From positions 1-57,720 of the forward strand of contig NTJS01000009.1 in NCBI GenBank assembly GCA_002457155.1: a stretch of DNA of 57,720 bases, given 5' to 3'. The notes below the pieces were generated by a model. That model searched no databases, had not been told where the DNA came from, and saw only the letters and a program-made list of their open reading frames with translations. This DNA is from Marine Group II euryarchaeote MED-G35 (GTDB taxonomy: Archaea > Thermoplasmatota > Poseidoniia > Poseidoniales > Thalassarchaeaceae). Position numbers and translations under genes: made by a program. Shown piece by piece: positions 1-57,720 of the stretch (positions are counted from its first letter, which is position 1; each line of letters starts with the position of its first letter).

Positions 1-2
1 GA

Positions 3-110
3 TGTGGTTCTGGCCTCTTCCTATATCTTATCGCAGTGTATTGCTTTCTTCTACCAATCATGGCCCTATGTCTGGTCATTTACATATTAATCAGGCCAAA
101 AGGGGCGTAA
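3..110 (+). CDS. C-terminal fragment of a membrane protein, cut by the window edge
   Basis: Frame 3 is open from the left edge to a TAA at 108-110 and encodes 35 residues. They are strongly hydrophobic (LFLYLIAVYCFLLPIMALC and on) and end in a short basic tail, RPKGA. This looks like the last membrane helix of a protein with a cytoplasmic C-terminus. Frame 2 is also open, to about 174, but its product is not protein-like. The family cannot be named from this tail. Confidence 0.45.
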   Translation, partial: CGSGLFLYLIAVYCFLLPIMALCLVIYILIRPKGA

Positions 111-189
111 GTGAAAGTGAAAGTGAAGTTAGGAGAACTATGGCGAAATACAACGTTTTGAAATAGAGATGGGGCCTCCCCAAGTTACC

Positions 190-267
190 GCTCGTGTGGT
201 GTAGTTCGGTCCATCATGTCGGACTCTCGATCCGTCGACCCGGGTTCAAATCCCGGCACGAGCACCA
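190..267 (+). tRNA. tRNA-Glu (CTC)
   Basis: The cloverleaf has a 7-bp acceptor stem GCTCGTG/CACGAGC, a D arm beginning GTGTAG, an anticodon loop CTCTCGA with anticodon CTC, and a T arm with loop TTCAAAT. The discriminator is A264, and an encoded CCA follows at 265-267. The acceptor and D-arm sequence matches archaeal tRNA-Glu as I know it. The outermost anticodon-stem pair (27-43) appears to be T-T. It reads codon GAG. Confidence 0.93.
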
Positions 268-275
268 AATTGGAG

Positions 276-294
276 TATGACGATTACAGTCATA
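276..294. repeat. Inverted repeat between tRNA-Glu and guaC
   Basis: TATGAC and GTCATA form a perfect 6-bp inverted repeat around a 7-base spacer. It lies just after the tRNA and about 30 bases before the guaC start. It could be an operator for guaC or a 3'-end signal of the tRNA. No T-run follows, so a regulatory site is slightly more likely than a terminator. Confidence 0.3.
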
Positions 295-324
295 AGTCCA
301 CCTTCGTTGGAGAAGTAAGGTCAT

Positions 325-1374
325 ATGCGAATAGAGCGTGATCTGAAGCTAACTTTTGATGATGTACTAATTCGCCCCAAGAGAAGCACCTTGGTCTCGA
401 GGTCGGATGTAGACCTAGTCAGGGAATTCAAGTTTAGGCACACAGAGGGTATTTGGTCAGGGATACCAATAGTGGCTGCAAACATGGATACAACGGGACT
501 ATTTTCGATTGCTCGAGTGTTGCAGGGGCACAAAATGCTGACCTGCACGCAAAAATTCTACTCCACCAGAGAATTCTCAGAGGCATGGGAAGAAGGGATC
601 GACCCAGAATGTATCGCAGTTACATGCGGTTCAACAGACGAGAGTTTCGACCTATTGAAGAGAAAGATGGCGACCAACAAAGAACTGAAGATGATTTGCA
701 TCGATGTTGCAAATGGATACCGAGAAGTATTCCTACAATTTGTAAGGAAGGTCAGGAAAGAGTTCTCTGACAAAATAATCATTGCAGGAAATGTTGCCAC
801 TAGGGAGATGACAGAGGCCCTGATACTAGCTGGAGCAGACATAGTAAAAGTTGGAATTGGCCCTGGTTCTGTATGCACGACTAGGAAGGTTGCGGGCGTT
901 GGCTACCCGCAACTATCGGCAATTTCAGAGTGCGCTGATGCTGCTCATGGCCTTAATGGGCATGTGATGTCAGATGGTGGCTGCTCATCCCCTGGTGACG
1001 TTTCCAAGGCATTCGCGGCTGGGGCTGACTTTGTGATGCTAGGGGGGATGCTAGCAGGTCATGACGAGTCCGGAGGGGAAGTGAACGATGATGGAAGTGG
1101 GGGTAAATACAAGTCGTTCTACGGGATGTCGTCGGCAAAGGCAATGGAGACTCACTACGGAGAGATTGCTGAACACAGGGCTCCGGAGGGGAAAGAGGTC
1201 AGAGTCCCCTATCGAGGATCACTTGAGGTCACAATACAATCGATTTTAGGAGGTTTGAGATCAGCCTGTTCATACGTTGGCGCCAGGAGGATCAAAGACC
1301 TTCCCAAATGCACCACATTCATTCGTGTTAGTATGACGACGAACGAAGTATTCCAGAAATTCAACGTCGATTAG
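325..1374 (+). CDS. guaC: GMP reductase
   Basis: The 349-residue product is a full-length IMPDH/GMPR-family TIM barrel, about the length of E. coli GuaC (347). It would reduce GMP to IMP and ammonia with NADPH, returning guanine nucleotides to the adenine branch in the cytosol. GMP-reductase type rather than IMP dehydrogenase is shown by the absence of a CBS pair, the N-terminus with [12 protein letters not shown], the AGNVATREM strand, the catalytic loop [11 protein letters not shown] with its cysteine, and the phosphate-binding segment around [11 protein letters not shown] and FVMLGG. The start is ATG at 325. The gene converges on its neighbour, with the stop codons overlapping by 4 bases. 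Other purine genes lie further along (purC, purE, GMP synthetase subunit B). IMP dehydrogenase is the main alternative and is less likely. Confidence 0.9.
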
Positions 1375-4300
1375 TCGAAGTCGTTGCAAAGCTCGCCTTG
1401 GGAGGGGAAGCTGGTTGGATCCTTCGGGTTGGTGTTCCATTTGCTCTCGCACCGATTAACAAAACCATCCCCATCGGAATCAATTAAGGAATCGGATGAG
1501 TCGAAAGGGTCGTATCCGAAATAGTACTCCCAACCAGCCCACATGTCATCGTCGTCCTGATCTTGGTGGAAGACCTCGGACCCATCGTTCCACTTGTCCC
1601 CATCCGTATCGTTATTGATGGGGCTAGTGCCATTCTGGTACTCTTCGAAATTGGTATAATTCTCCAAGTCATCATAGAACAGCGATCCAGCGGCGGTAGA
1701 TGGGTCGATGTGACATTCGAAATCTTGGGCGTCGTCCCATCCCGGGCAGTATCGGTACATCAGATTGGTCCTGTTGAGGCCGTCATTATCCATATCCTCG
1801 CTACCATCGTTGATTCCATCGAGGTCCGAGTCTGGCATCCTCGGGTCCATTGGGCCTCTGGATCCGAGCGCATTCAGAGTGTTGTTGTCGACGAGGCCGA
1901 GCTCAATTGCCTCCTCAGAATAGCTCACCTCCCAGCCGTCTGGGAGCCTGTCTCCATCTGAGTCGTCGTCTACGGGGTTGGTGTCCCATCTATCTGGAGC
2001 CTCTAGAGAGTTCTGTAGAGTGTCGTTGTCGATATCGTATATCGAGTCCACGGGAGAACCGAATGATGGGTCTAGTGCCCATCTCCCCTGTTCAGGAATC
2101 GAAAATCCGGACAGGTTCATCTCATGGAGGAAGTATTGTGGGTCTAGAACCCCATCGCCATCCCTATCGCCCGAGGAATCGAAGCCTGAGACATAGTTAA
2201 TCCAGATCCAACCCCCGGGCCCCTTGCCGCATTCAATCATTGATTCGCACCCAGGGGGGAGCCATTGGTTAGTAGATATCCATAGGCTGTGGCTGTTTGT
2301 GTTCTCCTGGACCGAGAAAACCTGCATCTCCCAGCCATCAGGTTGCCCGTCCCCATCGGTGTCATTGAGGAGTGGATTAGTTGCACCCTGCCAAGGACGA
2401 GGGACAAAGAGGACCTCGCTCCCATCGTTAAGGCCATCACCATCGGTGTCGGCATTGTTACCATGGGTGATGTAAAGGTCGAGCCCGTCTACAACCTCCT
2501 CTCCATCCTCGAGGCCGTCGTTGTCTGTATCAAAGGCGGAGGCATTCGTGTAATAGTAAACCAATGTCCCGTTATCGTACCAAGGATGGCCATCAACGGC
2601 CTCCCTATAGTCTTCGAGTCCATCGTTATCGGTATCCTTATCCGTTGCGTTAGTGAATGTCTCGTAGTACTCAACTGAGTCGGACAGTCCATCTCTGTCC
2701 GTATCGAAGACTCCGGGATCTGATCGTACAATGACCTCTCGAACGCCGAAGTCGACAATGCGAATCTTCCATCCGATGACCTCGATGCCATCTATTAGTC
2801 CGTCTGCATCGGTGTCTGCGACGAGTGGGTCGGTCGACCTCCCATCAACGACCCCATCTCCATCTCTGTCTCTGGCATTGTACTCATCCAGATTTGTGAA
2901 CCTCTCGTGCTGCTCGACAACAGTGATTAGTGATTGTAGTCTGCTTTTTACCTCTTCATCAATCTCCACATTGATGTGATAAACCCAGCCAGCGGTTTCA
3001 GTCTTCACGGGGATATTGACGTAATTGCTATCCACCACCGTTCGGACCCATAGTACTGTCTTGTTCGCCTGAACATATTCGCCAGGGATGACGTCTATCC
3101 TCTCAATCGTAGTCGCACCGATCATATCTTTGTATGTTACAGAACCATCGTTGTCAGCGTCATAGCCATCGAAGTCTGGATCATCATCGGCATTGCTGCC
3201 ATCATTGGGATGGATTCCGCTTTGGAACTCCCAGCCATCTGGCATCCCATCTTGGTCAGTATCTGGATTGAGGGGGTCAGTGAAGTTTGAAGGCCCCCAT
3301 TCGTAAGAAACTGAGAATTCTTCGACATTGTTCAGCCCGTCTCCGTCAGAATCACCATATGAATCCGTAGAGTTTGCTGGATTTAGGAACCAGTTGTAAT
3401 CTGAATCAAATGAATAGCAGAATTCGAATCCATCGGGCATCCCATCTCCATCCGTGTCCCAGTCCCCTGGTCCGTTCAACCTGCCATCGCCATCCATATC
3501 CTCATTGAACCAGTTGGGGTTGTCCAGCGGGCTCTTCTTCTGAAGAGTTGTCTGAATTCCGCCATTTGGCAGAGTCTGAGCGGTAAATTGGATTTCTGAA
3601 GCAAAGGCACGGATGTGCGGGGCTGGTAGTGTAAGGGTCCCGAAGGTTGGACGGCCGCAGAAAGATTCCAGATCTACCAGATGAGTCGAAATCTCAACTA
3701 GATCGTCTATCAGGTCCCCATCGCTGTCGGAATCTCGCGGATTTGTATCATATTTCTCCTCCACGAAGTTCCTTAGTGTGTCTGGCTCGGGAAGTTCTAG
3801 ATCTAGAATAGCATCACAGGAATGACCGAATTGGGAACCCATCTCATCCCATAAATCGTCGCCGATATCGAGTTTTATCTCTGCCTGCATAGAGGGAGTC
3901 AGCAATGGGCAATTCCAATTCCCATCAAGTGGGTCTAGTAGGGTAATGATTCCTGACGGAGTAGTAATTTCGTGAGTGTGCCTAGATTCCCACCGATCAT
4001 TCAGGCCATCCCCATCAGTGTCCTTCAGACGTGGGTTCGTTCCCAACTCTGCCTCATCTAGATTTGTGAGGCCATCTCTATCTGGATCGCCAAGAGGTCC
4101 GTTGTCAGGATTTGGGAACGTCTCATTCTGCTCTCCTGTCTCCCTCTCGGTGTCTACCGAAGCTACTGGGATGTCTTCGCATTCTACCTCGGTGAGCCCC
4201 TCGCCTATCGTTATGCATGGCTGTCCAGTATCAAGAGGATCGAGCCCATTCTCTATTTCCCATCCATCGTCTAGGCCGTCCCCATCGGTGTCCGCTTCCT

Positions 4301-4499
4301 GCCAATTAGTCCCGTAGAGGGTGCTTTCCATGCGATCTGCAATCCCATCGCCATCCCAATCACAGCCTATCGTTGGAATGTCAGGTGGGCACTCTCTCTG
4401 ATTCCCAGGGTTCAACTCCAGGTCTTCCACAGCTGATTCGAAACCACCGCTATTTGTACTTGAAAGTCCGGCACCAACTACGGTGTAAAGACCAGCCAA
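1371..4499 (-). CDS. Secreted thrombospondin-type-3 (calcium-binding) repeat protein
   Basis: A 1042-residue acidic protein built from about 20 short motifs of the form [24 protein letters not shown] or [12 protein letters not shown], spread from residue 45 to the C-terminus. These match TSP3/dockerin-like aspartate-rich loops that bind calcium and stiffen extracellular proteins. Between them are longer stretches without motifs (about residues 180-290 and 470-540) that may be small beta domains. There is no C-terminal membrane anchor. The only usable in-frame start is a TTG at 4499, which falls inside a hydrophobic stretch. In-frame codons further upstream encode more of what looks like a signal peptide ([13 protein letters not shown]) but contain no ATG, GTG or TTG before a stop. 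The start is therefore uncertain. The role is probably in the cell envelope or in attachment. Confidence 0.8.
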
Positions 4500-4563
4500 A
4501 CACAGCGTTGCAGTAATCGCTGCGACTGCATATTGGTTGTGTGTTAAGGCCGTACAAACACCC

Positions 4564-4580
4564 CGCCCTCATGGAGGGCG
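4564..4580 (-). terminator. Hairpin, possible transcription terminator
   Basis: CGCCCTC and GAGGGCG form a perfect 7-bp stem with a 3-base ATG loop. It lies about 90 bases beyond the stop of the aminotransferase gene and upstream of the TSP3 gene, both read on the minus strand. Only a short T-rich stretch follows on the minus strand, so termination is a guess. It could instead act on translation of the TSP3 gene. Confidence 0.3.
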
Positions 4581-4669
4581 TTTCATGCAACTTGGGTTCG
4601 GCTATAATGATTCATGGAGATTGACTGCTGGAAAACTGAGGATTTGGTGTACAGCATAGTGAATTTTCA

Positions 4670-5875
4670 TCACTCCCCCTTGAGGAATGCATCGATTCTG
4701 TCGAATGCCTCTGAGAGCAATTCCACTTCCGGCAGGCATACCATCCTGAAGTGCCCTTTGCCCATCTCTGGAGAGAAACCAGAACCATGGACGAGCAGGA
4801 CATGCTTCTTGTGAAGGAGGTCTAAGACGAAGTTCTTGTCGTCCGATGCCAACGTTGGATCTGTGATTCTTACAAATAGGTAGAATGATCCTCCTGGAGA
4901 TTGGCACTCTAGTCCATCTATAGATTCGATTCGACTCAATGAGTAATCCAGTCTTTTCTTTATTAGTTCTCGATGCGAGGATAGCCAATCTTGGTCTTCA
5001 ACGAGACCTGCAAGAAAACCATACTGAGCGGGAGTTGAGGCACAAAGACGACTACGGAGCAGTCGCTCGACCCCGTCTCTGACATTATTCAGAACCCCCA
5101 TTGGATCATGCCATGCCATGTACCCAATCCTCCATCCTGGTGCGAAATAGACCTTGGAGACTCCGTTTAGGGTGATTACGGGGACGTCCGTCGATCTTGA
5201 TGCGAGAGAAACAAAATTTCCTGAGAAATCTAGTCCGTCGTATATCTCATCTGAGATTAATGTACACTTTGGAAAATCTCTGGCGATTTCAATTAACGAG
5301 TCTATTTCAGATGGAAGAGGGACGTTTCCCGTCGGATTGTTTGGGTTGATTAGAACCAAGAGTCGTACTTTTTCGTCCATCTTTGAGCGGATATCATCGA
5401 AGTCGATGCGCCAGCAATCCTCCGAATCTAGCTTGTATTCGATTGTCTTAGCCCCGTACATCTGTGGATATGCCATGTATGGGGGATAGTGTGGCCCGGG
5501 AGCTAGAATAGAATCTCCCGGTTCAAGGAAGGCTGCAAACAATATCTGTAATGCCTCAGTTACTCCATGGGTCACGTAAACATCTTCCTCTGAGCATGCC
5601 CATCCTTTCCTGGACTCGGTAGTAGCAATTGCCTTTCGTAGGGGGGTTATCCCATATGATGGCCCATACCCGTTGTCTTGGGAGTCAAGGGCTCTCTTGT
5701 ATGCATCAATCATGTGCCTCGGAGTCTGAAGTCCCTTGTATGCCAGCGGATCCCCGATATTCAGCCTGATGATCTGGTGCCCCTGCTTCTCCAGCTCTAT
5801 TGCTGGAACGACAACGTCCCTGATTGCGTACTCGATAGAAGAGGCCCTCTTGGAAGCATCAACTGAAACGCCCAT
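4670..5875 (-). CDS. Class I/II PLP-dependent aminotransferase (alanine/aspartate aminotransferase-like)
   Basis: The 401-residue protein has the fold-type I aminotransferase motifs in order: N-terminal IGDP (about residue 40), the glycine and aromatic cofactor loop (GYGPSYGITPLR, THGVTEAL), the asparagine motif INPNNPTGN (about 180), the aspartate segment ISDEIYDGL (about 210), the Schiff-base lysine in NGVSKVYFAPGWRIGY (about 240), and the C-terminal arginine region HFRMVCLPE. Overall it resembles archaeal AlaA-type alanine aminotransferases, which move an amino group between alanine or glutamate and 2-oxo acids. The substrate cannot be fixed from sequence. ATG at 5875 lies 4 bases after the alaS stop, so the two genes are probably cotranscribed. 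Pairing an alanine aminotransferase with alanyl-tRNA synthetase would make metabolic sense, but that is inference. Confidence 0.85.
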   Translation of the reverse strand: MGVSVDASKRASSIEYAIRDVVVPAIELEKQGHQIIRLNIGDPLAYKGLQTPRHMIDAYKRALDSQDNGYGPSYGITPLRKAIATTESRKGWACSEEDVYVTHGVTEALQILFAAFLEPGDSILAPGPHYPPYMAYPQMYGAKTIEYKLDSEDCWRIDFDDIRSKMDEKVRLLVLINPNNPTGNVPLPSEIDSLIEIARDFPKCTLISDEIYDGLDFSGNFVSLASRSTDVPVITLNGVSKVYFAPGWRIGYMAWHDPMGVLNNVRDGVERLLRSRLCASTPAQYGFLAGLVEDQDWLSSHRELIKKRLDYSLSRIESIDGLECQSPGGSFYLFVRITDPTLASDDKNFVLDLLHKKHVLLVHGSGFSPEMGKGHFRMVCLPEVELLSEAFDRIDAFLKGE

Positions 5876-5879
5876 TTTC

Positions 5880-8741
5880 TCACAAACCTAGGAGCTTCCG
5901 TGCAGAGTCGAGGGCTGCTGGGATCCCATCTGAGTTGGAACCGCCCCCTTGTGCCATGGTTGGGCTTCCCCCCCCACCCCCACCAATATGGCTAGAAATT
6001 GAATTTAGTATTTCTACGGCATTGTGAGCCTCTGCGGCTGGAGTGCCTTCGGTTATAGCAACGATAAGCTTCCCTCCGCCATCCCTAGTGCCGAGAACCG
6101 CAAGTGTGGGTATTGATGGGTCCCTGGTTAGTTCCCCAAGCATTGACATTAGTGCCTTAATGCCTCCCTCTACCTCCATAATTGAATAACGAATTCCATC
6201 CCTCTCAACCGCTCCATCGCCGCCACCACTGGTCCTTAGTCTGACGATTTCTGCCTCCAATGACTCTATCTTCTTCTGTTGGGACTTCCATTCTTCAAAG
6301 AATCGGGATACGGCCGTAGGTAGATCTTCTGAGGAGACGCCGAGAACCTGGCTTGATTCTTTCAATAGTCGCTCTTGCTCCCTTGCATGCTCGCGTGCCG
6401 TCTCACCTGCCACGATTTGCAGACGCTCCACCCCGTCTTGGACTTGACTGGACCGAATGATGCGCAACTCCCCAATTTTACCGACTTTGTCATGATGCGT
6501 CCCCCCACAGGCTTGGACGTCGTGATCACCGATTCTTATTACCCTAATCTGACTAGATATTGGAGGGCCTCCCTGATACAGCTCGAAACCGAATAATTTG
6601 TCCGCTTCAGCTCGAGTCATTTCGAGTTTCTCGACCGTGGCATCAGAAGCAATTACATCGTTAGAGTAATCCTCAATTCGATTAATCTCATCTCTCGAAA
6701 GACGGGAAAAGTGAGTGAGGTCGATCCTAGCGTAACGTGCTCCCTTGTTTGAGCCTGCTTGCCAAATATGCGGACCCAGTAGAGCTCGAGCACTCCCTCC
6801 GACAATGTGCACGGCCGTGTGATGGTCCATCAACTGACGGCGTCTGTCCCAACTAACAGTTCCAGAGACGTCACCGATTGGTACCGGCCCATCTGTTAGA
6901 TGGTATATGGTGCCATTTTCGACTCTAGTATCACAGACTAGAACATCACCTAGAGAGCCTTGATCCCCCAACTGCCCACCTCCCTCGGGATAGAATAGAG
7001 TTCTATCCAGAACTACATAGTGAGTAGGAATCTTGGTGACCTCACTAGACAGTTTTAGAGAAGATAATTGCGATTCGGATAGATTGCCGCAACCTAATAC
7101 GGATGCTTCGAAAGAAGTCCTGCTAGTATTCTCATAGTAGTCCATTGATGTTGAAGGGTAATCCTCGGAGAGGAATAAATCAGACTGGGCCTTTTCTTTG
7201 GCCGCGGACTTGGTCCTTTCTGCATTCCTGGATGCCATGTCAGCAGCGAAACCAACTCTGACGGCCAACTCTGTCCAGCCTGCTAGTTTGGCTATGGAAA
7301 TTGCCATTTCTGGATTCAAGCCACGTTCTTCTGACAATCTAAAGAGAGTCTCATCTGGAGCTTCTGTGGATCCTAATGGCAATTCTCTGAAGGCTGTCTT
7401 TACCGCCGCTTCTCCCTTTCTAAGCATTTCATGGTATCTTATTTCCTCGAGTTCCAAGATTCTCATCACGCCATCTTTAGATTGGGTAAAATTGGTGAAT
7501 TCTAGATGTTTTTCAATGTGATGAATACCGAGTTCAGATAGTGAGACCCCGAGAGTCAATTCTTCCTTCATCCTGCATACCCTTCTTGCCAGCATCCTGA
7601 CCAAGTATCCGGCCTTTGAGTTGCTTGGAACCAATCCATCGCCCAACATATTGCAAATTGCGTGCATATGATCCGGTATTGCATAGATGCTGGATAATGG
7701 TCCAGTAAGGCGCTTGAGTTCTTCGATAGAAACTTCTAGGCCCGACTCTTGTAGCCTCTCTGACAGTTTCAAGAACAGGCCCTCGACATCCGTTCCGACA
7801 TCGATATTCAGGATCCCCGCTAATCGTGATAACTCCCCCAATAGAAGATCAGTATTGGCAGAGAGTCCGAGTCCCCTAACCATCTCCTCGAATCCGGCCA
7901 GATCTTTCAGCCAATCTACCGACTCCGGATAAATTGCATCATATATCGTCGGCGTACCTGCTGCGGCCCAGCAGAATCTCTCGAGTCCGTAACCAGTATC
8001 GATAATCTGCAAGTCCATCTCACGATATCTGAGTCCCTTAATCTCAACTTCACCCCCTTCATGTTCCTCCAGGTTCATGAAAACCAGTGTGGCCAGCTCC
8101 AACCCCCCAACTATCACTTCCAATGCTGGGCCTGCATTACCTCCTCCCGACCAAGGATTCTCAACATAGGTCAATTCCGCGGGACTGATGCCGAATTCTC
8201 CTACGAGCATCTCGTCGCAATACCTAACGCATTGGTCAATCCAATATATCGTGTCATCTTCTTTGGGTCTGTTGAAGGCATGATGAGCCATCATCTCAAA
8301 TGTTGATAGGTGCCTTCCAGACCTTCCCACGGCAGCTACATCGGTTAGTCTAATGCAGGGTTGGCTGATTACCAATGGATTTGCAGGGGGAGGCACTAGT
8401 CCGCTAGTAACATGAGGTTGGAAGTCTGCAATACTGGCGATTGTGAGATGGATATCATCCCTCCATCTCGCTATAACCGGAAAAGGGGAAATTCTAGAGT
8501 GGCCCCTCTGTTCGAAGAAGTCTTGGAACTTCTCTCGCATCGCATCCTTCAGTTCCTTCCCCCTCATCGAAAATCCGGAGATAATTGGATTGCCGATGAA
8601 TGTGTATGGGTCATCTGTGCTGTCCCCGCAGGTCCTCCTATTTTCGTCCCTAGTCCAAAATCTGGCACCAGTCACAGAACATTTCTTGCAAACATGTCCC
8701 GATTCTGACCAGAAGGGAATATCCACCTCTCCGAAGTTCAC
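5880..8741 (-). CDS. alaS: Alanyl-tRNA synthetase, archaeal type
   Basis: About 953 residues. It activates alanine, charges tRNA-Ala and edits Ser/Gly mischarging. The archaeal N-terminal extension with a metal-binding CKKC segment and FIGNPIISG precedes the class II core, which carries motif 2 around RWRDDIHLTIASI and RLTDVAAVGRSGRHLSTFEM. The editing domain has the zinc signature HHTAVHIVGG and QACGGTHHD. A coiled coil (FFEEWKSQQKKIESLEAEI) leads to the C-Ala domain with a glycine-rich stretch and SPTMAQGGGS. A GTG at 8741 preceded by GAGGGAGG at good Shine-Dalgarno distance is preferred. A TTG at 8771 would add ten residues. It is divergent from rtcB, about 65 bases away, and sits directly upstream of the aminotransferase gene. 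Confidence 0.95.
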   Translation of the reverse strand: MNFGEVDIPFWSESGHVCKKCSVTGARFWTRDENRRTCGDSTDDPYTFIGNPIISGFSMRGKELKDAMREKFQDFFEQRGHSRISPFPVIARWRDDIHLTIASIADFQPHVTSGLVPPPANPLVISQPCIRLTDVAAVGRSGRHLSTFEMMAHHAFNRPKEDDTIYWIDQCVRYCDEMLVGEFGISPAELTYVENPWSGGGNAGPALEVIVGGLELATLVFMNLEEHEGGEVEIKGLRYREMDLQIIDTGYGLERFCWAAAGTPTIYDAIYPESVDWLKDLAGFEEMVRGLGLSANTDLLLGELSRLAGILNIDVGTDVEGLFLKLSERLQESGLEVSIEELKRLTGPLSSIYAIPDHMHAICNMLGDGLVPSNSKAGYLVRMLARRVCRMKEELTLGVSLSELGIHHIEKHLEFTNFTQSKDGVMRILELEEIRYHEMLRKGEAAVKTAFRELPLGSTEAPDETLFRLSEERGLNPEMAISIAKLAGWTELAVRVGFAADMASRNAERTKSAAKEKAQSDLFLSEDYPSTSMDYYENTSRTSFEASVLGCGNLSESQLSSLKLSSEVTKIPTHYVVLDRTLFYPEGGGQLGDQGSLGDVLVCDTRVENGTIYHLTDGPVPIGDVSGTVSWDRRRQLMDHHTAVHIVGGSARALLGPHIWQAGSNKGARYARIDLTHFSRLSRDEINRIEDYSNDVIASDATVEKLEMTRAEADKLFGFELYQGGPPISSQIRVIRIGDHDVQACGGTHHDKVGKIGELRIIRSSQVQDGVERLQIVAGETAREHAREQERLLKESSQVLGVSSEDLPTAVSRFFEEWKSQQKKIESLEAEIVRLRTSGGGDGAVERDGIRYSIMEVEGGIKALMSMLGELTRDPSIPTLAVLGTRDGGGKLIVAITEGTPAAEAHNAVEILNSISSHIGGGGGGSPTMAQGGGSNSDGIPAALDSARKLLGL

Positions 8742-8806
8742 TACGCCTCCCTCGGCCACTCCATTGGACAACTGGTCTTGAAGTCAATGCGCGAAATGGC
8801 CCCGGT

Positions 8807-10327
8807 GTGTTGAAAGGAAAGCATTTGCCAGCGGGATTGATGGATGACTGGGCCCGGTTTCTTGAGGAAGATGGAGATTCCCTGATGAGGATAAAGAAAC
8901 GAGGAGAGATGCTAGTTGATGCGGTGATTGTCTCGGATAGTAACCATGTTGGGAAAAGCGATGACAGGTCTCTGGAACAACTGACCAACACTGCATCTCT
9001 GCCGGGCATAGTTGGTGAAGCCTGGGGCATGGCCGACTTCCACCAAGGATTTGGTTTCCCGATAGGAGGAGTTGTAGCCACCGACATAGACAACGGCGGA
9101 GTAATCTCGCCCGGTGGAGTTGGATTCGACATCAATTGTGGCGTCAGACTTTGCTCGATAGATCTTGGAATTGAAGACTTGAAGCATCTGACTAGGAAGA
9201 AGTCAGGCAGTGGGAGTAAGGAATTCGGGAACCGACTGAAGGCCAGAATTCCGGCTGGGGAGTCTGGAAAGAGCGGTCACAGCCTTAGTTCAAACGAACT
9301 TGACGAAATCCTATCCGATGGTGCAAGGGCTGCTGCCGAGATTGGCCTGGGGCATGAAGAAGATCTCTCTAAGATGGAGATGAAAGGAAGATTGGAGGGG
9401 GACTCTGGTAGTATCTCAGATGTAGCGAAAAGAAGGGGCCTATCGGCTCTTGGATCAATAGGAAGGGGGAATCATTTTCTTGAGATCCAAGTAGTAGACC
9501 AGATTTTAGACCAGAGAGCTGCTAGAAGATTTGGATTGGAGGAAGGGAGGCTTACTGCGATGATCCACACTGGTTCCAGGGGACTAGGGTATCAAGTGTG
9601 TTCAGAGCACGTCAAAGGACTAGAGGGGAAGTTTAGGAAATCTGATGGGAGATGGAGATCTGAAGAATGGGGGATCTCGATTGCTGACCCACAACTCGCC
9701 TCGGCTCCTTTCTTTTCCAAAGAGGGAGAGTCTTACTTCGATGCTATGAAGGCGGCTGGAAACTATGCATTTGCGAATAGGAGCAGTGTGACTCATCATC
9801 TGAGGAGCGCGCTTAGGGCCCACATGGGGGGCGAGGTAGATGTTGGGGTCGTATACGATGTTTGTCACAACATTGCTCGTGTAGAGGACCACGTAGTCCA
9901 CGGTTCTTCTTGCACCTGCTGCGTCCACAGGAAGGGGGCCACCAGGGCATTTGGAGGGGATAACCATGAGATATCTGGAAATTTCTCTGGAATCGGGCAA
10001 CCAGTTCTGGTACCGGGAGACATGGGGACCGCGTCTTACGTAATGGCCGGACCGAGTAGTGGGACAAATCGTGCATTTGGATCATCATGCCACGGTGCTG
10101 GAAGGGCGATGTCGAGAACCGAGGCCAGGAAGAAGATTGACGGGGCGGCAGTCAAAAGAGAGTTGGCCGAGAAAGGGGTCGCGATATACGAAACGCATGA
10201 GAAATACCTGTCTGAAGAGGCACCTGATGCATACAAAGACGTGGATGAGGTGATCAGGCTCACAGAGAAGGCAGGCCTTGCCAGACCCGTGGCTCGTCTA
10301 AGGCCACTAATAGTAATCAAGGGATAG
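8807..10327 (+). CDS. rtcB: tRNA-splicing ligase RtcB (3'-phosphate RNA ligase)
   Basis: The 506-residue protein is full-length RtcB. It joins 2',3'-cyclic phosphate and 5'-OH RNA ends with GTP and Mn(II), completing archaeal tRNA intron removal. Visible features are MADFHQGFGFPIGG, GVGFDINCGVRL with the metal cysteine, GSIGRGNHFLEIQ, HTGSRGLGYQV, YDVCHNIARVE, and near the C-terminus SSCHGAGRAMSR, which holds the histidine that becomes guanylylated. The start is GTG at 8807; no in-frame ATG fits the conserved N-terminus (LKGKHLPAGL). It is divergent from alaS. The stop lies 6 bases from the stop of the convergent small secreted-protein gene. An Archease partner is not in this window. Confidence 0.95.
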   Translation: MLKGKHLPAGLMDDWARFLEEDGDSLMRIKKRGEMLVDAVIVSDSNHVGKSDDRSLEQLTNTASLPGIVGEAWGMADFHQGFGFPIGGVVATDIDNGGVISPGGVGFDINCGVRLCSIDLGIEDLKHLTRKKSGSGSKEFGNRLKARIPAGESGKSGHSLSSNELDEILSDGARAAAEIGLGHEEDLSKMEMKGRLEGDSGSISDVAKRRGLSALGSIGRGNHFLEIQVVDQILDQRAARRFGLEEGRLTAMIHTGSRGLGYQVCSEHVKGLEGKFRKSDGRWRSEEWGISIADPQLASAPFFSKEGESYFDAMKAAGNYAFANRSSVTHHLRSALRAHMGGEVDVGVVYDVCHNIARVEDHVVHGSSCTCCVHRKGATRAFGGDNHEISGNFSGIGQPVLVPGDMGTASYVMAGPSSGTNRAFGSSCHGAGRAMSRTEARKKIDGAAVKRELAEKGVAIYETHEKYLSEEAPDAYKDVDEVIRLTEKAGLARPVARLRPLIVIKG

Positions 10328-10333
10328 TGAAAT

Positions 10334-10891
10334 CTACTTTGAGATAAGAATCAGCTCTATGTCATCGTGATCCAACATGATGTATTCCTCGAATTTGTCA
10401 TTGGACTCCCCGTTGACATTCATACTGATGTCATACTCTTCCCAATCTGAAATGCCGCTTCTGTCGATATCGAAATTTCTGTCACCAACCAGAGATGGGC
10501 CTCCATCCCTTCCCCATATCTCAAAGAAAGCCCCGAGAGGGACATGCATCTTGTCGGGAGTCTCGATATGCAACTTCGTGAATCCGGTTTCGGAGGAATC
10601 GTGAACGTGAACCCATCTCATCCCCTCTCGACATCCTATCTGATCGATCCCGGTATTGGAGTCAATCATAATCTGCTGCCCATCCATGACTACTTTCAGA
10701 TTTGGATGGTAGTGGAATGAGATTCCGACATCGCTATGCTCCAGGCCACCGAGACATCCATCAGAAACCTCCCAGTCCGGTTCAGGGTCAAAAATTCCCG
10801 GCTGCAATAGTGCTACGCCCAAGAAAGTCACAGTAGCCAATGCGGCTGCAGAAAGTAGCCATTGCTCGGTTGTCAATGAAATTTTTCCCAT
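10334..10891 (-). CDS. Membrane-anchored extracytoplasmic protein with HxHP/HVHD motifs
   Basis: About 185 residues from the ATG at 10891; an ATG at 10915 would add eight residues that look unnatural before the membrane segment. One N-terminal helix (LLSAAALATVTFLGVAL) anchors a domain outside the cell. That domain holds FHYHPNLKVVMDG, a cysteine near residue 90, WVHVHDSSETG, KLHIETP and PLGAFFEIWG. From memory, this spacing (HxHP, then HTHD, then IHIE, then a phenylalanine- and tryptophan-rich end) is shared by an uncharacterised family of small secreted proteins in archaea and actinobacteria. The histidines suggest metal binding, but no function is known. A calcium-type loop, DIDRSGISDWEE, sits near the end. 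The small coiled-coil gene just upstream may be cotranscribed. Confidence 0.7.
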   Translation of the reverse strand: MGKISLTTEQWLLSAAALATVTFLGVALLQPGIFDPEPDWEVSDGCLGGLEHSDVGISFHYHPNLKVVMDGQQIMIDSNTGIDQIGCREGMRWVHVHDSSETGFTKLHIETPDKMHVPLGAFFEIWGRDGGPSLVGDRNFDIDRSGISDWEEYDISMNVNGESNDKFEEYIMLDHDDIELILISK

Positions 10892-10935
10892 ATGTGACCG
10901 AGATGGACATTTCACTTGAACTATGGGGATTAGAA

Positions 10936-11097
10936 CTACATTGAGTATCCAATTCTAGGTAAATTGGTTTGTGGTTGTGCGGAACCCGATTGTACGCCAT
11001 CCGCCTCTTCCATAATTATCGTCAGCAGGGTGTTCACCAGTGCTCGTAGCTCTTCCAACTCCTGCTTCATATCATCTAACTTGGTTACCTCTGTCAT
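10936..11097 (-). CDS. Small coiled-coil protein of 53 residues, unknown function
   Basis: A short gene with ATG at 11097 and TAG at 10936-10938. The product begins MTEVTKLDDMKQELEELRAL and continues with VNTLLTIIMEEADG, then a Ser/Gln/Pro-rich tail ending IGYSM. The first 32 residues show a heptad pattern of leucines typical of a short coiled coil. A TATA-like element lies about 55 bases upstream, and the anchored HxHP protein follows 44 bases after the stop, so the two may form an operon. Coding potential rests on the regular amphipathic helix and the promoter spacing. I do not recognise the family. Confidence 0.6.
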   Translation of the reverse strand: MTEVTKLDDMKQELEELRALVNTLLTIIMEEADGVQSGSAQPQTNLPRIGYSM

Positions 11098-11150
11098 AAT
11101 CGCATCCCATCCGAGGAATCTCTCCCTCGTTCACCTTTATTCCAAATTAG

Positions 11151-11158
11151 CCTATAAA
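11151..11158 (-). promoter_or_regulatory. TATA-box-like element for the 53-residue gene
   Basis: TTTATAGG on the minus strand matches an archaeal TATA box. A start about 25 bases downstream would fall near 11127, giving a leader of roughly 30 bases before the ATG at 11097. It is the only good TATA element in the 126-base gap after the giant surface-protein gene. Confidence 0.45.
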
Positions 11159-11165
11159 CAAGACA

Positions 11166-11197
11166 GGGGTTTTTCAGAATCGACGGGGTTTTTCAGA
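11166..11197. repeat. 13-base direct repeat
   Basis: GGGGTTTTTCAGA occurs twice, at 11166-11178 and 11185-11197, with a 6-base gap. It lies between the stop of the giant surface-protein gene and the TATA box of the small gene, where it could be an activator or repressor site or a 3'-end processing signal. The 19-base period is close to two helical turns, which suits a dimeric DNA-binding protein. Confidence 0.5.
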
Positions 11198-11223
11198 CGC
11201 CACAAGGCAAGGTCGTTTTCCCG

Positions 11224-14200
11224 CTACTCGTAGTCCTCGCCGTAGTCCTCGTCGTAGTCCTCGTCGTAGACGTCCCCTCGTCCGGATCCCCTGATTATGT
11301 AGAACGCGGCTCCCATCAGGGATAGCAAGATAACCAAAGATCCGGCTATCCAAAACATTCCACTGTTGGGACCAGAACCCTCGGACAAAGAGCTTACCTC
11401 AATATCGCTAATCTCCACATTCATGTAGTTCTCATTTCCATAGTCATCGTCCACTACAAGAACCAGAAGCGGTTGTCCAGACCGACTGGGGCTATACTCA
11501 AATTCGGCCCTCACACTGGTACTACCTGGGGCAAGATACAGTTCGACCGGACCATTCATGATAGTGGAAATTGATGGTTGGAATGTCCCATCTATCCTCT
11601 GTTCGTAGAGGCCCACGGTGATGGTCCCCTCACTCTTCCCAGGATTCTCCCAGTAAGTCACAATGGTGATTATGTCGCCAACTAGTGGATTCTTCGTAGG
11701 AGTGATTTGGGAACGAGTGTACTGTCCATCGAACTCCACGATTCGGACGGTTGGGGTCCGAGGGTTGTCCGGCCCCCCAAGGCCGGCTACTTCGTTTCCT
11801 GCCTTGTCTGTCGATGTAATCCAGAATGACACCTTATCGCCATCTTCAATACTGAACTCGAGGGATGGCCTGAAGTCAATCTCTCCCCGATAAACATGGA
11901 CCCCTTCTGTGCTGGAGTACCAAGGGATCTCTCCACTTTCTTCTGTACCAGGAATAATTTGGCCACTCCTCTGGAATGCCCAAGATACTTCTAGGGGTCC
12001 GTAGTTCATCCCTATCTCCTCGTTGATTGTGATTGTTACCAGGACTGAATTCATGGAATCGGTCTCGATGACTGTGAGGGATGATTCTGGGTATTCCTCA
12101 ACATTGAACAGCGCAGTAGGTGGCTTTGTGTCGACTGTTGCCGTGGCATCAGAATTTGACACCGAATATGAAGATCCGGGAGTCCCTATCAAGGATGTAG
12201 TCAATACGGTTGTCGGTTCTTGTGGCTGGAAATTTGGCAGGGACATCTCGACTGTGAAGTTCCCGGATGATTCTACTGCGGATAGGGCCTCGTAGTTCCC
12301 ACTCCCGTATACCATCGATAATACGACCGTCAAATCTGGATTGACCTCTGCTATCGGGGCTCCGGTTCCTTCGTGATAAACAGTACCACTTACCGAGAAA
12401 GAGTCCCCCTGACCGAGATAGAGGGAAGGTCCCAGTGCCGGAATTATCGGAGCTGTGAGATCCTCAGCGTAGATCGGGATAGCGACAATCCTGTTATCCA
12501 GTCGCCAAGAAAGTGAGCTTAGAACTTCGGATTCTATCTGATCCAGGCCGTCCTCCACCAAGACTCTGGGCTTGCAATCGAAATCTTGCTCATCGAATGG
12601 CATATCCCATGACATCTTGAAGCGGACACTCAACTCGGTCACGGATGAGGTGATGCCCTCGGTGCTTGCGCTGATGGTCTGCAGCATGCTATTGCTTGGG
12701 GTAGACAATGTTGAGGAGAAGGGTTCGTAGGAAAAGACTCCGAAGTCGCTGCTATAACCACATAGGAATACCGTGATGTTATCGATGGTACGGAAGCCGT
12801 TTGGCTCGTCCAAGCGAACCTTGAACGTGTGTTCCTTCCCTGGAATTAAGAAGTAATCGATGCTGTCTTGAGTTTCCCTATCCAGGGAGAATGTTGAACC
12901 TCCGCCGGAACCCGTTCCTAGTCCTGCTCCTGCAAATTCCACCATCACGTCCTCTGCGACTACCACGGAGGCCCAGGAGTTCTCTGCACCGGGTCCACCT
13001 CCGGTCCCGCCATCCTGGTAAGTCAGGCCGGCCCAGTCCGTCCCCTCGACGTATAGATGAATCATTTCGTTGTCAAGTGAAGAGACATCGATTCCCATGA
13101 ATTGAACTTGCTGCTCCCCAGTTAACCCAATGCTCAGATCACTGTTCTGGAACTGGTACTCGTCTTCATCGGCTACTCCATCACCATTCAGGTCATCTAA
13201 GCCCTCTCTCCAGTACTTCAGGGTCAGGGTTTCCCCTCTGGCTTCACCTTCACTAATCGTGATGTATGGGGAGAAGGTCGTAGGAGGTACGACCATCCCA
13301 TCAACATACTCGAGCCCGATAGGTGTTTGGACTTGCATTAAGCCGGCCACAGGTGGATTCGTGTCCACTTCGATTTCAACTAGGGGGGGCGTCCCCGTGG
13401 TGTCTTCTGCCCCATTGGTGGAACTTGATGGGCCCACTCTGAGCATCAGCGGCGAGAGCGCAATCGAGCTAACATCGCTAGGTGTCGAGACCATGCCGGA
13501 GAATTGCCCGTCGTCATCGGTCTGCAAGGCATAAATGGCTCCAGAGAGATTCAGTGCTACCGAGAAGTCGGTAGCAGACGGCCTCTTTGCTTCCTGATCT
13601 TGGAAGCGGACCGTTCCAGAAATGTTTAGCATACCGCCATCTTGTACCGGGAATGGGTAAAACAGTGTGTCGTATGTATTCGAAATCACTCTGTCAAACT
13701 CATCTCTTATTTCGAATGAGTCTATCTGCAGGTCGTTCTCGACAGCATTCTCCCCTGAACGTCCACTTTGAGATATGGCGGGCCATATTGTGTCGCCATC
13801 CGCATCGTTTGCTCTAGCCACCCATGTGATACTGTCAACATCGTCCCAGTTCCAGTCTATGTTGAATTTCCAGTGAACTTCTATGTCCACATAACCATCT
13901 GTGTGAGTTGTCTCTGCGACATAGCTGGCGCTGGCCTCAAGGGGCGCTATGGATGACCCGTAGGATTGTGAGAACTGGGGCGGAACTGAACCAGAACCCC
14001 AGAGTCCGTCTGCACCATTCTCGACCTTGAAGCCGATTGTGTTCCCATCGGAAGAAGACCCATAGAGGGTGATGTCGGCTATCTGTGAGTTGTCAGTCAG
14101 ATGGTGATGGCTCGTAACTATCTCCACGAGATTTCCATCGGGGTAGAATGTGTTTGGAACGGCGAACTCCCTGTTTACGAACATGAAGTCGTAGATTAAG

Positions 14201-17200
14201 GAGCCATCCACCGAGATCGCCCCATAGTCAGAAGTAATGCTCAGCGGGATGTCAGTCTCCTCTTCGAAATCTTCTTCGGAGATTCCTTCGAGGTAGTCCC
14301 CTATTGACGGACCTAGACCTGAAACATTCTCGAAGAACATATATCCGACTCCAATAGATGAGACTGAAACGGTCTGAGCGGATGTTGATGTAACTGATAA
14401 CGGAACCTCTACCCAATCCCTCCCGGTGGAAGAATCGGAATGACTGGCACTGAGAAGCCCTATGCCAGACATCTGTGCTAGACTTAGGGTGCTAGTGAAT
14501 GGCGAATCGCCACTGCCGCCTGAAACTGAAGCTCCAGCGATTGTAATCGTTACAGGGGCATCGAAACCATCCGAATCGGGGGCGATGCTGACGAACCCAG
14601 AGTTTACGGTAGCCGATTCGGGGATCATCACTGTAAGGCTCTCGGGGTTCGAACCATCTAGGGACAAGGAGGTGCTTCTCGATACCGAGTCTCCCAAATC
14701 AATCCAGGACTGCCACCCCAGATTCCCATATGCATAATCGTCACCATCGAACATAGGGAAGGACCATTCATCGGTTCCATCGTTAAGAACGTCTATACGA
14801 GAATTGGAGGATGGGTTGGAGAATGTTGAGGAAATCCCGAGGACGTCTATCCACCCATTGGTAGGCAGATTTACTGATGCCGCGAAACCGACCTGCTGGT
14901 GTGAGAATTGTATTGTCCCGCCCTTATTCGCTGAACCTAGAGAATTGCCCAACTTATCGAAAACTGTTACAGAAACAGAACTAGAGATGTTTCCTTGGAT
15001 TGTTACGCTCTTGATGGGACGTGGGGAGAAAACGAAATCGGAGGTAATAGTCCCAGTTACTGCTGTGGCATTTAGGAGTCCGTCCACAACTTCAACACCT
15101 GCACTAAGATCCCACCCATTTTGTCCCGAGTCGGCGTTCAGTATCCTCTTCCCACCGATTGTGACTCTCGACAAACTAGGAGTCTGCTCGATATCATTGG
15201 AACCCATGTGTATCTTCACCCTGAGCTGTGGGTATTGGTCTGAATCGATACCAGCGAGGCTGATGGGGAATGACAAATTTGAGAAACCAGGAACTTGGTT
15301 CCCTGTGCCCCCATCCAAGATGGACCCACGAATCCACCCGTCATGTGCCTGACCCTCGATATCGACAAACCCCAGATTGAATTTCTTTGCATTATCCAAA
15401 GTGAACGAGGGGCTGACCCAACTACCAGGGGCGCCGTAGTTAGAAATCTGTACTCCGGCGTTATCGATGAACCATCCAGCTAGGTTCCAGATTGCGTCGG
15501 ATCCGAATGCGAACTTGAACTGGACTGAATCGCCTTTGTATGAATCTAGATTAGCCCTAAGGTTAGTCATCTGGCTGGTTGAAGACCAAGAACCGGACGA
15601 TGCTGTTCCAGTACAGTGGTCCATTGAAAAGATCGCGCTTCCTGCCAAATTGTGCCCAGCAGACGTATAGGCTGTACTCGAGTACCAACCTGGATCGAAA
15701 TGCATCCAACTGCCGCCGTTGACCTTGATGAATACCGCACCCCCATCCCACGAGGCTTCGGAGCAGGACCAGTGGTCAAATGTGAGGTATGAGGTCCCGT
15801 TCAATGGTATGTCATAGACGGGCGAGACTAGCCTGGCCTCATTGATTCCGTTTTCATAGAGGCCAGAGAAACCGACTCCGTACGCATACGGGAAAGAATC
15901 GGTCGTTGGAGGTCCCGAGTTAGAAGAGACTCTGTTAAGAGTGAATTTGCATTTGTCAGAACTGCACGTTCCGCTGGTCGACCTAGTCCATCCTGGAGCA
16001 TCGGAAACTGAAGGGGTGTTGGCTGATGAGTCTTCGAAACCGAGCATCACGGAACTCCCTCCCTTGCGGATAAATCTGTAAATCCAGTCATCAGGAGACG
16101 GGTTCCCTTGGGAATCTTGCCGCCCGTAGTGAGACATTGTGGAGGAGGAGTTGAATTCATCGATGAACAAGGTACTGCCACCATAGTCTACTACTCTGAT
16201 ATGAGAAATTGTCAGGCCCTCTCGTTCGTCTTGAGAAGTTCCCCCATAATTGAATGAGGAACTTGTATCGACAGCGATCCTGATGTCCACACTCGATTGG
16301 TTCTGGAATCCTGATGGTATGTCGAATGACACCAGTCTGAAGTCGTTGCTCTGATCGCCGTGCGATTGTCCGCTGTCGTCAGTGTAACCGTTTCCAGGGA
16401 TTGCGCCGGACCTCACCGCGCAATCTGACGCGGTGCTACTTGTGCTTGAGGATATATCGGCCCATGTGTTCCCATTCAACGAAAGTTCGACGCATGCGTT
16501 GTCACTAGTCCCCCCCTCCAGATCCCATTCCATGTTGAACTCAATCGTGGAGGTGGAGTTGGTGCCCGTCAGATCGAGGTTTCGCTCCAGAATACCATAT
16601 GCATTGGCGTTATAGGTGCAAGAAGTAGATGTTGTGGTGTAGCAACCGTGATGCCAGACATCCAGATCTACTCCCTGGTTGATAAGCTGAATGTTGTCGA
16701 TGAACCAGCCGGGCCTTTCGTTTACGGCATCGGGATGAGTCCAGATTAAGAATCTGAACTGGATCTTATCGGAGTCATCTATGCCTGAAAGTGATGAAAT
16801 CGTGAAATTGCTAGTAACCCATCCACTGTGAGATGGAGAGGCAAATACTGGAACAGGGGAAGTCGTCCCGTTTGGAGTTGGGGCATCTGTAGAGAGGGTG
16901 CTAGGATACCCGCCCTGAGGCTCAATGAAGTTCCAGTCACTCCATGTGGAGTCTGATTGTAGGCGATATTCCACCCAAGTACCATCCCCTCCCCCAGAGG
17001 AAGTGCTGTCTACATGGTACCAGTGATCGAAGGTGAGGTAGAATGAGTTAATGTATTGGCCTCTTGGAACATTCTGAGCTGGAATAAGAAGGTGCCCAGA
17101 TGTCCCTGCCGGAACGGGTTCGCCAGGAAGGGTCCCAGCGGAAACAAGACCTTGCGTGGATGAAGAGGGGACAACGCCGTGCGTGAGGGTCTGTTCGTTG

Positions 17201-18444
17201 CCGTAAATACTTCCATTCATATCTTGAAATGTCGTAGCCCCCCAAAGTTTGCTACCGTGACAAATAAAGGAAGTATCTGAGATCTCAGAGTCATCCAGAT
17301 TCCTATTCACATTCAAATCTAGGCCCGATAGTAGCTTGGTTCCCGCATATGTGCAATTATCCCCACTGGGCTCGGAAATAATGTCTATTTCGTACTCGTA
17401 ATAATCCCCGAGAATGGATGTTACATCACCTCCAGAACCGCCAGAGTCACTGATAACAATAGTGGGGGGAGAGGTGTAGTTTGAACCACCATCTGTTACC
17501 TCCACAGAGTGTATGACGCCAGTAGAGTATACATTTGCTGACAGGGATTCCCCAGTCCCGTTTGCTACGCCAATTGCAATGACGTCTGAAGACTGATATC
17601 CAGACCCGGGAGAGTCGATTGTAATCGATGTAATTTCTCCACTGGAGTCTACCGAGCCAACAGATGCCTGTGCACCGGTTCCATCGCACTGGCACTGTAT
17701 AACAACCTGATCAGAAGTGTCGAATCCGGAACCGCCATCGTTGATTGTGATGCTCTCTATTCCAGAGCTCACAGTATATGTCCCTGAGAAACCCGACCCG
17801 CCTCCTCCTGTAGCTGATAGGTTCCCGGAGGCATAGCCGTCCCCTGGGTCGTCTATTGACAAGGAAGTGACGATGTCGTCATTAGCGAACGTCTCACAGT
17901 AGAATATGGTCTCGATGATTTCATCGTTATCCAGAGTCTGGTCAAAGTCGTTATCTAGGCCATGATCGATATAGTCCCCTGGTGACCCGCCGCAGTCTGA
18001 CAAGTTAGTAGACGCGGATTTGATGAGTACCCTTCGCCACCCTGGGGAGTACAGATATGCAGGATTGAGGGATACTTCGATTTCTCCTACATCGAACGTG
18101 CTTACATTGGAGCGTGACCCATCGTCCTTTAGGACCATCTCGCCCTCATCATTCAACTCAACCCCAACTAGATTTCCAGAGGAAAAGTCGTCGTCTTCCC
18201 AGGTTATCCCGGAATCGGAAGAAGAAGGTAATGGGGAGTTAGTTACGTGAACCCATCCATCCATGATTGTAGAATTGGTGGGGACTGTGAATCCGTCTAC
18301 TACCGTGGGGTTTCCTTCGCTGTTGATAATAGAAGGTCCGGACCAATTTGAGACTCCGGCATATGAAATAGGGGATAGCATCATCATTAGTGTCATTACG
18401 ATTGCAAGTCTAGCGCGTTCACTGTGCATGCTTATGCTGTGCAT
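11224..18444 (-). CDS. Giant cell-surface protein with C-terminal membrane anchor
   Basis: About 2406 residues from ATG 18444; ATG 18429 would give 2401. A start any earlier would run into tRNA-Thr. A signal peptide (LAIVMTLMMMLSPISYAG) is followed by glycine-rich beta repeats of the GSGY/GGSGF kind (about residues 180-340, e.g. SITIDSPGSGYQSSDVIAIG). Two regions resemble MAM/immune-inhibitor-A-type jelly rolls: YLTFDHW with GWFIDNIQL near 460-600, and YLTFDHWSCSEASWDGG with GWFIDNAGV near 890-1040. Many Ig-like or cadherin-like beta domains follow. A single helix (FWIAGSLVILLSLMGAAFYII) then leads to a tail of DEDYDEDYGEDYE. The protein is anchored with almost its whole mass outside. Adhesion or a surface-layer role is likely, and no catalytic motif is evident. 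It may be transcribed together with tRNA-Thr, or from its own promoter. Confidence 0.8.
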   Translation of the reverse strand: MHSISMHSERARLAIVMTLMMMLSPISYAGVSNWSGPSIINSEGNPTVVDGFTVPTNSTIMDGWVHVTNSPLPSSSDSGITWEDDDFSSGNLVGVELNDEGEMVLKDDGSRSNVSTFDVGEIEVSLNPAYLYSPGWRRVLIKSASTNLSDCGGSPGDYIDHGLDNDFDQTLDNDEIIETIFYCETFANDDIVTSLSIDDPGDGYASGNLSATGGGGSGFSGTYTVSSGIESITINDGGSGFDTSDQVVIQCQCDGTGAQASVGSVDSSGEITSITIDSPGSGYQSSDVIAIGVANGTGESLSANVYSTGVIHSVEVTDGGSNYTSPPTIVISDSGGSGGDVTSILGDYYEYEIDIISEPSGDNCTYAGTKLLSGLDLNVNRNLDDSEISDTSFICHGSKLWGATTFQDMNGSIYGNEQTLTHGVVPSSSTQGLVSAGTLPGEPVPAGTSGHLLIPAQNVPRGQYINSFYLTFDHWYHVDSTSSGGGDGTWVEYRLQSDSTWSDWNFIEPQGGYPSTLSTDAPTPNGTTSPVPVFASPSHSGWVTSNFTISSLSGIDDSDKIQFRFLIWTHPDAVNERPGWFIDNIQLINQGVDLDVWHHGCYTTTSTSCTYNANAYGILERNLDLTGTNSTSTIEFNMEWDLEGGTSDNACVELSLNGNTWADISSSTSSTASDCAVRSGAIPGNGYTDDSGQSHGDQSNDFRLVSFDIPSGFQNQSSVDIRIAVDTSSSFNYGGTSQDEREGLTISHIRVVDYGGSTLFIDEFNSSSTMSHYGRQDSQGNPSPDDWIYRFIRKGGSSVMLGFEDSSANTPSVSDAPGWTRSTSGTCSSDKCKFTLNRVSSNSGPPTTDSFPYAYGVGFSGLYENGINEARLVSPVYDIPLNGTSYLTFDHWSCSEASWDGGAVFIKVNGGSWMHFDPGWYSSTAYTSAGHNLAGSAIFSMDHCTGTASSGSWSSTSQMTNLRANLDSYKGDSVQFKFAFGSDAIWNLAGWFIDNAGVQISNYGAPGSWVSPSFTLDNAKKFNLGFVDIEGQAHDGWIRGSILDGGTGNQVPGFSNLSFPISLAGIDSDQYPQLRVKIHMGSNDIEQTPSLSRVTIGGKRILNADSGQNGWDLSAGVEVVDGLLNATAVTGTITSDFVFSPRPIKSVTIQGNISSSVSVTVFDKLGNSLGSANKGGTIQFSHQQVGFAASVNLPTNGWIDVLGISSTFSNPSSNSRIDVLNDGTDEWSFPMFDGDDYAYGNLGWQSWIDLGDSVSRSTSLSLDGSNPESLTVMIPESATVNSGFVSIAPDSDGFDAPVTITIAGASVSGGSGDSPFTSTLSLAQMSGIGLLSASHSDSSTGRDWVEVPLSVTSTSAQTVSVSSIGVGYMFFENVSGLGPSIGDYLEGISEEDFEEETDIPLSITSDYGAISVDGSLIYDFMFVNREFAVPNTFYPDGNLVEIVTSHHHLTDNSQIADITLYGSSSDGNTIGFKVENGADGLWGSGSVPPQFSQSYGSSIAPLEASASYVAETTHTDGYVDIEVHWKFNIDWNWDDVDSITWVARANDADGDTIWPAISQSGRSGENAVENDLQIDSFEIRDEFDRVISNTYDTLFYPFPVQDGGMLNISGTVRFQDQEAKRPSATDFSVALNLSGAIYALQTDDDGQFSGMVSTPSDVSSIALSPLMLRVGPSSSTNGAEDTTGTPPLVEIEVDTNPPVAGLMQVQTPIGLEYVDGMVVPPTTFSPYITISEGEARGETLTLKYWREGLDDLNGDGVADEDEYQFQNSDLSIGLTGEQQVQFMGIDVSSLDNEMIHLYVEGTDWAGLTYQDGGTGGGPGAENSWASVVVAEDVMVEFAGAGLGTGSGGGSTFSLDRETQDSIDYFLIPGKEHTFKVRLDEPNGFRTIDNITVFLCGYSSDFGVFSYEPFSSTLSTPSNSMLQTISASTEGITSSVTELSVRFKMSWDMPFDEQDFDCKPRVLVEDGLDQIESEVLSSLSWRLDNRIVAIPIYAEDLTAPIIPALGPSLYLGQGDSFSVSGTVYHEGTGAPIAEVNPDLTVVLSMVYGSGNYEALSAVESSGNFTVEMSLPNFQPQEPTTVLTTSLIGTPGSSYSVSNSDATATVDTKPPTALFNVEEYPESSLTVIETDSMNSVLVTITINEEIGMNYGPLEVSWAFQRSGQIIPGTEESGEIPWYSSTEGVHVYRGEIDFRPSLEFSIEDGDKVSFWITSTDKAGNEVAGLGGPDNPRTPTVRIVEFDGQYTRSQITPTKNPLVGDIITIVTYWENPGKSEGTITVGLYEQRIDGTFQPSISTIMNGPVELYLAPGSTSVRAEFEYSPSRSGQPLLVLVVDDDYGNENYMNVEISDIEVSSLSEGSGPNSGMFWIAGSLVILLSLMGAAFYIIRGSGRGDVYDEDYDEDYGEDYE

Positions 18445-18479
18445 TATGTCAGTTATGAACCAATCTGCGTTACTACCCG

Positions 18480-18492
18480 AAAAGTGACTTTT
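18480..18492. repeat. Short palindrome after tRNA-Thr
   Basis: AAAAGT, one base, ACTTTT. It sits 4 bases past the CCA end of tRNA-Thr and about 35 bases before the giant surface-protein start. It ends in a T-run on either strand, so it may help end the tRNA transcript. Confidence 0.3.
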
Positions 18493-18495
18493 GAG

Positions 18496-18570
18496 TGGAG
18501 CCACTGGGGGGAATTGAACCCCCGACCTTCGCCTTACCAAGGCGACGCTATACCTCTAAGCCACAGTGGC
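18496..18570 (-). tRNA. tRNA-Thr (GGT)
   Basis: On the minus strand the acceptor stem is GCCACTG/CAGTGGC, the anticodon stem-loop is TCGCC-TTGGTAA-GGCGA with anticodon GGT, and the T loop is TTCAATT. The discriminator is T, followed by an encoded CCA (18496-18498). There is no intron. It reads ACC and ACU. Confidence 0.95.
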
Positions 18571-18596
18571 AGCGCGGCGACGACCGAAGGGAGTGG

Positions 18597-18602
18597 TTTA
18601 AT
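18597..18602 (-). promoter_or_regulatory. TATA-like element for tRNA-Thr
   Basis: ATTAAA on the minus strand lies 27-32 bases before the 5' end of tRNA-Thr, the usual distance of an archaeal TATA box from a start near the mature tRNA end. The surrounding DNA is G+C-rich, so the A/T patch stands out. Confidence 0.35.
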
Positions 18603-18674
18603 CGTGGCGACTATCGAGAGACAGATAGTCTTCGAACGTCAGGGTGAAAACCAATGGGTTGGTGCGCCCCAGTA

Positions 18675-18761
18675 GCCGAGGTCGCATAGCCCGGTATTGC
18701 GCGGGCCTGGAAAGCCCGTGGGATTTTTCCCTCGCGAGTTCAAATCTCGCCCTCGGCGCCA
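18675..18761 (+). tRNA. tRNA-Ser (GGA)
   Basis: A class II tRNA with acceptor GCCGAGG/CCTCGGC, anticodon arm CGGGC-CTGGAAA-GCCCG (anticodon GGA), a long variable arm TGGGATTTTTCCCT, T loop TTCAAAT, discriminator G and an encoded CCA (18759-18761). The long variable arm identifies serine. It is divergent from tRNA-Thr, with about 100 bases between them. Confidence 0.95.
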
Positions 18762-18837
18762 ATATCCTCCAAATTGATGCCAATCACAACACTCAGGGGA
18801 TGAGTTTCTTATTCAATGTCAATGGCCTGAGAAGAAC

Positions 18838-19998
18838 ATGGAGCAGGCGGGTGAGGGCGATTCGATGGATGATAACGAAGAACGCCTGATGGATAGGTTG
18901 AGTGATTTCTCAATCGGAAATAGGTTCTCCCGAGTGAACCAGCGACTTAGCATACTTGATTTGCTATTGACGGAAATAAGATACAATATTCTCCTAGTCA
19001 GCAAATTCTGGGGAGTAAAAGAAGGAGTAATGATTGGCTTGTTCGTTGCAGGATTCTTTCTAGGATCATGGGACTTTGGGATTGGGGAGATTTCAAGCGG
19101 AGGGGACTACAACAGGTGGGGCATTCTAGGGGGGGAGGATAGTGGTTTCTTGCATATGAAGGACCTAGCACTGATACTTTCCCTACTTTCGGTTATTTGC
19201 TGGGCAGGATTCTTTGTTATGCTCTGGAATAGTTATCCAATTATGAGGGAGAACATGGTCTACCTTCTAATCGGGATGTTTGTCATTCAATTTGGCCATA
19301 TCAAATCACATGCAGACAATCCTTCTTTTCCATGGGATTCAGGAATTGGTGGTTGGGTCTGGATCTTGGTTTCGAACCTAGTGATGCTATTTCTATCGAT
19401 TTTTGTAGTTAGGAGGGCCGTTGTTGAGACAAGAGACATACATGTCCAAAGAAAGCACTCCCACCCTGACCCAAGAGTAATTGACAGAGCATGGAAGGAT
19501 CATAGTCTACTAGCTTGGAGTCTTGGAATTGCTGTATGGATAGTTGTACTCAATATCACCTTCTGGAGTAGCGCCCATTCCATAGCCCCGAGCCCGGGAG
19601 ATTTGGACTTCAGCTATTCATTGGTGTTTCTACACATTTTTTCCGGTATTGTGGCAACATTTCTGCTCCTAGTAATAGTCTGGTTTCCCGAATTCATGCT
19701 TGGTTCGACTGAAGCAAGAATCCAGACATCCAGAGCACGCGAGGTTTCGGGAGAAGTCTTCGAACCAAAGAAGGCGGAACAGGGAAAATGCCCGGTTTGC
19801 AACCAAAATACAACTGCTATTCAGGAGATGACTGGGGAGATCAGCATTCCCTGCGAATCGGATGATTGCTCTGGAAAGGGTGTGACTGGGTCGGAATGTG
19901 AACAATGTGGAATTAGGATACCATCAAGAGTTGTTTGTGCGAACTGCGGATCCAATACGCCTGTGGGGAGCCACTTTGGTAGGGTTGAAGCTTGGTGA
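18838..19998 (+). CDS. Six-helix membrane protein with C-terminal zinc ribbons
   Basis: A 386-residue protein. After an acidic, helical cytoplasmic N-terminus (about 60 residues) come six predicted membrane segments, e.g. GVMIGLFVAGFFLGSW, LALILSLLSVICWAGFF, WVWILVSNLVMLFLSIF and LLLVIVWFPEFML. A cytoplasmic tail from about residue 300 carries three cysteine pairs: CPVC with a later CESDDC, CEQC, and CANC. This arrangement suggests one or two zinc ribbons. The stop overlaps the start of the following membrane subtilase gene by 4 bases (GTGA), so the two are translationally coupled and may act together, for example the multispanning protein as partner or substrate of the protease. The family is not recognised. 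The start is ATG 18838; ATG at 18868 is an alternative. Confidence 0.75.
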   Translation: MEQAGEGDSMDDNEERLMDRLSDFSIGNRFSRVNQRLSILDLLLTEIRYNILLVSKFWGVKEGVMIGLFVAGFFLGSWDFGIGEISSGGDYNRWGILGGEDSGFLHMKDLALILSLLSVICWAGFFVMLWNSYPIMRENMVYLLIGMFVIQFGHIKSHADNPSFPWDSGIGGWVWILVSNLVMLFLSIFVVRRAVVETRDIHVQRKHSHPDPRVIDRAWKDHSLLAWSLGIAVWIVVLNITFWSSAHSIAPSPGDLDFSYSLVFLHIFSGIVATFLLLVIVWFPEFMLGSTEARIQTSRAREVSGEVFEPKKAEQGKCPVCNQNTTAIQEMTGEISIPCESDDCSGKGVTGSECEQCGIRIPSRVVCANCGSNTPVGSHFGRVEAW

Positions 19999-21152
19999 AG
20001 GGGCAAACTGACGAAATTATAGATTCTGAAATCGGTGATTTCGAAGATTTTTCGAAGAAAGATGCAGCGAGCATGGTTGTCGCTTTCAGTCTATCACTCC
20101 TCGTCATTTTGGCTTCTTCCATTGCGATATTGTACATTTGGAAAGGGGATGAACTTGTTATCGAGAGGCCATCCCCGGCCCTATCCTCTTGGGAGATGGA
20201 ATACAAGAGTTTGACTGGAGTTAACAATCAATCACTATCTGGACTGAATGGCGACGGCGTCGTTCTCTGTATCGTCGACTCAGGAATAGACCTCAGTCAT
20301 CCTGATCTCGGTGATCTTGTGCTTAAAGGGTGGCTAGATTCTGTAAATGGCATCGATGAGCCCTATGATGACGAGGGGCATGGGACTGCTATGTCCGGGA
20401 TTATTGTAGCCGAAGGAGGTCTGAAAGGGATTTCCAGAGGAGTGGATCTACTAGTCGCGAAGGCGATTGATAACGAAGGCCAGGGGGATGCCAGTTCGGT
20501 TGCAAATTCTGTAGACTGGTGTGTTCAACAGGGAGCTGACATAATTTCACTGAGTCTTGGTGGGGGACAGAGTTTCGGATCTGGATTTTTCACAACCGAC
20601 GAATTAGAACAAGCCGTGGATGAAGCACTGGATAGCGGAGTTTTCGTAATTGCTTCCGCGGGAAATGACGGCGAAGACGATGATGGGGATGTGGGGTCAC
20701 CGGGATCTATAGAGGATGTCATTTGTGTTGGTGGTATTTCTCGTACTGGAGGCATCTGGTCAGGAAGCTCCGAGGGGGACAACGACGGGAGGCTGTGGCC
20801 AAATCCAATTCTCCCCAGAAATAATCCAGATAAAAAGCCGGAGATAGTAGCACCGGGACACGAAGTACCAGTACTGATGGCATCAGGAGTGGGGAACAGC
20901 GGATGGTGGGGTTGGTCCAGTGGCACTTCCGCTGCGACGGCATGGGTCAGTGGCTCTCTAGCACTCTTGTTGCAGGAGGACCCGAATCTTCAGAGGGAGA
21001 ATTCTTCAGGCAGGGAATCGGTAGAAGAGGTCAAAGTGGCAATTACACAGGCCTCACAAATGATGGATGGCCAAGACTCCCATGATGATCACTATGGCTA
21101 CGGGCACCTTAGGATCGACAAACTAGTCTCATATTTTGATGATGAGGTCTAG
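19995..21152 (+). CDS. Membrane-anchored subtilisin-like serine protease (S8)
   Basis: 385 residues from GTG 19995, which overlaps the previous stop. A short acidic cytoplasmic N-terminus and one membrane helix (VVAFSLSLLVILASSIAILYI, about residues 27-48) place the catalytic domain outside. The triad is visible: aspartate in CIVDSGIDLSHPD (about 93), histidine in DEGHGTAMSG (about 132), serine in SSGTSAATAWVSG (about 310). The oxyanion asparagine lies in SAGNDGED. There is no propeptide domain of normal length and no C-terminal extension, so this is a compact S8 peptidase tethered by its N-terminus. It converges on the methyltransferase-like gene with a 4-base overlap of stop codons. It probably cleaves surface or secreted proteins; the substrate is unknown. 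Confidence 0.88.
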   Translation: MKGQTDEIIDSEIGDFEDFSKKDAASMVVAFSLSLLVILASSIAILYIWKGDELVIERPSPALSSWEMEYKSLTGVNNQSLSGLNGDGVVLCIVDSGIDLSHPDLGDLVLKGWLDSVNGIDEPYDDEGHGTAMSGIIVAEGGLKGISRGVDLLVAKAIDNEGQGDASSVANSVDWCVQQGADIISLSLGGGQSFGSGFFTTDELEQAVDEALDSGVFVIASAGNDGEDDDGDVGSPGSIEDVICVGGISRTGGIWSGSSEGDNDGRLWPNPILPRNNPDKKPEIVAPGHEVPVLMASGVGNSGWWGWSSGTSAATAWVSGSLALLLQEDPNLQRENSSGRESVEEVKVAITQASQMMDGQDSHDDHYGYGHLRIDKLVSYFDDEV

Positions 21153-21943
21153 AAATTCTTCAGAAGAGCGACTAAAGTTCCACCCGTCAAATCTGTAAAT
21201 CCGACAGAGTCACTATCATTGATTCTTTTGACCAGTTCAATCCATTCGTTGAACGACTGAACCTTCAACTGGGCAGGAGTTGGTTCCAGGTCATCGAAAA
21301 TATCACCTACGTCTCCGGTGGGTACGGTTGGTTCCAGAAGAAGGACAAGGCCTCCAGGAGAAACCAAATCAAAAGCAGCTGATGCAGCTGCAACCCTTTC
21401 CCCTTCGGGCAAGTCAATGAGTATCAGATCAAGAGGCATTGGAAGTATTGAATTTACGGCGTTCTCAGGAATTGCGATGTTAGAAGCTCTTGATGAAGAA
21501 GTCTCGGCGAACACCTCTTGCCACGTCATGGAAACCGACTGCGCCCAACCTTCTGCATCGTATCTCCTAATCAATCGGTCTATAATCACACAAAACCTTG
21601 TCCCTGGTTCAATAATCCTGAAGGCATCTGGAGGGTTAATATGCCCTTCTTGGCCATTCTGATCACTATTGGACCAGAGGTCAAACAGCCAGGCAGCTAG
21701 ATGCCCTATACCTCCGCCGACAAGAGTGACGTTTCTGGGTTTGATTCTAGAGCATACGTCCCTAATTCGAGCCCTCACAGATCTAGGCAAGAGTGGTATG
21801 TCCATGTGAAGCATCTGCTCTCCGATACTGGAAGCAATCTCTGGCTCGGACTGATCCCTCTGGAGATTCTCTGTGAGAAGCCGCGTCATGACATCTGCAT
21901 CTGACATCTGAGGGAGGTCGTTACCATTGCTGTCATCGCCCAC
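21149..21943 (-). CDS. Putative SAM-dependent methyltransferase (Rossmann-fold protein)
   Basis: 264 residues from GTG 21943. The helical N-terminus (about 1-60) is followed by a Rossmann-like segment VTLVGGGIGHLAAWLFDLW (motif I position). Next come an acidic and hydrophobic strand RFCVIIDRLIRRYDAEGW (motif II region), LDLILIDLPEGERVAAASAAFDLVSPGGLVLLLEP (motifs IV-VI), and a C-terminal strand pair ending GGTLVALLKNF. The order and spacing fit an O-methyltransferase-like fold. The first glycine loop (GGGIG) fits SAM binding, but catalytic residues cannot be named. An NAD-binding protein is the alternative. It is divergent from the HVO_0476-type gene. Confidence 0.5.
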   Translation of the reverse strand: MGDDSNGNDLPQMSDADVMTRLLTENLQRDQSEPEIASSIGEQMLHMDIPLLPRSVRARIRDVCSRIKPRNVTLVGGGIGHLAAWLFDLWSNSDQNGQEGHINPPDAFRIIEPGTRFCVIIDRLIRRYDAEGWAQSVSMTWQEVFAETSSSRASNIAIPENAVNSILPMPLDLILIDLPEGERVAAASAAFDLVSPGGLVLLLEPTVPTGDVGDIFDDLEPTPAQLKVQSFNEWIELVKRINDSDSVGFTDLTGGTLVALLKNF

Positions 21944-22018
21944 GGTTCGCTCTGACGAGTGTTACTCTTCAATAATACTCTAGGATGGGTTGAATACCCT
22001 GCCTCATCACGATTAAAC

Positions 22019-22618
22019 ATGAGTGATGAAGACGAGGGCGCCTTTTCCGAATGCCCTAGTTGCGACGAAGTTACTGGTCATTCGATAATCAAGAGGACCC
22101 CCCAGGGGGAGGGAGAAGATTTCTTGGTCAGATGCATTACATGCTCATTTGTTCATAAAATAATGATTCGTCCTCCGAAGCCAGTGATGGTGAAGACTAC
22201 TTTGTCGGATGGGAGGGAGAGTTTCGGTGTAGAAATTGAGGTCGACGAGGATGAGGAGATTTCTGTTGGTGACATGTTCGAGCATGAGGGGATAACTTGG
22301 ATGGTGACAAGAATTGACAATAATGATTCACGGCCACAGAAAGTCCTCAGTGCGTCTAAGATTTTATCGATGTGGGCGACCAGATCCGATAAGACCATAG
22401 TTGGAATTACTATGACAAGTGGTGAAATTAGTGAGTCTGGGAAATTGGAATGTGAACCAGACAAAGTCTTCTCTTGTGGAACAATAATTGACTTTGCAGA
22501 ATCTAGGTGGAGGATTAGGGCAATTCATACTGGCAAGGGCAGGACACTGACTGGAAGTAGGGTTGCAAATGAAATTCGTAGAATATACTTGCACCCTCCG
22601 GACAAAGAGTATTGGTAG
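22019..22618 (+). CDS. HVO_0476-type archaeal zinc-finger protein
   Basis: 199 residues from ATG 22019; the open frame further upstream lacks conserved character. Near the N-terminus CPSC and CITC frame a zinc knuckle (residues 12-40) in the order CPSCDEVTGH, then VRCITCSFVHK. Beta-rich segments follow (VMVKTTLSDGRESFGVEIEV, GDMFEHEGITWMVTRID). The pattern of two CxxC motifs with HK after the second, then two repeated S24/Tudor-like beta modules, matches the archaeal family named after Haloferax HVO_0476 as I remember it. Its function is unknown; nucleic-acid binding is often guessed. A TATA-like AATAATAC lies about 45 bases before the start. The stop lies 4 bases from that of the convergent subtilase gene. 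Confidence 0.7.
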   Translation: MSDEDEGAFSECPSCDEVTGHSIIKRTPQGEGEDFLVRCITCSFVHKIMIRPPKPVMVKTTLSDGRESFGVEIEVDEDEEISVGDMFEHEGITWMVTRIDNNDSRPQKVLSASKILSMWATRSDKTIVGITMTSGEISESGKLECEPDKVFSCGTIIDFAESRWRIRAIHTGKGRTLTGSRVANEIRRIYLHPPDKEYW

Positions 22619-22622
22619 GCCT

Positions 22623-24542
22623 CTAGTCATCACCCAATTTATCGGATTTGTTTGAGTATTCGAACTCATATTCATCCATGTCTTTCTGCCTAAGTCGAAT
22701 CACTGAGAGGGTCAGCAAACCGATTAGCAAGACTACGACCAGAGACAGAGCTGTCACAATGAATCTGGAATTCTGTCCTCCTGGGCCATTCTCGTTTTGG
22801 GTCTCAGAGCCAAGGACGAAAACGTGAGCGACTAGGTTTGTAGAAGCATCATTGTCAAGAATTGCCCTTACCATAACTGTCTGATTCCCCTCAATCTGGT
22901 TGCCTGGCAGGTATTGGAGTCTGTCGACAAGCATTGTGTGGCTAATGCCAAAATTTGAGTCGCCTTCAGAGAACTCTGGGTGGCTCATCCAGTTATCCCT
23001 CATATCCCAAGTCCTCCATTGGACCTCCATCGGAGAACCCTCTACGGAAACGAGGAAAGATTCGCCGGGAGATAGGTTGATTCGATTTTCTTCCGGGATT
23101 TCTTCGTCTATGCTCAGATTTAGATCTGTGTTAAGGCCATAAACGTAGTTGGCAGCTTCAAGAAGTGCAGGTAGACCTTCGACGTGTCCATGACCATAGA
23201 CGTTGTTCTGCCGATTCTTAGGAATCAGGTCCTCAGCGCATGGCTCATTCGCTAGCATATAGTGACACTGCCGATATGTAGATGTCTCCTGCATTATGTT
23301 ACGGATATCAAAAGGCGAGAGATCGGGATTAGCCTGGTACATCAGAGCAGCGAGTCCGGCTGCACCGGGCGTGGCCATGCTAGTTCCTGAGTAACCTACG
23401 TATCCGTCTCCGGAATTGGCCTCCGGAGCCATTACACTCGATCCTACAAATGCGATGTTTGGCTTCACCCTCCCCTCTTCAGTTGGTCCTTGGCTTGAAT
23501 ACACTGCAATAGAAGTGTCCTTATCTAGGGCTCCAACGGTTATCACATCCTCAGCAGAACCAGGAGTCCCTATCTGGGCACTTACCGCTGAGTTTCCTGC
23601 AGCGATGAACAGGGCCACTCCAGATCTAACCATTTCATTGGCCATCCTGTTTACGCTTTCCTCCTCACTAGACGTCCACTCAATTAGACCGAATCCACCA
23701 AGGCTCATGCTGGCTGCCCTGATATTGAAATCGTGTCTCTTGTCAACAGTCCACTGCATACCGGCCATAACGGTTGCAAAGGATCCTGAGCCCCCTTCAT
23801 CTAGGACCTTGACTCCAACCAACTGAGCCTTTGGTGCGACGCCGACGTACTCGTAAGTAGGCGCACCGGTTCCGGCAGTAATCCCGGCACAGTGGGACCC
23901 GTGTCCCTGATCATCATAGGCCTTCACTTCAGTGCCATTTGTCTTGTCTGGATTGTTAACTGCGTCGTAGAATGCGATTACCTTCGAGTCATTTGTTGAG
24001 TTGTCGTCATCCATATCGTCGAGTCCTACGTGTTCTGAGTCAATCCCAGTATCAATGATGGAGACGACACTGCCCTTGCCCGTGTAACCTGTATCCTCCC
24101 AAATCATCGGGATTCCATGTATATCCTTCACGTCATTCATTTGGATTGTTAGAATTCCGTCTAGTTCGATTAGGACAACCCCGGGAAGATCCGACATTTC
24201 CACGATATCATCCACCGCTACTCTTCCAGCAATGCTATCGATCAGATGGTAACGAAATTGAGTTCTGAAGTCGACCTCGCGCTCTAGCATCTCCTGATCC
24301 TCGGACGTGGGCTGATGGTCAAAATCTACGATTACGCTAATCGTGTCATTCGTGTCGACCCAGTCATGGAGATCACTCCCAATTGCAACCCAAATCGCGT
24401 CATGTATCCCGTCCCGATCCAAATCCATCGATGTTGACTCCCACCACGGAGAGTCTTCTGCCGAATCTGAGATGGCCACGGTGGATGAGGAGAGTAGGGG
24501 GGAAACCAAGACTACGAGAATAGCTATCGAAGCGGGTCGCAT
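22623..24542 (-). CDS. Secreted subtilisin-like serine protease (S8) with C-terminal anchor
   Basis: 639 residues: a signal peptide (IAILVVLVSPLLSSSTVA), then a propeptide-like inhibitor I9 region (about 65-130, VIVDFDHQPTSEDQEML). The catalytic domain has the aspartate in SIIDTGIDSEH, histidine in GHGSHCAGIT, asparagine in IAAGNSAVS and serine in YSGTSMATPGAAG. A C-terminal domain of about 150 residues binds nothing recognisable and ends in one membrane helix (FIVTALSLVVVLLIGLLTL) with a short acidic and basic tail inside the cell. The four cysteine-containing surface positions, e.g. CHYMLANEPC, could form disulfides. Unlike the smaller subtilase 2 kb away, this one is anchored by its C-terminus and has a propeptide. 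It probably digests external protein to feed amino-acid uptake. Confidence 0.92.
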   Translation of the reverse strand: MRPASIAILVVLVSPLLSSSTVAISDSAEDSPWWESTSMDLDRDGIHDAIWVAIGSDLHDWVDTNDTISVIVDFDHQPTSEDQEMLEREVDFRTQFRYHLIDSIAGRVAVDDIVEMSDLPGVVLIELDGILTIQMNDVKDIHGIPMIWEDTGYTGKGSVVSIIDTGIDSEHVGLDDMDDDNSTNDSKVIAFYDAVNNPDKTNGTEVKAYDDQGHGSHCAGITAGTGAPTYEYVGVAPKAQLVGVKVLDEGGSGSFATVMAGMQWTVDKRHDFNIRAASMSLGGFGLIEWTSSEEESVNRMANEMVRSGVALFIAAGNSAVSAQIGTPGSAEDVITVGALDKDTSIAVYSSQGPTEEGRVKPNIAFVGSSVMAPEANSGDGYVGYSGTSMATPGAAGLAALMYQANPDLSPFDIRNIMQETSTYRQCHYMLANEPCAEDLIPKNRQNNVYGHGHVEGLPALLEAANYVYGLNTDLNLSIDEEIPEENRINLSPGESFLVSVEGSPMEVQWRTWDMRDNWMSHPEFSEGDSNFGISHTMLVDRLQYLPGNQIEGNQTVMVRAILDNDASTNLVAHVFVLGSETQNENGPGGQNSRFIVTALSLVVVLLIGLLTLSVIRLRQKDMDEYEFEYSNKSDKLGDD

Positions 24543-24587
24543 GATTCGTTCGAGAAGCGGTCAGACTTGAATCAGACGGTTCCAAGA

Positions 24588-25430
24588 CTATTGGACTGTG
24601 GCATCATGCCGAATAGTGGCGCAATAGGGGCAATGATCCCCGATTACGTAGTATTCGGAGTTCTGCTCATCCAATGACAATGGTTCTCGGCACTTGAAGC
24701 ACATCTGAATGTCCGTCTCTGTCAGATCAGAATCTATAGCAACACGTTGATCGAAGACGAAACAATCCCCTTCCCAGTATGAACCTCCACATTCTTCGAA
24801 ATACCCTAGGATTCCACCTTCAAGTTGCTTAACATCCTCGAATCCAGCATTCAGCATGACTGCAGATGCCTTCTCACATCTGATTCCGCCGGTGCAGTAC
24901 ATCACTACGGCCTTAGACTTGTACTCCTCGGGGATGGATTCGATGGCATTTGGGAAATCCCTGAATGAAGAAATCCCTAGCTCAAGAGAGCCCTCGAAGG
25001 ATCCTATCCTGGTCTCATAGTCGTTCCTAGTGTCCAAAACCAGGAGATCTTCCCCTTCATCCATGAGATGCTTGAATTCAATTGGTTTGATATATGCTCC
25101 TGTAAACTCGGATGGCTTGATTTCAGACATCCCTAGCGAGATAATCTCGTTCTTCCTCTTGACGAGCATGCGACGGAAGGGTTGGTAATCGGTAAGACTG
25201 AATTTTATTGGAATCCCAGAGAATCTCTTGTCCGACTCCAGGTACTCGATGAATGCCCTCACTGATTCCTCAGAACCTGCTAGAAAGAAGTTTATCCCAT
25301 TGGGACTCAAGAGAATTGTCCCCTTCAGTTCCAAGGAGGTGCACTGCTCCATGAATGGGTCACGTAATTCGTCCCGGTCATGAAGATCGACGAATCGATA
25401 TCCTGCGATGTTCAATATCTGGTCGCTCAC
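24588..25430 (-). CDS. trhO: tRNA uridine-34 hydroxylase TrhO (rhodanese-domain protein)
   Basis: 280 residues from GTG 25430. The family (UPF0176, YceA) makes 5-hydroxyuridine at the tRNA wobble position in an O2-dependent way. Domain order agrees: an acylphosphatase-like N-terminal domain (residues 5-90; GTILLSPNGINFFLAG), a rhodanese domain (about 115-220) with the active cysteine in MYCTGGIRCEKAS, and a C-terminal cysteine-rich tail with MCFKCREPL and CPYC, likely zinc. Bacterial members are about 300-350 residues, so this is a slightly short full-length copy. It lies between a subtilase and proline dehydrogenase on the same strand, with small gaps. The need for oxygen fits an aerobic host. 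Confidence 0.88.
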   Translation of the reverse strand: MSDQILNIAGYRFVDLHDRDELRDPFMEQCTSLELKGTILLSPNGINFFLAGSEESVRAFIEYLESDKRFSGIPIKFSLTDYQPFRRMLVKRKNEIISLGMSEIKPSEFTGAYIKPIEFKHLMDEGEDLLVLDTRNDYETRIGSFEGSLELGISSFRDFPNAIESIPEEYKSKAVVMYCTGGIRCEKASAVMLNAGFEDVKQLEGGILGYFEECGGSYWEGDCFVFDQRVAIDSDLTETDIQMCFKCREPLSLDEQNSEYYVIGDHCPYCATIRHDATVQ

Positions 25431-25468
25431 GATTCATTGCGAAGTGTTTCTGTGTAAGAAACTCTGCA

Positions 25469-26455
25469 TCATCTTCGATTGGTCCAAGGCATAAATAGCG
25501 ACTTAGTGACGTGTACTGCAACTCCTGGATTTTCTCGGAGTCTGCGCATCCCATACTCGTACCATTTCTCACCATATGGCAAGTAAATCCTTGTCCTATG
25601 TCCTTTGTTGGAAAGATCCCTCCTGATGTTCCCCCTCACTCCCAAAAGGAACTGAAATTCGTAGCCCGGGCCCTTTCCTTTTCTCATAGGAACTGGAGGA
25701 TTGTGACGAGAGTCTTCCTTTCCGGGGCCAAGACCGCGGGATTCCAATGACTTCAGGGCATGTTCAATTACTGGAATATCATGAGAAGCGATTGCCGTAT
25801 AGGAACCGGAGTCCAACATCAGATCTATAGCACGATTAGTCGAATCTACGATGTCAAGGTAGCTTGTGTAGGAGATTTCTGGAGGTTCTAGGTATATCCC
25901 CTTGCAAATTCTAAAATCTGACTTTGCACCCAGTAATTTACTCATTTTTGAGATATCATCTGGAGTCCTGAACATCCTTCCCTGGAGGACAACACCTATG
26001 TTCTCAAGCCCCTGATGCTGAATTGTTAATGCCGCATCAATTGTTGCCTGAGTAACTCTGTTATCTTCCATATCTAGCCTAACGAAGATGTCGTCTTTCG
26101 CCGCCTTTCGAACTATTCTTTCAATGTTTGAGAGGGCTGATTTCTCGTCGATAAGGAGACCAAGGGCAGTTGGTTTGATTGAGATGTTGGCATCGATTCC
26201 GCTATCTACTATTGAGTCGATGACAGATTCATACTCATTGATGAACCATGATGACTCGTCGATGGACTTGATCTCCTCGCCCAGAACGTCAATCGTGAAG
26301 CATGCGCCCTCTGACGAGAGTGTCCTCATCAGTTCAAGTGCCTGGCCTAGGTTTTCTCCTGCTGTGTACCTCTTAGCCACCCATCCTACAATAAATCTCG
26401 GAGCAAGGGGGAGGAAGGTGACGATGGTTCGGCCGAAGAGACCCATGCCTACCAC
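25469..26455 (-). CDS. Proline dehydrogenase
   Basis: 328 residues, a stand-alone PRODH-type TIM barrel. It oxidises proline to pyrroline-5-carboxylate with FAD and passes electrons to quinone at the membrane. Supporting features are SIKPTALGL near residue 95, VRLDMEDNRVTQ near 125, GVVLQGRMFRT near 155, RICKGIYLEPPE near 185, ASHDIPVIEHAL, YEFQFLLGVRG and the C-terminal signature YLPYGEKWYEYGMRRLRENP. GTG 26455 or ATG 26446 could be the start. No pyrroline-5-carboxylate dehydrogenase is in the window. The neighbours on the same strand are TrhO and DtdA. Proline catabolism fits growth on protein. Confidence 0.92.
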   Translation of the reverse strand: MVGMGLFGRTIVTFLPLAPRFIVGWVAKRYTAGENLGQALELMRTLSSEGACFTIDVLGEEIKSIDESSWFINEYESVIDSIVDSGIDANISIKPTALGLLIDEKSALSNIERIVRKAAKDDIFVRLDMEDNRVTQATIDAALTIQHQGLENIGVVLQGRMFRTPDDISKMSKLLGAKSDFRICKGIYLEPPEISYTSYLDIVDSTNRAIDLMLDSGSYTAIASHDIPVIEHALKSLESRGLGPGKEDSRHNPPVPMRKGKGPGYEFQFLLGVRGNIRRDLSNKGHRTRIYLPYGEKWYEYGMRRLRENPGVAVHVTKSLFMPWTNRR

Positions 26456-26477
26456 AGCGTGGCTAGAGACTTGACGA

Positions 26478-27419
26478 TTACGGGGGGCAAATTTGCTTTC
26501 CCCGTAGGACTGGTACTCCGAGTTCGGAAAGAAGAGTGGCCAATGCGGATCTTTGCCACCCCTTGAATGACTTACGATCTAAGTGGGCGAAAATATCTCC
26601 ACCAGGGAATGCAAGCCTGGTTGACTCCACAGCAGTTCGAACAGAGTGAGCCCACGGGCCCTGTGGCAATGGAGTGTCCGACTGTTCTTCTTCGAAGACG
26701 ATTGCATAGTTAGCCAAGATGTGCCCAACCCAGACATCTGATTCAGCGATCACAGCTTTGTGGCGAGGGGCATAGTGCCCGCCTCCGAGACCAATCATTA
26801 CACTGCCATGCCCATCCCAATCCGTCTTGGTAGAGCGTTCTGACATCCCCAGACAAAGGGCGATTGTCTTCGACCACACCCTAGCAGCTCTGACATCTTC
26901 CCATTGTTCTAAGGTTGATCCTATTTCGAGATATAGCGTAGGGGCTACTAGAACCGGACCATGGTGAGTAGCCTCTAAAGTGAGGTCGTACTCATTTTCG
27001 AGATGTGCTTCCTTGGCTATTATGCACATATTTCTGAATAGTTCTCCGAATCTCGTAGAAGGAGGGACGGCCGTACCGGTTATTCCTCCTGATCGAGCTT
27101 TTTCACCGTGTGGAAATTCACCTGGGACCCCTATTGCATGGAGGGTCAGAGCAGGGGTCTCTGATGCGGAAACGTGTCTTGAGAGAACTAAGACCTCGTC
27201 GACATTCGAACCAGTCAACAATGAATGGGTAGCATCGATGCCATCTGCCCAAATGTGCAAATCATCAATCAGAAGTGCCTCGACATTTCCGCACGAATGC
27301 CTAGTAACCTGACCATGTTCAAATTCTTGTGAGCCCCCCCATCCACCTATGCCCATTAACTCCGTCAGGATATTCATCGAGGCGGGGTCTTCTGAGGAAG
27401 CAAGAAGCAGTGAGACCAT
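26478..27419 (-). CDS. dtdA: D-aminoacyl-tRNA deacylase, archaeal GEK1/DtdA type
   Basis: 313 residues from ATG 27419, where the conserved N-terminus VSLLLASSEDPASMNI begins; the open frame extends 93 codons further but overlaps the divergent gene. DtdA removes D-amino acids from mischarged tRNAs. Conserved segments are LVLSRHVSASETPALTLHAIGVPGEF, LEATHHGPVLVAPTLYLEIGS and GGGHYAPRH, whose histidines bind the two metal ions. There is a long middle insertion with SGGITGTAVPPSTRFG. The start lies 5 bases from the start of the divergent propeller-like gene, leaving no room for separate upstream promoters outside coding DNA. Confidence 0.92.
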   Translation of the reverse strand: MVSLLLASSEDPASMNILTELMGIGGWGGSQEFEHGQVTRHSCGNVEALLIDDLHIWADGIDATHSLLTGSNVDEVLVLSRHVSASETPALTLHAIGVPGEFPHGEKARSGGITGTAVPPSTRFGELFRNMCIIAKEAHLENEYDLTLEATHHGPVLVAPTLYLEIGSTLEQWEDVRAARVWSKTIALCLGMSERSTKTDWDGHGSVMIGLGGGHYAPRHKAVIAESDVWVGHILANYAIVFEEEQSDTPLPQGPWAHSVRTAVESTRLAFPGGDIFAHLDRKSFKGWQRSALATLLSELGVPVLRGKQICPP

Positions 27420-27424
27420 GGCCC

Positions 27425-28483
27425 GTGAGGGCGATTGTATCTTCAATATTCTCGGGCACTCTTTCAATAGTTGTTCTGCTTCGGGAAGATGTGAGAGTAC
27501 GCGGGGATGTGTCACGCCTGCTAGGCCGGGTTGTGCGGAGTTGGCTCTGGGAAATTCCCGAGGTACCAGATTTTTCTCCTGAAAGAGTCTCAAAGGGTAG
27601 CGATATCCACGTTTTGTCTGGAACTCAGGGGGAACTGGTGAAGATAAATCGGCAAGGTCATCGCTTGGGAAGCGTTGTAACCCCATTTCCAACTCCAATA
27701 ATTGATGGTCTGATCATAGACCAAACCTGGATTGGGATTTGGCTAGATAGGGAATTCAGACAAGCTAGAATGGCTGCGCTACCTATCGATACTGAATGGG
27801 AGGACGGTTCAAGCAGAGAGGATTTGCGCACTGCGATTAACTCCCTGAAGGGATCTGATGTAGTGCCCTCAAACTCATTGTGGCACAGGGTAATGGACTC
27901 AGAACCAATGAAGATGGGCAAATCTGGAAATAACGTGGTTTTTGCCACTGTTTCAGGAATTTATATGATTGACCACCATGCAAATGAAGTCTGGAGAGGT
28001 CTGCTACCTAGGTGGCCTTCTATATCCAGTATTTCCGCTTACGACCAGATAGTCGGGGTCGTGGAATTTTCTGGAGGAATATCAATTTGGTCCAAGGCAG
28101 GTGGGGTGTCGGTTCTAGATCCCTCTAATGGCCTAGAGATTTTCTCCAGCGTAATTGACTTCGGGGACAATGTTTCCGGCGTAGTTTTCTCTGATGAGGG
28201 AGGATGGTTTGTGATGCTCCACGAGGGGTCAATTGCAATAATGGACAAAATAGAGGGGGAACATCGAATCTACAGAACCGGGAGCCCGGTACTGGATGCC
28301 GAGTTCGAAAATGGTGACTGGAGATGGACGGGATGGAGGCAAGATGGTTTTCTGTCCAGTTCGGGAGTAGATATTTCGGAAAGAGAGAATGTAGGCATCG
28401 CCATAATAGACGGAATGGTATTGGCCAATGATGGCTCGTGGAGTGGCTTCCAGGGCTATTCTGAGTCACCAGTTATGGAATGA
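27425..28483 (+). CDS. Beta-propeller-like protein, unknown function
   Basis: About 352 residues from GTG 27425, the first possible start clear of dtdA; GTG 27491 is another choice. After a hydrophobic and basic N-terminus the chain is almost all beta, with repeats of the WD/PQQ-propeller kind: IHVLSGTQGELVKINRQGH, GLIIDQTWIGIWLD, NNVVFATVSGIYMIDHHANEVWRG, GVVEFSGGISIWSKAGG, WFVMLHEGSIAIMDK and a last WTGWRQDGFLSSS. There is no signal peptide, so it is probably cytosolic. Its 3' end overlaps the convergent S27ae gene by 28 bases. I do not recognise the family. Lying beside DtdA and the ribosomal genes hints at a translation or RNA link, but that is weak. Confidence 0.65.
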   Translation: MRAIVSSIFSGTLSIVVLLREDVRVRGDVSRLLGRVVRSWLWEIPEVPDFSPERVSKGSDIHVLSGTQGELVKINRQGHRLGSVVTPFPTPIIDGLIIDQTWIGIWLDREFRQARMAALPIDTEWEDGSSREDLRTAINSLKGSDVVPSNSLWHRVMDSEPMKMGKSGNNVVFATVSGIYMIDHHANEVWRGLLPRWPSISSISAYDQIVGVVEFSGGISIWSKAGGVSVLDPSNGLEIFSSVIDFGDNVSGVVFSDEGGWFVMLHEGSIAIMDKIEGEHRIYRTGSPVLDAEFENGDWRWTGWRQDGFLSSSGVDISERENVGIAIIDGMVLANDGSWSGFQGYSESPVME

Positions 28484-28638
28484 CCGCACTTTCCACAGAC
28501 CTTTCTATCGCTGTGCTCGCCCATGAAAACCCCAGGTCCGCAATTGGGGCACTCGGTACCCTTCCTGACCAGTTCGCCACCTTCTACAGAGTATTTTGAT
28601 GGTTTTGATTTCTTCCACTTCTCTCCAGAACCACCCAT
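28456..28638 (-). CDS. rps27ae: 30S ribosomal protein S27ae
   Basis: 60 residues. S27ae is a small zinc-binding protein of the archaeal and eukaryotic small subunit. The four zinc cysteines are seen in CPNCGPGVFMGEHSDRKVCGKC, split here as CPNC and CGKC, after a basic start (EKWKKSKPSKY). The ATG at 28638 overlaps the S24e stop (TGATG), so translation is coupled. This is the last gene of the rpo7-spt4-S24e-S27ae operon, an order conserved in archaea. The 3' end overlaps the convergent propeller-like gene. Confidence 0.95.
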   Translation of the reverse strand: MGGSGEKWKKSKPSKYSVEGGELVRKGTECPNCGPGVFMGEHSDRKVCGKCGHSITGDSE

Positions 28639-29000
28639 CAAGCCTCATCCCCCTCTCCGGCTTCCTCGGGTTCTGGCTCCTCTGGTTCCGATTCCACGGC
28701 CTTTTTCTCCTTTGATTCTGTTTCATTCAATGACTTGTGCCTTTCAATGACGTAGTTCGGCTCAATTGAAGCCGACTCTGCTGCACCGTATATCAGAGCC
28801 ATCCCCGATGTTCTGGACATGCCGAACCTAGTGTTGACATTCTTGACGAAGACCAGTTTCTTATCGGCCCCTGGTTCTGCCTTAGCTGCTGCATCGACCA
28901 TCTCGGATAGGGATGGGGTGGACTCCCCAGAGTGATTCCACTGGAACGTCAGTTCGACTCTGTCAAGCACTGCATTTTCCTTTCTCTCAATGACTTCCAC
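28638..29000 (-). CDS. rps24e: 30S ribosomal protein S24e
   Basis: 120 residues. The start MEVIERKENAVLDR, the middle VFVKNVNTRFGMSRTSGMALIYG and EPNYVIERH are typical of S24e. The C-terminal 30 residues are unusual: a strongly acidic tail of Glu and Pro (EPEEPEPEEAGEG) that may be lineage-specific. It starts 9 bases after the spt4 stop and overlaps S27ae by one base. Confidence 0.95.
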   Translation of the reverse strand: MEVIERKENAVLDRVELTFQWNHSGESTPSLSEMVDAAAKAEPGADKKLVFVKNVNTRFGMSRTSGMALIYGAAESASIEPNYVIERHKSLNETESKEKKAVESEPEEPEPEEAGEGDEA

Positions 29001-29008
29001 ATTTCCAC

Positions 29009-29227
29009 CTACCTGATATTTACCTTTAGGGCATAACTTCCGGGTCTATCGATCTGGAGCCTCTTGGCGACTTCTGATCTGTCTGGGTGCATTATCACAA
29101 CAAACCCCTGCCAGTCAGTGGTCACCGGGGCACTGGGGCAGTAATTGCACTGAGGAGGATCTGACTTCTTCTCAGGATCCGGGAGTATCATGTTGCACTC
29201 CCCACATGCGAATGGTTGCTTGACCAT
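29009..29227 (-). CDS. spt4: Transcription elongation factor Spt4 (RpoE'')
   Basis: 72 residues from ATG 29227; ATG 29236 would add three. Spt4 pairs with Spt5 and keeps RNA polymerase processive. The zinc finger has CGECNMILP and CNYC, and the C-terminal half WQGFVVIMHPDRSEVAKRL is the conserved Spt4 core. The chosen ATG follows GGAGGGG at a plausible distance, within the end of rpo7, so the two are coupled. Spt5 is not in this window. Confidence 0.92.
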   Translation of the reverse strand: MVKQPFACGECNMILPDPEKKSDPPQCNYCPSAPVTTDWQGFVVIMHPDRSEVAKRLQIDRPGSYALKVNIR

Positions 29228-29228
29228 G

Positions 29229-29777
29229 TTATTCATCCCCTCCGACCCAGTCGAACGAGCCGAGTCCATCCATCTTGCAGTTTAATCCGATCTTACTTGA
29301 TCGAGGGTCATTGTGGTTGATCGACTTGGAAACAATCCTTGATCGAACAAATGAGCCTTCTTCCAGATTCCTACCACTCTGAGAACCCTCGATCCTCTTT
29401 ACTCCCAAGTTAACCTGAATTGGTTCGTCAAGAATCTGAGACTTGTGTAGTAGTGCCTCCATGGGGCCAATCCTCACGAATGCACCGTACTCGGATACCT
29501 CGGAAACGGCCCCATCGACAACCTCATTGTTGTCCATCGAGAAAACCAGCGCCTTGAATCTAACATTTTGGTAAATAGCACCATCTCCGTGGATTATTTT
29601 TCCTCGGCCAACGGCCTCGTGATCGAAGGTCAATAGCGTGAAGTTCTCATCCTCGTCAAACCTGCACTCAAATGCATCGTGAGCTAGCTCATCTATGTGG
29701 TCTTCTAATCTGCGGCCTCTGCGGATGTACTCTGCAGGTATACGGATAGTTGACTCTCTTGTCTCAAGGGTGTACAT
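29229..29777 (-). CDS. rpo7: DNA-directed RNA polymerase subunit Rpo7 (RpoE', RPB7 homologue)
   Basis: 182 residues from ATG 29777, which follows a clear GGAGG; the frame is open further upstream but the conserved start MYTLETRESTIRIP is here. Rpo7 with Rpo4 forms the stalk of archaeal RNA polymerase. The N-terminal tip domain (1-80) is followed by an S1 domain with VVDGAVSEVSEYGAFVRIG and LLHKSQI. It is the first gene of the operon. The acidic C-terminus ends in GGDE. Confidence 0.94.
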   Translation of the reverse strand: MYTLETRESTIRIPAEYIRRGRRLEDHIDELAHDAFECRFDEDENFTLLTFDHEAVGRGKIIHGDGAIYQNVRFKALVFSMDNNEVVDGAVSEVSEYGAFVRIGPMEALLHKSQILDEPIQVNLGVKRIEGSQSGRNLEEGSFVRSRIVSKSINHNDPRSSKIGLNCKMDGLGSFDWVGGDE

Positions 29778-29897
29778 TCTTTTTCCTCCTATGCGGAACC
29801 CTTCCTGAAGCCGGACAGAGGTGGGAGTCGCCTCCCGTCCCTCATCGGCCATGCCTCTGGAGGAGAGGTCCGTGCGACCCGGCCACCGACCCCTCCT

Positions 29898-29905
29898 GTA
29901 TAAGC
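29898..29905 (-). promoter_or_regulatory. TATA-like box for the rpo7-spt4-S24e-S27ae operon
   Basis: GCTTATAC on the minus strand lies about 120 bases before the rpo7 ATG. It would give a leader near 100 bases, in which CCTCT/AGAGG and GGGAG/CTCCC can pair into small hairpins ahead of the Shine-Dalgarno. The rest of 29778-30017 holds no gene I can support; the promoter of the divergent giant surface gene must also lie there. Confidence 0.4.
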
Positions 29906-30017
29906 ACAACGGATTGGAAGATTTGCCCGGCTACTTGGTTTGTCCATCAGACCGTAGGTCTGAATGTGGGTTTGGTGCGAATGTTCAAGTGGACTCCAGA
30001 TTGCATCTCAGATTCTG

Positions 30018-33000
30018 ATGGTGCCAGCAACCTTAGTGCAAGCGTCGCGGCGGAAAGCGATTTGCGCCATAGTCGTTGCATCTCTACTAGCAACTCCGCT
30101 GGCAACCACCAATCTGGATCCGTCCAAAGAAGAAATCCTTGGAGGGGACCTAGGCGTAATTATGAGCACGCAAGGAGAGGGGGACGAAGTTTGGACCGAT
30201 GGGGGCCAACCCTGGCCTCAGTCTGGCAGAACCGCATCTAGGATTGCAGATATCCCCAATCATGGCCCATCAGGTGGAGCGGGTACGGGAAACCCTGCCG
30301 ACTCTGAATCGCTTCTGTCGATCGTGGAGCCGTCTGTGAATTGGGCCTATGGCTCAAACTCGATTGGGACTGATTCTCTTGCAACTCCGGTTGCTGATTT
30401 TTCTGGTTCTATCGAAGTGGGCCCTGGAGCATCACAGAGGTGCGGAGAGAGTTCTCTGTTCACAGTATTGGTCCAAACAGAGGATGTTTCGGGATCGGAC
30501 CACAGCATACTCCGACTAATTGAGGGGGAAGACTCTGAGCTCTCATGGCAGGTTGATTTGGGGGAAACTGAGAAAATTAAGGCGGCTCCTGTGATAGTGG
30601 ATATCGATGAAGATGGGAAGGCCGAGATTCTAGTCTCATATGATGCCGGAGGGTCGTTGAACGTAGATGCCTGGTCTCCGAGGCTCTCATGCACGGTTAC
30701 AGGGTGGTCATACTCGGGACATTCGGAGGAGTTGCTTTGGTCCTGGAATGACGACTCTCTGATGATTAGCAGTGACGAGGGGCCGTACACAAGTGGAATT
30801 CTTGGCGGTCACAAGCCTACTACTCAACCCCTGCTTGCCGATATTGATCTAGATGGAGATGCTGAATTGGTCATCGCTGCCATAGACGAGGTTTCTGAAG
30901 ATCCCGTTGTCCTCGCTTTGCCGCTTCAGGTTAATGGGACTCCGAATTCAATTTGGGAAGTAGCATTGAGCAAAGGTAGTCATCCCTCCGATCCGGCTTT
31001 CGCCCAGGTTGACGACGACACTGGTTACGTGATTCTGACTACCATTGAGGCGAATAATGGCGGGATGTGGGTTTGGAAGATAGATTCAGAAACTGGAAGT
31101 TCGGTCTGGCAAGGTGGACTGTCTCTGAACAACCTGGATGGTGATACGAATTCGCCCCATATCAGACTACCCGGCCCTATTATCGCAAACCTAGATTCAG
31201 ATGAGGACCCAGAAATCATCGTTACAATCCCTAGTGATGCTGATGGCTCAGCAGCAGTAGATGGGGCTGAATTTAGGGGATTGGAGATCTCCGATGGTTC
31301 TCAATTGTGGGAATTCGATGCATCCAATGGCTTCGCTGATGCCCCCCCAACCGCGATTGACACCAATGGCGATGGGACTCATGATAGGGTATGCTGGAAC
31401 ACTTGGTGGCAGACAACGACGGATAGGCATGGTGCTGCTGGATGCCATGACGTTGGAGGAAGCACCCCTAATCAAGAATGGGTCCAGGACCTAGAGCAGA
31501 GTAGTGGCAATCCTAACGACGAGATTGCTGTTGCTGCCCCAACATGGATGGATATTGATTCCGAGGATGAGCCAGAGTTACTGGTTTCCTACGGAAGGTC
31601 ACTTTGGGCTTTCGATGGCTCTACGGGATCCCCTGCGGGAATAAACTCAGAATGGTCAGACGAGATCGAGCTCGAACATAGGACTTGGGCATCCCCTTCC
31701 TTGGCCGATGTTGATGGGGATGCAACTCTCGACATAGTTCTTGGCAGCATGGTTATTTCAACTGCAATGCCCGATGTAAGGCCATTGACGGATGGTAGGG
31801 GGATCGAGTTCAATCCGAGCGCCCCGGACCCGGGGGAAGATGTCACAGTGACCGTCTACATCGAGAATGCAGGTACGGCTGAGACTGACGAGGTTGTAGA
31901 CGTGGCCCTATATGCCAACGGGGAGAAGATTGGGGGGGCCGGAATTTCGTCCATGACCCCGGTGGAGCCCAGTGGTCCGGGTTCTTTCTCGTCTTTTAGC
32001 TTAGAATGGAGCGGGGGATTGGGAGAACACACGTTCGAATTGGTTCTGGACCCATATCTCAACTTGAGCCAAGCAAGATATGACAACGATATCCAGGTTC
32101 GTACACTTTCCATTATCCCGACTTACAATGCATCATTCGAAATCCCGACCGAGCCTCTGCGAATCGATCCCGGCAGTGAGGGTTATGCAGAATTTGGAAT
32201 TAGGTCGACGGGTAGGCTGGCAGGAACTTGGTCGCTAGACGTGGACGATTCTTCGCTGCCAAACGGTTGGACGTGGGTGGACGAGACTCCCGGAGGCATT
32301 ACCTCAGTAGAGATTGACGTAGATGAGTTATGGAGTCCGGTTCTCAAAGTTGTCTCGCCCTCAGGAGCTCTGGGCTCCGATTCCGGTTTCCTGGCACTAA
32401 CACTCTCGCATGATGACGGGCCTGCTGAAATATCCGCTAACATACCAATAGAAGCGAACAGGACCAGGGGGGTGTCACTCAGAGGCCCTGACGGGACGGC
32501 TCAAAGTACAGGTTTAGGGCTGGTGTCCGAAGATGCTAGGGCTTGGTTGATGATTGAGAACGTCGGCAATGCAGCCGAGGAACAGATTGCGATATCATGG
32601 GATGGTACCGATTGGGGCTCTGACCTCAGAATTTTTGACTCCAAGGGGGATGAGATTAGCGCACTTTCTCTTGGTCCGGGAGAGATGAAGGAGGTGACGG
32701 CAAGACTAGTCGTACCGAGCGGCACCGATCCCGGAGAGAGCGTCAGCACCCCACTAAGCATGTGCGTCGGATCTGGGGAAGAGCAAGAGTGCAGCCAAAT
32801 CCAACTAGAGTTTGTTGCTTCTAGATCGACCGTACAACCCAGCCACATCAGATCTGTGCCCACTCAGAACCTGACTTGGGAGATTTTGGCAGACTTGCCC
32901 GAGGAAGATGGCCATGTTAATTGGTCACTGGTCGATTCTGGGATGGCCATCCAAGGCTGGTCATGGACCGGTAGCGGGCATCTATCAGTCACGGGGGATG

Positions 33001-35672
33001 TGATTTCCATATCTGGAGACCCTGGTTCGAGAGTTAGTGGAGCACTTTCGCTTGACCTTCCAGAGGATGCACGTCCTTCTTTCCACCTCTTCGAGGGCAG
33101 TGGGGGGACGACTGGTTCTGAGTCGCCATTGTCCCTTTCAATAGAGGTTCTGCAGATTCATCGAGCTGGTTTGGAAATCAACTCCCCGACAACACAGCCA
33201 TTCGTAGTGGACGTTGAAGACTCTAACCTGGTTGTACTACGTCTTGAGAATCCTGGAAATGGCGATGATGCATACTCACTCTCCCATGAGTTAATCCTCG
33301 ACGAGAACATCACTTCCGACCCAGGGATTGAGGTTTCTTTCTCCAGCAACCCGGTTGAACTTGGTGCAGGTAGCCTCAGGACCGTTCCAGTTAGCGTGAC
33401 ATTGTCTGAAGACGCGCCGGCCAGGGTCCCCATTTCCATCTCTTTCACCATGACTTCGCAGGGCAATGATACGGTGTCTGAGACGGAAGTGGTGATTTTC
33501 GAAGTCAGGCAGGACCATAGATGGGAGATTGACCTACTGGACGATGGTTCTCCGATTAATGGTTCGACCTTCCTGCTATCTCCGGGAGAGAGCAAGACTT
33601 TGTCGATAAATGCCACAAATACGGGGAACTTGGTTGATGACCTATCTCTCCTTGTTGGAACCCAGTTGTTGCTGATCGGTTCGGATTCATCGCAGGACTG
33701 GAAGGCAAACGGAAGCTCTTCCACAGGGGTTTCGGTCAACGGAACCGAGTCGCTGTCAATCTCTGCTTCGGTGCCAGAGGATTCCTGGAATGGGTCAATT
33801 ATGAGGGTGAACGTAATCGCTGATGCCAGGAATGAAGTGGTCATGGAATTCCACTTCTTCGTCGAAGTTTCTAGGATCCCCGGTTGGGGAATCTCCTCAT
33901 CTATGGCCGATTTGGAAATAGATGCCAATGGCTCGTCGGTAGAGATCGAGATAATTCAGGAGGGAAATAATCCGAGCACGCCCTTCGTTTCGGCCTATAT
34001 TTCTGGCCAGAACGGGTGGGTGATCGATGGATTGCACGATCTGCCAGAAGTCGAACCAGGCTCTTCGACTACGTTGGCATTCAATGTCACCCCTCCAGAG
34101 ACGGCTACGCCAAGCAAGACTGTTGAATTGCACATTAGGGTCAGAGATGGTGACTCCCTTGGGCTAATGGAGATCACCCTTCCCCTGAGGGTGTCATCGG
34201 AGTTCAACTTCTCTATGGGGGGTTCTGGTCCTTGGGTCGTTTCGCCCCTGGGTGGACTTCCCAACGCAATAGTCACGAACACGGGAAACACTCCAACGAC
34301 AATAGAGTTCCAAGTACTCGATCTGCCTCAGAATTGGGAATCAAAGGGTTCCATGAGGGTTGTACTCGGAGTTGGGGAAGTAAGGGGTGTTCCGATTGAG
34401 ATCGTCCCTGACGAGGATTGGAGAGATGGCGAGGAGAGTGTCAGAATCTTGGCCATGGATACCAGAGGGAACCAGAGGGAGATCTCCCTAGAGGCCCAGT
34501 TTTACGAGCACTCGTGGGAGAGTTCCCCGTACTTGTTCTCCTACGAGGGGGACGATTCGCTAATCAGGGTCCATGGAGCAAGTGAGAATTCAATAGTGAT
34601 CGATGGAATATCCGGAGACCAATTGGAGTGGAGCGGCATGGGATGGCGACTCCCTGGCGAGTCAACCACAAATGGAAGCCTGACTGTTGACGGAAGTACT
34701 ACACTGAGCTACTCTCTGACAATTTTTAAGTCAGAGCCCAGAAGTGCAATTTGCTCATTTTCGGGTGGTTTCGAAGACGTGCGCGCATCATGCTCGATAT
34801 CCAATGGAAGCGAGTCGTTTGAATTTCAAATTCTGCTAATTGGGGATGACGGGGTTGTTCTGGATTCCATTTTCGGTACCCTGTCGGAGAACGAAACCGC
34901 CCAATCCATCAACCTTAGCGGTTCTGATTGGAACCCGGATCCGGGCAAGAGGAGCATCAGCATCCGTCTGCTAGACGGAAAGGGGGCATTGATCACATCT
35001 GAAGAAAGAACGTTCGATGTAAGAAGAAGCGATTGGAACGTCGGCATTGGGGTCGTGGAATTGGTAGGAGAGGGTTCGAGTCAGAAGATCAACATCGGAA
35101 CAAAGAGACTCAACGAGAATGTCTTGGTCGATGCCGACTGCACCATCACAATGAGTGCTGAAGACTACTTCTCAGAGCATGTGGTCGACATGACCCAGGC
35201 ATTCGTGCCGGCTCCGAAATTCGATAGGCCGGATGTGGAAGATGGGGAGGTATTGGTTGTAACCATTGGTTGCTCGTTCCCATGGGACGAGGATTCCGAC
35301 CCCACTGACGACGAGACTAGCCTAATCCTTAGCGGCGGCTCGGCGCTAGAGGACAAGTTCGATGAGTTCGGCACGGGTTTGATTGTGGCCATCCTTGTCG
35401 TTGGAATGTACCTCGGCATTTCTTGGATCGCTTCTAATCGTAAGGAAGGGAAGCGGCTTATGGATCTGGCACAAGCAGCGATAGATGAGAAGATGGCAAA
35501 GAACATGCCAAAAGGCGGTAACGATGATTCCGAGACTCCGGAAGAGACTGAGCAATCGTTTGAAGATGAGGCCGAAGAAGCGGATAGCGATGAAGTGGAG
35601 TTCGTCCAGCAGGGAGAAGTCGAGGATGGAGATGAGTATGATCAGAGGCTCAGAAGGCTTCTTGACAGATAG
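30018..35672 (+). CDS. Giant surface protein with FG-GAP/VCBS-like propeller, CARDB-like and Ig-like domains
   Basis: 1884 residues from ATG 30018, chosen because a signal peptide (AICAIVVASLLATPLA) follows. Residues about 170-600 carry repeated calcium motifs of FG-GAP/VCBS type: DIDEDGKAEILVSYD, DIDLDGDAELVIAAID, NLDSDEDPEIIVTIP, DIDSEDEPELLVSYG and DVDGDATLDIVLGS. This pattern suits an integrin-alpha-like propeller. Next is a CARDB-like domain (VTVYIENAGTAETDEV, about 610-700), then many Ig-like or NEW3-type domains (GNAAEEQIAISWDG, NPGNGDDAYSL, NTGNLVDDLSLLV). One membrane helix (GLIVAILVVGMYLGISWIA) leads to an acidic cytoplasmic tail of about 90 residues. It is anchored at the cell surface and is probably adhesive. 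The next gene begins 15 bases later. Confidence 0.82.
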   Translation: MVPATLVQASRRKAICAIVVASLLATPLATTNLDPSKEEILGGDLGVIMSTQGEGDEVWTDGGQPWPQSGRTASRIADIPNHGPSGGAGTGNPADSESLLSIVEPSVNWAYGSNSIGTDSLATPVADFSGSIEVGPGASQRCGESSLFTVLVQTEDVSGSDHSILRLIEGEDSELSWQVDLGETEKIKAAPVIVDIDEDGKAEILVSYDAGGSLNVDAWSPRLSCTVTGWSYSGHSEELLWSWNDDSLMISSDEGPYTSGILGGHKPTTQPLLADIDLDGDAELVIAAIDEVSEDPVVLALPLQVNGTPNSIWEVALSKGSHPSDPAFAQVDDDTGYVILTTIEANNGGMWVWKIDSETGSSVWQGGLSLNNLDGDTNSPHIRLPGPIIANLDSDEDPEIIVTIPSDADGSAAVDGAEFRGLEISDGSQLWEFDASNGFADAPPTAIDTNGDGTHDRVCWNTWWQTTTDRHGAAGCHDVGGSTPNQEWVQDLEQSSGNPNDEIAVAAPTWMDIDSEDEPELLVSYGRSLWAFDGSTGSPAGINSEWSDEIELEHRTWASPSLADVDGDATLDIVLGSMVISTAMPDVRPLTDGRGIEFNPSAPDPGEDVTVTVYIENAGTAETDEVVDVALYANGEKIGGAGISSMTPVEPSGPGSFSSFSLEWSGGLGEHTFELVLDPYLNLSQARYDNDIQVRTLSIIPTYNASFEIPTEPLRIDPGSEGYAEFGIRSTGRLAGTWSLDVDDSSLPNGWTWVDETPGGITSVEIDVDELWSPVLKVVSPSGALGSDSGFLALTLSHDDGPAEISANIPIEANRTRGVSLRGPDGTAQSTGLGLVSEDARAWLMIENVGNAAEEQIAISWDGTDWGSDLRIFDSKGDEISALSLGPGEMKEVTARLVVPSGTDPGESVSTPLSMCVGSGEEQECSQIQLEFVASRSTVQPSHIRSVPTQNLTWEILADLPEEDGHVNWSLVDSGMAIQGWSWTGSGHLSVTGDVISISGDPGSRVSGALSLDLPEDARPSFHLFEGSGGTTGSESPLSLSIEVLQIHRAGLEINSPTTQPFVVDVEDSNLVVLRLENPGNGDDAYSLSHELILDENITSDPGIEVSFSSNPVELGAGSLRTVPVSVTLSEDAPARVPISISFTMTSQGNDTVSETEVVIFEVRQDHRWEIDLLDDGSPINGSTFLLSPGESKTLSINATNTGNLVDDLSLLVGTQLLLIGSDSSQDWKANGSSSTGVSVNGTESLSISASVPEDSWNGSIMRVNVIADARNEVVMEFHFFVEVSRIPGWGISSSMADLEIDANGSSVEIEIIQEGNNPSTPFVSAYISGQNGWVIDGLHDLPEVEPGSSTTLAFNVTPPETATPSKTVELHIRVRDGDSLGLMEITLPLRVSSEFNFSMGGSGPWVVSPLGGLPNAIVTNTGNTPTTIEFQVLDLPQNWESKGSMRVVLGVGEVRGVPIEIVPDEDWRDGEESVRILAMDTRGNQREISLEAQFYEHSWESSPYLFSYEGDDSLIRVHGASENSIVIDGISGDQLEWSGMGWRLPGESTTNGSLTVDGSTTLSYSLTIFKSEPRSAICSFSGGFEDVRASCSISNGSESFEFQILLIGDDGVVLDSIFGTLSENETAQSINLSGSDWNPDPGKRSISIRLLDGKGALITSEERTFDVRRSDWNVGIGVVELVGEGSSQKINIGTKRLNENVLVDADCTITMSAEDYFSEHVVDMTQAFVPAPKFDRPDVEDGEVLVVTIGCSFPWDEDSDPTDDETSLILSGGSALEDKFDEFGTGLIVAILVVGMYLGISWIASNRKEGKRLMDLAQAAIDEKMAKNMPKGGNDDSETPEETEQSFEDEAEEADSDEVEFVQQGEVEDGDEYDQRLRRLLDR

Positions 35673-35687
35673 CTAATATTACGAATC

Positions 35688-36314
35688 ATGGGGAGTTACA
35701 TCCGTCCTTCTTCGTTCCATACTTTCGACCCAATAAGATTGGCGCCCGACTCCCTGATTAGCGCCATAAACCACTCGATGACAGGGAGTCACGGAGATCT
35801 GCTGGGGCTCGTAGAAGGATTTGACGTGCTGCCTGAATTGATAGAGGGGGACCCATCGCCGATTGACAGAGCCACATCGCTATTCATCTCGGCACTGGAT
35901 TGGCAGGATGGGGGAGGAGCCCCAAGAGCCTTGGACGGAGGCCATTCAAGAGAGCGCCTGGGGAGATTCCCAAGCAACGACGGCAATGCAATAGAATACC
36001 TTCTCGAATTCACAATAGAGAGCAAGGGAGAGTCAGTCCTGCATCCCCTTCTGGGAAAACTAGTGAGTGGTTTGAGCGAGGGTGGCATGTGCCAATCAGG
36101 ATTCAGCGAGGGTGCGGGCGGTATCGAGCTACTTGGTTGGCTAGATTCCGCAGATGTGGGGGATCTGAGGAAGGAGATAGAGCGAGGAGGTTGGTCAGTG
36201 AAGTCGGATGAGCCACTGGACGGAGGAGTTCAGGATGCCTTCAGGCACCTCCTGGTATTCCTGAGATCGGCGAGCAAAAGAAAATGTGGGATAATGATGA
36301 GAAGGCATTCCTAG
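35688..36314 (+). CDS. Unknown protein of 208 residues
   Basis: A soluble, mixed alpha and beta protein with no signal peptide, no membrane segment and no motif I know. A glycine-rich middle (QDGGGAPRALDGGHSRERLG) and FSEGAGGIELLGWL stand out. The C-terminus is basic (SASKRKCGIMMRRHS). It follows the giant surface gene after 15 bases, so it is probably cotranscribed and could serve in export or assembly of it, which is inference only. Its stop overlaps that of the convergent sulfotransferase-like gene. No Shine-Dalgarno is seen at the ATG. Confidence 0.55.
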   Translation: MGSYIRPSSFHTFDPIRLAPDSLISAINHSMTGSHGDLLGLVEGFDVLPELIEGDPSPIDRATSLFISALDWQDGGGAPRALDGGHSRERLGRFPSNDGNAIEYLLEFTIESKGESVLHPLLGKLVSGLSEGGMCQSGFSEGAGGIELLGWLDSADVGDLRKEIERGGWSVKSDEPLDGGVQDAFRHLLVFLRSASKRKCGIMMRRHS

Positions 36315-37045
36315 GCACGGATTCGAGTCTCCCTGAGTTTCTGATACAATGGCATGGCCTCGTCCAAGACATCTGAGAGTTTGGCGCCCAATTCCCCCTT
36401 CCTAGGAGATGGTGCGGCGAATCCTGAAGACGTCCACACTGAACCGTACCAATACTTCGCCCAGATTCCGTCGCAATTCCTTGGTCCGGGCTCCCATGAC
36501 AGCATTTTCTCGTCGAATTTGATCCCTACCGAATCGCACAGTTTCCCTAGTAAGGCACTTGGATTCTCCAATATTTCCTTCGAGTCAAGAATTGGGGCGT
36601 CCAATCCCAACTCCCTAGTGACATATTCCACTATCCTAATCTGCTGTGGGAGGCCAGTCGACCTCAGGTCAATTGAGTCGGTGATCTTAGACAGTGAAAG
36701 CAGTACCTCCCGGGGATCTCTGATTAGGAAGCAGTTGGTTAGCCCGCCAATCCATGAGATGTCAGAATCGTCCATAACATGGTGGCACATATGCTTCTGA
36801 TACCAGATTGGATTTCCTCCTGGTATTGGGCCGGTGATTTGTGAGATTACTTGGTCGAGGTCGGTCTCATGGTTCTCCATCACCATTTTGGCGCCAGGAT
36901 GATGGGTTCCTGTTGACAGTAGGAAGTTCGCATATAGTGGCTCATCAGTGGCATGGCAGTCTATTCTATTGTCGAATGCGTACATCATCGCAGTGGAGAT
37001 GTTCCGTGGGCCGGACCACATTGCTATTCTTACCCCGTCAGACAA
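36311..37045 (-). CDS. Sulfotransferase-like P-loop protein
   Basis: 244 residues from TTG 37045, which follows AGGGG and opens the conserved start; ATG 37021 is shorter and would cut into the P-loop. The N-terminal loop MWSGPRNISTAMMYAF is the phosphosulfate-binding position. It is followed by DEPLYANFL and then by CFLIRDPREVLLSLSK, the 3'-phosphate motif of sulfotransferases. The C-terminus is helical. The gene sits 4 bases after a class IV aminotransferase gene that overlaps purC. In plants, as I recall, a BCAT-like protein fuses both domains, which supports a joint function. The substrate is unknown, and sulfation itself is unproven. Confidence 0.72.
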   Translation of the reverse strand: MSDGVRIAMWSGPRNISTAMMYAFDNRIDCHATDEPLYANFLLSTGTHHPGAKMVMENHETDLDQVISQITGPIPGGNPIWYQKHMCHHVMDDSDISWIGGLTNCFLIRDPREVLLSLSKITDSIDLRSTGLPQQIRIVEYVTRELGLDAPILDSKEILENPSALLGKLCDSVGIKFDEKMLSWEPGPRNCDGIWAKYWYGSVWTSSGFAAPSPRKGELGAKLSDVLDEAMPLYQKLRETRIRA

Positions 37046-37049
37046 GGCA

Positions 37050-37946
37050 CTAACCCCTAACGAGTTCCTGGTAAAGATTCTGGAGTTGTTCGCACATTGG
37101 CCCCCTCTTACCATCTCCAACTGGGCTTCCGTCGAATGAAACCACAGGAGTGAGGCCTGCAAACGTCCCAGTTACGAATGCCTCTTCGGCTGAATTCACA
37201 TCTTCGAATGTGAAGTCCGTCTCGGAGAAGGGGATTCCATTACTCTCGCATAACTCCAATACCTTGCCTCTGGTTATCCCCTCTAAGCAATACTCTCCGG
37301 ACGAGGTCCAGACCTCCCCCCCCTTTACCATGAAGAAGTGGGTCGAGTTGCATGTAGAGACAAAGCCATGAGGATCCATCATCAGACCCTCATCTCCTCC
37401 CTTCTCGGCCGCCTCAATGCAAGCTGCAATGCAGTTATGCTTGGAAAGGCTGTTAATCCTTGGATCCTGAATCTCGGGTCCGCTCCTTCTTACCTCCACG
37501 GAGACTAGACTGATTCCTTCGACTGACCTCATGGGGTTTGCTTCCTTGTACTCTGGAATGATAACAATGGTTGGAGGGGATGAGATCACCCATGGTGCTT
37601 GGTATGGTGTAGGTTTCAGACCCCTGGAAATTATCAGTCGCAGATGGACTTGGTCGTGCATCTGGTTCGCAGAGATTACCTTGTAGATTTCATCCAAAAT
37701 CTGATTCCTAGACTTGCCCGGGTCTAGAGAAATCTCTGAAGCGCCGCGAAAGAGCCTATCCATGTGATCTTCAATGAATACGAGTTTTCCCTCATGGAGT
37801 CTGAATGACTCCCAGATACCATCACCCAGGAGGAAGCCAGCATCGAAGACGGAGACCATGGCTTCGCTACGAGGGAGAATTTTTCCATTAACGGATATTA
37901 GTACCGTCTCGTTTCTGGGATCATCTTCGTACTCATGGGTCCCCAT
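37050..37946 (-). CDS. Class IV PLP aminotransferase (branched-chain/D-amino acid type)
   Basis: 298 residues, fold-type IV. The start SVNGKILPRSEAMVSVFDAGFLLGDGIWESFR has the tell-tale GDGI/WES segment. The Schiff-base lysine is in RINSLSKHNCIAACIEA (about residue 175). The cofactor-phosphate region is in FVTGTFAGLTPV and the specificity loop in STCNSTHFFMVKGG. The YCLEGITRGKVLEL segment fits IlvE, D-alanine aminotransferase and aminodeoxychorismate lyase alike. Here the neighbours (purC upstream by a 1-base overlap, sulfotransferase-like gene 4 bases downstream) do not favour isoleucine synthesis. Substrate unassigned. Confidence 0.85.
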   Translation of the reverse strand: MGTHEYEDDPRNETVLISVNGKILPRSEAMVSVFDAGFLLGDGIWESFRLHEGKLVFIEDHMDRLFRGASEISLDPGKSRNQILDEIYKVISANQMHDQVHLRLIISRGLKPTPYQAPWVISSPPTIVIIPEYKEANPMRSVEGISLVSVEVRRSGPEIQDPRINSLSKHNCIAACIEAAEKGGDEGLMMDPHGFVSTCNSTHFFMVKGGEVWTSSGEYCLEGITRGKVLELCESNGIPFSETDFTFEDVNSAEEAFVTGTFAGLTPVVSFDGSPVGDGKRGPMCEQLQNLYQELVRG

Positions 37947-38857
37947 CAGAGTGCCTCTCCAGTGAGGCGCTGGAACATACTTGCGTATAGTTCAGCCGTA
38001 CTTTCAATTATGTCATCTGGGAGAGCTGGTATTGGGGGTTCATCAGTGTTTGACTGCCTGGCCTCGTAAAGAGCAGCATGATGGCCAGATTCGATGTAGT
38101 GCTTCCTGACTGCTTCCTTCGAAAGTTGGACTATCTCCCCATCCTCGTATGCGTCTGCATCCCACCATCGATCTTCATCCAATGTACCGAAAGAGTCGAT
38201 CAGGATCGGTTTCCTTCCAGCCCCCAATGCAAATTCCTTCTTTCCGTCAACATGAATTAGGCCTCTCTTTGAAGTCTCGCGTTCGATAACAGAGTCCACC
38301 TCAAGAACAATTTCTAGAATACCATCCAACTCCTCGGGATCGAGATTAGAAATCTCCAACGCTTCCCCCCTCTCAAGGTTACGATCGAATTTCTCGAATT
38401 TGGTGGAAACTTCTAGGAAGGGCTCAGGAAGCCTCGCCCCCTCATGGAGGACGTCTCCCGAATCGAATCCAAATTGCTCTGCGGAGGCCTCTCCCCTCTG
38501 GTACCTCCTCCAAGCAGTTCCGGCGAGGTAGTGTCTGCAAATTACCTCCAAGGGGACGAAGAAGTTCTCAGCGTCCTTGGAAATAGCACCTGGCTCCCTT
38601 ATGACGTCGAAGCGCCTTGCAAGGACCCTGTCTGGAGCATTCATCTCGATTACATGGGTCTTGCAAATTCCCTCTTTTTCTATCAACCCAAACCAGTGAC
38701 AAGAGGCCCTATTCAGTGACTCGCCCTTTCGAGGTATTAGACTGGGTATGACCTGATCGAAGACCGAAATCTGATCGGTGTACCTGAATTCAATGACATC
38801 TGGATCTTCTGTGCTCCATACCTGCTTTACCTTTCCACTGTACAATAATTCGCCCAT
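37946..38857 (-). CDS. purC: Phosphoribosylaminoimidazole-succinocarboxamide synthase (SAICAR synthetase)
   Basis: About 303 residues from ATG 38857 (MGELLYSGKVKQVW); ATG 38866 or 38884 are alternatives, and the longer frame is not conserved. PurC joins aspartate to CAIR with ATP in purine synthesis. Conserved pieces are YSGKVKQVW, FRYTDQISVFDQVIPSLIPRKG, FVPLEVICRHYLAGTAWRRY, the helix-rich PEPFLEVSTKFEKFDRN, LIHVDGKKEFAL, ILIDSFGTLDEDRWW and SKEAVRKHYI. This is the longer variant with an extended C-terminus. The stop overlaps the next ATG (TGATG). It is divergent from the propeller-permease gene, about 117 bases away. Confidence 0.93.
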   Translation of the reverse strand: MGELLYSGKVKQVWSTEDPDVIEFRYTDQISVFDQVIPSLIPRKGESLNRASCHWFGLIEKEGICKTHVIEMNAPDRVLARRFDVIREPGAISKDAENFFVPLEVICRHYLAGTAWRRYQRGEASAEQFGFDSGDVLHEGARLPEPFLEVSTKFEKFDRNLERGEALEISNLDPEELDGILEIVLEVDSVIERETSKRGLIHVDGKKEFALGAGRKPILIDSFGTLDEDRWWDADAYEDGEIVQLSKEAVRKHYIESGHHAALYEARQSNTDEPPIPALPDDIIESTAELYASMFQRLTGEAL

Positions 38858-38974
38858 ATGCACCATCGGAGAGATTTCCCCCATCAATATTGCCCAATGG
38901 CATTCTTTGTCGGAAACTAGGTCATGATGGTCGGCTAGACTAAATCCTCGGAGTCCAGCGAGTGACGGGGCAAC

Positions 38975-41386
38975 ATGACGCCGGAAGCATCTACCGAGAG
39001 CGGGCGGGGGCTCGCCCATGGCTCCAAAATTTTTCTGCCGGTCGTCCTATTCCTCCTATTGATATCGTTCAGTGGGGTTTTGGCTCAGGAAGTTAGGAGC
39101 GGATGGGAACTAGTTGATGGGGGAACTGATTCCGATTTGCACACCGCCGAGGCGATAAACGGGGAGATTTGGGCATTTGGAGATGGAGGGGTTATGCTAA
39201 GGAGTCTAGACGGAGGCATCACATGGGAAGTGGACTCCACGGGGAGTCACGAATGGTCGCATTCCGATTCGGGGCATAATTCAATATTAATTGCGACCGA
39301 TGAAGGAGTGGCGATAATTCTAGAGAACATAGGGGGCGGTGAAGATGACAGCAATCAGGAAATCCCAATTTTCCCAGGTCATTTTCTCATTAACGATGTT
39401 GCTCTAACCGGAACTAATGAGTTTGTAACTGTAGGAGAAAATGGGGAGATATGGGAGTTTGACGGCGATGAGTGGATTAATCGTTCGATTGGGATTTCGA
39501 ATGATCTTCTTAGTGTCTCTTTCCTAGATGGAGAATTTGGCATTATTTCGGGCGAGGATGGGACTATTCTCGCTACAGATGATGGAGGATCATCTTGGGA
39601 CTACAGGGATGCTCCTGGTGAATTATCCGCAGTGGATATCGTTGACATTGAGTACTATAGCTCCATCAGAGCATACGCAATCTCCGAGGAAGGACATATA
39701 CTGAAATCGTCCCGAGAAGGAAACCTCGCAGTAGGTTTCGTCTGGAGCATAGTGGAAATAGAAAGGGAGTACCCCGCAGGGGGTGGAAATGAGTTCGTTG
39801 CCGGTGGTACCGAGCTTGACAATGTTGCTTCATCACTGGAAGTCCTATCCCAGTCCAAGATAATGCTAGCCGGTACGAATGGCTACTTGTCCCTGAGCAA
39901 AGATGGAGGCAACATAGTCTCGCAACAGATGATTCCTGTTTCGAACGAAACTGGTTTCAATGCATTTGCGATGCTAGATGGCTTCACGGGCGTTGCTGTA
40001 GGCGATGAGGGAGTCATTCTCAGGACCGAAAATGCTGGTTCGGAGGAACTCATTGGATTCGAGGTTGCTGACTTCGGTGACTTTGGGCAATTCGTCGACT
40101 ACTCTAAAGAGAGGCTGATGGACGGCCTGCTTGCAACCGTCAAAATCGTCTTTTTCGGCATTATTATGGGATTCTCACTGGGAATCATTCTTTCGATGTT
40201 GAAGACCTCTCCGACCACTCTGAAGAACGTCGCGCAGAGCAACCGTTACCAATTTCTCCAATTACTGGTTTTGGCTACATTAGGTCCATTGTGGATCATC
40301 CTGAAAGTTCCTCTTTCGGTTCTAAATATCGTCGGACATTATGGGATCGGAAGAAAATATCGGACTATTGAAAACCCAATCAAACTCGAAAAAATGTTGA
40401 TTTCAATAAAAGGCAAATCAGCAGATATTGCGGCTAGTGAGCCACTGAACATTTTCTCGATTAGAGTTGTGGGATTGATATTGGTTGTTTTCGGAGTCTA
40501 CCGGATATTCTCCAATCTTGATGAAATTAGTGCACTGAATCTAGATGGGTGGGAGCACATATACTCCCCAATTGGGGCTCCGACATCTGTTTTCTGGATT
40601 ATTCTCGGACTGGCTATAGCAGTTCTAGGGGGGATTTTCCTCTCCTGCAATGGAGATTTCTCGATTCGTGACCTAAAGATAGGGAAGTCAGAATTCTCAT
40701 TGAACCCATGGGGGATTAGGCCACTAAACGCAATCGCTACGGCATACACCGATATTTTCCGCAATACCCCACTACTGGTGCAGTTCATGTTCATCCACTT
40801 CGGATTCGAGCTGGGCAGGCGGATGCAGGACCCCGGACTAATGCTATTGAACTTCGAATACCTACAGGGAAATGCTAACTTCCTCACTGACATCTTTGTT
40901 GTCTACGAGACCAATCCGGAATCCCTGGCCTATGGGCGTCCGGTTGGTGGGATCTTAGAAGATAGGGCGTACATTAGTGCAATCTTCGCACTAGGATTGA
41001 ACTCGGGAGCCTACCAGTGCGAAACCATCAGAGGGGCGATTGCTGCCATCCCTTCTGGGCAGATGGAGGCAGGAAGGAGCATAGGCCTGAACTATATGCA
41101 GTCGATGAGACTGGTAGTAATGCCACAGGCAGTAAGGATTTGCATCCCGCCATTGGGTAACGAGATGGTCAATCTTGTGCTGAACTCATCTTTGGCTATG
41201 ATCATAGGTTATGCAGAAATAACTAGGCAGGGCAAGTTGATCGTAGCGACCACTTTCCAAGTATTCTGGACATGGGGGATGGTACTAGTGTCCTACTTCC
41301 TAATCACTTGGACACTGGCTCTCTTCCTAAGGTACCTAGAGGAAAGAACCAGGATTCCAGGGCTAGGGATCTCAGGGGGTGCTTGA
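38975..41386 (+). CDS. Amino-acid ABC transporter permease fused to a Ycf48/BNR-like beta-propeller
   Basis: 803 residues. A signal or first membrane helix (IFLPVVLFLLLISFSGVLA) is followed by an outside propeller (about residues 40-355) with repeats like IWAFGDGGVMLRSLDGGITW, FGIISGEDGTILATDDGGSSW and GVAVGDEGVILRTENAG, as in Ycf48. Then comes a HisM/GlnP-type permease. Its first helix (TVKIVFFGIIMGFSLGIIL, about 388) is separated by an insert with extra helices (to about 560) from the core TAYTDIFRNTPLLVQFMFIHFG (about 590). The EAA loop is AIPSGQMEAGRSIGLNYMQ (about 692). Inserts of this kind occur in AapQ/BztB permeases. No periplasmic binding-protein gene is nearby, so the propeller may take part in substrate capture, which is inference. 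The ATPase gene begins immediately after the stop. Confidence 0.85.
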   Translation: MTPEASTESGRGLAHGSKIFLPVVLFLLLISFSGVLAQEVRSGWELVDGGTDSDLHTAEAINGEIWAFGDGGVMLRSLDGGITWEVDSTGSHEWSHSDSGHNSILIATDEGVAIILENIGGGEDDSNQEIPIFPGHFLINDVALTGTNEFVTVGENGEIWEFDGDEWINRSIGISNDLLSVSFLDGEFGIISGEDGTILATDDGGSSWDYRDAPGELSAVDIVDIEYYSSIRAYAISEEGHILKSSREGNLAVGFVWSIVEIEREYPAGGGNEFVAGGTELDNVASSLEVLSQSKIMLAGTNGYLSLSKDGGNIVSQQMIPVSNETGFNAFAMLDGFTGVAVGDEGVILRTENAGSEELIGFEVADFGDFGQFVDYSKERLMDGLLATVKIVFFGIIMGFSLGIILSMLKTSPTTLKNVAQSNRYQFLQLLVLATLGPLWIILKVPLSVLNIVGHYGIGRKYRTIENPIKLEKMLISIKGKSADIAASEPLNIFSIRVVGLILVVFGVYRIFSNLDEISALNLDGWEHIYSPIGAPTSVFWIILGLAIAVLGGIFLSCNGDFSIRDLKIGKSEFSLNPWGIRPLNAIATAYTDIFRNTPLLVQFMFIHFGFELGRRMQDPGLMLLNFEYLQGNANFLTDIFVVYETNPESLAYGRPVGGILEDRAYISAIFALGLNSGAYQCETIRGAIAAIPSGQMEAGRSIGLNYMQSMRLVVMPQAVRICIPPLGNEMVNLVLNSSLAMIIGYAEITRQGKLIVATTFQVFWTWGMVLVSYFLITWTLALFLRYLEERTRIPGLGISGGA

Positions 41387-42124
41387 ATGTCTGAGATAAT
41401 TCTCAGTGTCAAGGACATGGAGAAAACCTACGTCGGAGGGGTCCATGCAGTCAGAGGTGTCTCGTTCGAAGTATCCGAGGGAGATTCACTGGCAATCATC
41501 GGTTCGTCGGGAAGTGGGAAGTCGACAGTCCTCAGGTGCATCAATAGACTGATCGAGCCGACCAAGGGGATAGTCCAACTGAAAGGCGAGAGGATAAACA
41601 CCCCTGCAGCAGACATCAATGACGTGCGTTCCAGAATCGGAATGGTCTTCCAGTCGTTCGAGCTATTCGCCCACTTGAGGGTGATTGACAATGTATCCCT
41701 AGGACTAATTCACGTAAGGGGGATGAGCAAGGAAGAAGCCGAATCGCAGGCACGAAAGGTACTGGACAGAGTAGACATGCTTGGCAGAGTCGATGCTTAT
41801 CCAGGCAACCTCTCAGGAGGCCAGAAGCAGAGGGTTGCCATTGCTAGGGCACTTGCAATGAAGCCCGAGGTAATGCTGTTCGATGAGCCGACCAGCGCTC
41901 TAGATCCCGAGCTAATAGGTTCGGTTCTCGAGACTATCCAAGGGCTGGCGGAAGAAGGAATGACGATGGTAGTTGTTACTCACGAGATCGGCTTTGCCCG
42001 GGACGTTGCTGACCGAGTGATATACATGGATCAGGGCCTTATTGCTGAGGAGGGCCCCTCAACGATTATCGATGATCCGAAGACGGAAAGGATGAGAGAG
42101 TTCCTCTCGAGCATCAATGACTGA
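41387..42124 (+). CDS. Polar amino-acid ABC transporter ATPase (GlnQ/HisP type)
   Basis: 245 residues with Walker [10 protein letters not shown] (about 38), Q-loop [10 protein letters not shown], signature [17 protein letters not shown], Walker [15 protein letters not shown]-loop and switch histidine [14 protein letters not shown]. The whole closely fits GlnQ/HisP, which power uptake of polar amino acids. It starts directly at the end of the propeller-permease gene, so the two form a minimal transporter operon. The stop abuts that of the convergent membrane protein. Confidence 0.95.
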
Positions 42125-43375
42125 CTAACAGCTTGATACTGATGCCCAGATATCGTTTGAATTGCTCGTGCTGTACTCGTAGTAGGAGGTATCAGAAAGG
42201 GAGTTAGAGCCTTCTTGGCTGACTGTGATGATGAAAGAATAGCAGCCATAGTCGCCTGCAGAGTCGAACTCGTCCTTCGGCACGTACTTCCCAAAGTTTG
42301 CATCGAAGACCGACCCCCCCATTGCAAATTCAGAACCGTAGTCCCCCCAATATCCGGATCCAGAGCCAAACAAACCGCCATTGGAGTCCCAAGTGGCGAC
42401 GGTGTTAGCAACCGTAATCGTAGGATAGTCGATTGCTACGTCGTTCCCTTCCATGAGCACTGCTTCAACGGTGAAATCGGCGAATGGCATTCTGGCCGGA
42501 TATTCCGCCCCGGTGTCGAGTCCCGCCCAACCTGACATCACCACTCCGACAAGGCAGTTCTGGGCATCTCCGCTGCATCTGTCGGGATCCTCCTTCACGA
42601 CACCTCGGGCAATACCATCAACACCTGTGATGTCACGAGTGAGTGCGTCGGCTCCTGTCCATTGGGATGAGTCCCACTGTATCGTGCTGTAAGTCAAATC
42701 TCTAGTGTGCTCCTTTCCATCGATAGTCACCTTGAGTGTGTAAGGAGAGTTTGGGAGGGCGTTTGAAGAGTAGAATTCACTCACTTGGATTGTAATCTCA
42801 CCCCTCCCATCGCTGCTGTCGATAGTCACATTAGCGGTGGAACCCCAGACTTGGGATCCCGACTGCAAAACAACGAGTTCTGCCTCCAATTCCCTGTCTG
42901 ACATGGTAGTCTGCAGAATGTTGACTGTTATCGACTCGCCGTCCTCACTATACTCAATTTGGCCAACGGACAGATCCCCCTCCAAGAAAACCCCTAGCAC
43001 CATTGGCAGGAGGAGCATCAGCAGATATGAAACTACCACTACGGAAGCTGCTACCGATCCAGAGCCAGAAACTGCGAGGCCCGTAGTTGTCACTAAGCCA
43101 AGCCTCCACATGACGAATACGAGTGAGGCGAGGAAGACTATCGCCATCACCAGAGAAATCGATGTGAACGGCAGTACCAGTTCATCTATACCCCCGGGCA
43201 AGTAGACTAAGATGGCCCGGAAGAGAAGGAGGGGGAACAAGCCGAACAATACCACTGACTTTGCTGCTTCAACAGGTCCGGCTACTTTTGGAGCCTCCTC
43301 AGAAGGCATGACGGCAACTGGGGCCGGGCTTGGATTCTGCTCAGCAGCCTTCTCAAGTAAACCACCTTCACTCAA
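42125..43375 (-). CDS. Membrane protein with large extracytoplasmic domain, unknown
   Basis: 416 residues from TTG 43375. A proline- and glutamate-rich N-terminus (about 35 residues) leads to three predicted helices (VVLFGLFPLLLFRAILVYL, SLVMAIVFLASLVFVMW, VVVVSYLLMLLLPMVLGVFL). An outside domain of about 280 residues is rich in Ser, Asp, Gly and Tyr, with beta strands (ITVNILQTTMSDRELEAELVVL, PYTLKVTIDGKEHTRDLTY) and three to four cysteines (RCSGDAQNC, YGCYSF, final SSC). No known motif. It converges on the transporter ATPase gene. Linked function with the next gene (secreted NEW3-like protein) on the same strand is possible. Confidence 0.65.
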   Translation of the reverse strand: MSEGGLLEKAAEQNPSPAPVAVMPSEEAPKVAGPVEAAKSVVLFGLFPLLLFRAILVYLPGGIDELVLPFTSISLVMAIVFLASLVFVMWRLGLVTTTGLAVSGSGSVAASVVVVSYLLMLLLPMVLGVFLEGDLSVGQIEYSEDGESITVNILQTTMSDRELEAELVVLQSGSQVWGSTANVTIDSSDGRGEITIQVSEFYSSNALPNSPYTLKVTIDGKEHTRDLTYSTIQWDSSQWTGADALTRDITGVDGIARGVVKEDPDRCSGDAQNCLVGVVMSGWAGLDTGAEYPARMPFADFTVEAVLMEGNDVAIDYPTITVANTVATWDSNGGLFGSGSGYWGDYGSEFAMGGSVFDANFGKYVPKDEFDSAGDYGCYSFIITVSQEGSNSLSDTSYYEYSTSNSNDIWASVSSC

Positions 43376-43452
43376 AAACGTACACCCCTAAGCATTCTAC
43401 GTTAGACCAGTAGTTATCAATCCGTTGCCTTATGGCTCTTGGAAGGGGGCTT

Positions 43453-44388
43453 CTAGAATATCCTACTATCTAGGGGGGTGACGTTTCCATCTTCATCGAC
43501 GAGTCGTTCGTCATTGGCTTGGTTCCGCCCTATTGCAGCACCAGCAAGAGCGGCCATCATCGTCGTTCCCACTAGCTCGAATCCAGGGAGGTAGACACCT
43601 CTGATGTAGATGGTCATGACCTGAATCTGGTAATTCGGAACTCCTTCTGACCTAACCGAATACTCAGAGGTGGCCTTGAATTGCAGATTGAAGTACTTGT
43701 CAGTCCATCCTTGGTTCTTCGGAGTACGCATCTGCACCCTGAACTTCTCCGGAGGTGCGAGCGAGTCAATCTCCTGCGAGATCAGAGGTAGACTCAGTTG
43801 GAAACCCTCGTCGTTCAACTCGTCGTAGTTCTGGATCTCCACATTGAACTTGTCCCTTGCATTGCCATCGTTGTACACATCGAACACCAGGGTGTAGTCG
43901 ACTTTCGGCCTCAGTTGGATGAAGGCCAGCTCTGCACCAACCCTTAGTCTGCTAAACTGCTTGAATACAGTCATCACCTTTGCTTCAGTGGGAGTAGTAG
44001 CGGTTGTTACAGGTGCACCTCCCCATTGTGACACAACAGCAGTGATAGTGACAACTTGTTGCCCCTCTGGCTGCCTCAAATCCGCTCTAGCAGCTACTTG
44101 AAAGTTGGTGTCGCCAGGAGGAACCGACGCAGAACCCGGGCCCGCAACAGAAATTATCCCTTGCTGATAAGTCAGATCGACCTTCTCGGTCAGAGTAGTT
44201 GGATTCGTTAGGGTACAGTAAATGATGGTGGAACGGAGAGCGCCCGGATATACTTCGATGGGAGCCGGTTGGTCGCAAGTGAGCGAGACGTCTGGAGATG
44301 TCTGTGCTTGAACTGCGGCCACTCCCGAGCAGAGGCTCATGAAATAGACAACCAGTATCATCAACGGTACTCTAAACGATGCACTCAT
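43453..44388 (-). CDS. Secreted or anchored Ig-like protein
   Basis: 311 residues from ATG 44388, which follows GGAGG by 8 bases. A signal peptide (VPLMILVVYFMSLCSGVAAV) precedes a beta-rich exterior with the cysteine pair CDQPAPIEVYPGALRSTIIYC and NEW3-like segments (FDVYNDGNARDKFNVEIQNY, FNLQFKATSEYSVRSEGV). A C-terminal hydrophobic stretch (FELVGTTMMAALAGAAIG) is followed by an acidic tail, suggesting a membrane anchor. Function unknown; probably an envelope component. tRNA(CAT) lies upstream. Confidence 0.65.
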   Translation of the reverse strand: MSASFRVPLMILVVYFMSLCSGVAAVQAQTSPDVSLTCDQPAPIEVYPGALRSTIIYCTLTNPTTLTEKVDLTYQQGIISVAGPGSASVPPGDTNFQVAARADLRQPEGQQVVTITAVVSQWGGAPVTTATTPTEAKVMTVFKQFSRLRVGAELAFIQLRPKVDYTLVFDVYNDGNARDKFNVEIQNYDELNDEGFQLSLPLISQEIDSLAPPEKFRVQMRTPKNQGWTDKYFNLQFKATSEYSVRSEGVPNYQIQVMTIYIRGVYLPGFELVGTTMMAALAGAAIGRNQANDERLVDEDGNVTPLDSRIF

Positions 44389-44469
44389 CACAAAATCCTC
44401 CGGTCGAACCATATTTGAGGCTTCGCCCAAGTCGGACCCTAAATGTGTCAATATTGCAGGTTGCAATTA

Positions 44470-44546
44470 TGGTGGACCCGACCGGATTTGAACCGATGAC
44501 CACTCGGTTATGAGCCGAGCGCTCTAACCAACTGAGCTACGGGTCC
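44470..44546 (-). tRNA. tRNA with CAT anticodon (tRNA-Ile2 or elongator tRNA-Met)
   Basis: On the minus strand the acceptor is GGACCCG/CGGGTCC, the D arm starts TAGCTCAGTTGG, the anticodon arm is CTCGG-CTCATAA-CCGAG, the T loop is TTCAAAT, the discriminator is A, and CCA is encoded (44470-44472). The initiator is excluded because it lacks the GGG-CCC anticodon pairs. The GGACCCG acceptor and the resemblance to archaeal tRNA-Ile arms make the agmatidine-modified Ile2 species at least as likely as elongator Met. Confidence 0.92.
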
Positions 44547-44640
44547 CCGTAGCCATCGCCCATGAGTATCGAAATGAACCTTATCTTGCGAGGGTTGTCC
44601 CAGTGGTATCAGGTATCCATGACTAAACCTGGTGTAATGG

Positions 44641-44646
44641 TTTATG
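44641..44646 (+). promoter_or_regulatory. TATA-like box for the CD36-like gene
   Basis: TTTATG lies 34 bases before the ATG at 44680, so transcription would start only about 10 bases before the gene (a nearly leaderless message). The weak fit to the consensus keeps confidence low. Confidence 0.3.
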
Positions 44647-44679
44647 CCTAGTCCCCTTTTCGGATGTCTGAGTGAAACT

Positions 44680-47376
44680 ATGGAGAACAAGGGAACTATT
44701 GCAATTATAATTGGGGCGCTGCTTCTGATGGTAAACGTCGGAATAGGCGTCACAGGGACTATAGACGGCATCATCGAAGGAACCGTAGCAGATACGGTAG
44801 CAGGAAGCTACGACGGCTTGGATGATGATGGAAACCAGGATTACACGGCTGACTTCGATGACGACTGGATCAACGCATCTTCCGAGAAGGCGTACTTCGG
44901 CAACTCGATCACCAATCTGGAGGAAATACTGGCGGATGCGACGGTTGAGCCCACCTATGAGATGTTAGGCCCATTCATCTACTACGAGAACACGACTCGA
45001 GAGGTCATCGAATTCGACTATGACGAGGGCTCGATCACATACTCGGGATACGAGACCTTCGAGTGGTGCGAGGATTGCACCTGGGTGGATGACGATGGAG
45101 TGGAGCACGATTCGTTATCCGGAGACACCGTAGTCAACCAGATCAACATCCTCTGGAACACCCAGAGGATAGCAGGAATGGGGAGCGGTATCGAGTACGG
45201 GGAGATATTCGCTAAGGCGATGTTCGCGGCTCAGATGATCGAATTCGACCTCTCCAACAGAGCACCTAGCATCTGGGCCTCTGAGGATATTGGGGGCACG
45301 GTTGATGCAGCCGGAGGAGGCAAGTTCGGAAACATGAATGCTGAGTTGAACATTTCAGCTGCTTCATATTCTGCCACTGGTCAAACTAACATCTGGACAA
45401 TTCCTGATGATCATGACCTAACTCCCATAAAAACTGCATTTTATACTGCGAATGACGGTTATGGGAACTGTATTGCTCTGACCTGCGACATCGGCCCGGT
45501 TCTGATTGCGGGCATGGGGGCGCCAAGTGACACAGTGACTCCGGCCAGAGCCGCTCTCCTTGGATACAGTGACTGGACCTCTGCAGTAGAGGACACAGTT
45601 GCATTGGATTGGGCTATCTACTCATTGGCAGCGTCCAAGTTCGTCGAGCATGGGGGAGGGGCGGAAATAAACAATCAGACCCCGCAGTTGAAGGAAAGGT
45701 TCGCAGAGGTCAGTGGCCTAACCATCAGCGATCCGTCATCACTAGAAAACCTGCTATTCAACGAAAGCGTTGGGATGCTCACCTCATTCGAAATCAGTGG
45801 GATCCCTCTTCCGGGCATGGTAGTTGGATTACTTCTGCCTCTCCAGAGTGCAGACTACTTCGGGGCTATGACGACATACAACGTTGGCCTACTCACGATT
45901 GCTGGCCTTGCAGATTACGTGGAGCCTTGGGTCGGCTTGGGGTTAACTGGTGCTCCCACTGAGTTCGAGTTGATTCTTGCTGGTGGACAGGGGACCATGG
46001 CCTCCAATGATTGGTGGCTGACTGCATTCGGGGACTACGATCCATTGGGTGGTATTTACATTCCAATAGGGCTGAATAGAGACAGTTTCGCAGGTATGGC
46101 AGAACTGACTCAGGAGCAATCTGACTTCATCCTAAACGACCCGGAAATCGGGCTCAAGTCATCATTCCCAGGTCCATTCATGTATGGTGAGCTTTCCGGG
46201 TTGAGCCTTCCTGATGCAGAAGGGGTACAGCACGTCTGGGACGATGCCTATGTCGCAAACCTGTACGGCATTACTGAGGATGCGGCTCACGCACTTAGGG
46301 ACTGGGTCGCCAATTTCTACTTCGACACGGTGATGCCAGTTCTGCTGAACTTCGTAACAGGCAACACACCCTACTACTCGATGCCCATCAGCAACTGGCT
46401 ATACGGATGGGACGATGCTGTTAGCGCGTACTTCGGATTCTTCTCCTGGAACAGTCTAGAGACGAATGCAACCTACTACGGATCGGACGGTATCAGCACC
46501 GGAGACTGGTCAGTGTTCAAGATGAGCACGAAAGGTGACACGATGGGCCAGAGGATGGCCCAGGGCTACATCAATTCTGACGGGAATGGGCTTTGCGACT
46601 TCGACTACGACGACAATGGGGACTTCATTGGCTACGACCTCGCATGCGAAGATGGGCAGGTGTACGGAATGACCGAACACCTGACTTGGAGAGCCCCTCA
46701 CAGAGAAGAGGGAGCAAACGGGCTCCTGACTGACCATGCTGGGAATTCTGATACTTCGTTGATGGGGACCGCTGGTTCGTTGGCAAGCCCGAACGATCCA
46801 TTCAGCTTTAATGTGGCAGGATACGCAGTTGCGACCTCCGAGGTAGGGAGCAAGACGACGTACAAGGGAATCGACATGGTAGAGCATACAGTGACAGTCG
46901 AGCCCACCAATACACAGATCCAAGGGAAGCTGATTGGCTCTTCCACCTACGTTGATGTAATTCCCGGTGCACTACCAGTGTACCTCGGAGCGGACATAGA
47001 CCTGAAGGTCGAACCAGTTACTACAGCGATAATGTATGGGAAGGTCAAGGTTACTTTCCACTTGGACACACGCGGACCCGGTTTCTTGAATCCGGACCTT
47101 TCGGAAAATAGCACTGAGTCGATGCCAGTATTCGAAATCCATGTTTTCAGTGAGATCGATGATGAGGGTGCCAAGGACTTCACTGGAGCGGTCTCGGACA
47201 ACCTGGGGCCCATGGGTTGGACAAACTTCGGAGGAACAGCCGGAACCGCATTGACTGCCGTACACACGGTTGTCGCTCTAATGTATGTGACTTCGATTGC
47301 GTCCCTGGCATACGGCCTTTCGGACCCAAGCACCAGGGCGATGCTGGGAATTGGAAAAGACGATGATGATGAGTGA
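44680..47376 (+). CDS. CD36/LIMP-2-like membrane protein with two terminal helices
   Basis: 898 residues from ATG 44680 (MENKGTIAIIIGALLLM). One helix at the start (4-28) and one near the end (about 853-880, TAVHTVVALMYVTSIASLAYG) hold a large outside domain, the topology of CD36 scavenger receptors. Several motifs agree in order: GPFIYYENTTREVIEF with SYSGYETFEW-like text at about 95-130, NWLYGWDDAVSAYFGFF followed by YYGSDGISTGDWSVFKMST at about 572-620, and SMPVFEIHVFSEIDDEGAK at about 814. CD36 members have GPYxYRE, a WGYxDP segment, a GKDxIS-like stretch and PVxWxxExxxxD at these places. It is about twice CD36 length, with an insert between. N-glycosylation-type NxT sites and paired cysteines are present. 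Ligand uptake (lipid or particle) is inference. Confidence 0.62.
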   Translation: MENKGTIAIIIGALLLMVNVGIGVTGTIDGIIEGTVADTVAGSYDGLDDDGNQDYTADFDDDWINASSEKAYFGNSITNLEEILADATVEPTYEMLGPFIYYENTTREVIEFDYDEGSITYSGYETFEWCEDCTWVDDDGVEHDSLSGDTVVNQINILWNTQRIAGMGSGIEYGEIFAKAMFAAQMIEFDLSNRAPSIWASEDIGGTVDAAGGGKFGNMNAELNISAASYSATGQTNIWTIPDDHDLTPIKTAFYTANDGYGNCIALTCDIGPVLIAGMGAPSDTVTPARAALLGYSDWTSAVEDTVALDWAIYSLAASKFVEHGGGAEINNQTPQLKERFAEVSGLTISDPSSLENLLFNESVGMLTSFEISGIPLPGMVVGLLLPLQSADYFGAMTTYNVGLLTIAGLADYVEPWVGLGLTGAPTEFELILAGGQGTMASNDWWLTAFGDYDPLGGIYIPIGLNRDSFAGMAELTQEQSDFILNDPEIGLKSSFPGPFMYGELSGLSLPDAEGVQHVWDDAYVANLYGITEDAAHALRDWVANFYFDTVMPVLLNFVTGNTPYYSMPISNWLYGWDDAVSAYFGFFSWNSLETNATYYGSDGISTGDWSVFKMSTKGDTMGQRMAQGYINSDGNGLCDFDYDDNGDFIGYDLACEDGQVYGMTEHLTWRAPHREEGANGLLTDHAGNSDTSLMGTAGSLASPNDPFSFNVAGYAVATSEVGSKTTYKGIDMVEHTVTVEPTNTQIQGKLIGSSTYVDVIPGALPVYLGADIDLKVEPVTTAIMYGKVKVTFHLDTRGPGFLNPDLSENSTESMPVFEIHVFSEIDDEGAKDFTGAVSDNLGPMGWTNFGGTAGTALTAVHTVVALMYVTSIASLAYGLSDPSTRAMLGIGKDDDDE

Positions 47377-47450
47377 GTAGATTTGTGCTTCTCCCGAAGC
47401 ATCGTTTTCTGTCACCGCTCAACTAGGTGCAACCGTTGCGAGGTGCCAGC

Positions 47451-48527
47451 ATGAGGCTCAAGCACATAGACAGGATGAGGGCTATCGCGGTCCTCTTCAT
47501 GGTCGAGGTCCACACAGCGGCGATCATCCCCCCCAGTGGGATTACTGTAGGTCATCCTGCAGCATTCGTTGCAGCTGCCTTCGGAGGTATGGCGGCACCG
47601 ATGTTCATCACAATTTCCGGATGGGGGATGTACAGTAGTGCCTCCAGAAGATCCTCAGAGGGGCATACGGCTAGTCAGTGGGCGAATTGGATTGTTCCCC
47701 GATTTGCCCTTCTCTGCGTGTGCCAGATCATGGTTAACGTCCTTCTGAACGTTGAGAGGGGAGGGAGGTTCGAGTGGCACACGCCGGGAGTTCTAACGAT
47801 GCTTGCCATTTCGGCTGTGATTTGTCCTGCAATAGTGAGGACTAGCATGGGGGCCAGAACGATGTTGATGCTCCTATTCTGCGCATCTCCCTTGGTTCTG
47901 GGAGCGAACTCCGGTCCCGAAATGGGTTGGTTCGAAAGGGTCGATTCCATCGGCATGGAGGAGTGGGTTGGAAGACTACTGTGGAACGGGACCTATCCGG
48001 TTTTGCCATGGTTCTTTTACATCCTCCTTGGGACAGTTCTTCACGACCTACGTGGCGACTGCAGAGCCAGGGAGAGAGGGATAGTTTTGGGAATAATAGC
48101 TACTTCAGCGACATTGGCCTTGTCCGTGGTCGAGGGGGTCGACTGGGCTCTGACTTCAGGAGATGCCATCCTCACATTCTTCCCCGCTAGTATGCCCTTC
48201 CTGGTCGTCTCGGGAACGATGGTCGCATTGGCCCTTAGGATTCTTGAGGGAGAAGAGGAATCCGGGGGGGAGCCGCTAATGGGAGATAGTCTGTCAGTGT
48301 TGGAGCCTGTCGGGAGGCTGTCCCTGACGGTCTACGTTTCTCACTTCGCAGTTCTGGGCGCAGTGGCCCTACTGATGGATGGTGAGCCGAGGCTGGCCCT
48401 GGTTCCGGCATTCCTGGTAACCATCTTGCACACGCTTGTCTGGATACCACTGGCAGTTATGCATGAGAGGCACATCCCCTGGCTCTCCCTTGAGGAGTTG
48501 CTGAGGAGAAGTCAGTCGTCCAGGTAG
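47451..48527 (+). CDS. Multi-pass membrane acyltransferase-like protein (HGSNAT/DUF1624 or acyltransferase-3 type)
   Basis: 358 residues from ATG 47451, which follows GAGGTG; a GTG at 47427 is weaker. The N-terminus RLKHIDRMRAIAVLFMVEVHTAA has the RxxAIxVLxMVxxH pattern of the heparan-alpha-glucosaminide N-acetyltransferase and acyltransferase-3 families. Then come about nine helices with AAPMFITISGWGMY, PWFFYILLGTVLHDL and SLTVYVSHFAVLGAVALL. Members transfer acetyl or acyl groups to sugars or lipids across the membrane. The substrate is unknown. The 3' end overlaps the convergent peptidase gene by 16 bases. Confidence 0.65.
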   Translation: MRLKHIDRMRAIAVLFMVEVHTAAIIPPSGITVGHPAAFVAAAFGGMAAPMFITISGWGMYSSASRRSSEGHTASQWANWIVPRFALLCVCQIMVNVLLNVERGGRFEWHTPGVLTMLAISAVICPAIVRTSMGARTMLMLLFCASPLVLGANSGPEMGWFERVDSIGMEEWVGRLLWNGTYPVLPWFFYILLGTVLHDLRGDCRARERGIVLGIIATSATLALSVVEGVDWALTSGDAILTFFPASMPFLVVSGTMVALALRILEGEEESGGEPLMGDSLSVLEPVGRLSLTVYVSHFAVLGAVALLMDGEPRLALVPAFLVTILHTLVWIPLAVMHERHIPWLSLEELLRRSQSSR

Positions 48528-51500
48528 TCCGTAGTCCACGTGATTGGCCCGAACCATGTCTCCCCGGCATCATTGGCGGCCCTGATCCGTGCATGGTACT
48601 CGGTGCCACAGCAAGATAGCCCTGTTATCTCCATGTTCTCGTTTCCGACTTGAGTCTCGCCGATCTCGACATTGTCCGACCATGCAGATGGTTGGGTCCC
48701 GCCATCCGTCGTCCCGTAGAAAGCAGTGAGCGTGATGTTGGTCCCGTTGTCGTAGGTCTCCCATGAGATGTTGACCGAGTTCGCATCGGATATGCTGGGT
48801 GATTGCAGGTCCCTCAGGATTGCCGGGTACTCGTAGAAAACGCCCCTGAGTGGGTCGTCCGTCCAAACGGGAAGGTGTGCAAGTGCGTCGAAAGTGGTCT
48901 GTTCGAGAGGGAAACCCCAGGCAGCGTGGTACGGGGCGAGGTTGAATCCCGTCGAGTTCGACAGATGGAGGACCCATGCGTTGAATTTCTCGTCGTCCGT
49001 CGAGGGCACCTCCGCTGCTGGTAGGTCATAGTACACCGATAGGGCGGATGTGATCTCGACCCATGACCACTCCTCCTTGATCATCAGGAATGTCTCCAAG
49101 GCGACCCATACGGACCAGTCAGCGATGTTCGCCCCGTTGTCGAAGTACGTCCGGGTCCTAGACTCACGCTGGTCCGGGGAGACGGCCCCGTGTCCAGAGA
49201 CGCCGACCAGGTCCTCCATCAGGTAGATGCTGGCGAAGTTGCATCCAGTTTCGGTCGTACCGGGCAGGGTAGATGGCATCCACTGGTGGTTGTGCCCCAG
49301 CTCGTGGAACATTCCCCAGTCTCCCTCGGTGCTCATGTGGGTGACGTTGACCACTGCCGGGACACTGAGGTCGTGAGCCATGAAGGGGTAGCCAGAGTGC
49401 ATCCAGCCGGCGGATATCTGGGCATCGAAGACTGCCCGCTCGACCCTCGTCCAAGGGAGGAAACCGTACAGCTCGTGCTCCATCCCCAGGGCCTGATTCC
49501 ACCACCCCATGAGGTCGTCCGGCCCATCTAGGTCCCTGATCTCGTGGCTGGGAACGGAGAGGATGAACTGGTCGCTCCCTATTTCCGCCCATGGCGCCGG
49601 TGCATGCCGGTTAATCTGGATCCAATCCTCCACGTCGGTCTCGCCGTGGTTGTAGGTAGGCGCCTCTACGGCATTGGATATTGTGACTTCGAAGACCCCC
49701 AGTGTCGAACCAGGCTCGATGGCCACGTAGATGGGCCCGCCGAATGCGTTTCCGACTTCCATGTCGGTGTCGTCGACGTACCACCAGCGTACTATCTCCG
49801 GATGCCGGTGCAACTGGTCCTTCCCCCATAGGTTGTCACTATGCGCACCCACGAGGATGTATGTCCCAGAATCCACTATGCTAGGGGGAAGTGTGACTGC
49901 GACTACCTCTCCCGGGGCAGCGTATGTACCGGTTGTCATCCTCACGTGAGCCCTCGCTGATGAGTAGCCGAAGTTCGATGGGAGTCCGCTCTGGTTGCCA
50001 TCTACTGACACGGTTCGAACGACCCTGCTGGCGTTGGTGGGAACTTCCCCCGGGAATTCCTGATGACTCGGATGCGATGTTAGCTGGTCTGCTGGCAGAC
50101 CCTGTGTCAGGGCAGTCTCGACCCTGAGGATGGTGTCTGCTACTGGGTCCTCCCCGAGATCGTAGCCTACGTCCTCCCAGAGCGTGCCGTACTCGATCAC
50201 AGTCCATCCCGTCTGGTTTACCACTTCCCTGAGGGGCGCCCAGAAGTCATCGAAGTCGAGGGAGACCACACTAGTGCAGAGGGAGAGTGTAGAATCGGCT
50301 ATTGTCGCCTCTGCGATTGAGAGAGAATGGCCTTCGATTCGGTCTTCCCTGATTGCTTCGATGGCGGCCCTGGGCCGTGCTAGCTCATGGGGGACCTCGC
50401 TCATGTCCACGTCGTTGTAGCCCCATGCACTGGAAACGAAGAGGCCTGTTTCCTTGGCTATCTTGTTACCCGGGTAGTTGTGGGCCAGGTCTGTATTGGA
50501 ATATGACCAGTACCAAGCGTGACCACCCATTATCACCCCTCCGCCATCGAGAAGGAAGGAGGTTATGTTCTGGTTGTCGTCGTCGTCATGGCCATTCCAG
50601 AACTCGTCTAGAAGACAGTCCAGTCCAGACAGGTTATCGGGGGAAACTGAGTTCCGTACCGTGTGGCCCTGTGACTCCAAATCGTCTTGGAATCCATCGA
50701 AACCGGCACCATAGGAAAGACCGACTACTGCATTGGCCCCACAGACCCACTCCACTGCCTTGAGGGAGAAGGTGGTCTCGTCCGCCCCGCCGCTTCCGGA
50801 GACCCAGCTCTCGTGCCCATAACCAAGCATCCTTCCCTTGCCAACGTGACTGGCGGATATCACTGGGATGTCCGAGGTATATCCCCCTTCGGCGAATGCC
50901 ACTGGGAAGGACCACTCGCCTATCGGGAGCACGGGAGATGGCCAGCCACCCCAACTGGTCTGCCCCATCCCCCGGAGTAGGTCACTCTGATCTGCAGCGA
51001 GGTCGTGAACTGCGATCCAGATGCTGCTGGAGGTTGTGCCTCCTGAGTTGTTGGCCCAGAGTGTGTACTCGGACCAATCGGTTCGTTGATCAGGGGTCCC
51101 TGAGATGGTCCCGGAGTCGGAAATGGTTAGTCCGAGAGGGAGTTGTGGGTCCACCTCCCAGGTGTCAATGGAGGGCCCCGAGTATTGGGGTTGGATGGAT
51201 GCGCTCTCGTTCGAGGCTAGTGCGAACTCGTTGTCGGGCCATGTCACGGCTTGCGGAGGGAGGCTGATGATGTGGAATGAGACCTGGGTTGAGTCCCCCC
51301 CTGCGGAGTTGTTCGCCCAGATTGTGTGATAGGATGTTTCCTGCAAATGGGTCGCAACCCCCGAGATAACTCCGTTCTCCTGGTCGAGTGAGAATCCAGT
51401 AGGTAGTGGTGGGTGAGCCATCCAGATTGTTGGGCTCCCACCGCCCCATGAGGGCATCACCGAGCCGATGTCATCGCCAAGAGAGAGGTTGAATGTGACT

Positions 51501-52570
51501 TGCTGGTATTCGAGGTCCCAGACTGGAAGGTCGATCACCTCGATGTATATGGTGGACTGGGTTGCCCCGCCCGAGTTCTCAGCGGTGATCGTGTATCCGG
51601 TGGCTTCCTGCAGCACGTCAGGCGAACCCGAGATCGTGCCGGAGGGAGTTAGGGAGAGGCCCGCTGTCAGATCGGGAGCAATCTGCCAGGACGTGATTTC
51701 CCCACCAGTGGTGCTGGGGGAAATCGAGATTGGTTGCCCTAGTGAGAATGTGAAGTGAGATGCCCCGTAATCGATTGATTCAGGGGATGCATGGGTGGTG
51801 ATTATCCTGAGTGTGGATGAGGCCTCGCCTGCGCTGTTGTAGGCCGTTATGGTATGGTTGCTGTCGCCGATCTCGGAAGGTGCCCCAGAGACCGAGCCGT
51901 CAGCACCCAACATGATTCCCGATGGCAGGGGGGGATCGGATGCCCAGTTTTCTGGGGTTCCGCCGAGGAACGACGGGGTTTCCAAGTGACATACCTCGCC
52001 CCTCGTGCAGTAGAGGGTTTCCGTCTGGAGGTCGATGGAAATAATTTCAGGGGGGAGAACTGTGATTTCCAGCCTGAACGATGACACCCCCATTGCGTTG
52101 GATGCGATGATAGTGTATGACTTGGGGGATGACTCATGGGCCGGGGTTCCCGCTATCACCCCGGAATCTGGGTCTATTGATATCCCATCTGGGAACGATG
52201 GGTTGACAGCCCAAGAACTAGGGGCGTCCCCGAGGAAGCTCGGTGTCATCTGCTGGATCTCTGCACCTATCTCCAGTGTTACCTGCGACTCGCCGAAGTC
52301 GAGCATCTCCGGCCTCATCATGGTCCGGCACAGTTCCCCGGTGAAGACCTGCTGCTGTGAGCAGTCTTCCTCGGTGACGGTGTGCTCGAAGCATCCGTCC
52401 GCAGTTGGATCCTTCGCACAGTCTGGTTCTGCCGGCGTGTCAACTTCGCTTTCGGTTAAAGATGCGCATCCGGGCAGTAGGAGGAGCAGAGATATCGTCA
52501 CGGCGAGAATGTGTTTCCCATGCACGTACCGCACAGGGGGTGCCAACTGAATATCTTGTGCATCCCTCAA
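48512..52570 (-). CDS. M60-type metallopeptidase lipoprotein with putative Ig (He_PIG) repeats
   Basis: 1352 residues from TTG 52570, which overlaps the glyA stop (TTGA); GTG 52534 or 52525 are alternatives nearer the signal. A lipobox-like end, LLLLLPGCAS, suggests a lipid-anchored N-terminus. Five or more He_PIG-like modules follow (about 85-560), each with LPxGxxL, GxISGTP and YTIxAxNSAG features. A middle region with an NxPGNK-type segment resembles the GATase-like domain of AcfD proteins (about 570-700). The M60 core has the gluzincin motif MFHELGHNHQW (about 1085), a downstream glutamate near YLMEDLVG, and TGFNLAPYHAAWGFPL typical of M60. A fibronectin-III domain ends the chain. M60 enzymes cut mucin-like glycoproteins. 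Confidence 0.85.
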   Translation of the reverse strand: MRDAQDIQLAPPVRYVHGKHILAVTISLLLLLPGCASLTESEVDTPAEPDCAKDPTADGCFEHTVTEEDCSQQQVFTGELCRTMMRPEMLDFGESQVTLEIGAEIQQMTPSFLGDAPSSWAVNPSFPDGISIDPDSGVIAGTPAHESSPKSYTIIASNAMGVSSFRLEITVLPPEIISIDLQTETLYCTRGEVCHLETPSFLGGTPENWASDPPLPSGIMLGADGSVSGAPSEIGDSNHTITAYNSAGEASSTLRIITTHASPESIDYGASHFTFSLGQPISISPSTTGGEITSWQIAPDLTAGLSLTPSGTISGSPDVLQEATGYTITAENSGGATQSTIYIEVIDLPVWDLEYQQVTFNLSLGDDIGSVMPSWGGGSPTIWMAHPPLPTGFSLDQENGVISGVATHLQETSYHTIWANNSAGGDSTQVSFHIISLPPQAVTWPDNEFALASNESASIQPQYSGPSIDTWEVDPQLPLGLTISDSGTISGTPDQRTDWSEYTLWANNSGGTTSSSIWIAVHDLAADQSDLLRGMGQTSWGGWPSPVLPIGEWSFPVAFAEGGYTSDIPVISASHVGKGRMLGYGHESWVSGSGGADETTFSLKAVEWVCGANAVVGLSYGAGFDGFQDDLESQGHTVRNSVSPDNLSGLDCLLDEFWNGHDDDDNQNITSFLLDGGGVIMGGHAWYWSYSNTDLAHNYPGNKIAKETGLFVSSAWGYNDVDMSEVPHELARPRAAIEAIREDRIEGHSLSIAEATIADSTLSLCTSVVSLDFDDFWAPLREVVNQTGWTVIEYGTLWEDVGYDLGEDPVADTILRVETALTQGLPADQLTSHPSHQEFPGEVPTNASRVVRTVSVDGNQSGLPSNFGYSSARAHVRMTTGTYAAPGEVVAVTLPPSIVDSGTYILVGAHSDNLWGKDQLHRHPEIVRWWYVDDTDMEVGNAFGGPIYVAIEPGSTLGVFEVTISNAVEAPTYNHGETDVEDWIQINRHAPAPWAEIGSDQFILSVPSHEIRDLDGPDDLMGWWNQALGMEHELYGFLPWTRVERAVFDAQISAGWMHSGYPFMAHDLSVPAVVNVTHMSTEGDWGMFHELGHNHQWMPSTLPGTTETGCNFASIYLMEDLVGVSGHGAVSPDQRESRTRTYFDNGANIADWSVWVALETFLMIKEEWSWVEITSALSVYYDLPAAEVPSTDDEKFNAWVLHLSNSTGFNLAPYHAAWGFPLEQTTFDALAHLPVWTDDPLRGVFYEYPAILRDLQSPSISDANSVNISWETYDNGTNITLTAFYGTTDGGTQPSAWSDNVEIGETQVGNENMEITGLSCCGTEYHARIRAANDAGETWFGPITWTTDYLDD

Positions 52571-53844
52571 AGTCCTGGGTAGGCTGGACCGGGTTCGAAG
52601 CAGTACTGTACGGTCTGGAACTCGGACTTGAACGCCTTCACATCGCTCTTGACGGCGGATGGATCCTCACCCCCAAGCAGAGCCCTGGCGAAGAAGCGGG
52701 CGACATCCTGCATTTCGTCAGCCCCCATTCCGACCCTTGTCAGTTCCGGGGTGCCCAGCCTGAGGCCGCTCGGGGTCATTGCCTTGGTATCCCCTGGTAG
52801 CATGTTCATGTTGGTGATGATCCCGGCCTCCTCGAGGGTTGCAGCAGCATCCCTGCCCGCACCTGAGTCGACCTCCCCGTGCCTCGTGACTACTTGGTGG
52901 CTAGCGGTGAAGCCCCTCTCCTCTGCGATTACGTCGAATCCTTCCGAGGAAAGTGCCGCACCGAGAGCCTTGGCGTTGACAACTATGTCCTTGGCGTATG
53001 AGTTCCCGAACTCCTCGAACTCGGAGAGGGCTATCGTCTTACCAGCTACGTGATGCAGGTGGTATGATGAGCAGACTCCTGGGAATATCCCGCTGTTTAG
53101 CCTCCGATGCAGCTTCTCGTCCTCAGAGTCTGATAGCACGAACCCTCCTTGCGGACCTGGGAACGTCTTGTGGCTGCTCCCAGTCATCACGTCTGCACCC
53201 TCCCTTAGTGGGTCTTGGAACTGCCCGCCGGCGACGAGCCCCATGACATGCGCAGCATCGTACATCACGGTGGCACCGGCCTCGTGAGCAGCCTGAGACA
53301 ACTCCTCGAGAGGAGTTGGGAAAAGGAATACTGATTGGCCGAAAAGTGCAATGGCCGGCTCCTCCTTGCGAATCAAGGAGGCTGCTGCATCAATGTCCGG
53401 CTCCATCCTTTCCTCATCCCAGGGGTATGTGACCAAATCGAGCCCTCTGAGCCCTACTGCTCCCATCCTAGCATGGGAGATGTGACCCCCATCGGCTGTG
53501 GACACAGCTGTAATCTTGTCACCGGGCTTGGCCAGAGACTTCAGTGACCCGATGTTCGAATTGGTGCCTGAGGTCGACTGTATATTCGCGAACCGGCAGT
53601 TGAATACCCTCTTGGCACTCTCAATCCCTATCTCCTCGATCGTATCGAAATCATCGCACCCCTGGTAGTATCTCTTCCTGGGGAGTCCCTCTGCGTATCG
53701 CCCGTGAAGGTCCGAGTCGCATGCCCTCCTGACCATCGGGCTGAGGATGTTCTCGCTTGCTATCATCGGTAGGCTGTCTCGGTAGTGCCTTCCGGATGCC
53801 CCTATTGCCTCTACTACGTTGTCGGCTGTCTGCCTGTTGCTCAT
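52567..53844 (-). CDS. glyA: Serine hydroxymethyltransferase
   Basis: 425 residues, full length. It converts serine and tetrahydropterin to glycine and the methylene-pterin. The start RQTADNVVEAIGASGRHYRDSLPMIASENILSP, the motifs ANIQSTSGTNSNIG and VMYDAAHVMGLVAGGQFQDP, and the PLP lysine in VMTGSSHKTFPGPQGG (about 235) identify it, with SGLRLGTPELTRVGM near the end. ATG 53844 is the start. It precedes the M60 peptidase by a 4-base overlap; the pairing is probably positional. Together with GcvPB it feeds one-carbon units to purine synthesis. Confidence 0.95.
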   Translation of the reverse strand: MSNRQTADNVVEAIGASGRHYRDSLPMIASENILSPMVRRACDSDLHGRYAEGLPRKRYYQGCDDFDTIEEIGIESAKRVFNCRFANIQSTSGTNSNIGSLKSLAKPGDKITAVSTADGGHISHARMGAVGLRGLDLVTYPWDEERMEPDIDAAASLIRKEEPAIALFGQSVFLFPTPLEELSQAAHEAGATVMYDAAHVMGLVAGGQFQDPLREGADVMTGSSHKTFPGPQGGFVLSDSEDEKLHRRLNSGIFPGVCSSYHLHHVAGKTIALSEFEEFGNSYAKDIVVNAKALGAALSSEGFDVIAEERGFTASHQVVTRHGEVDSGAGRDAAATLEEAGIITNMNMLPGDTKAMTPSGLRLGTPELTRVGMGADEMQDVARFFARALLGGEDPSAVKSDVKAFKSEFQTVQYCFEPGPAYPGL

Positions 53845-53890
53845 GGTGCGTTTGAGGAGGGGGAAGCAAATGAGGGTTGGGAGTGTGAGA

Positions 53891-53966
53891 TGGCGCCGAC
53901 AGCAGGACTCGAACCTGCGACCTGTGGATTAACAGTCCACCGCTCCACCAACTAAGCTATGTCGGC
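53891..53966 (-). tRNA. tRNA-Asn (GTT)
   Basis: On the minus strand the acceptor is GCCGACA/TGTCGGC, the anticodon arm is GTGGA-CTGTTAA-TCCAC with anticodon GTT, the T loop is TTCGAGT, the discriminator is G, and CCA is encoded (53891-53893). It is intronless and lies between guaA subunit B and glyA. Confidence 0.95.
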
Positions 53967-54006
53967 CTGACTCAGGGCAGGGCACATCATTCATCAAAGA
54001 ATCGGA

Positions 54007-54951
54007 TTACTCCCACTCGATTGTTCCCGGTGGTTTGTGCGTGATATCGTAGACTACTCGGTTAACTTGGCCCTTTAGTGAGTTGGTAATCTCGGTGCTA
54101 ATTTCCGCGAGGAGGTCGTGGGGCAGTGGCGAGTATCGGGCACTCATCCCGTCCAGGCTTGTTACTGCCCTTACTACGACAGTCTCCCCATGGACTCTCA
54201 CATCGCCGTGGACCCCCACACTTCTGACAGGAAGAAGTGCTGCGAAGTACTGCCATGGCAAATCGCACCTCCCCTCGGATGCCGCCTCTCTGATTCTGGT
54301 CTCCACTATGTGGCATGCCTCCCTGCATGATTCCACCCTATCTGGGGTAATCTCTCCGAGAACTCTGACTGCCAGTCCTGGACCGGGGAATGGCTGCCTC
54401 TCGCTGGATTTGATTCCGAGTTCCCTAGCCATCTCCCTGACCTCGTCCTTGTAGAACTCGCGGAGCGGTTCCACGATGGTTAGGTCTACGTCATCTGGAA
54501 GTCCGCCGACGTTGTGGTGAGACTTGATCACATCCCTCTCCCCCCCACCAGACTCAATCCAGTCTGGGGCTATGGTGCCCTGGACCAGGTACTTCGCATC
54601 GCATCCCTCTTGCTCCTCTTCGAATACCCTGATGAACTGCTCACCGATGGCCTTTCTTTTCTCCTCTGGGTCGGTGACTCCTTCCAGATTCTGGAAGAAC
54701 CTCTGTGATGCGTCGACGACCTTGAGTTTGATCCCCATCTCGGAGAACATCTCAGAGACCTCATCCGACTCTCCCTTCCTCATCAGTCCCGTATCGACGT
54801 AGACGCAGTGGAGCATGCTGCCTACAGCCTTGTGGGCAAGAACCGCCGCGACGGAGCTATCTATTCCGCCTGAGCATGCGATGATCGCGGTGTCATCAAT
54901 CTGGGTGCTGAGGGCCTCGATAGCCTCGTCGACCAGGATCTGGGTCTGCAT
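54007..54951 (-). CDS. guaAB: GMP synthase, ATP-pyrophosphatase subunit (subunit B)
   Basis: 314 residues from ATG 54951, 7 bases after the purE stop, with GGTGAT upstream; the open frame reaches further but overlaps purE. It adenylylates XMP and aminates it to GMP. The PP-loop CSGGIDSSVAA (about 37), GTIAPDWIESGG, the dimerisation segment ERQPFPGPGLAVRVLGE and the end KPPGTIEWE are characteristic. In archaea the glutamine amidotransferase is a separate protein; it is not in this window. The lone-subunit form fits archaea. It follows purE in the operon. Confidence 0.95.
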   Translation of the reverse strand: MQTQILVDEAIEALSTQIDDTAIIACSGGIDSSVAAVLAHKAVGSMLHCVYVDTGLMRKGESDEVSEMFSEMGIKLKVVDASQRFFQNLEGVTDPEEKRKAIGEQFIRVFEEEQEGCDAKYLVQGTIAPDWIESGGGERDVIKSHHNVGGLPDDVDLTIVEPLREFYKDEVREMARELGIKSSERQPFPGPGLAVRVLGEITPDRVESCREACHIVETRIREAASEGRCDLPWQYFAALLPVRSVGVHGDVRVHGETVVVRAVTSLDGMSARYSPLPHDLLAEISTEITNSLKGQVNRVVYDITHKPPGTIEWE

Positions 54952-54958
54952 TGTCGTA

Positions 54959-55432
54959 TCACCCTTGGATCGATTTGTCGTCAGCAATTACCTTCTGGGT
55001 CATCTCGGACCTGAATTCTGAGTAAGTTGCTGCTAGTGACTCGTCATTTGTGGCTAGTATCTGCACTGCTAGCGCTCCGGCATTGTCACCCCTATCCACC
55101 CCGACCGTGGCGACGGGCATCCCCGGTGGCATCTGGACTATGGAAAGGAGGGAGTCTAACGGGACCTTGCCACCTACAGGAACTCCGATGACTGGCTTGT
55201 CCGTCATGGAAGCAATTACCCCGGGGAGGGCTGCGGCTACTCCGGCCATTCCAATGAAGACCTTGCAACCACCTTCCTCTGCATCCTCGACGATCCCCTC
55301 CAGGTACTTTGGCGCTCGATGTGCGGAGGCGACCCTGATTTCGTACGATACCTCGAACTTGTCGAGCACGTTCCGGCACTTTTCGGCTATGGGCAGGTCT
55401 GACTTTGAGCCAAGAATGACGCAGATGTCCAT
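54959..55432 (-). CDS. purE: N5-carboxyaminoimidazole ribonucleotide mutase (class I PurE)
   Basis: 157 residues. The start [26 protein letters not shown] and [31 protein letters not shown] match class I PurE, which moves the carboxylate of N5-CAIR to C4 and needs PurK. It begins 7 bases after a 7-bp hairpin and has AGAGG near the ATG. Downstream is guaA-B, and another purine gene, purC, lies at 38 kb. Confidence 0.94.
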
Positions 55433-55439
55433 GCCTCTG

Positions 55440-55468
55440 CGGCAGGTGGGCGGTTCAAATGCCTGCCG
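55440..55468 (-). promoter_or_regulatory. Hairpin upstream of purE
   Basis: CGGCAGG and CCTGCCG form a 7-bp stem with a 15-base loop. Its 3' edge on the minus strand is 7 bases from the purE ATG, next to the putative ribosome-binding AGAGG. It could attenuate between the membrane-protein gene and purE or control purE translation. No T-run follows on the minus strand, so it is not a simple terminator. Confidence 0.4.
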
Positions 55469-55478
55469 TTTTCCGGGC

Positions 55479-56327
55479 CTATTCCTCCTCCGAGGAAATG
55501 ATGAGTGAGTCTGGCCATTCCCTGCCCACCACCGCTAGTGGTTCTGCTAGCAATTCCGATAGTTCCGGCCCCCCTGGCGAGGGATCGTGGAAGGGGTCCT
55601 GAATGAAGCCTGATTTGTGGACGAAGGACAGGGACAAGAAGTCCTGTCCAGATCTGGAGGAACCCGAGAGTATGGCCCTCCCATTTGGCAAATCCACGCT
55701 AGCAAGCCTCTTCCTCGACCATGTTGCCGAAGAAACCCCCCACGGAGGGTTGAGTTCCCCGGACCAGTCTTCTGGCTCAATGGGCAGGAGGAACCTTGCA
55801 GGAGGGGTCAGCATAGCTGCTTGGACGAGTTGTACTGTGCGGAAGTAAGCAACCCAGTACATCGCATAAGAGAGCCAGCCAATTCTTGGGTCGATTGTGA
55901 GGTGCAAGGGGAAAAGGGCGGATGCCAATGCCAGTGAGGGCCAATCCACAGGCAAAGAGAGAAGGGAGTCTTCGGACATAGGTTGTGCGTTCCTAGAGAA
56001 TATAATCGGCAGAACGACCAAACCCCAAGAGATGGAGAAGAAGAACATGGAAGTGACCTGGTCATCGGGAGTTCTCCCTGGAAGTGCTAGTGGGATCGCA
56101 GACAGCAATAGGAAGAGTGGGGCCCATGCCAAGGGCTTGAGAAGGGGCCAGACCAATGGCCTCAGCCTCTGCCGGCACCATCCGAAGTTTCCAACCCTAG
56201 GGGTGGTGCTTACCCATGGAAGCGGTGGGGGCGTTTCTCCGGCCCTGAAGTCGGGAGGGAGATCATCGGGGCTATTCCACCACCCTGGCTCTCCCAGCAG
56301 GAAGTGTCGGTCCAAGCCCGCCTCCAT
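55479..56327 (-). CDS. Membrane protein of unknown function between gcvPB and purE
   Basis: 282 residues from ATG 56327, with GAGGGG just upstream. A proline- and tryptophan-rich N-terminus (to about 60) leads to three to four membrane segments ([70 protein letters not shown]). A soluble C-terminal part has [17 protein letters not shown]. No known family is evident. It starts 32 bases after the gcvPB stop and is followed by purE, so it is probably in the same transcript. Confidence 0.65.
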
Positions 56328-56359
56328 GCCCCTCGGGGAGGGCTTCGGGGTATAATTCG

Positions 56360-57720
56360 CTAGTCCTCGGAGTCAGTGATTGGGTGCCTGAGGATTAGTT
56401 TCCGAGCGGCCCACACCTCGTCGACCCTCTTTACGGGAGTCGTGTGGGGTGCGGATGTGACTATTTCAGGGTCCTCGGATAGGATCGCATGGAAGTCAGC
56501 GGCGAACTTGTCCAAGACCTCCTTGGATTCGGTTTCTGTGGGCTCTATCATTAGGCACTCGGGGACTATCTGTGGGAAGTACAGGGTGGGTGACATGTAT
56601 CCGTAGTCAAGGAGCCGCTTGGCGACGTCCTTGCCTGTTACGCCGTTCATTTCCTTGATGGGGCTTATTGAGAGGGTGAACTCATGCATCACTAGATCTG
56701 CTTTGGCGCCTTCGGAAGGCATGCAGTGAATCTTAGCAGCCACATCGGCATCTGGGTTCATTATCCTGTTCCTCAGGTAATTGGAATTCAGAACGGCGAA
56801 CTCGCTCATCCTCTCGAGTTCGCGGCCATACCTCCTGTAGAATGCCCAGGCCCTGACTACTGCTCCCGCATTTCCATTCCACTGCTGCACCTTGCCGATG
56901 CTCGTCTCGCCGACTTCCTCCCAGAAGTACCAGTATCCATCCCCCACCCCGTTTGGGTCGTCTTCGACTGACTCCCTCCTAGAAGCCACGGGAGTAGGGA
57001 GGAAGCGCGAGAGGTGGTCCTTTACGCCTATGGGTCCGCTTCCCGGGCCCCCTCCCCCGTGAGGCTGGCTGAACGTCTTGTGGAGGTTGTAGTGGACGGC
57101 ATCGAAGCCCATCATCCCAGGGTCGGTCTTTCCTATTATGGCATTGAAGTTGGCACCGTCGTAGTACATTTGGCCCCCAGCTTCGTGTACAATTCTTGAT
57201 GCCTCCGCGATATCCGTCTCGAAGAGGCCCAAGGTGGATGGGTTGGTGATCATCATTGCAGCCGTGTCGGGACCCACGGCGGCCTCCAGGGCCCCGATGT
57301 CCAGCCTACCATCGGAAGCACTCGGAATCTCCACTATCTGGTAGCCGCACATGGATGCAGAGGCGGGATTAGTCCCATGGGCGGAGTCTGGTACGATCAC
57401 CTTGTCCCTGTGGCTTTCTCCGTTCGACTTGTGGTACTCCTGGATGCATCGAATAGCGGTGAACTCTCCCTGGGCACCGGCTACCGGTTGCAGGGTGACT
57501 GCATCCATTCCGGAGCATGTGGCTAGCATCTCTTGCATCTCGAAGTATATCGAGAGTAGGCCCTGGACCTGGGACTCTTCCTGGAGGGGGTGTATTCGGT
57601 CGATACCCGGCATCTGGACGATCCTCTCGTTTACCCTGGGGTTATGCTTCATAGTGCAGGAGCCCAGAGGGTAGAATCCCGTGTCTATCCCGAATGTCTT
57701 CTGCGAAAGTCCGGTGTAAT
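56360..57720 (-). CDS. gcvPB: Glycine dehydrogenase (decarboxylating) subunit 2, 5' end outside the window
   Basis: At least 450 residues; the start is beyond the right edge. The frame stays open to the end, and the cut part reads YTGLSQKTFGIDTGFYPLGSCTMK, split here as YTGLSQKTFGIDTG and FYPLGSCTMK, the typical early region of GcvPB. The PLP lysine is in NLHKTFSQPHGGGGPGSGP, after DGANFNAIIGKT. GcvPB and GcvPA form the P-protein of the glycine cleavage system, which releases CO2 and feeds the methylamine group to the H-protein. The C-terminal motifs PTLYFPQIVPECLMIEPTET are present. It begins the run with the membrane protein, purE and guaA-B. Confidence 0.95.
   Translation of the reverse strand, partial: YTGLSQKTFGIDTGFYPLGSCTMKHNPRVNERIVQMPGIDRIHPLQEESQVQGLLSIYFEMQEMLATCSGMDAVTLQPVAGAQGEFTAIRCIQEYHKSNGESHRDKVIVPDSAHGTNPASASMCGYQIVEIPSASDGRLDIGALEAAVGPDTAAMMITNPSTLGLFETDIAEASRIVHEAGGQMYYDGANFNAIIGKTDPGMMGFDAVHYNLHKTFSQPHGGGGPGSGPIGVKDHLSRFLPTPVASRRESVEDDPNGVGDGYWYFWEEVGETSIGKVQQWNGNAGAVVRAWAFYRRYGRELERMSEFAVLNSNYLRNRIMNPDADVAAKIHCMPSEGAKADLVMHEFTLSISPIKEMNGVTGKDVAKRLLDYGYMSPTLYFPQIVPECLMIEPTETESKEVLDKFAADFHAILSEDPEIVTSAPHTTPVKRVDEVWAARKLILRHPITDSED

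Follow-up and report, generated by a model that had tools for sequence, protein, structure and literature searches.

A CD36/SR-B family protein with an enlarged apex in Poseidoniales archaea is probably a lipid-capture conduit feeding fatty-acid oxidation

The window (the whole 57,720-nucleotide stretch of DNA that was analysed) comes from a Poseidoniales genome of 1.2 Mb that is 67.6% complete. On its forward strand, the reading frame at 44680..47376, which we annotate as the gene for a putative archaeal CD36/SR-B family protein, is open from an ATG at 44680 to a stop codon ending at 47376 and encodes 898 amino acids plus the stop. (A second in-frame ATG lies at 44644; the alignments of relatives begin at the ATG at 44680.) Human CD36 has 472 amino acids, so the initial annotation was right to describe the protein as about twice as long as CD36. 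The records of the close relatives are labelled Candidatus Poseidoniales, Thalassarchaeaceae, Marine group II, or Euryarchaeota. The family is conserved, and among the family matches listed, the only internal stop is in a second copy in genome G037. This second CD36-like copy (L120, 6547-9236, reverse strand) is split in two frames, with a stop reported in the copy, and the second of the two frames contains masked or unknown bases.

A tRNA-Met gene lies upstream of the gene, in the window and likewise in all 16 of the 16 loci scanned. The gene is also surrounded by a choice-of-anchor T protein, an acyltransferase, and an M60 metalloprotease with Ig-like domains, and the choice-of-anchor gene is present in 29 of 32 loci. 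The acyltransferase is the next gene (47427-48527, forward strand) and matches Acyl_transf_3 and HGSNAT (heparan-alpha-glucosaminide N-acetyltransferase). In animals, both HGSNAT and LIMP-2 reside in the lysosomal membrane. An HGSNAT-like gene is found in the fetched stretch of 27 of the 32 loci, where it adjoins the CD36-like gene in some and is about 4 kb off in others; none was seen beside the CD36-like gene in the loci compared from f2 (the window's own family being f1). The metalloprotease (48512-52570, reverse strand) is a 1352-amino-acid protein of the enhancin/SslE-like kind with five putative Ig-domain stretches, and at 25 of 32 loci the fetched stretch contains a relative. Farther away, a frame of 803 amino acids (38975-41386, forward strand) has a polar amino-acid ABC permease domain together with an N-terminal match to YCF48/BNR repeats (PF14870, E = 2.1e-11), apparently an unusual fusion.

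These neighbours do not amount to an operon that would reveal a function: across 18 loci they are common within clades and different between clades. Among the window neighbours that were scanned, there was no known lipid-uptake gene. A scan of ten neighbours showed that several of those from Poseidoniaceae have housekeeping roles, for example pyruvate kinase, a PheRS-type synthetase, and a relative of AIR synthase. Neighbours that vary by clade would fit a stand-alone receptor. At one locus among those compared, in genome G059, a multi-pass transporter that by eye is RND/MmpL-like (L122, 5256-7469, forward strand) adjoins the CD36-like gene. In mycobacteria, PgfA interacts with MmpL3 (PMC9678360).

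To describe the family, we gathered relatives from 50 of 60 related genomes (counting the window's own genome) and from 32 loci in named genomes. We retained 29 of 70 full-length frames, including the window protein, with pairwise BLAST identity below 72%; these members were chosen by similarity to the window protein and not by Pfam. Hydropathy (residues 3-29) predicts an N-terminal transmembrane helix, which we place at about residues 6-29 (44695..44766, forward strand) and which is found in all 29 aligned members, and a C-terminal transmembrane helix at about residues 855-879 (47242..47316, forward strand), which is followed by a short acidic tail. The initial annotation had proposed one helix at each end. 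This holds insofar as there is a predicted hydrophobic helix at both ends, but the C-terminal hydropathy peak is marginal in the window protein (858-876, 1.67; it is higher in all of the other 28 members), and there is an inner peak at 370-388 (1.62, with a threshold of 1.6). At least one inner peak is present in 9 of the 29 members, the window protein included, which counts against a simple two-helix plan.

The only cysteines of the window protein are at residues 130, 133, 264, 269, 639, and 656. Of the 29 members, 28 have 4-12 cysteines (L065 has none), and the number is even in 22 members (counting the one with none) and odd in 7. Even numbers would be the pattern expected from paired disulfides outside the cell. 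Human CD36 has C-terminal disulfides. As the window protein has no cysteine after residue 656, these disulfides are absent, and thus it is not of the animal subtype.

Is this protein related to CD36? The initial annotation had proposed homology and had named the Pfam CD36 profile (PF01130) as a check, and this check did not refute the proposal. The window protein passes the gathering cut-off of 26.5 bits by a margin of only 0.6 bits (27.1 bits, E = 1.9e-6, residues 77-132; on its own it matches 55 Pfam positions). It had no match in an NCBIfam scan, and nothing was found when it was compared to PDB as a single sequence with phmmer. All 29 of the divergent Poseidoniales members match PF01130 at E values of up to 10, and the best reaches 1.6e-20. 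Similarly, PF01130 was matched by 20 of 20 proteins in a first set of relatives at E values of up to 1, and its cut-off was passed by 8 of 8 further members, which were from genomes preselected as matching PF01130. The best CD36 score of the 29 belongs to L065 (from genome G049), a long-branch member of 883 amino acids and the one without cysteine. As the Pfam profile detects these proteins, database entries may already bear a CD36 label.

We also compared a profile of the 29 members to 177,635 distinct PDB sequences. The top eight hits were seven chains of LIMP-2 and one of CD36 (E = 7.8e-6 to 1.4e-4). The next ranks were two ADP-ribosyltransferase chains (E = 0.0045 and 0.051), so weak chance matches to the family profile do occur. 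In the LIMP-2 chains 4q4f and 4q4b, the matches are in order, at profile positions 67-142, 546-640, and about 776-801, with the second stretch contributing about 5 bits and the last stretch scoring below zero.

The family was also cut into pieces. We used hhalign to compare every piece with aligned CD36 and LIMP-2, and 100 column shuffles served as the control. (The borders of the pieces were set after the first alignments were known, and the other side consisted of two eukaryotic sequences.) No shuffle of 100 reached the score of the N-terminal piece (residues 30-157; 51.6 versus 19.6 for the best shuffle), the middle piece (31.3 versus 19.7), the C-terminal piece (30.6 versus 20.9), a longer C-terminal piece (31.3 versus 21.1), or the whole protein (57.0 versus 21.8). 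For the middle and C-terminal pieces, hhalign gave low probabilities (19-22%). The N-terminal, middle, and C-terminal pieces map in order to positions 19-99, 130-213, and 249-407 of the CD36/LIMP-2 alignment. The best score among 156 other proteins from the same loci was 22.1; these were single sequences and hence are a weaker control. When the middle piece (490-700) was compared to PDB on its own, LIMP-2 occupied 7 of the first 8 rows, with E values of only 0.33-0.41, and 8 of 29 middle pieces matched PF01130 (best 3.2e-9; the window's own piece is absent among the matches listed). The C-terminal piece alone had no CD36 match in PDB or Pfam.

Thus, by sequence comparison, the predicted ectodomain has a core that is collinear with CD36 and LIMP-2 in three parts, all on the forward strand. 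The N-terminal part (residues 60-156; 44857..45147) is recognised from the Pfam match at 77-132, the alignment to LIMP-2, and hhalign, and it contains the strand motif GPFIYYE (residues 97-103; 44968-44988). The middle part (about residues 546-700; 46315..46779), from the LIMP-2 rows in PDB, PF01130, and hhalign, contains LYGWDDA (574-580; 46399-46419) and GSDGISTGDWSVF (601-613; 46480-46518). The C-terminal part (residues 701-850; 46780..47229), from hhalign and from matches of 5 of 29 pieces to the actinobacterial profile PF11271, contains SMPVFEIHVFSEIDDE (814-829; 47119-47166). That these four CD36-like motifs occur in this order had already been noticed, and each of them also lies in register with human CD36, so the resemblance is more than chance. 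The alignment to CD36 starts at the GPF.Y strand and continues with NWLYGWDDAV over ELLWGYRDPF, YKGIDM over LKGIPV, VEPVTT over IEPITG, and, last, PVFEIHVFSEIDDEGAKDFTGAVSD over a 25-residue stretch of CD36. In our reading, WLYGW would be the hinge motif M6.

Given the PF01130 match and the ordered similarity over the core, apex insert excepted, the homology to CD36 that the initial annotation had suggested is supported, and from these alignments the gene very probably encodes an archaeal protein of the CD36 / class B scavenger receptor (SR-B) family.

The apex insert explains the unusual length. It extends from residue 157 to about residue 545 (45148..46314, forward strand; the borders are approximate and the length is variable), as judged from the lack of a PDB match, from hhalign, and from shorter relatives. 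Residue 157 and a residue at about 552 are aligned to LIMP-2 positions that are only 17 apart, which implies about 380 extra residues after the N-terminal strands and before the WLYGW motif. The insert region (140-490) had no match in PDB. A duplicated CD36 core is not supported as the cause of the double length, as the insert (158-500) aligned to CD36/LIMP-2 no better than shuffles did (a score of 16.4, equalled by 7 of 100). Relatives of 619, 725, and 736 amino acids lack part of the insert. Two of these, L137 (736 amino acids) and L138 (725 amino acids), come from separate genomes within a single genus, and about 160 model positions are missing from them. The third, L072 (619 amino acids), lacks about 260 positions, and two frames from the same genus have 929 and 937; as it is known from a single genome, its deletion may be an assembly artefact. 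In eukaryotes, SR-B members of over 500 amino acids are described in PMC10715195 as expanded between motifs M4 and M6, where the helices that recognise ligands lie. As far as we can tell from the alignments, the archaeal insert occupies the same interval.

Within Thermoplasmatota, the family was found in one order. The family profile matched 115 of 389 Thermoplasmatota genomes, all of them in the window's order: 115 of 127 sampled Poseidoniales genomes, 0 of 7 from another of the families in the class, and none of the 255 in the remainder of the phylum, or 0 of 262 Thermoplasmatota genomes outside Poseidoniales (the totals of 127, 7, and 255 were read from the kinship column and the overall total, with 254 non-matching genomes not listed individually). 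PF01130 itself matched 102 of the 389 genomes, 90 of them above its cut-off and 12 below, and none of 14 control genomes. Three genera had no match to the family profile (g15, 3 of 3 genomes; g7, 2 of 2; g17, 1 of 1), so members of the order do not all need the function. In a tree of the 29 members, for which the root was drawn at the midpoint only, a well-supported branch splits 13 rows that are all from the window's family (f1) from 16 rows (13 from f2 and 3 from f1). Both kinds occur in genome G029, once each and in divergent orientation, and this suggests either that an old duplication took place or that genes were exchanged within the order.

The recurrence of the same archaeal neighbours in many relatives, the presence in 115 of 127 sampled genomes of the order, and the occurrence in G037, a one-contig genome of 2.06 Mb, led us to reject contamination by eukaryotic DNA. 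An origin from a virus or plasmid was also considered. Eight stretches of viral contigs matched a pattern and none was confirmed by tblastn, and a search of plasmids with L065 as the query gave no relative; the sensitivity of both searches was limited.

The family had been described at the outset as known mainly from animals and some protists. This is too narrow: in the text available from a survey of 165 eukaryotes (PMC10715195), it is spread across eukaryotes and is inferred to have been present in their last common ancestor. The available text of that pan-eukaryotic study contains no mention of archaea or of "prokaryot-". In the literature that we searched (most subscription papers lie outside it), we found nothing joining CD36 with Poseidoniales or Marine Group II, and no title on archaea among papers naming PF01130. 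In the literature we consulted, the CD36 family is described only from eukaryotes and, by shape, from some bacteria.

What might the archaeal protein do? We propose that this variant of CD36/SR-B is probably a lipid-capture conduit that feeds fatty-acid oxidation. In CD36 proteins, lipids are believed to reach the membrane by way of a tunnel in the barrel, and ligands are recognised at the apex (PMC4912623 and PMC10715195). By analogy, both ends of the archaeal protein would be anchored in the membrane, with the large domain outside the cell, and the conserved core would form an asymmetric beta-barrel with an internal lipid tunnel, as in the family. The apex insert of about 380 residues would be a head that captures ligands, which may be seawater fatty acids, particles rich in lipid, or membrane vesicles. 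From there, hydrophobic molecules would travel down the tunnel into the cell membrane, and the cell would oxidise the lipids that are delivered. (We infer the outside location, the barrel, the tunnel, the ligand, and the direction of transport.) Fatty-acid degradation is reported for all genera of Poseidoniales in the accessible portion of PMC6461757, and the window's genome has 4 matches to acyl-CoA dehydrogenase. Given membership in the family, we consider lipid uptake somewhat more probable than other functions taken together, and as an explanation of the data as a whole, we lean to the same degree towards a membrane-anchored CD36/SR-B lipid importer with an apex capture head.

One alternative is that the same fold moves lipids outwards, carrying the cell's own envelope lipids or glycolipids between the membrane and the surface, like LmcA and PgfA of Actinobacteria. 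Of the C-terminal pieces, 5 of 29 match PF11271, the profile for those proteins (best E = 3.5e-4). Only 1 of the 29 full-length members matches it (E = 0.0058), the window protein does not, and the best score listed among relatives is 22.4 bits against a cut-off of 29.5, whereas the N-terminal and middle parts match CD36. Across 40 genomes of the order, none passes the PF11271 cut-off, and just 1 of 7 weak matches is in the CD36-like gene. Also, LmcA does not have the apex helix bundle and the Poseidoniales apex is enlarged, and at the 18 loci compared, no gene for envelope lipids is a constant neighbour. We therefore consider outward transport to be unlikely.

A second alternative, which we find somewhat less likely still, is that the protein is an adhesion receptor whose head grips particles, prey debris, or polymers, with the barrel as a mere stalk. 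This would fit the large and length-variable apex, and the window neighbours include the M60 protease with Ig-like domains and the choice-of-anchor protein. Particle attachment and adhesion proteins are also reported for the group in the text available from PMC6461757. On the other hand, the mean column identity is higher in the core (46% in the C-terminal piece and 43% in the middle piece) than in the insert (30%), which suggests selection on the core beyond a role as a stalk.

Finally, it is very improbable that this is a non-homologous two-helix archaeal surface protein with motifs that resemble CD36 by chance or composition: although the short Pfam match of the window protein, its empty phmmer search of PDB, and the ADP-ribosyltransferase hits would be expected in that case, we rejected chance resemblance because CD36-family chains take the top PDB ranks, all 29 members match PF01130 (one with E = 1.6e-20), 8 of 29 middle pieces match on their own, and the separately tested pieces are collinear under the shuffle control.

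If the protein is a lipid importer, then it is a candidate route for the uptake of the fatty acids that Poseidoniales are thought to degrade. PMC6461757 describes Poseidoniales as the most abundant archaea in the plankton of ocean surface waters. By its sequence, the protein is an enlarged counterpart, in abundant ocean archaea, of the CD36 that serves fat uptake in animal cells. A broader and more speculative idea, which we hold only tentatively, is that CD36-type lipid conduits predate eukaryotes, with a Poseidoniales branch that unites eukaryotic SR-B with actinobacterial LmcA/PgfA and that imports environmental lipids as food.

Among known systems, CD36, SR-BI, and LIMP-2 (PF01130) share with the window protein a hydrophobic helix at each end, an ectodomain between them, and the three collinear parts of the core. 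The window protein differs in being archaeal and in its length of 898 amino acids, about 380 of which are additional residues in the apex. The apex-expanded SR-B proteins of protists (e.g., oomycetes and ciliates, as described in the accessible text of PMC10715195) also have an ectodomain of over 500 amino acids and an expansion between M4 and M6. We set the Poseidoniales protein beside them by description; it differs in being archaeal and in having an insert with no relative in PDB. The crystal fold of LmcA resembles CD36 and LIMP-2, with one protruding helix in place of the three-helix bundle (PMC8972800). LmcA and PgfA (PorA-DUF3068, PF11271) share a weak similarity with the C-terminal third of some Poseidoniales members, but the N-terminal half of the Poseidoniales protein matches CD36 instead, and where LmcA lacks the apex helix bundle, the Poseidoniales family has, as far as its sequences go, an enlarged apex interval and the WLYGW motif. 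Being CD36-like through the core and weakly LmcA-like in the last third, the archaeal family may be a link in sequence between structures that have been compared by shape.
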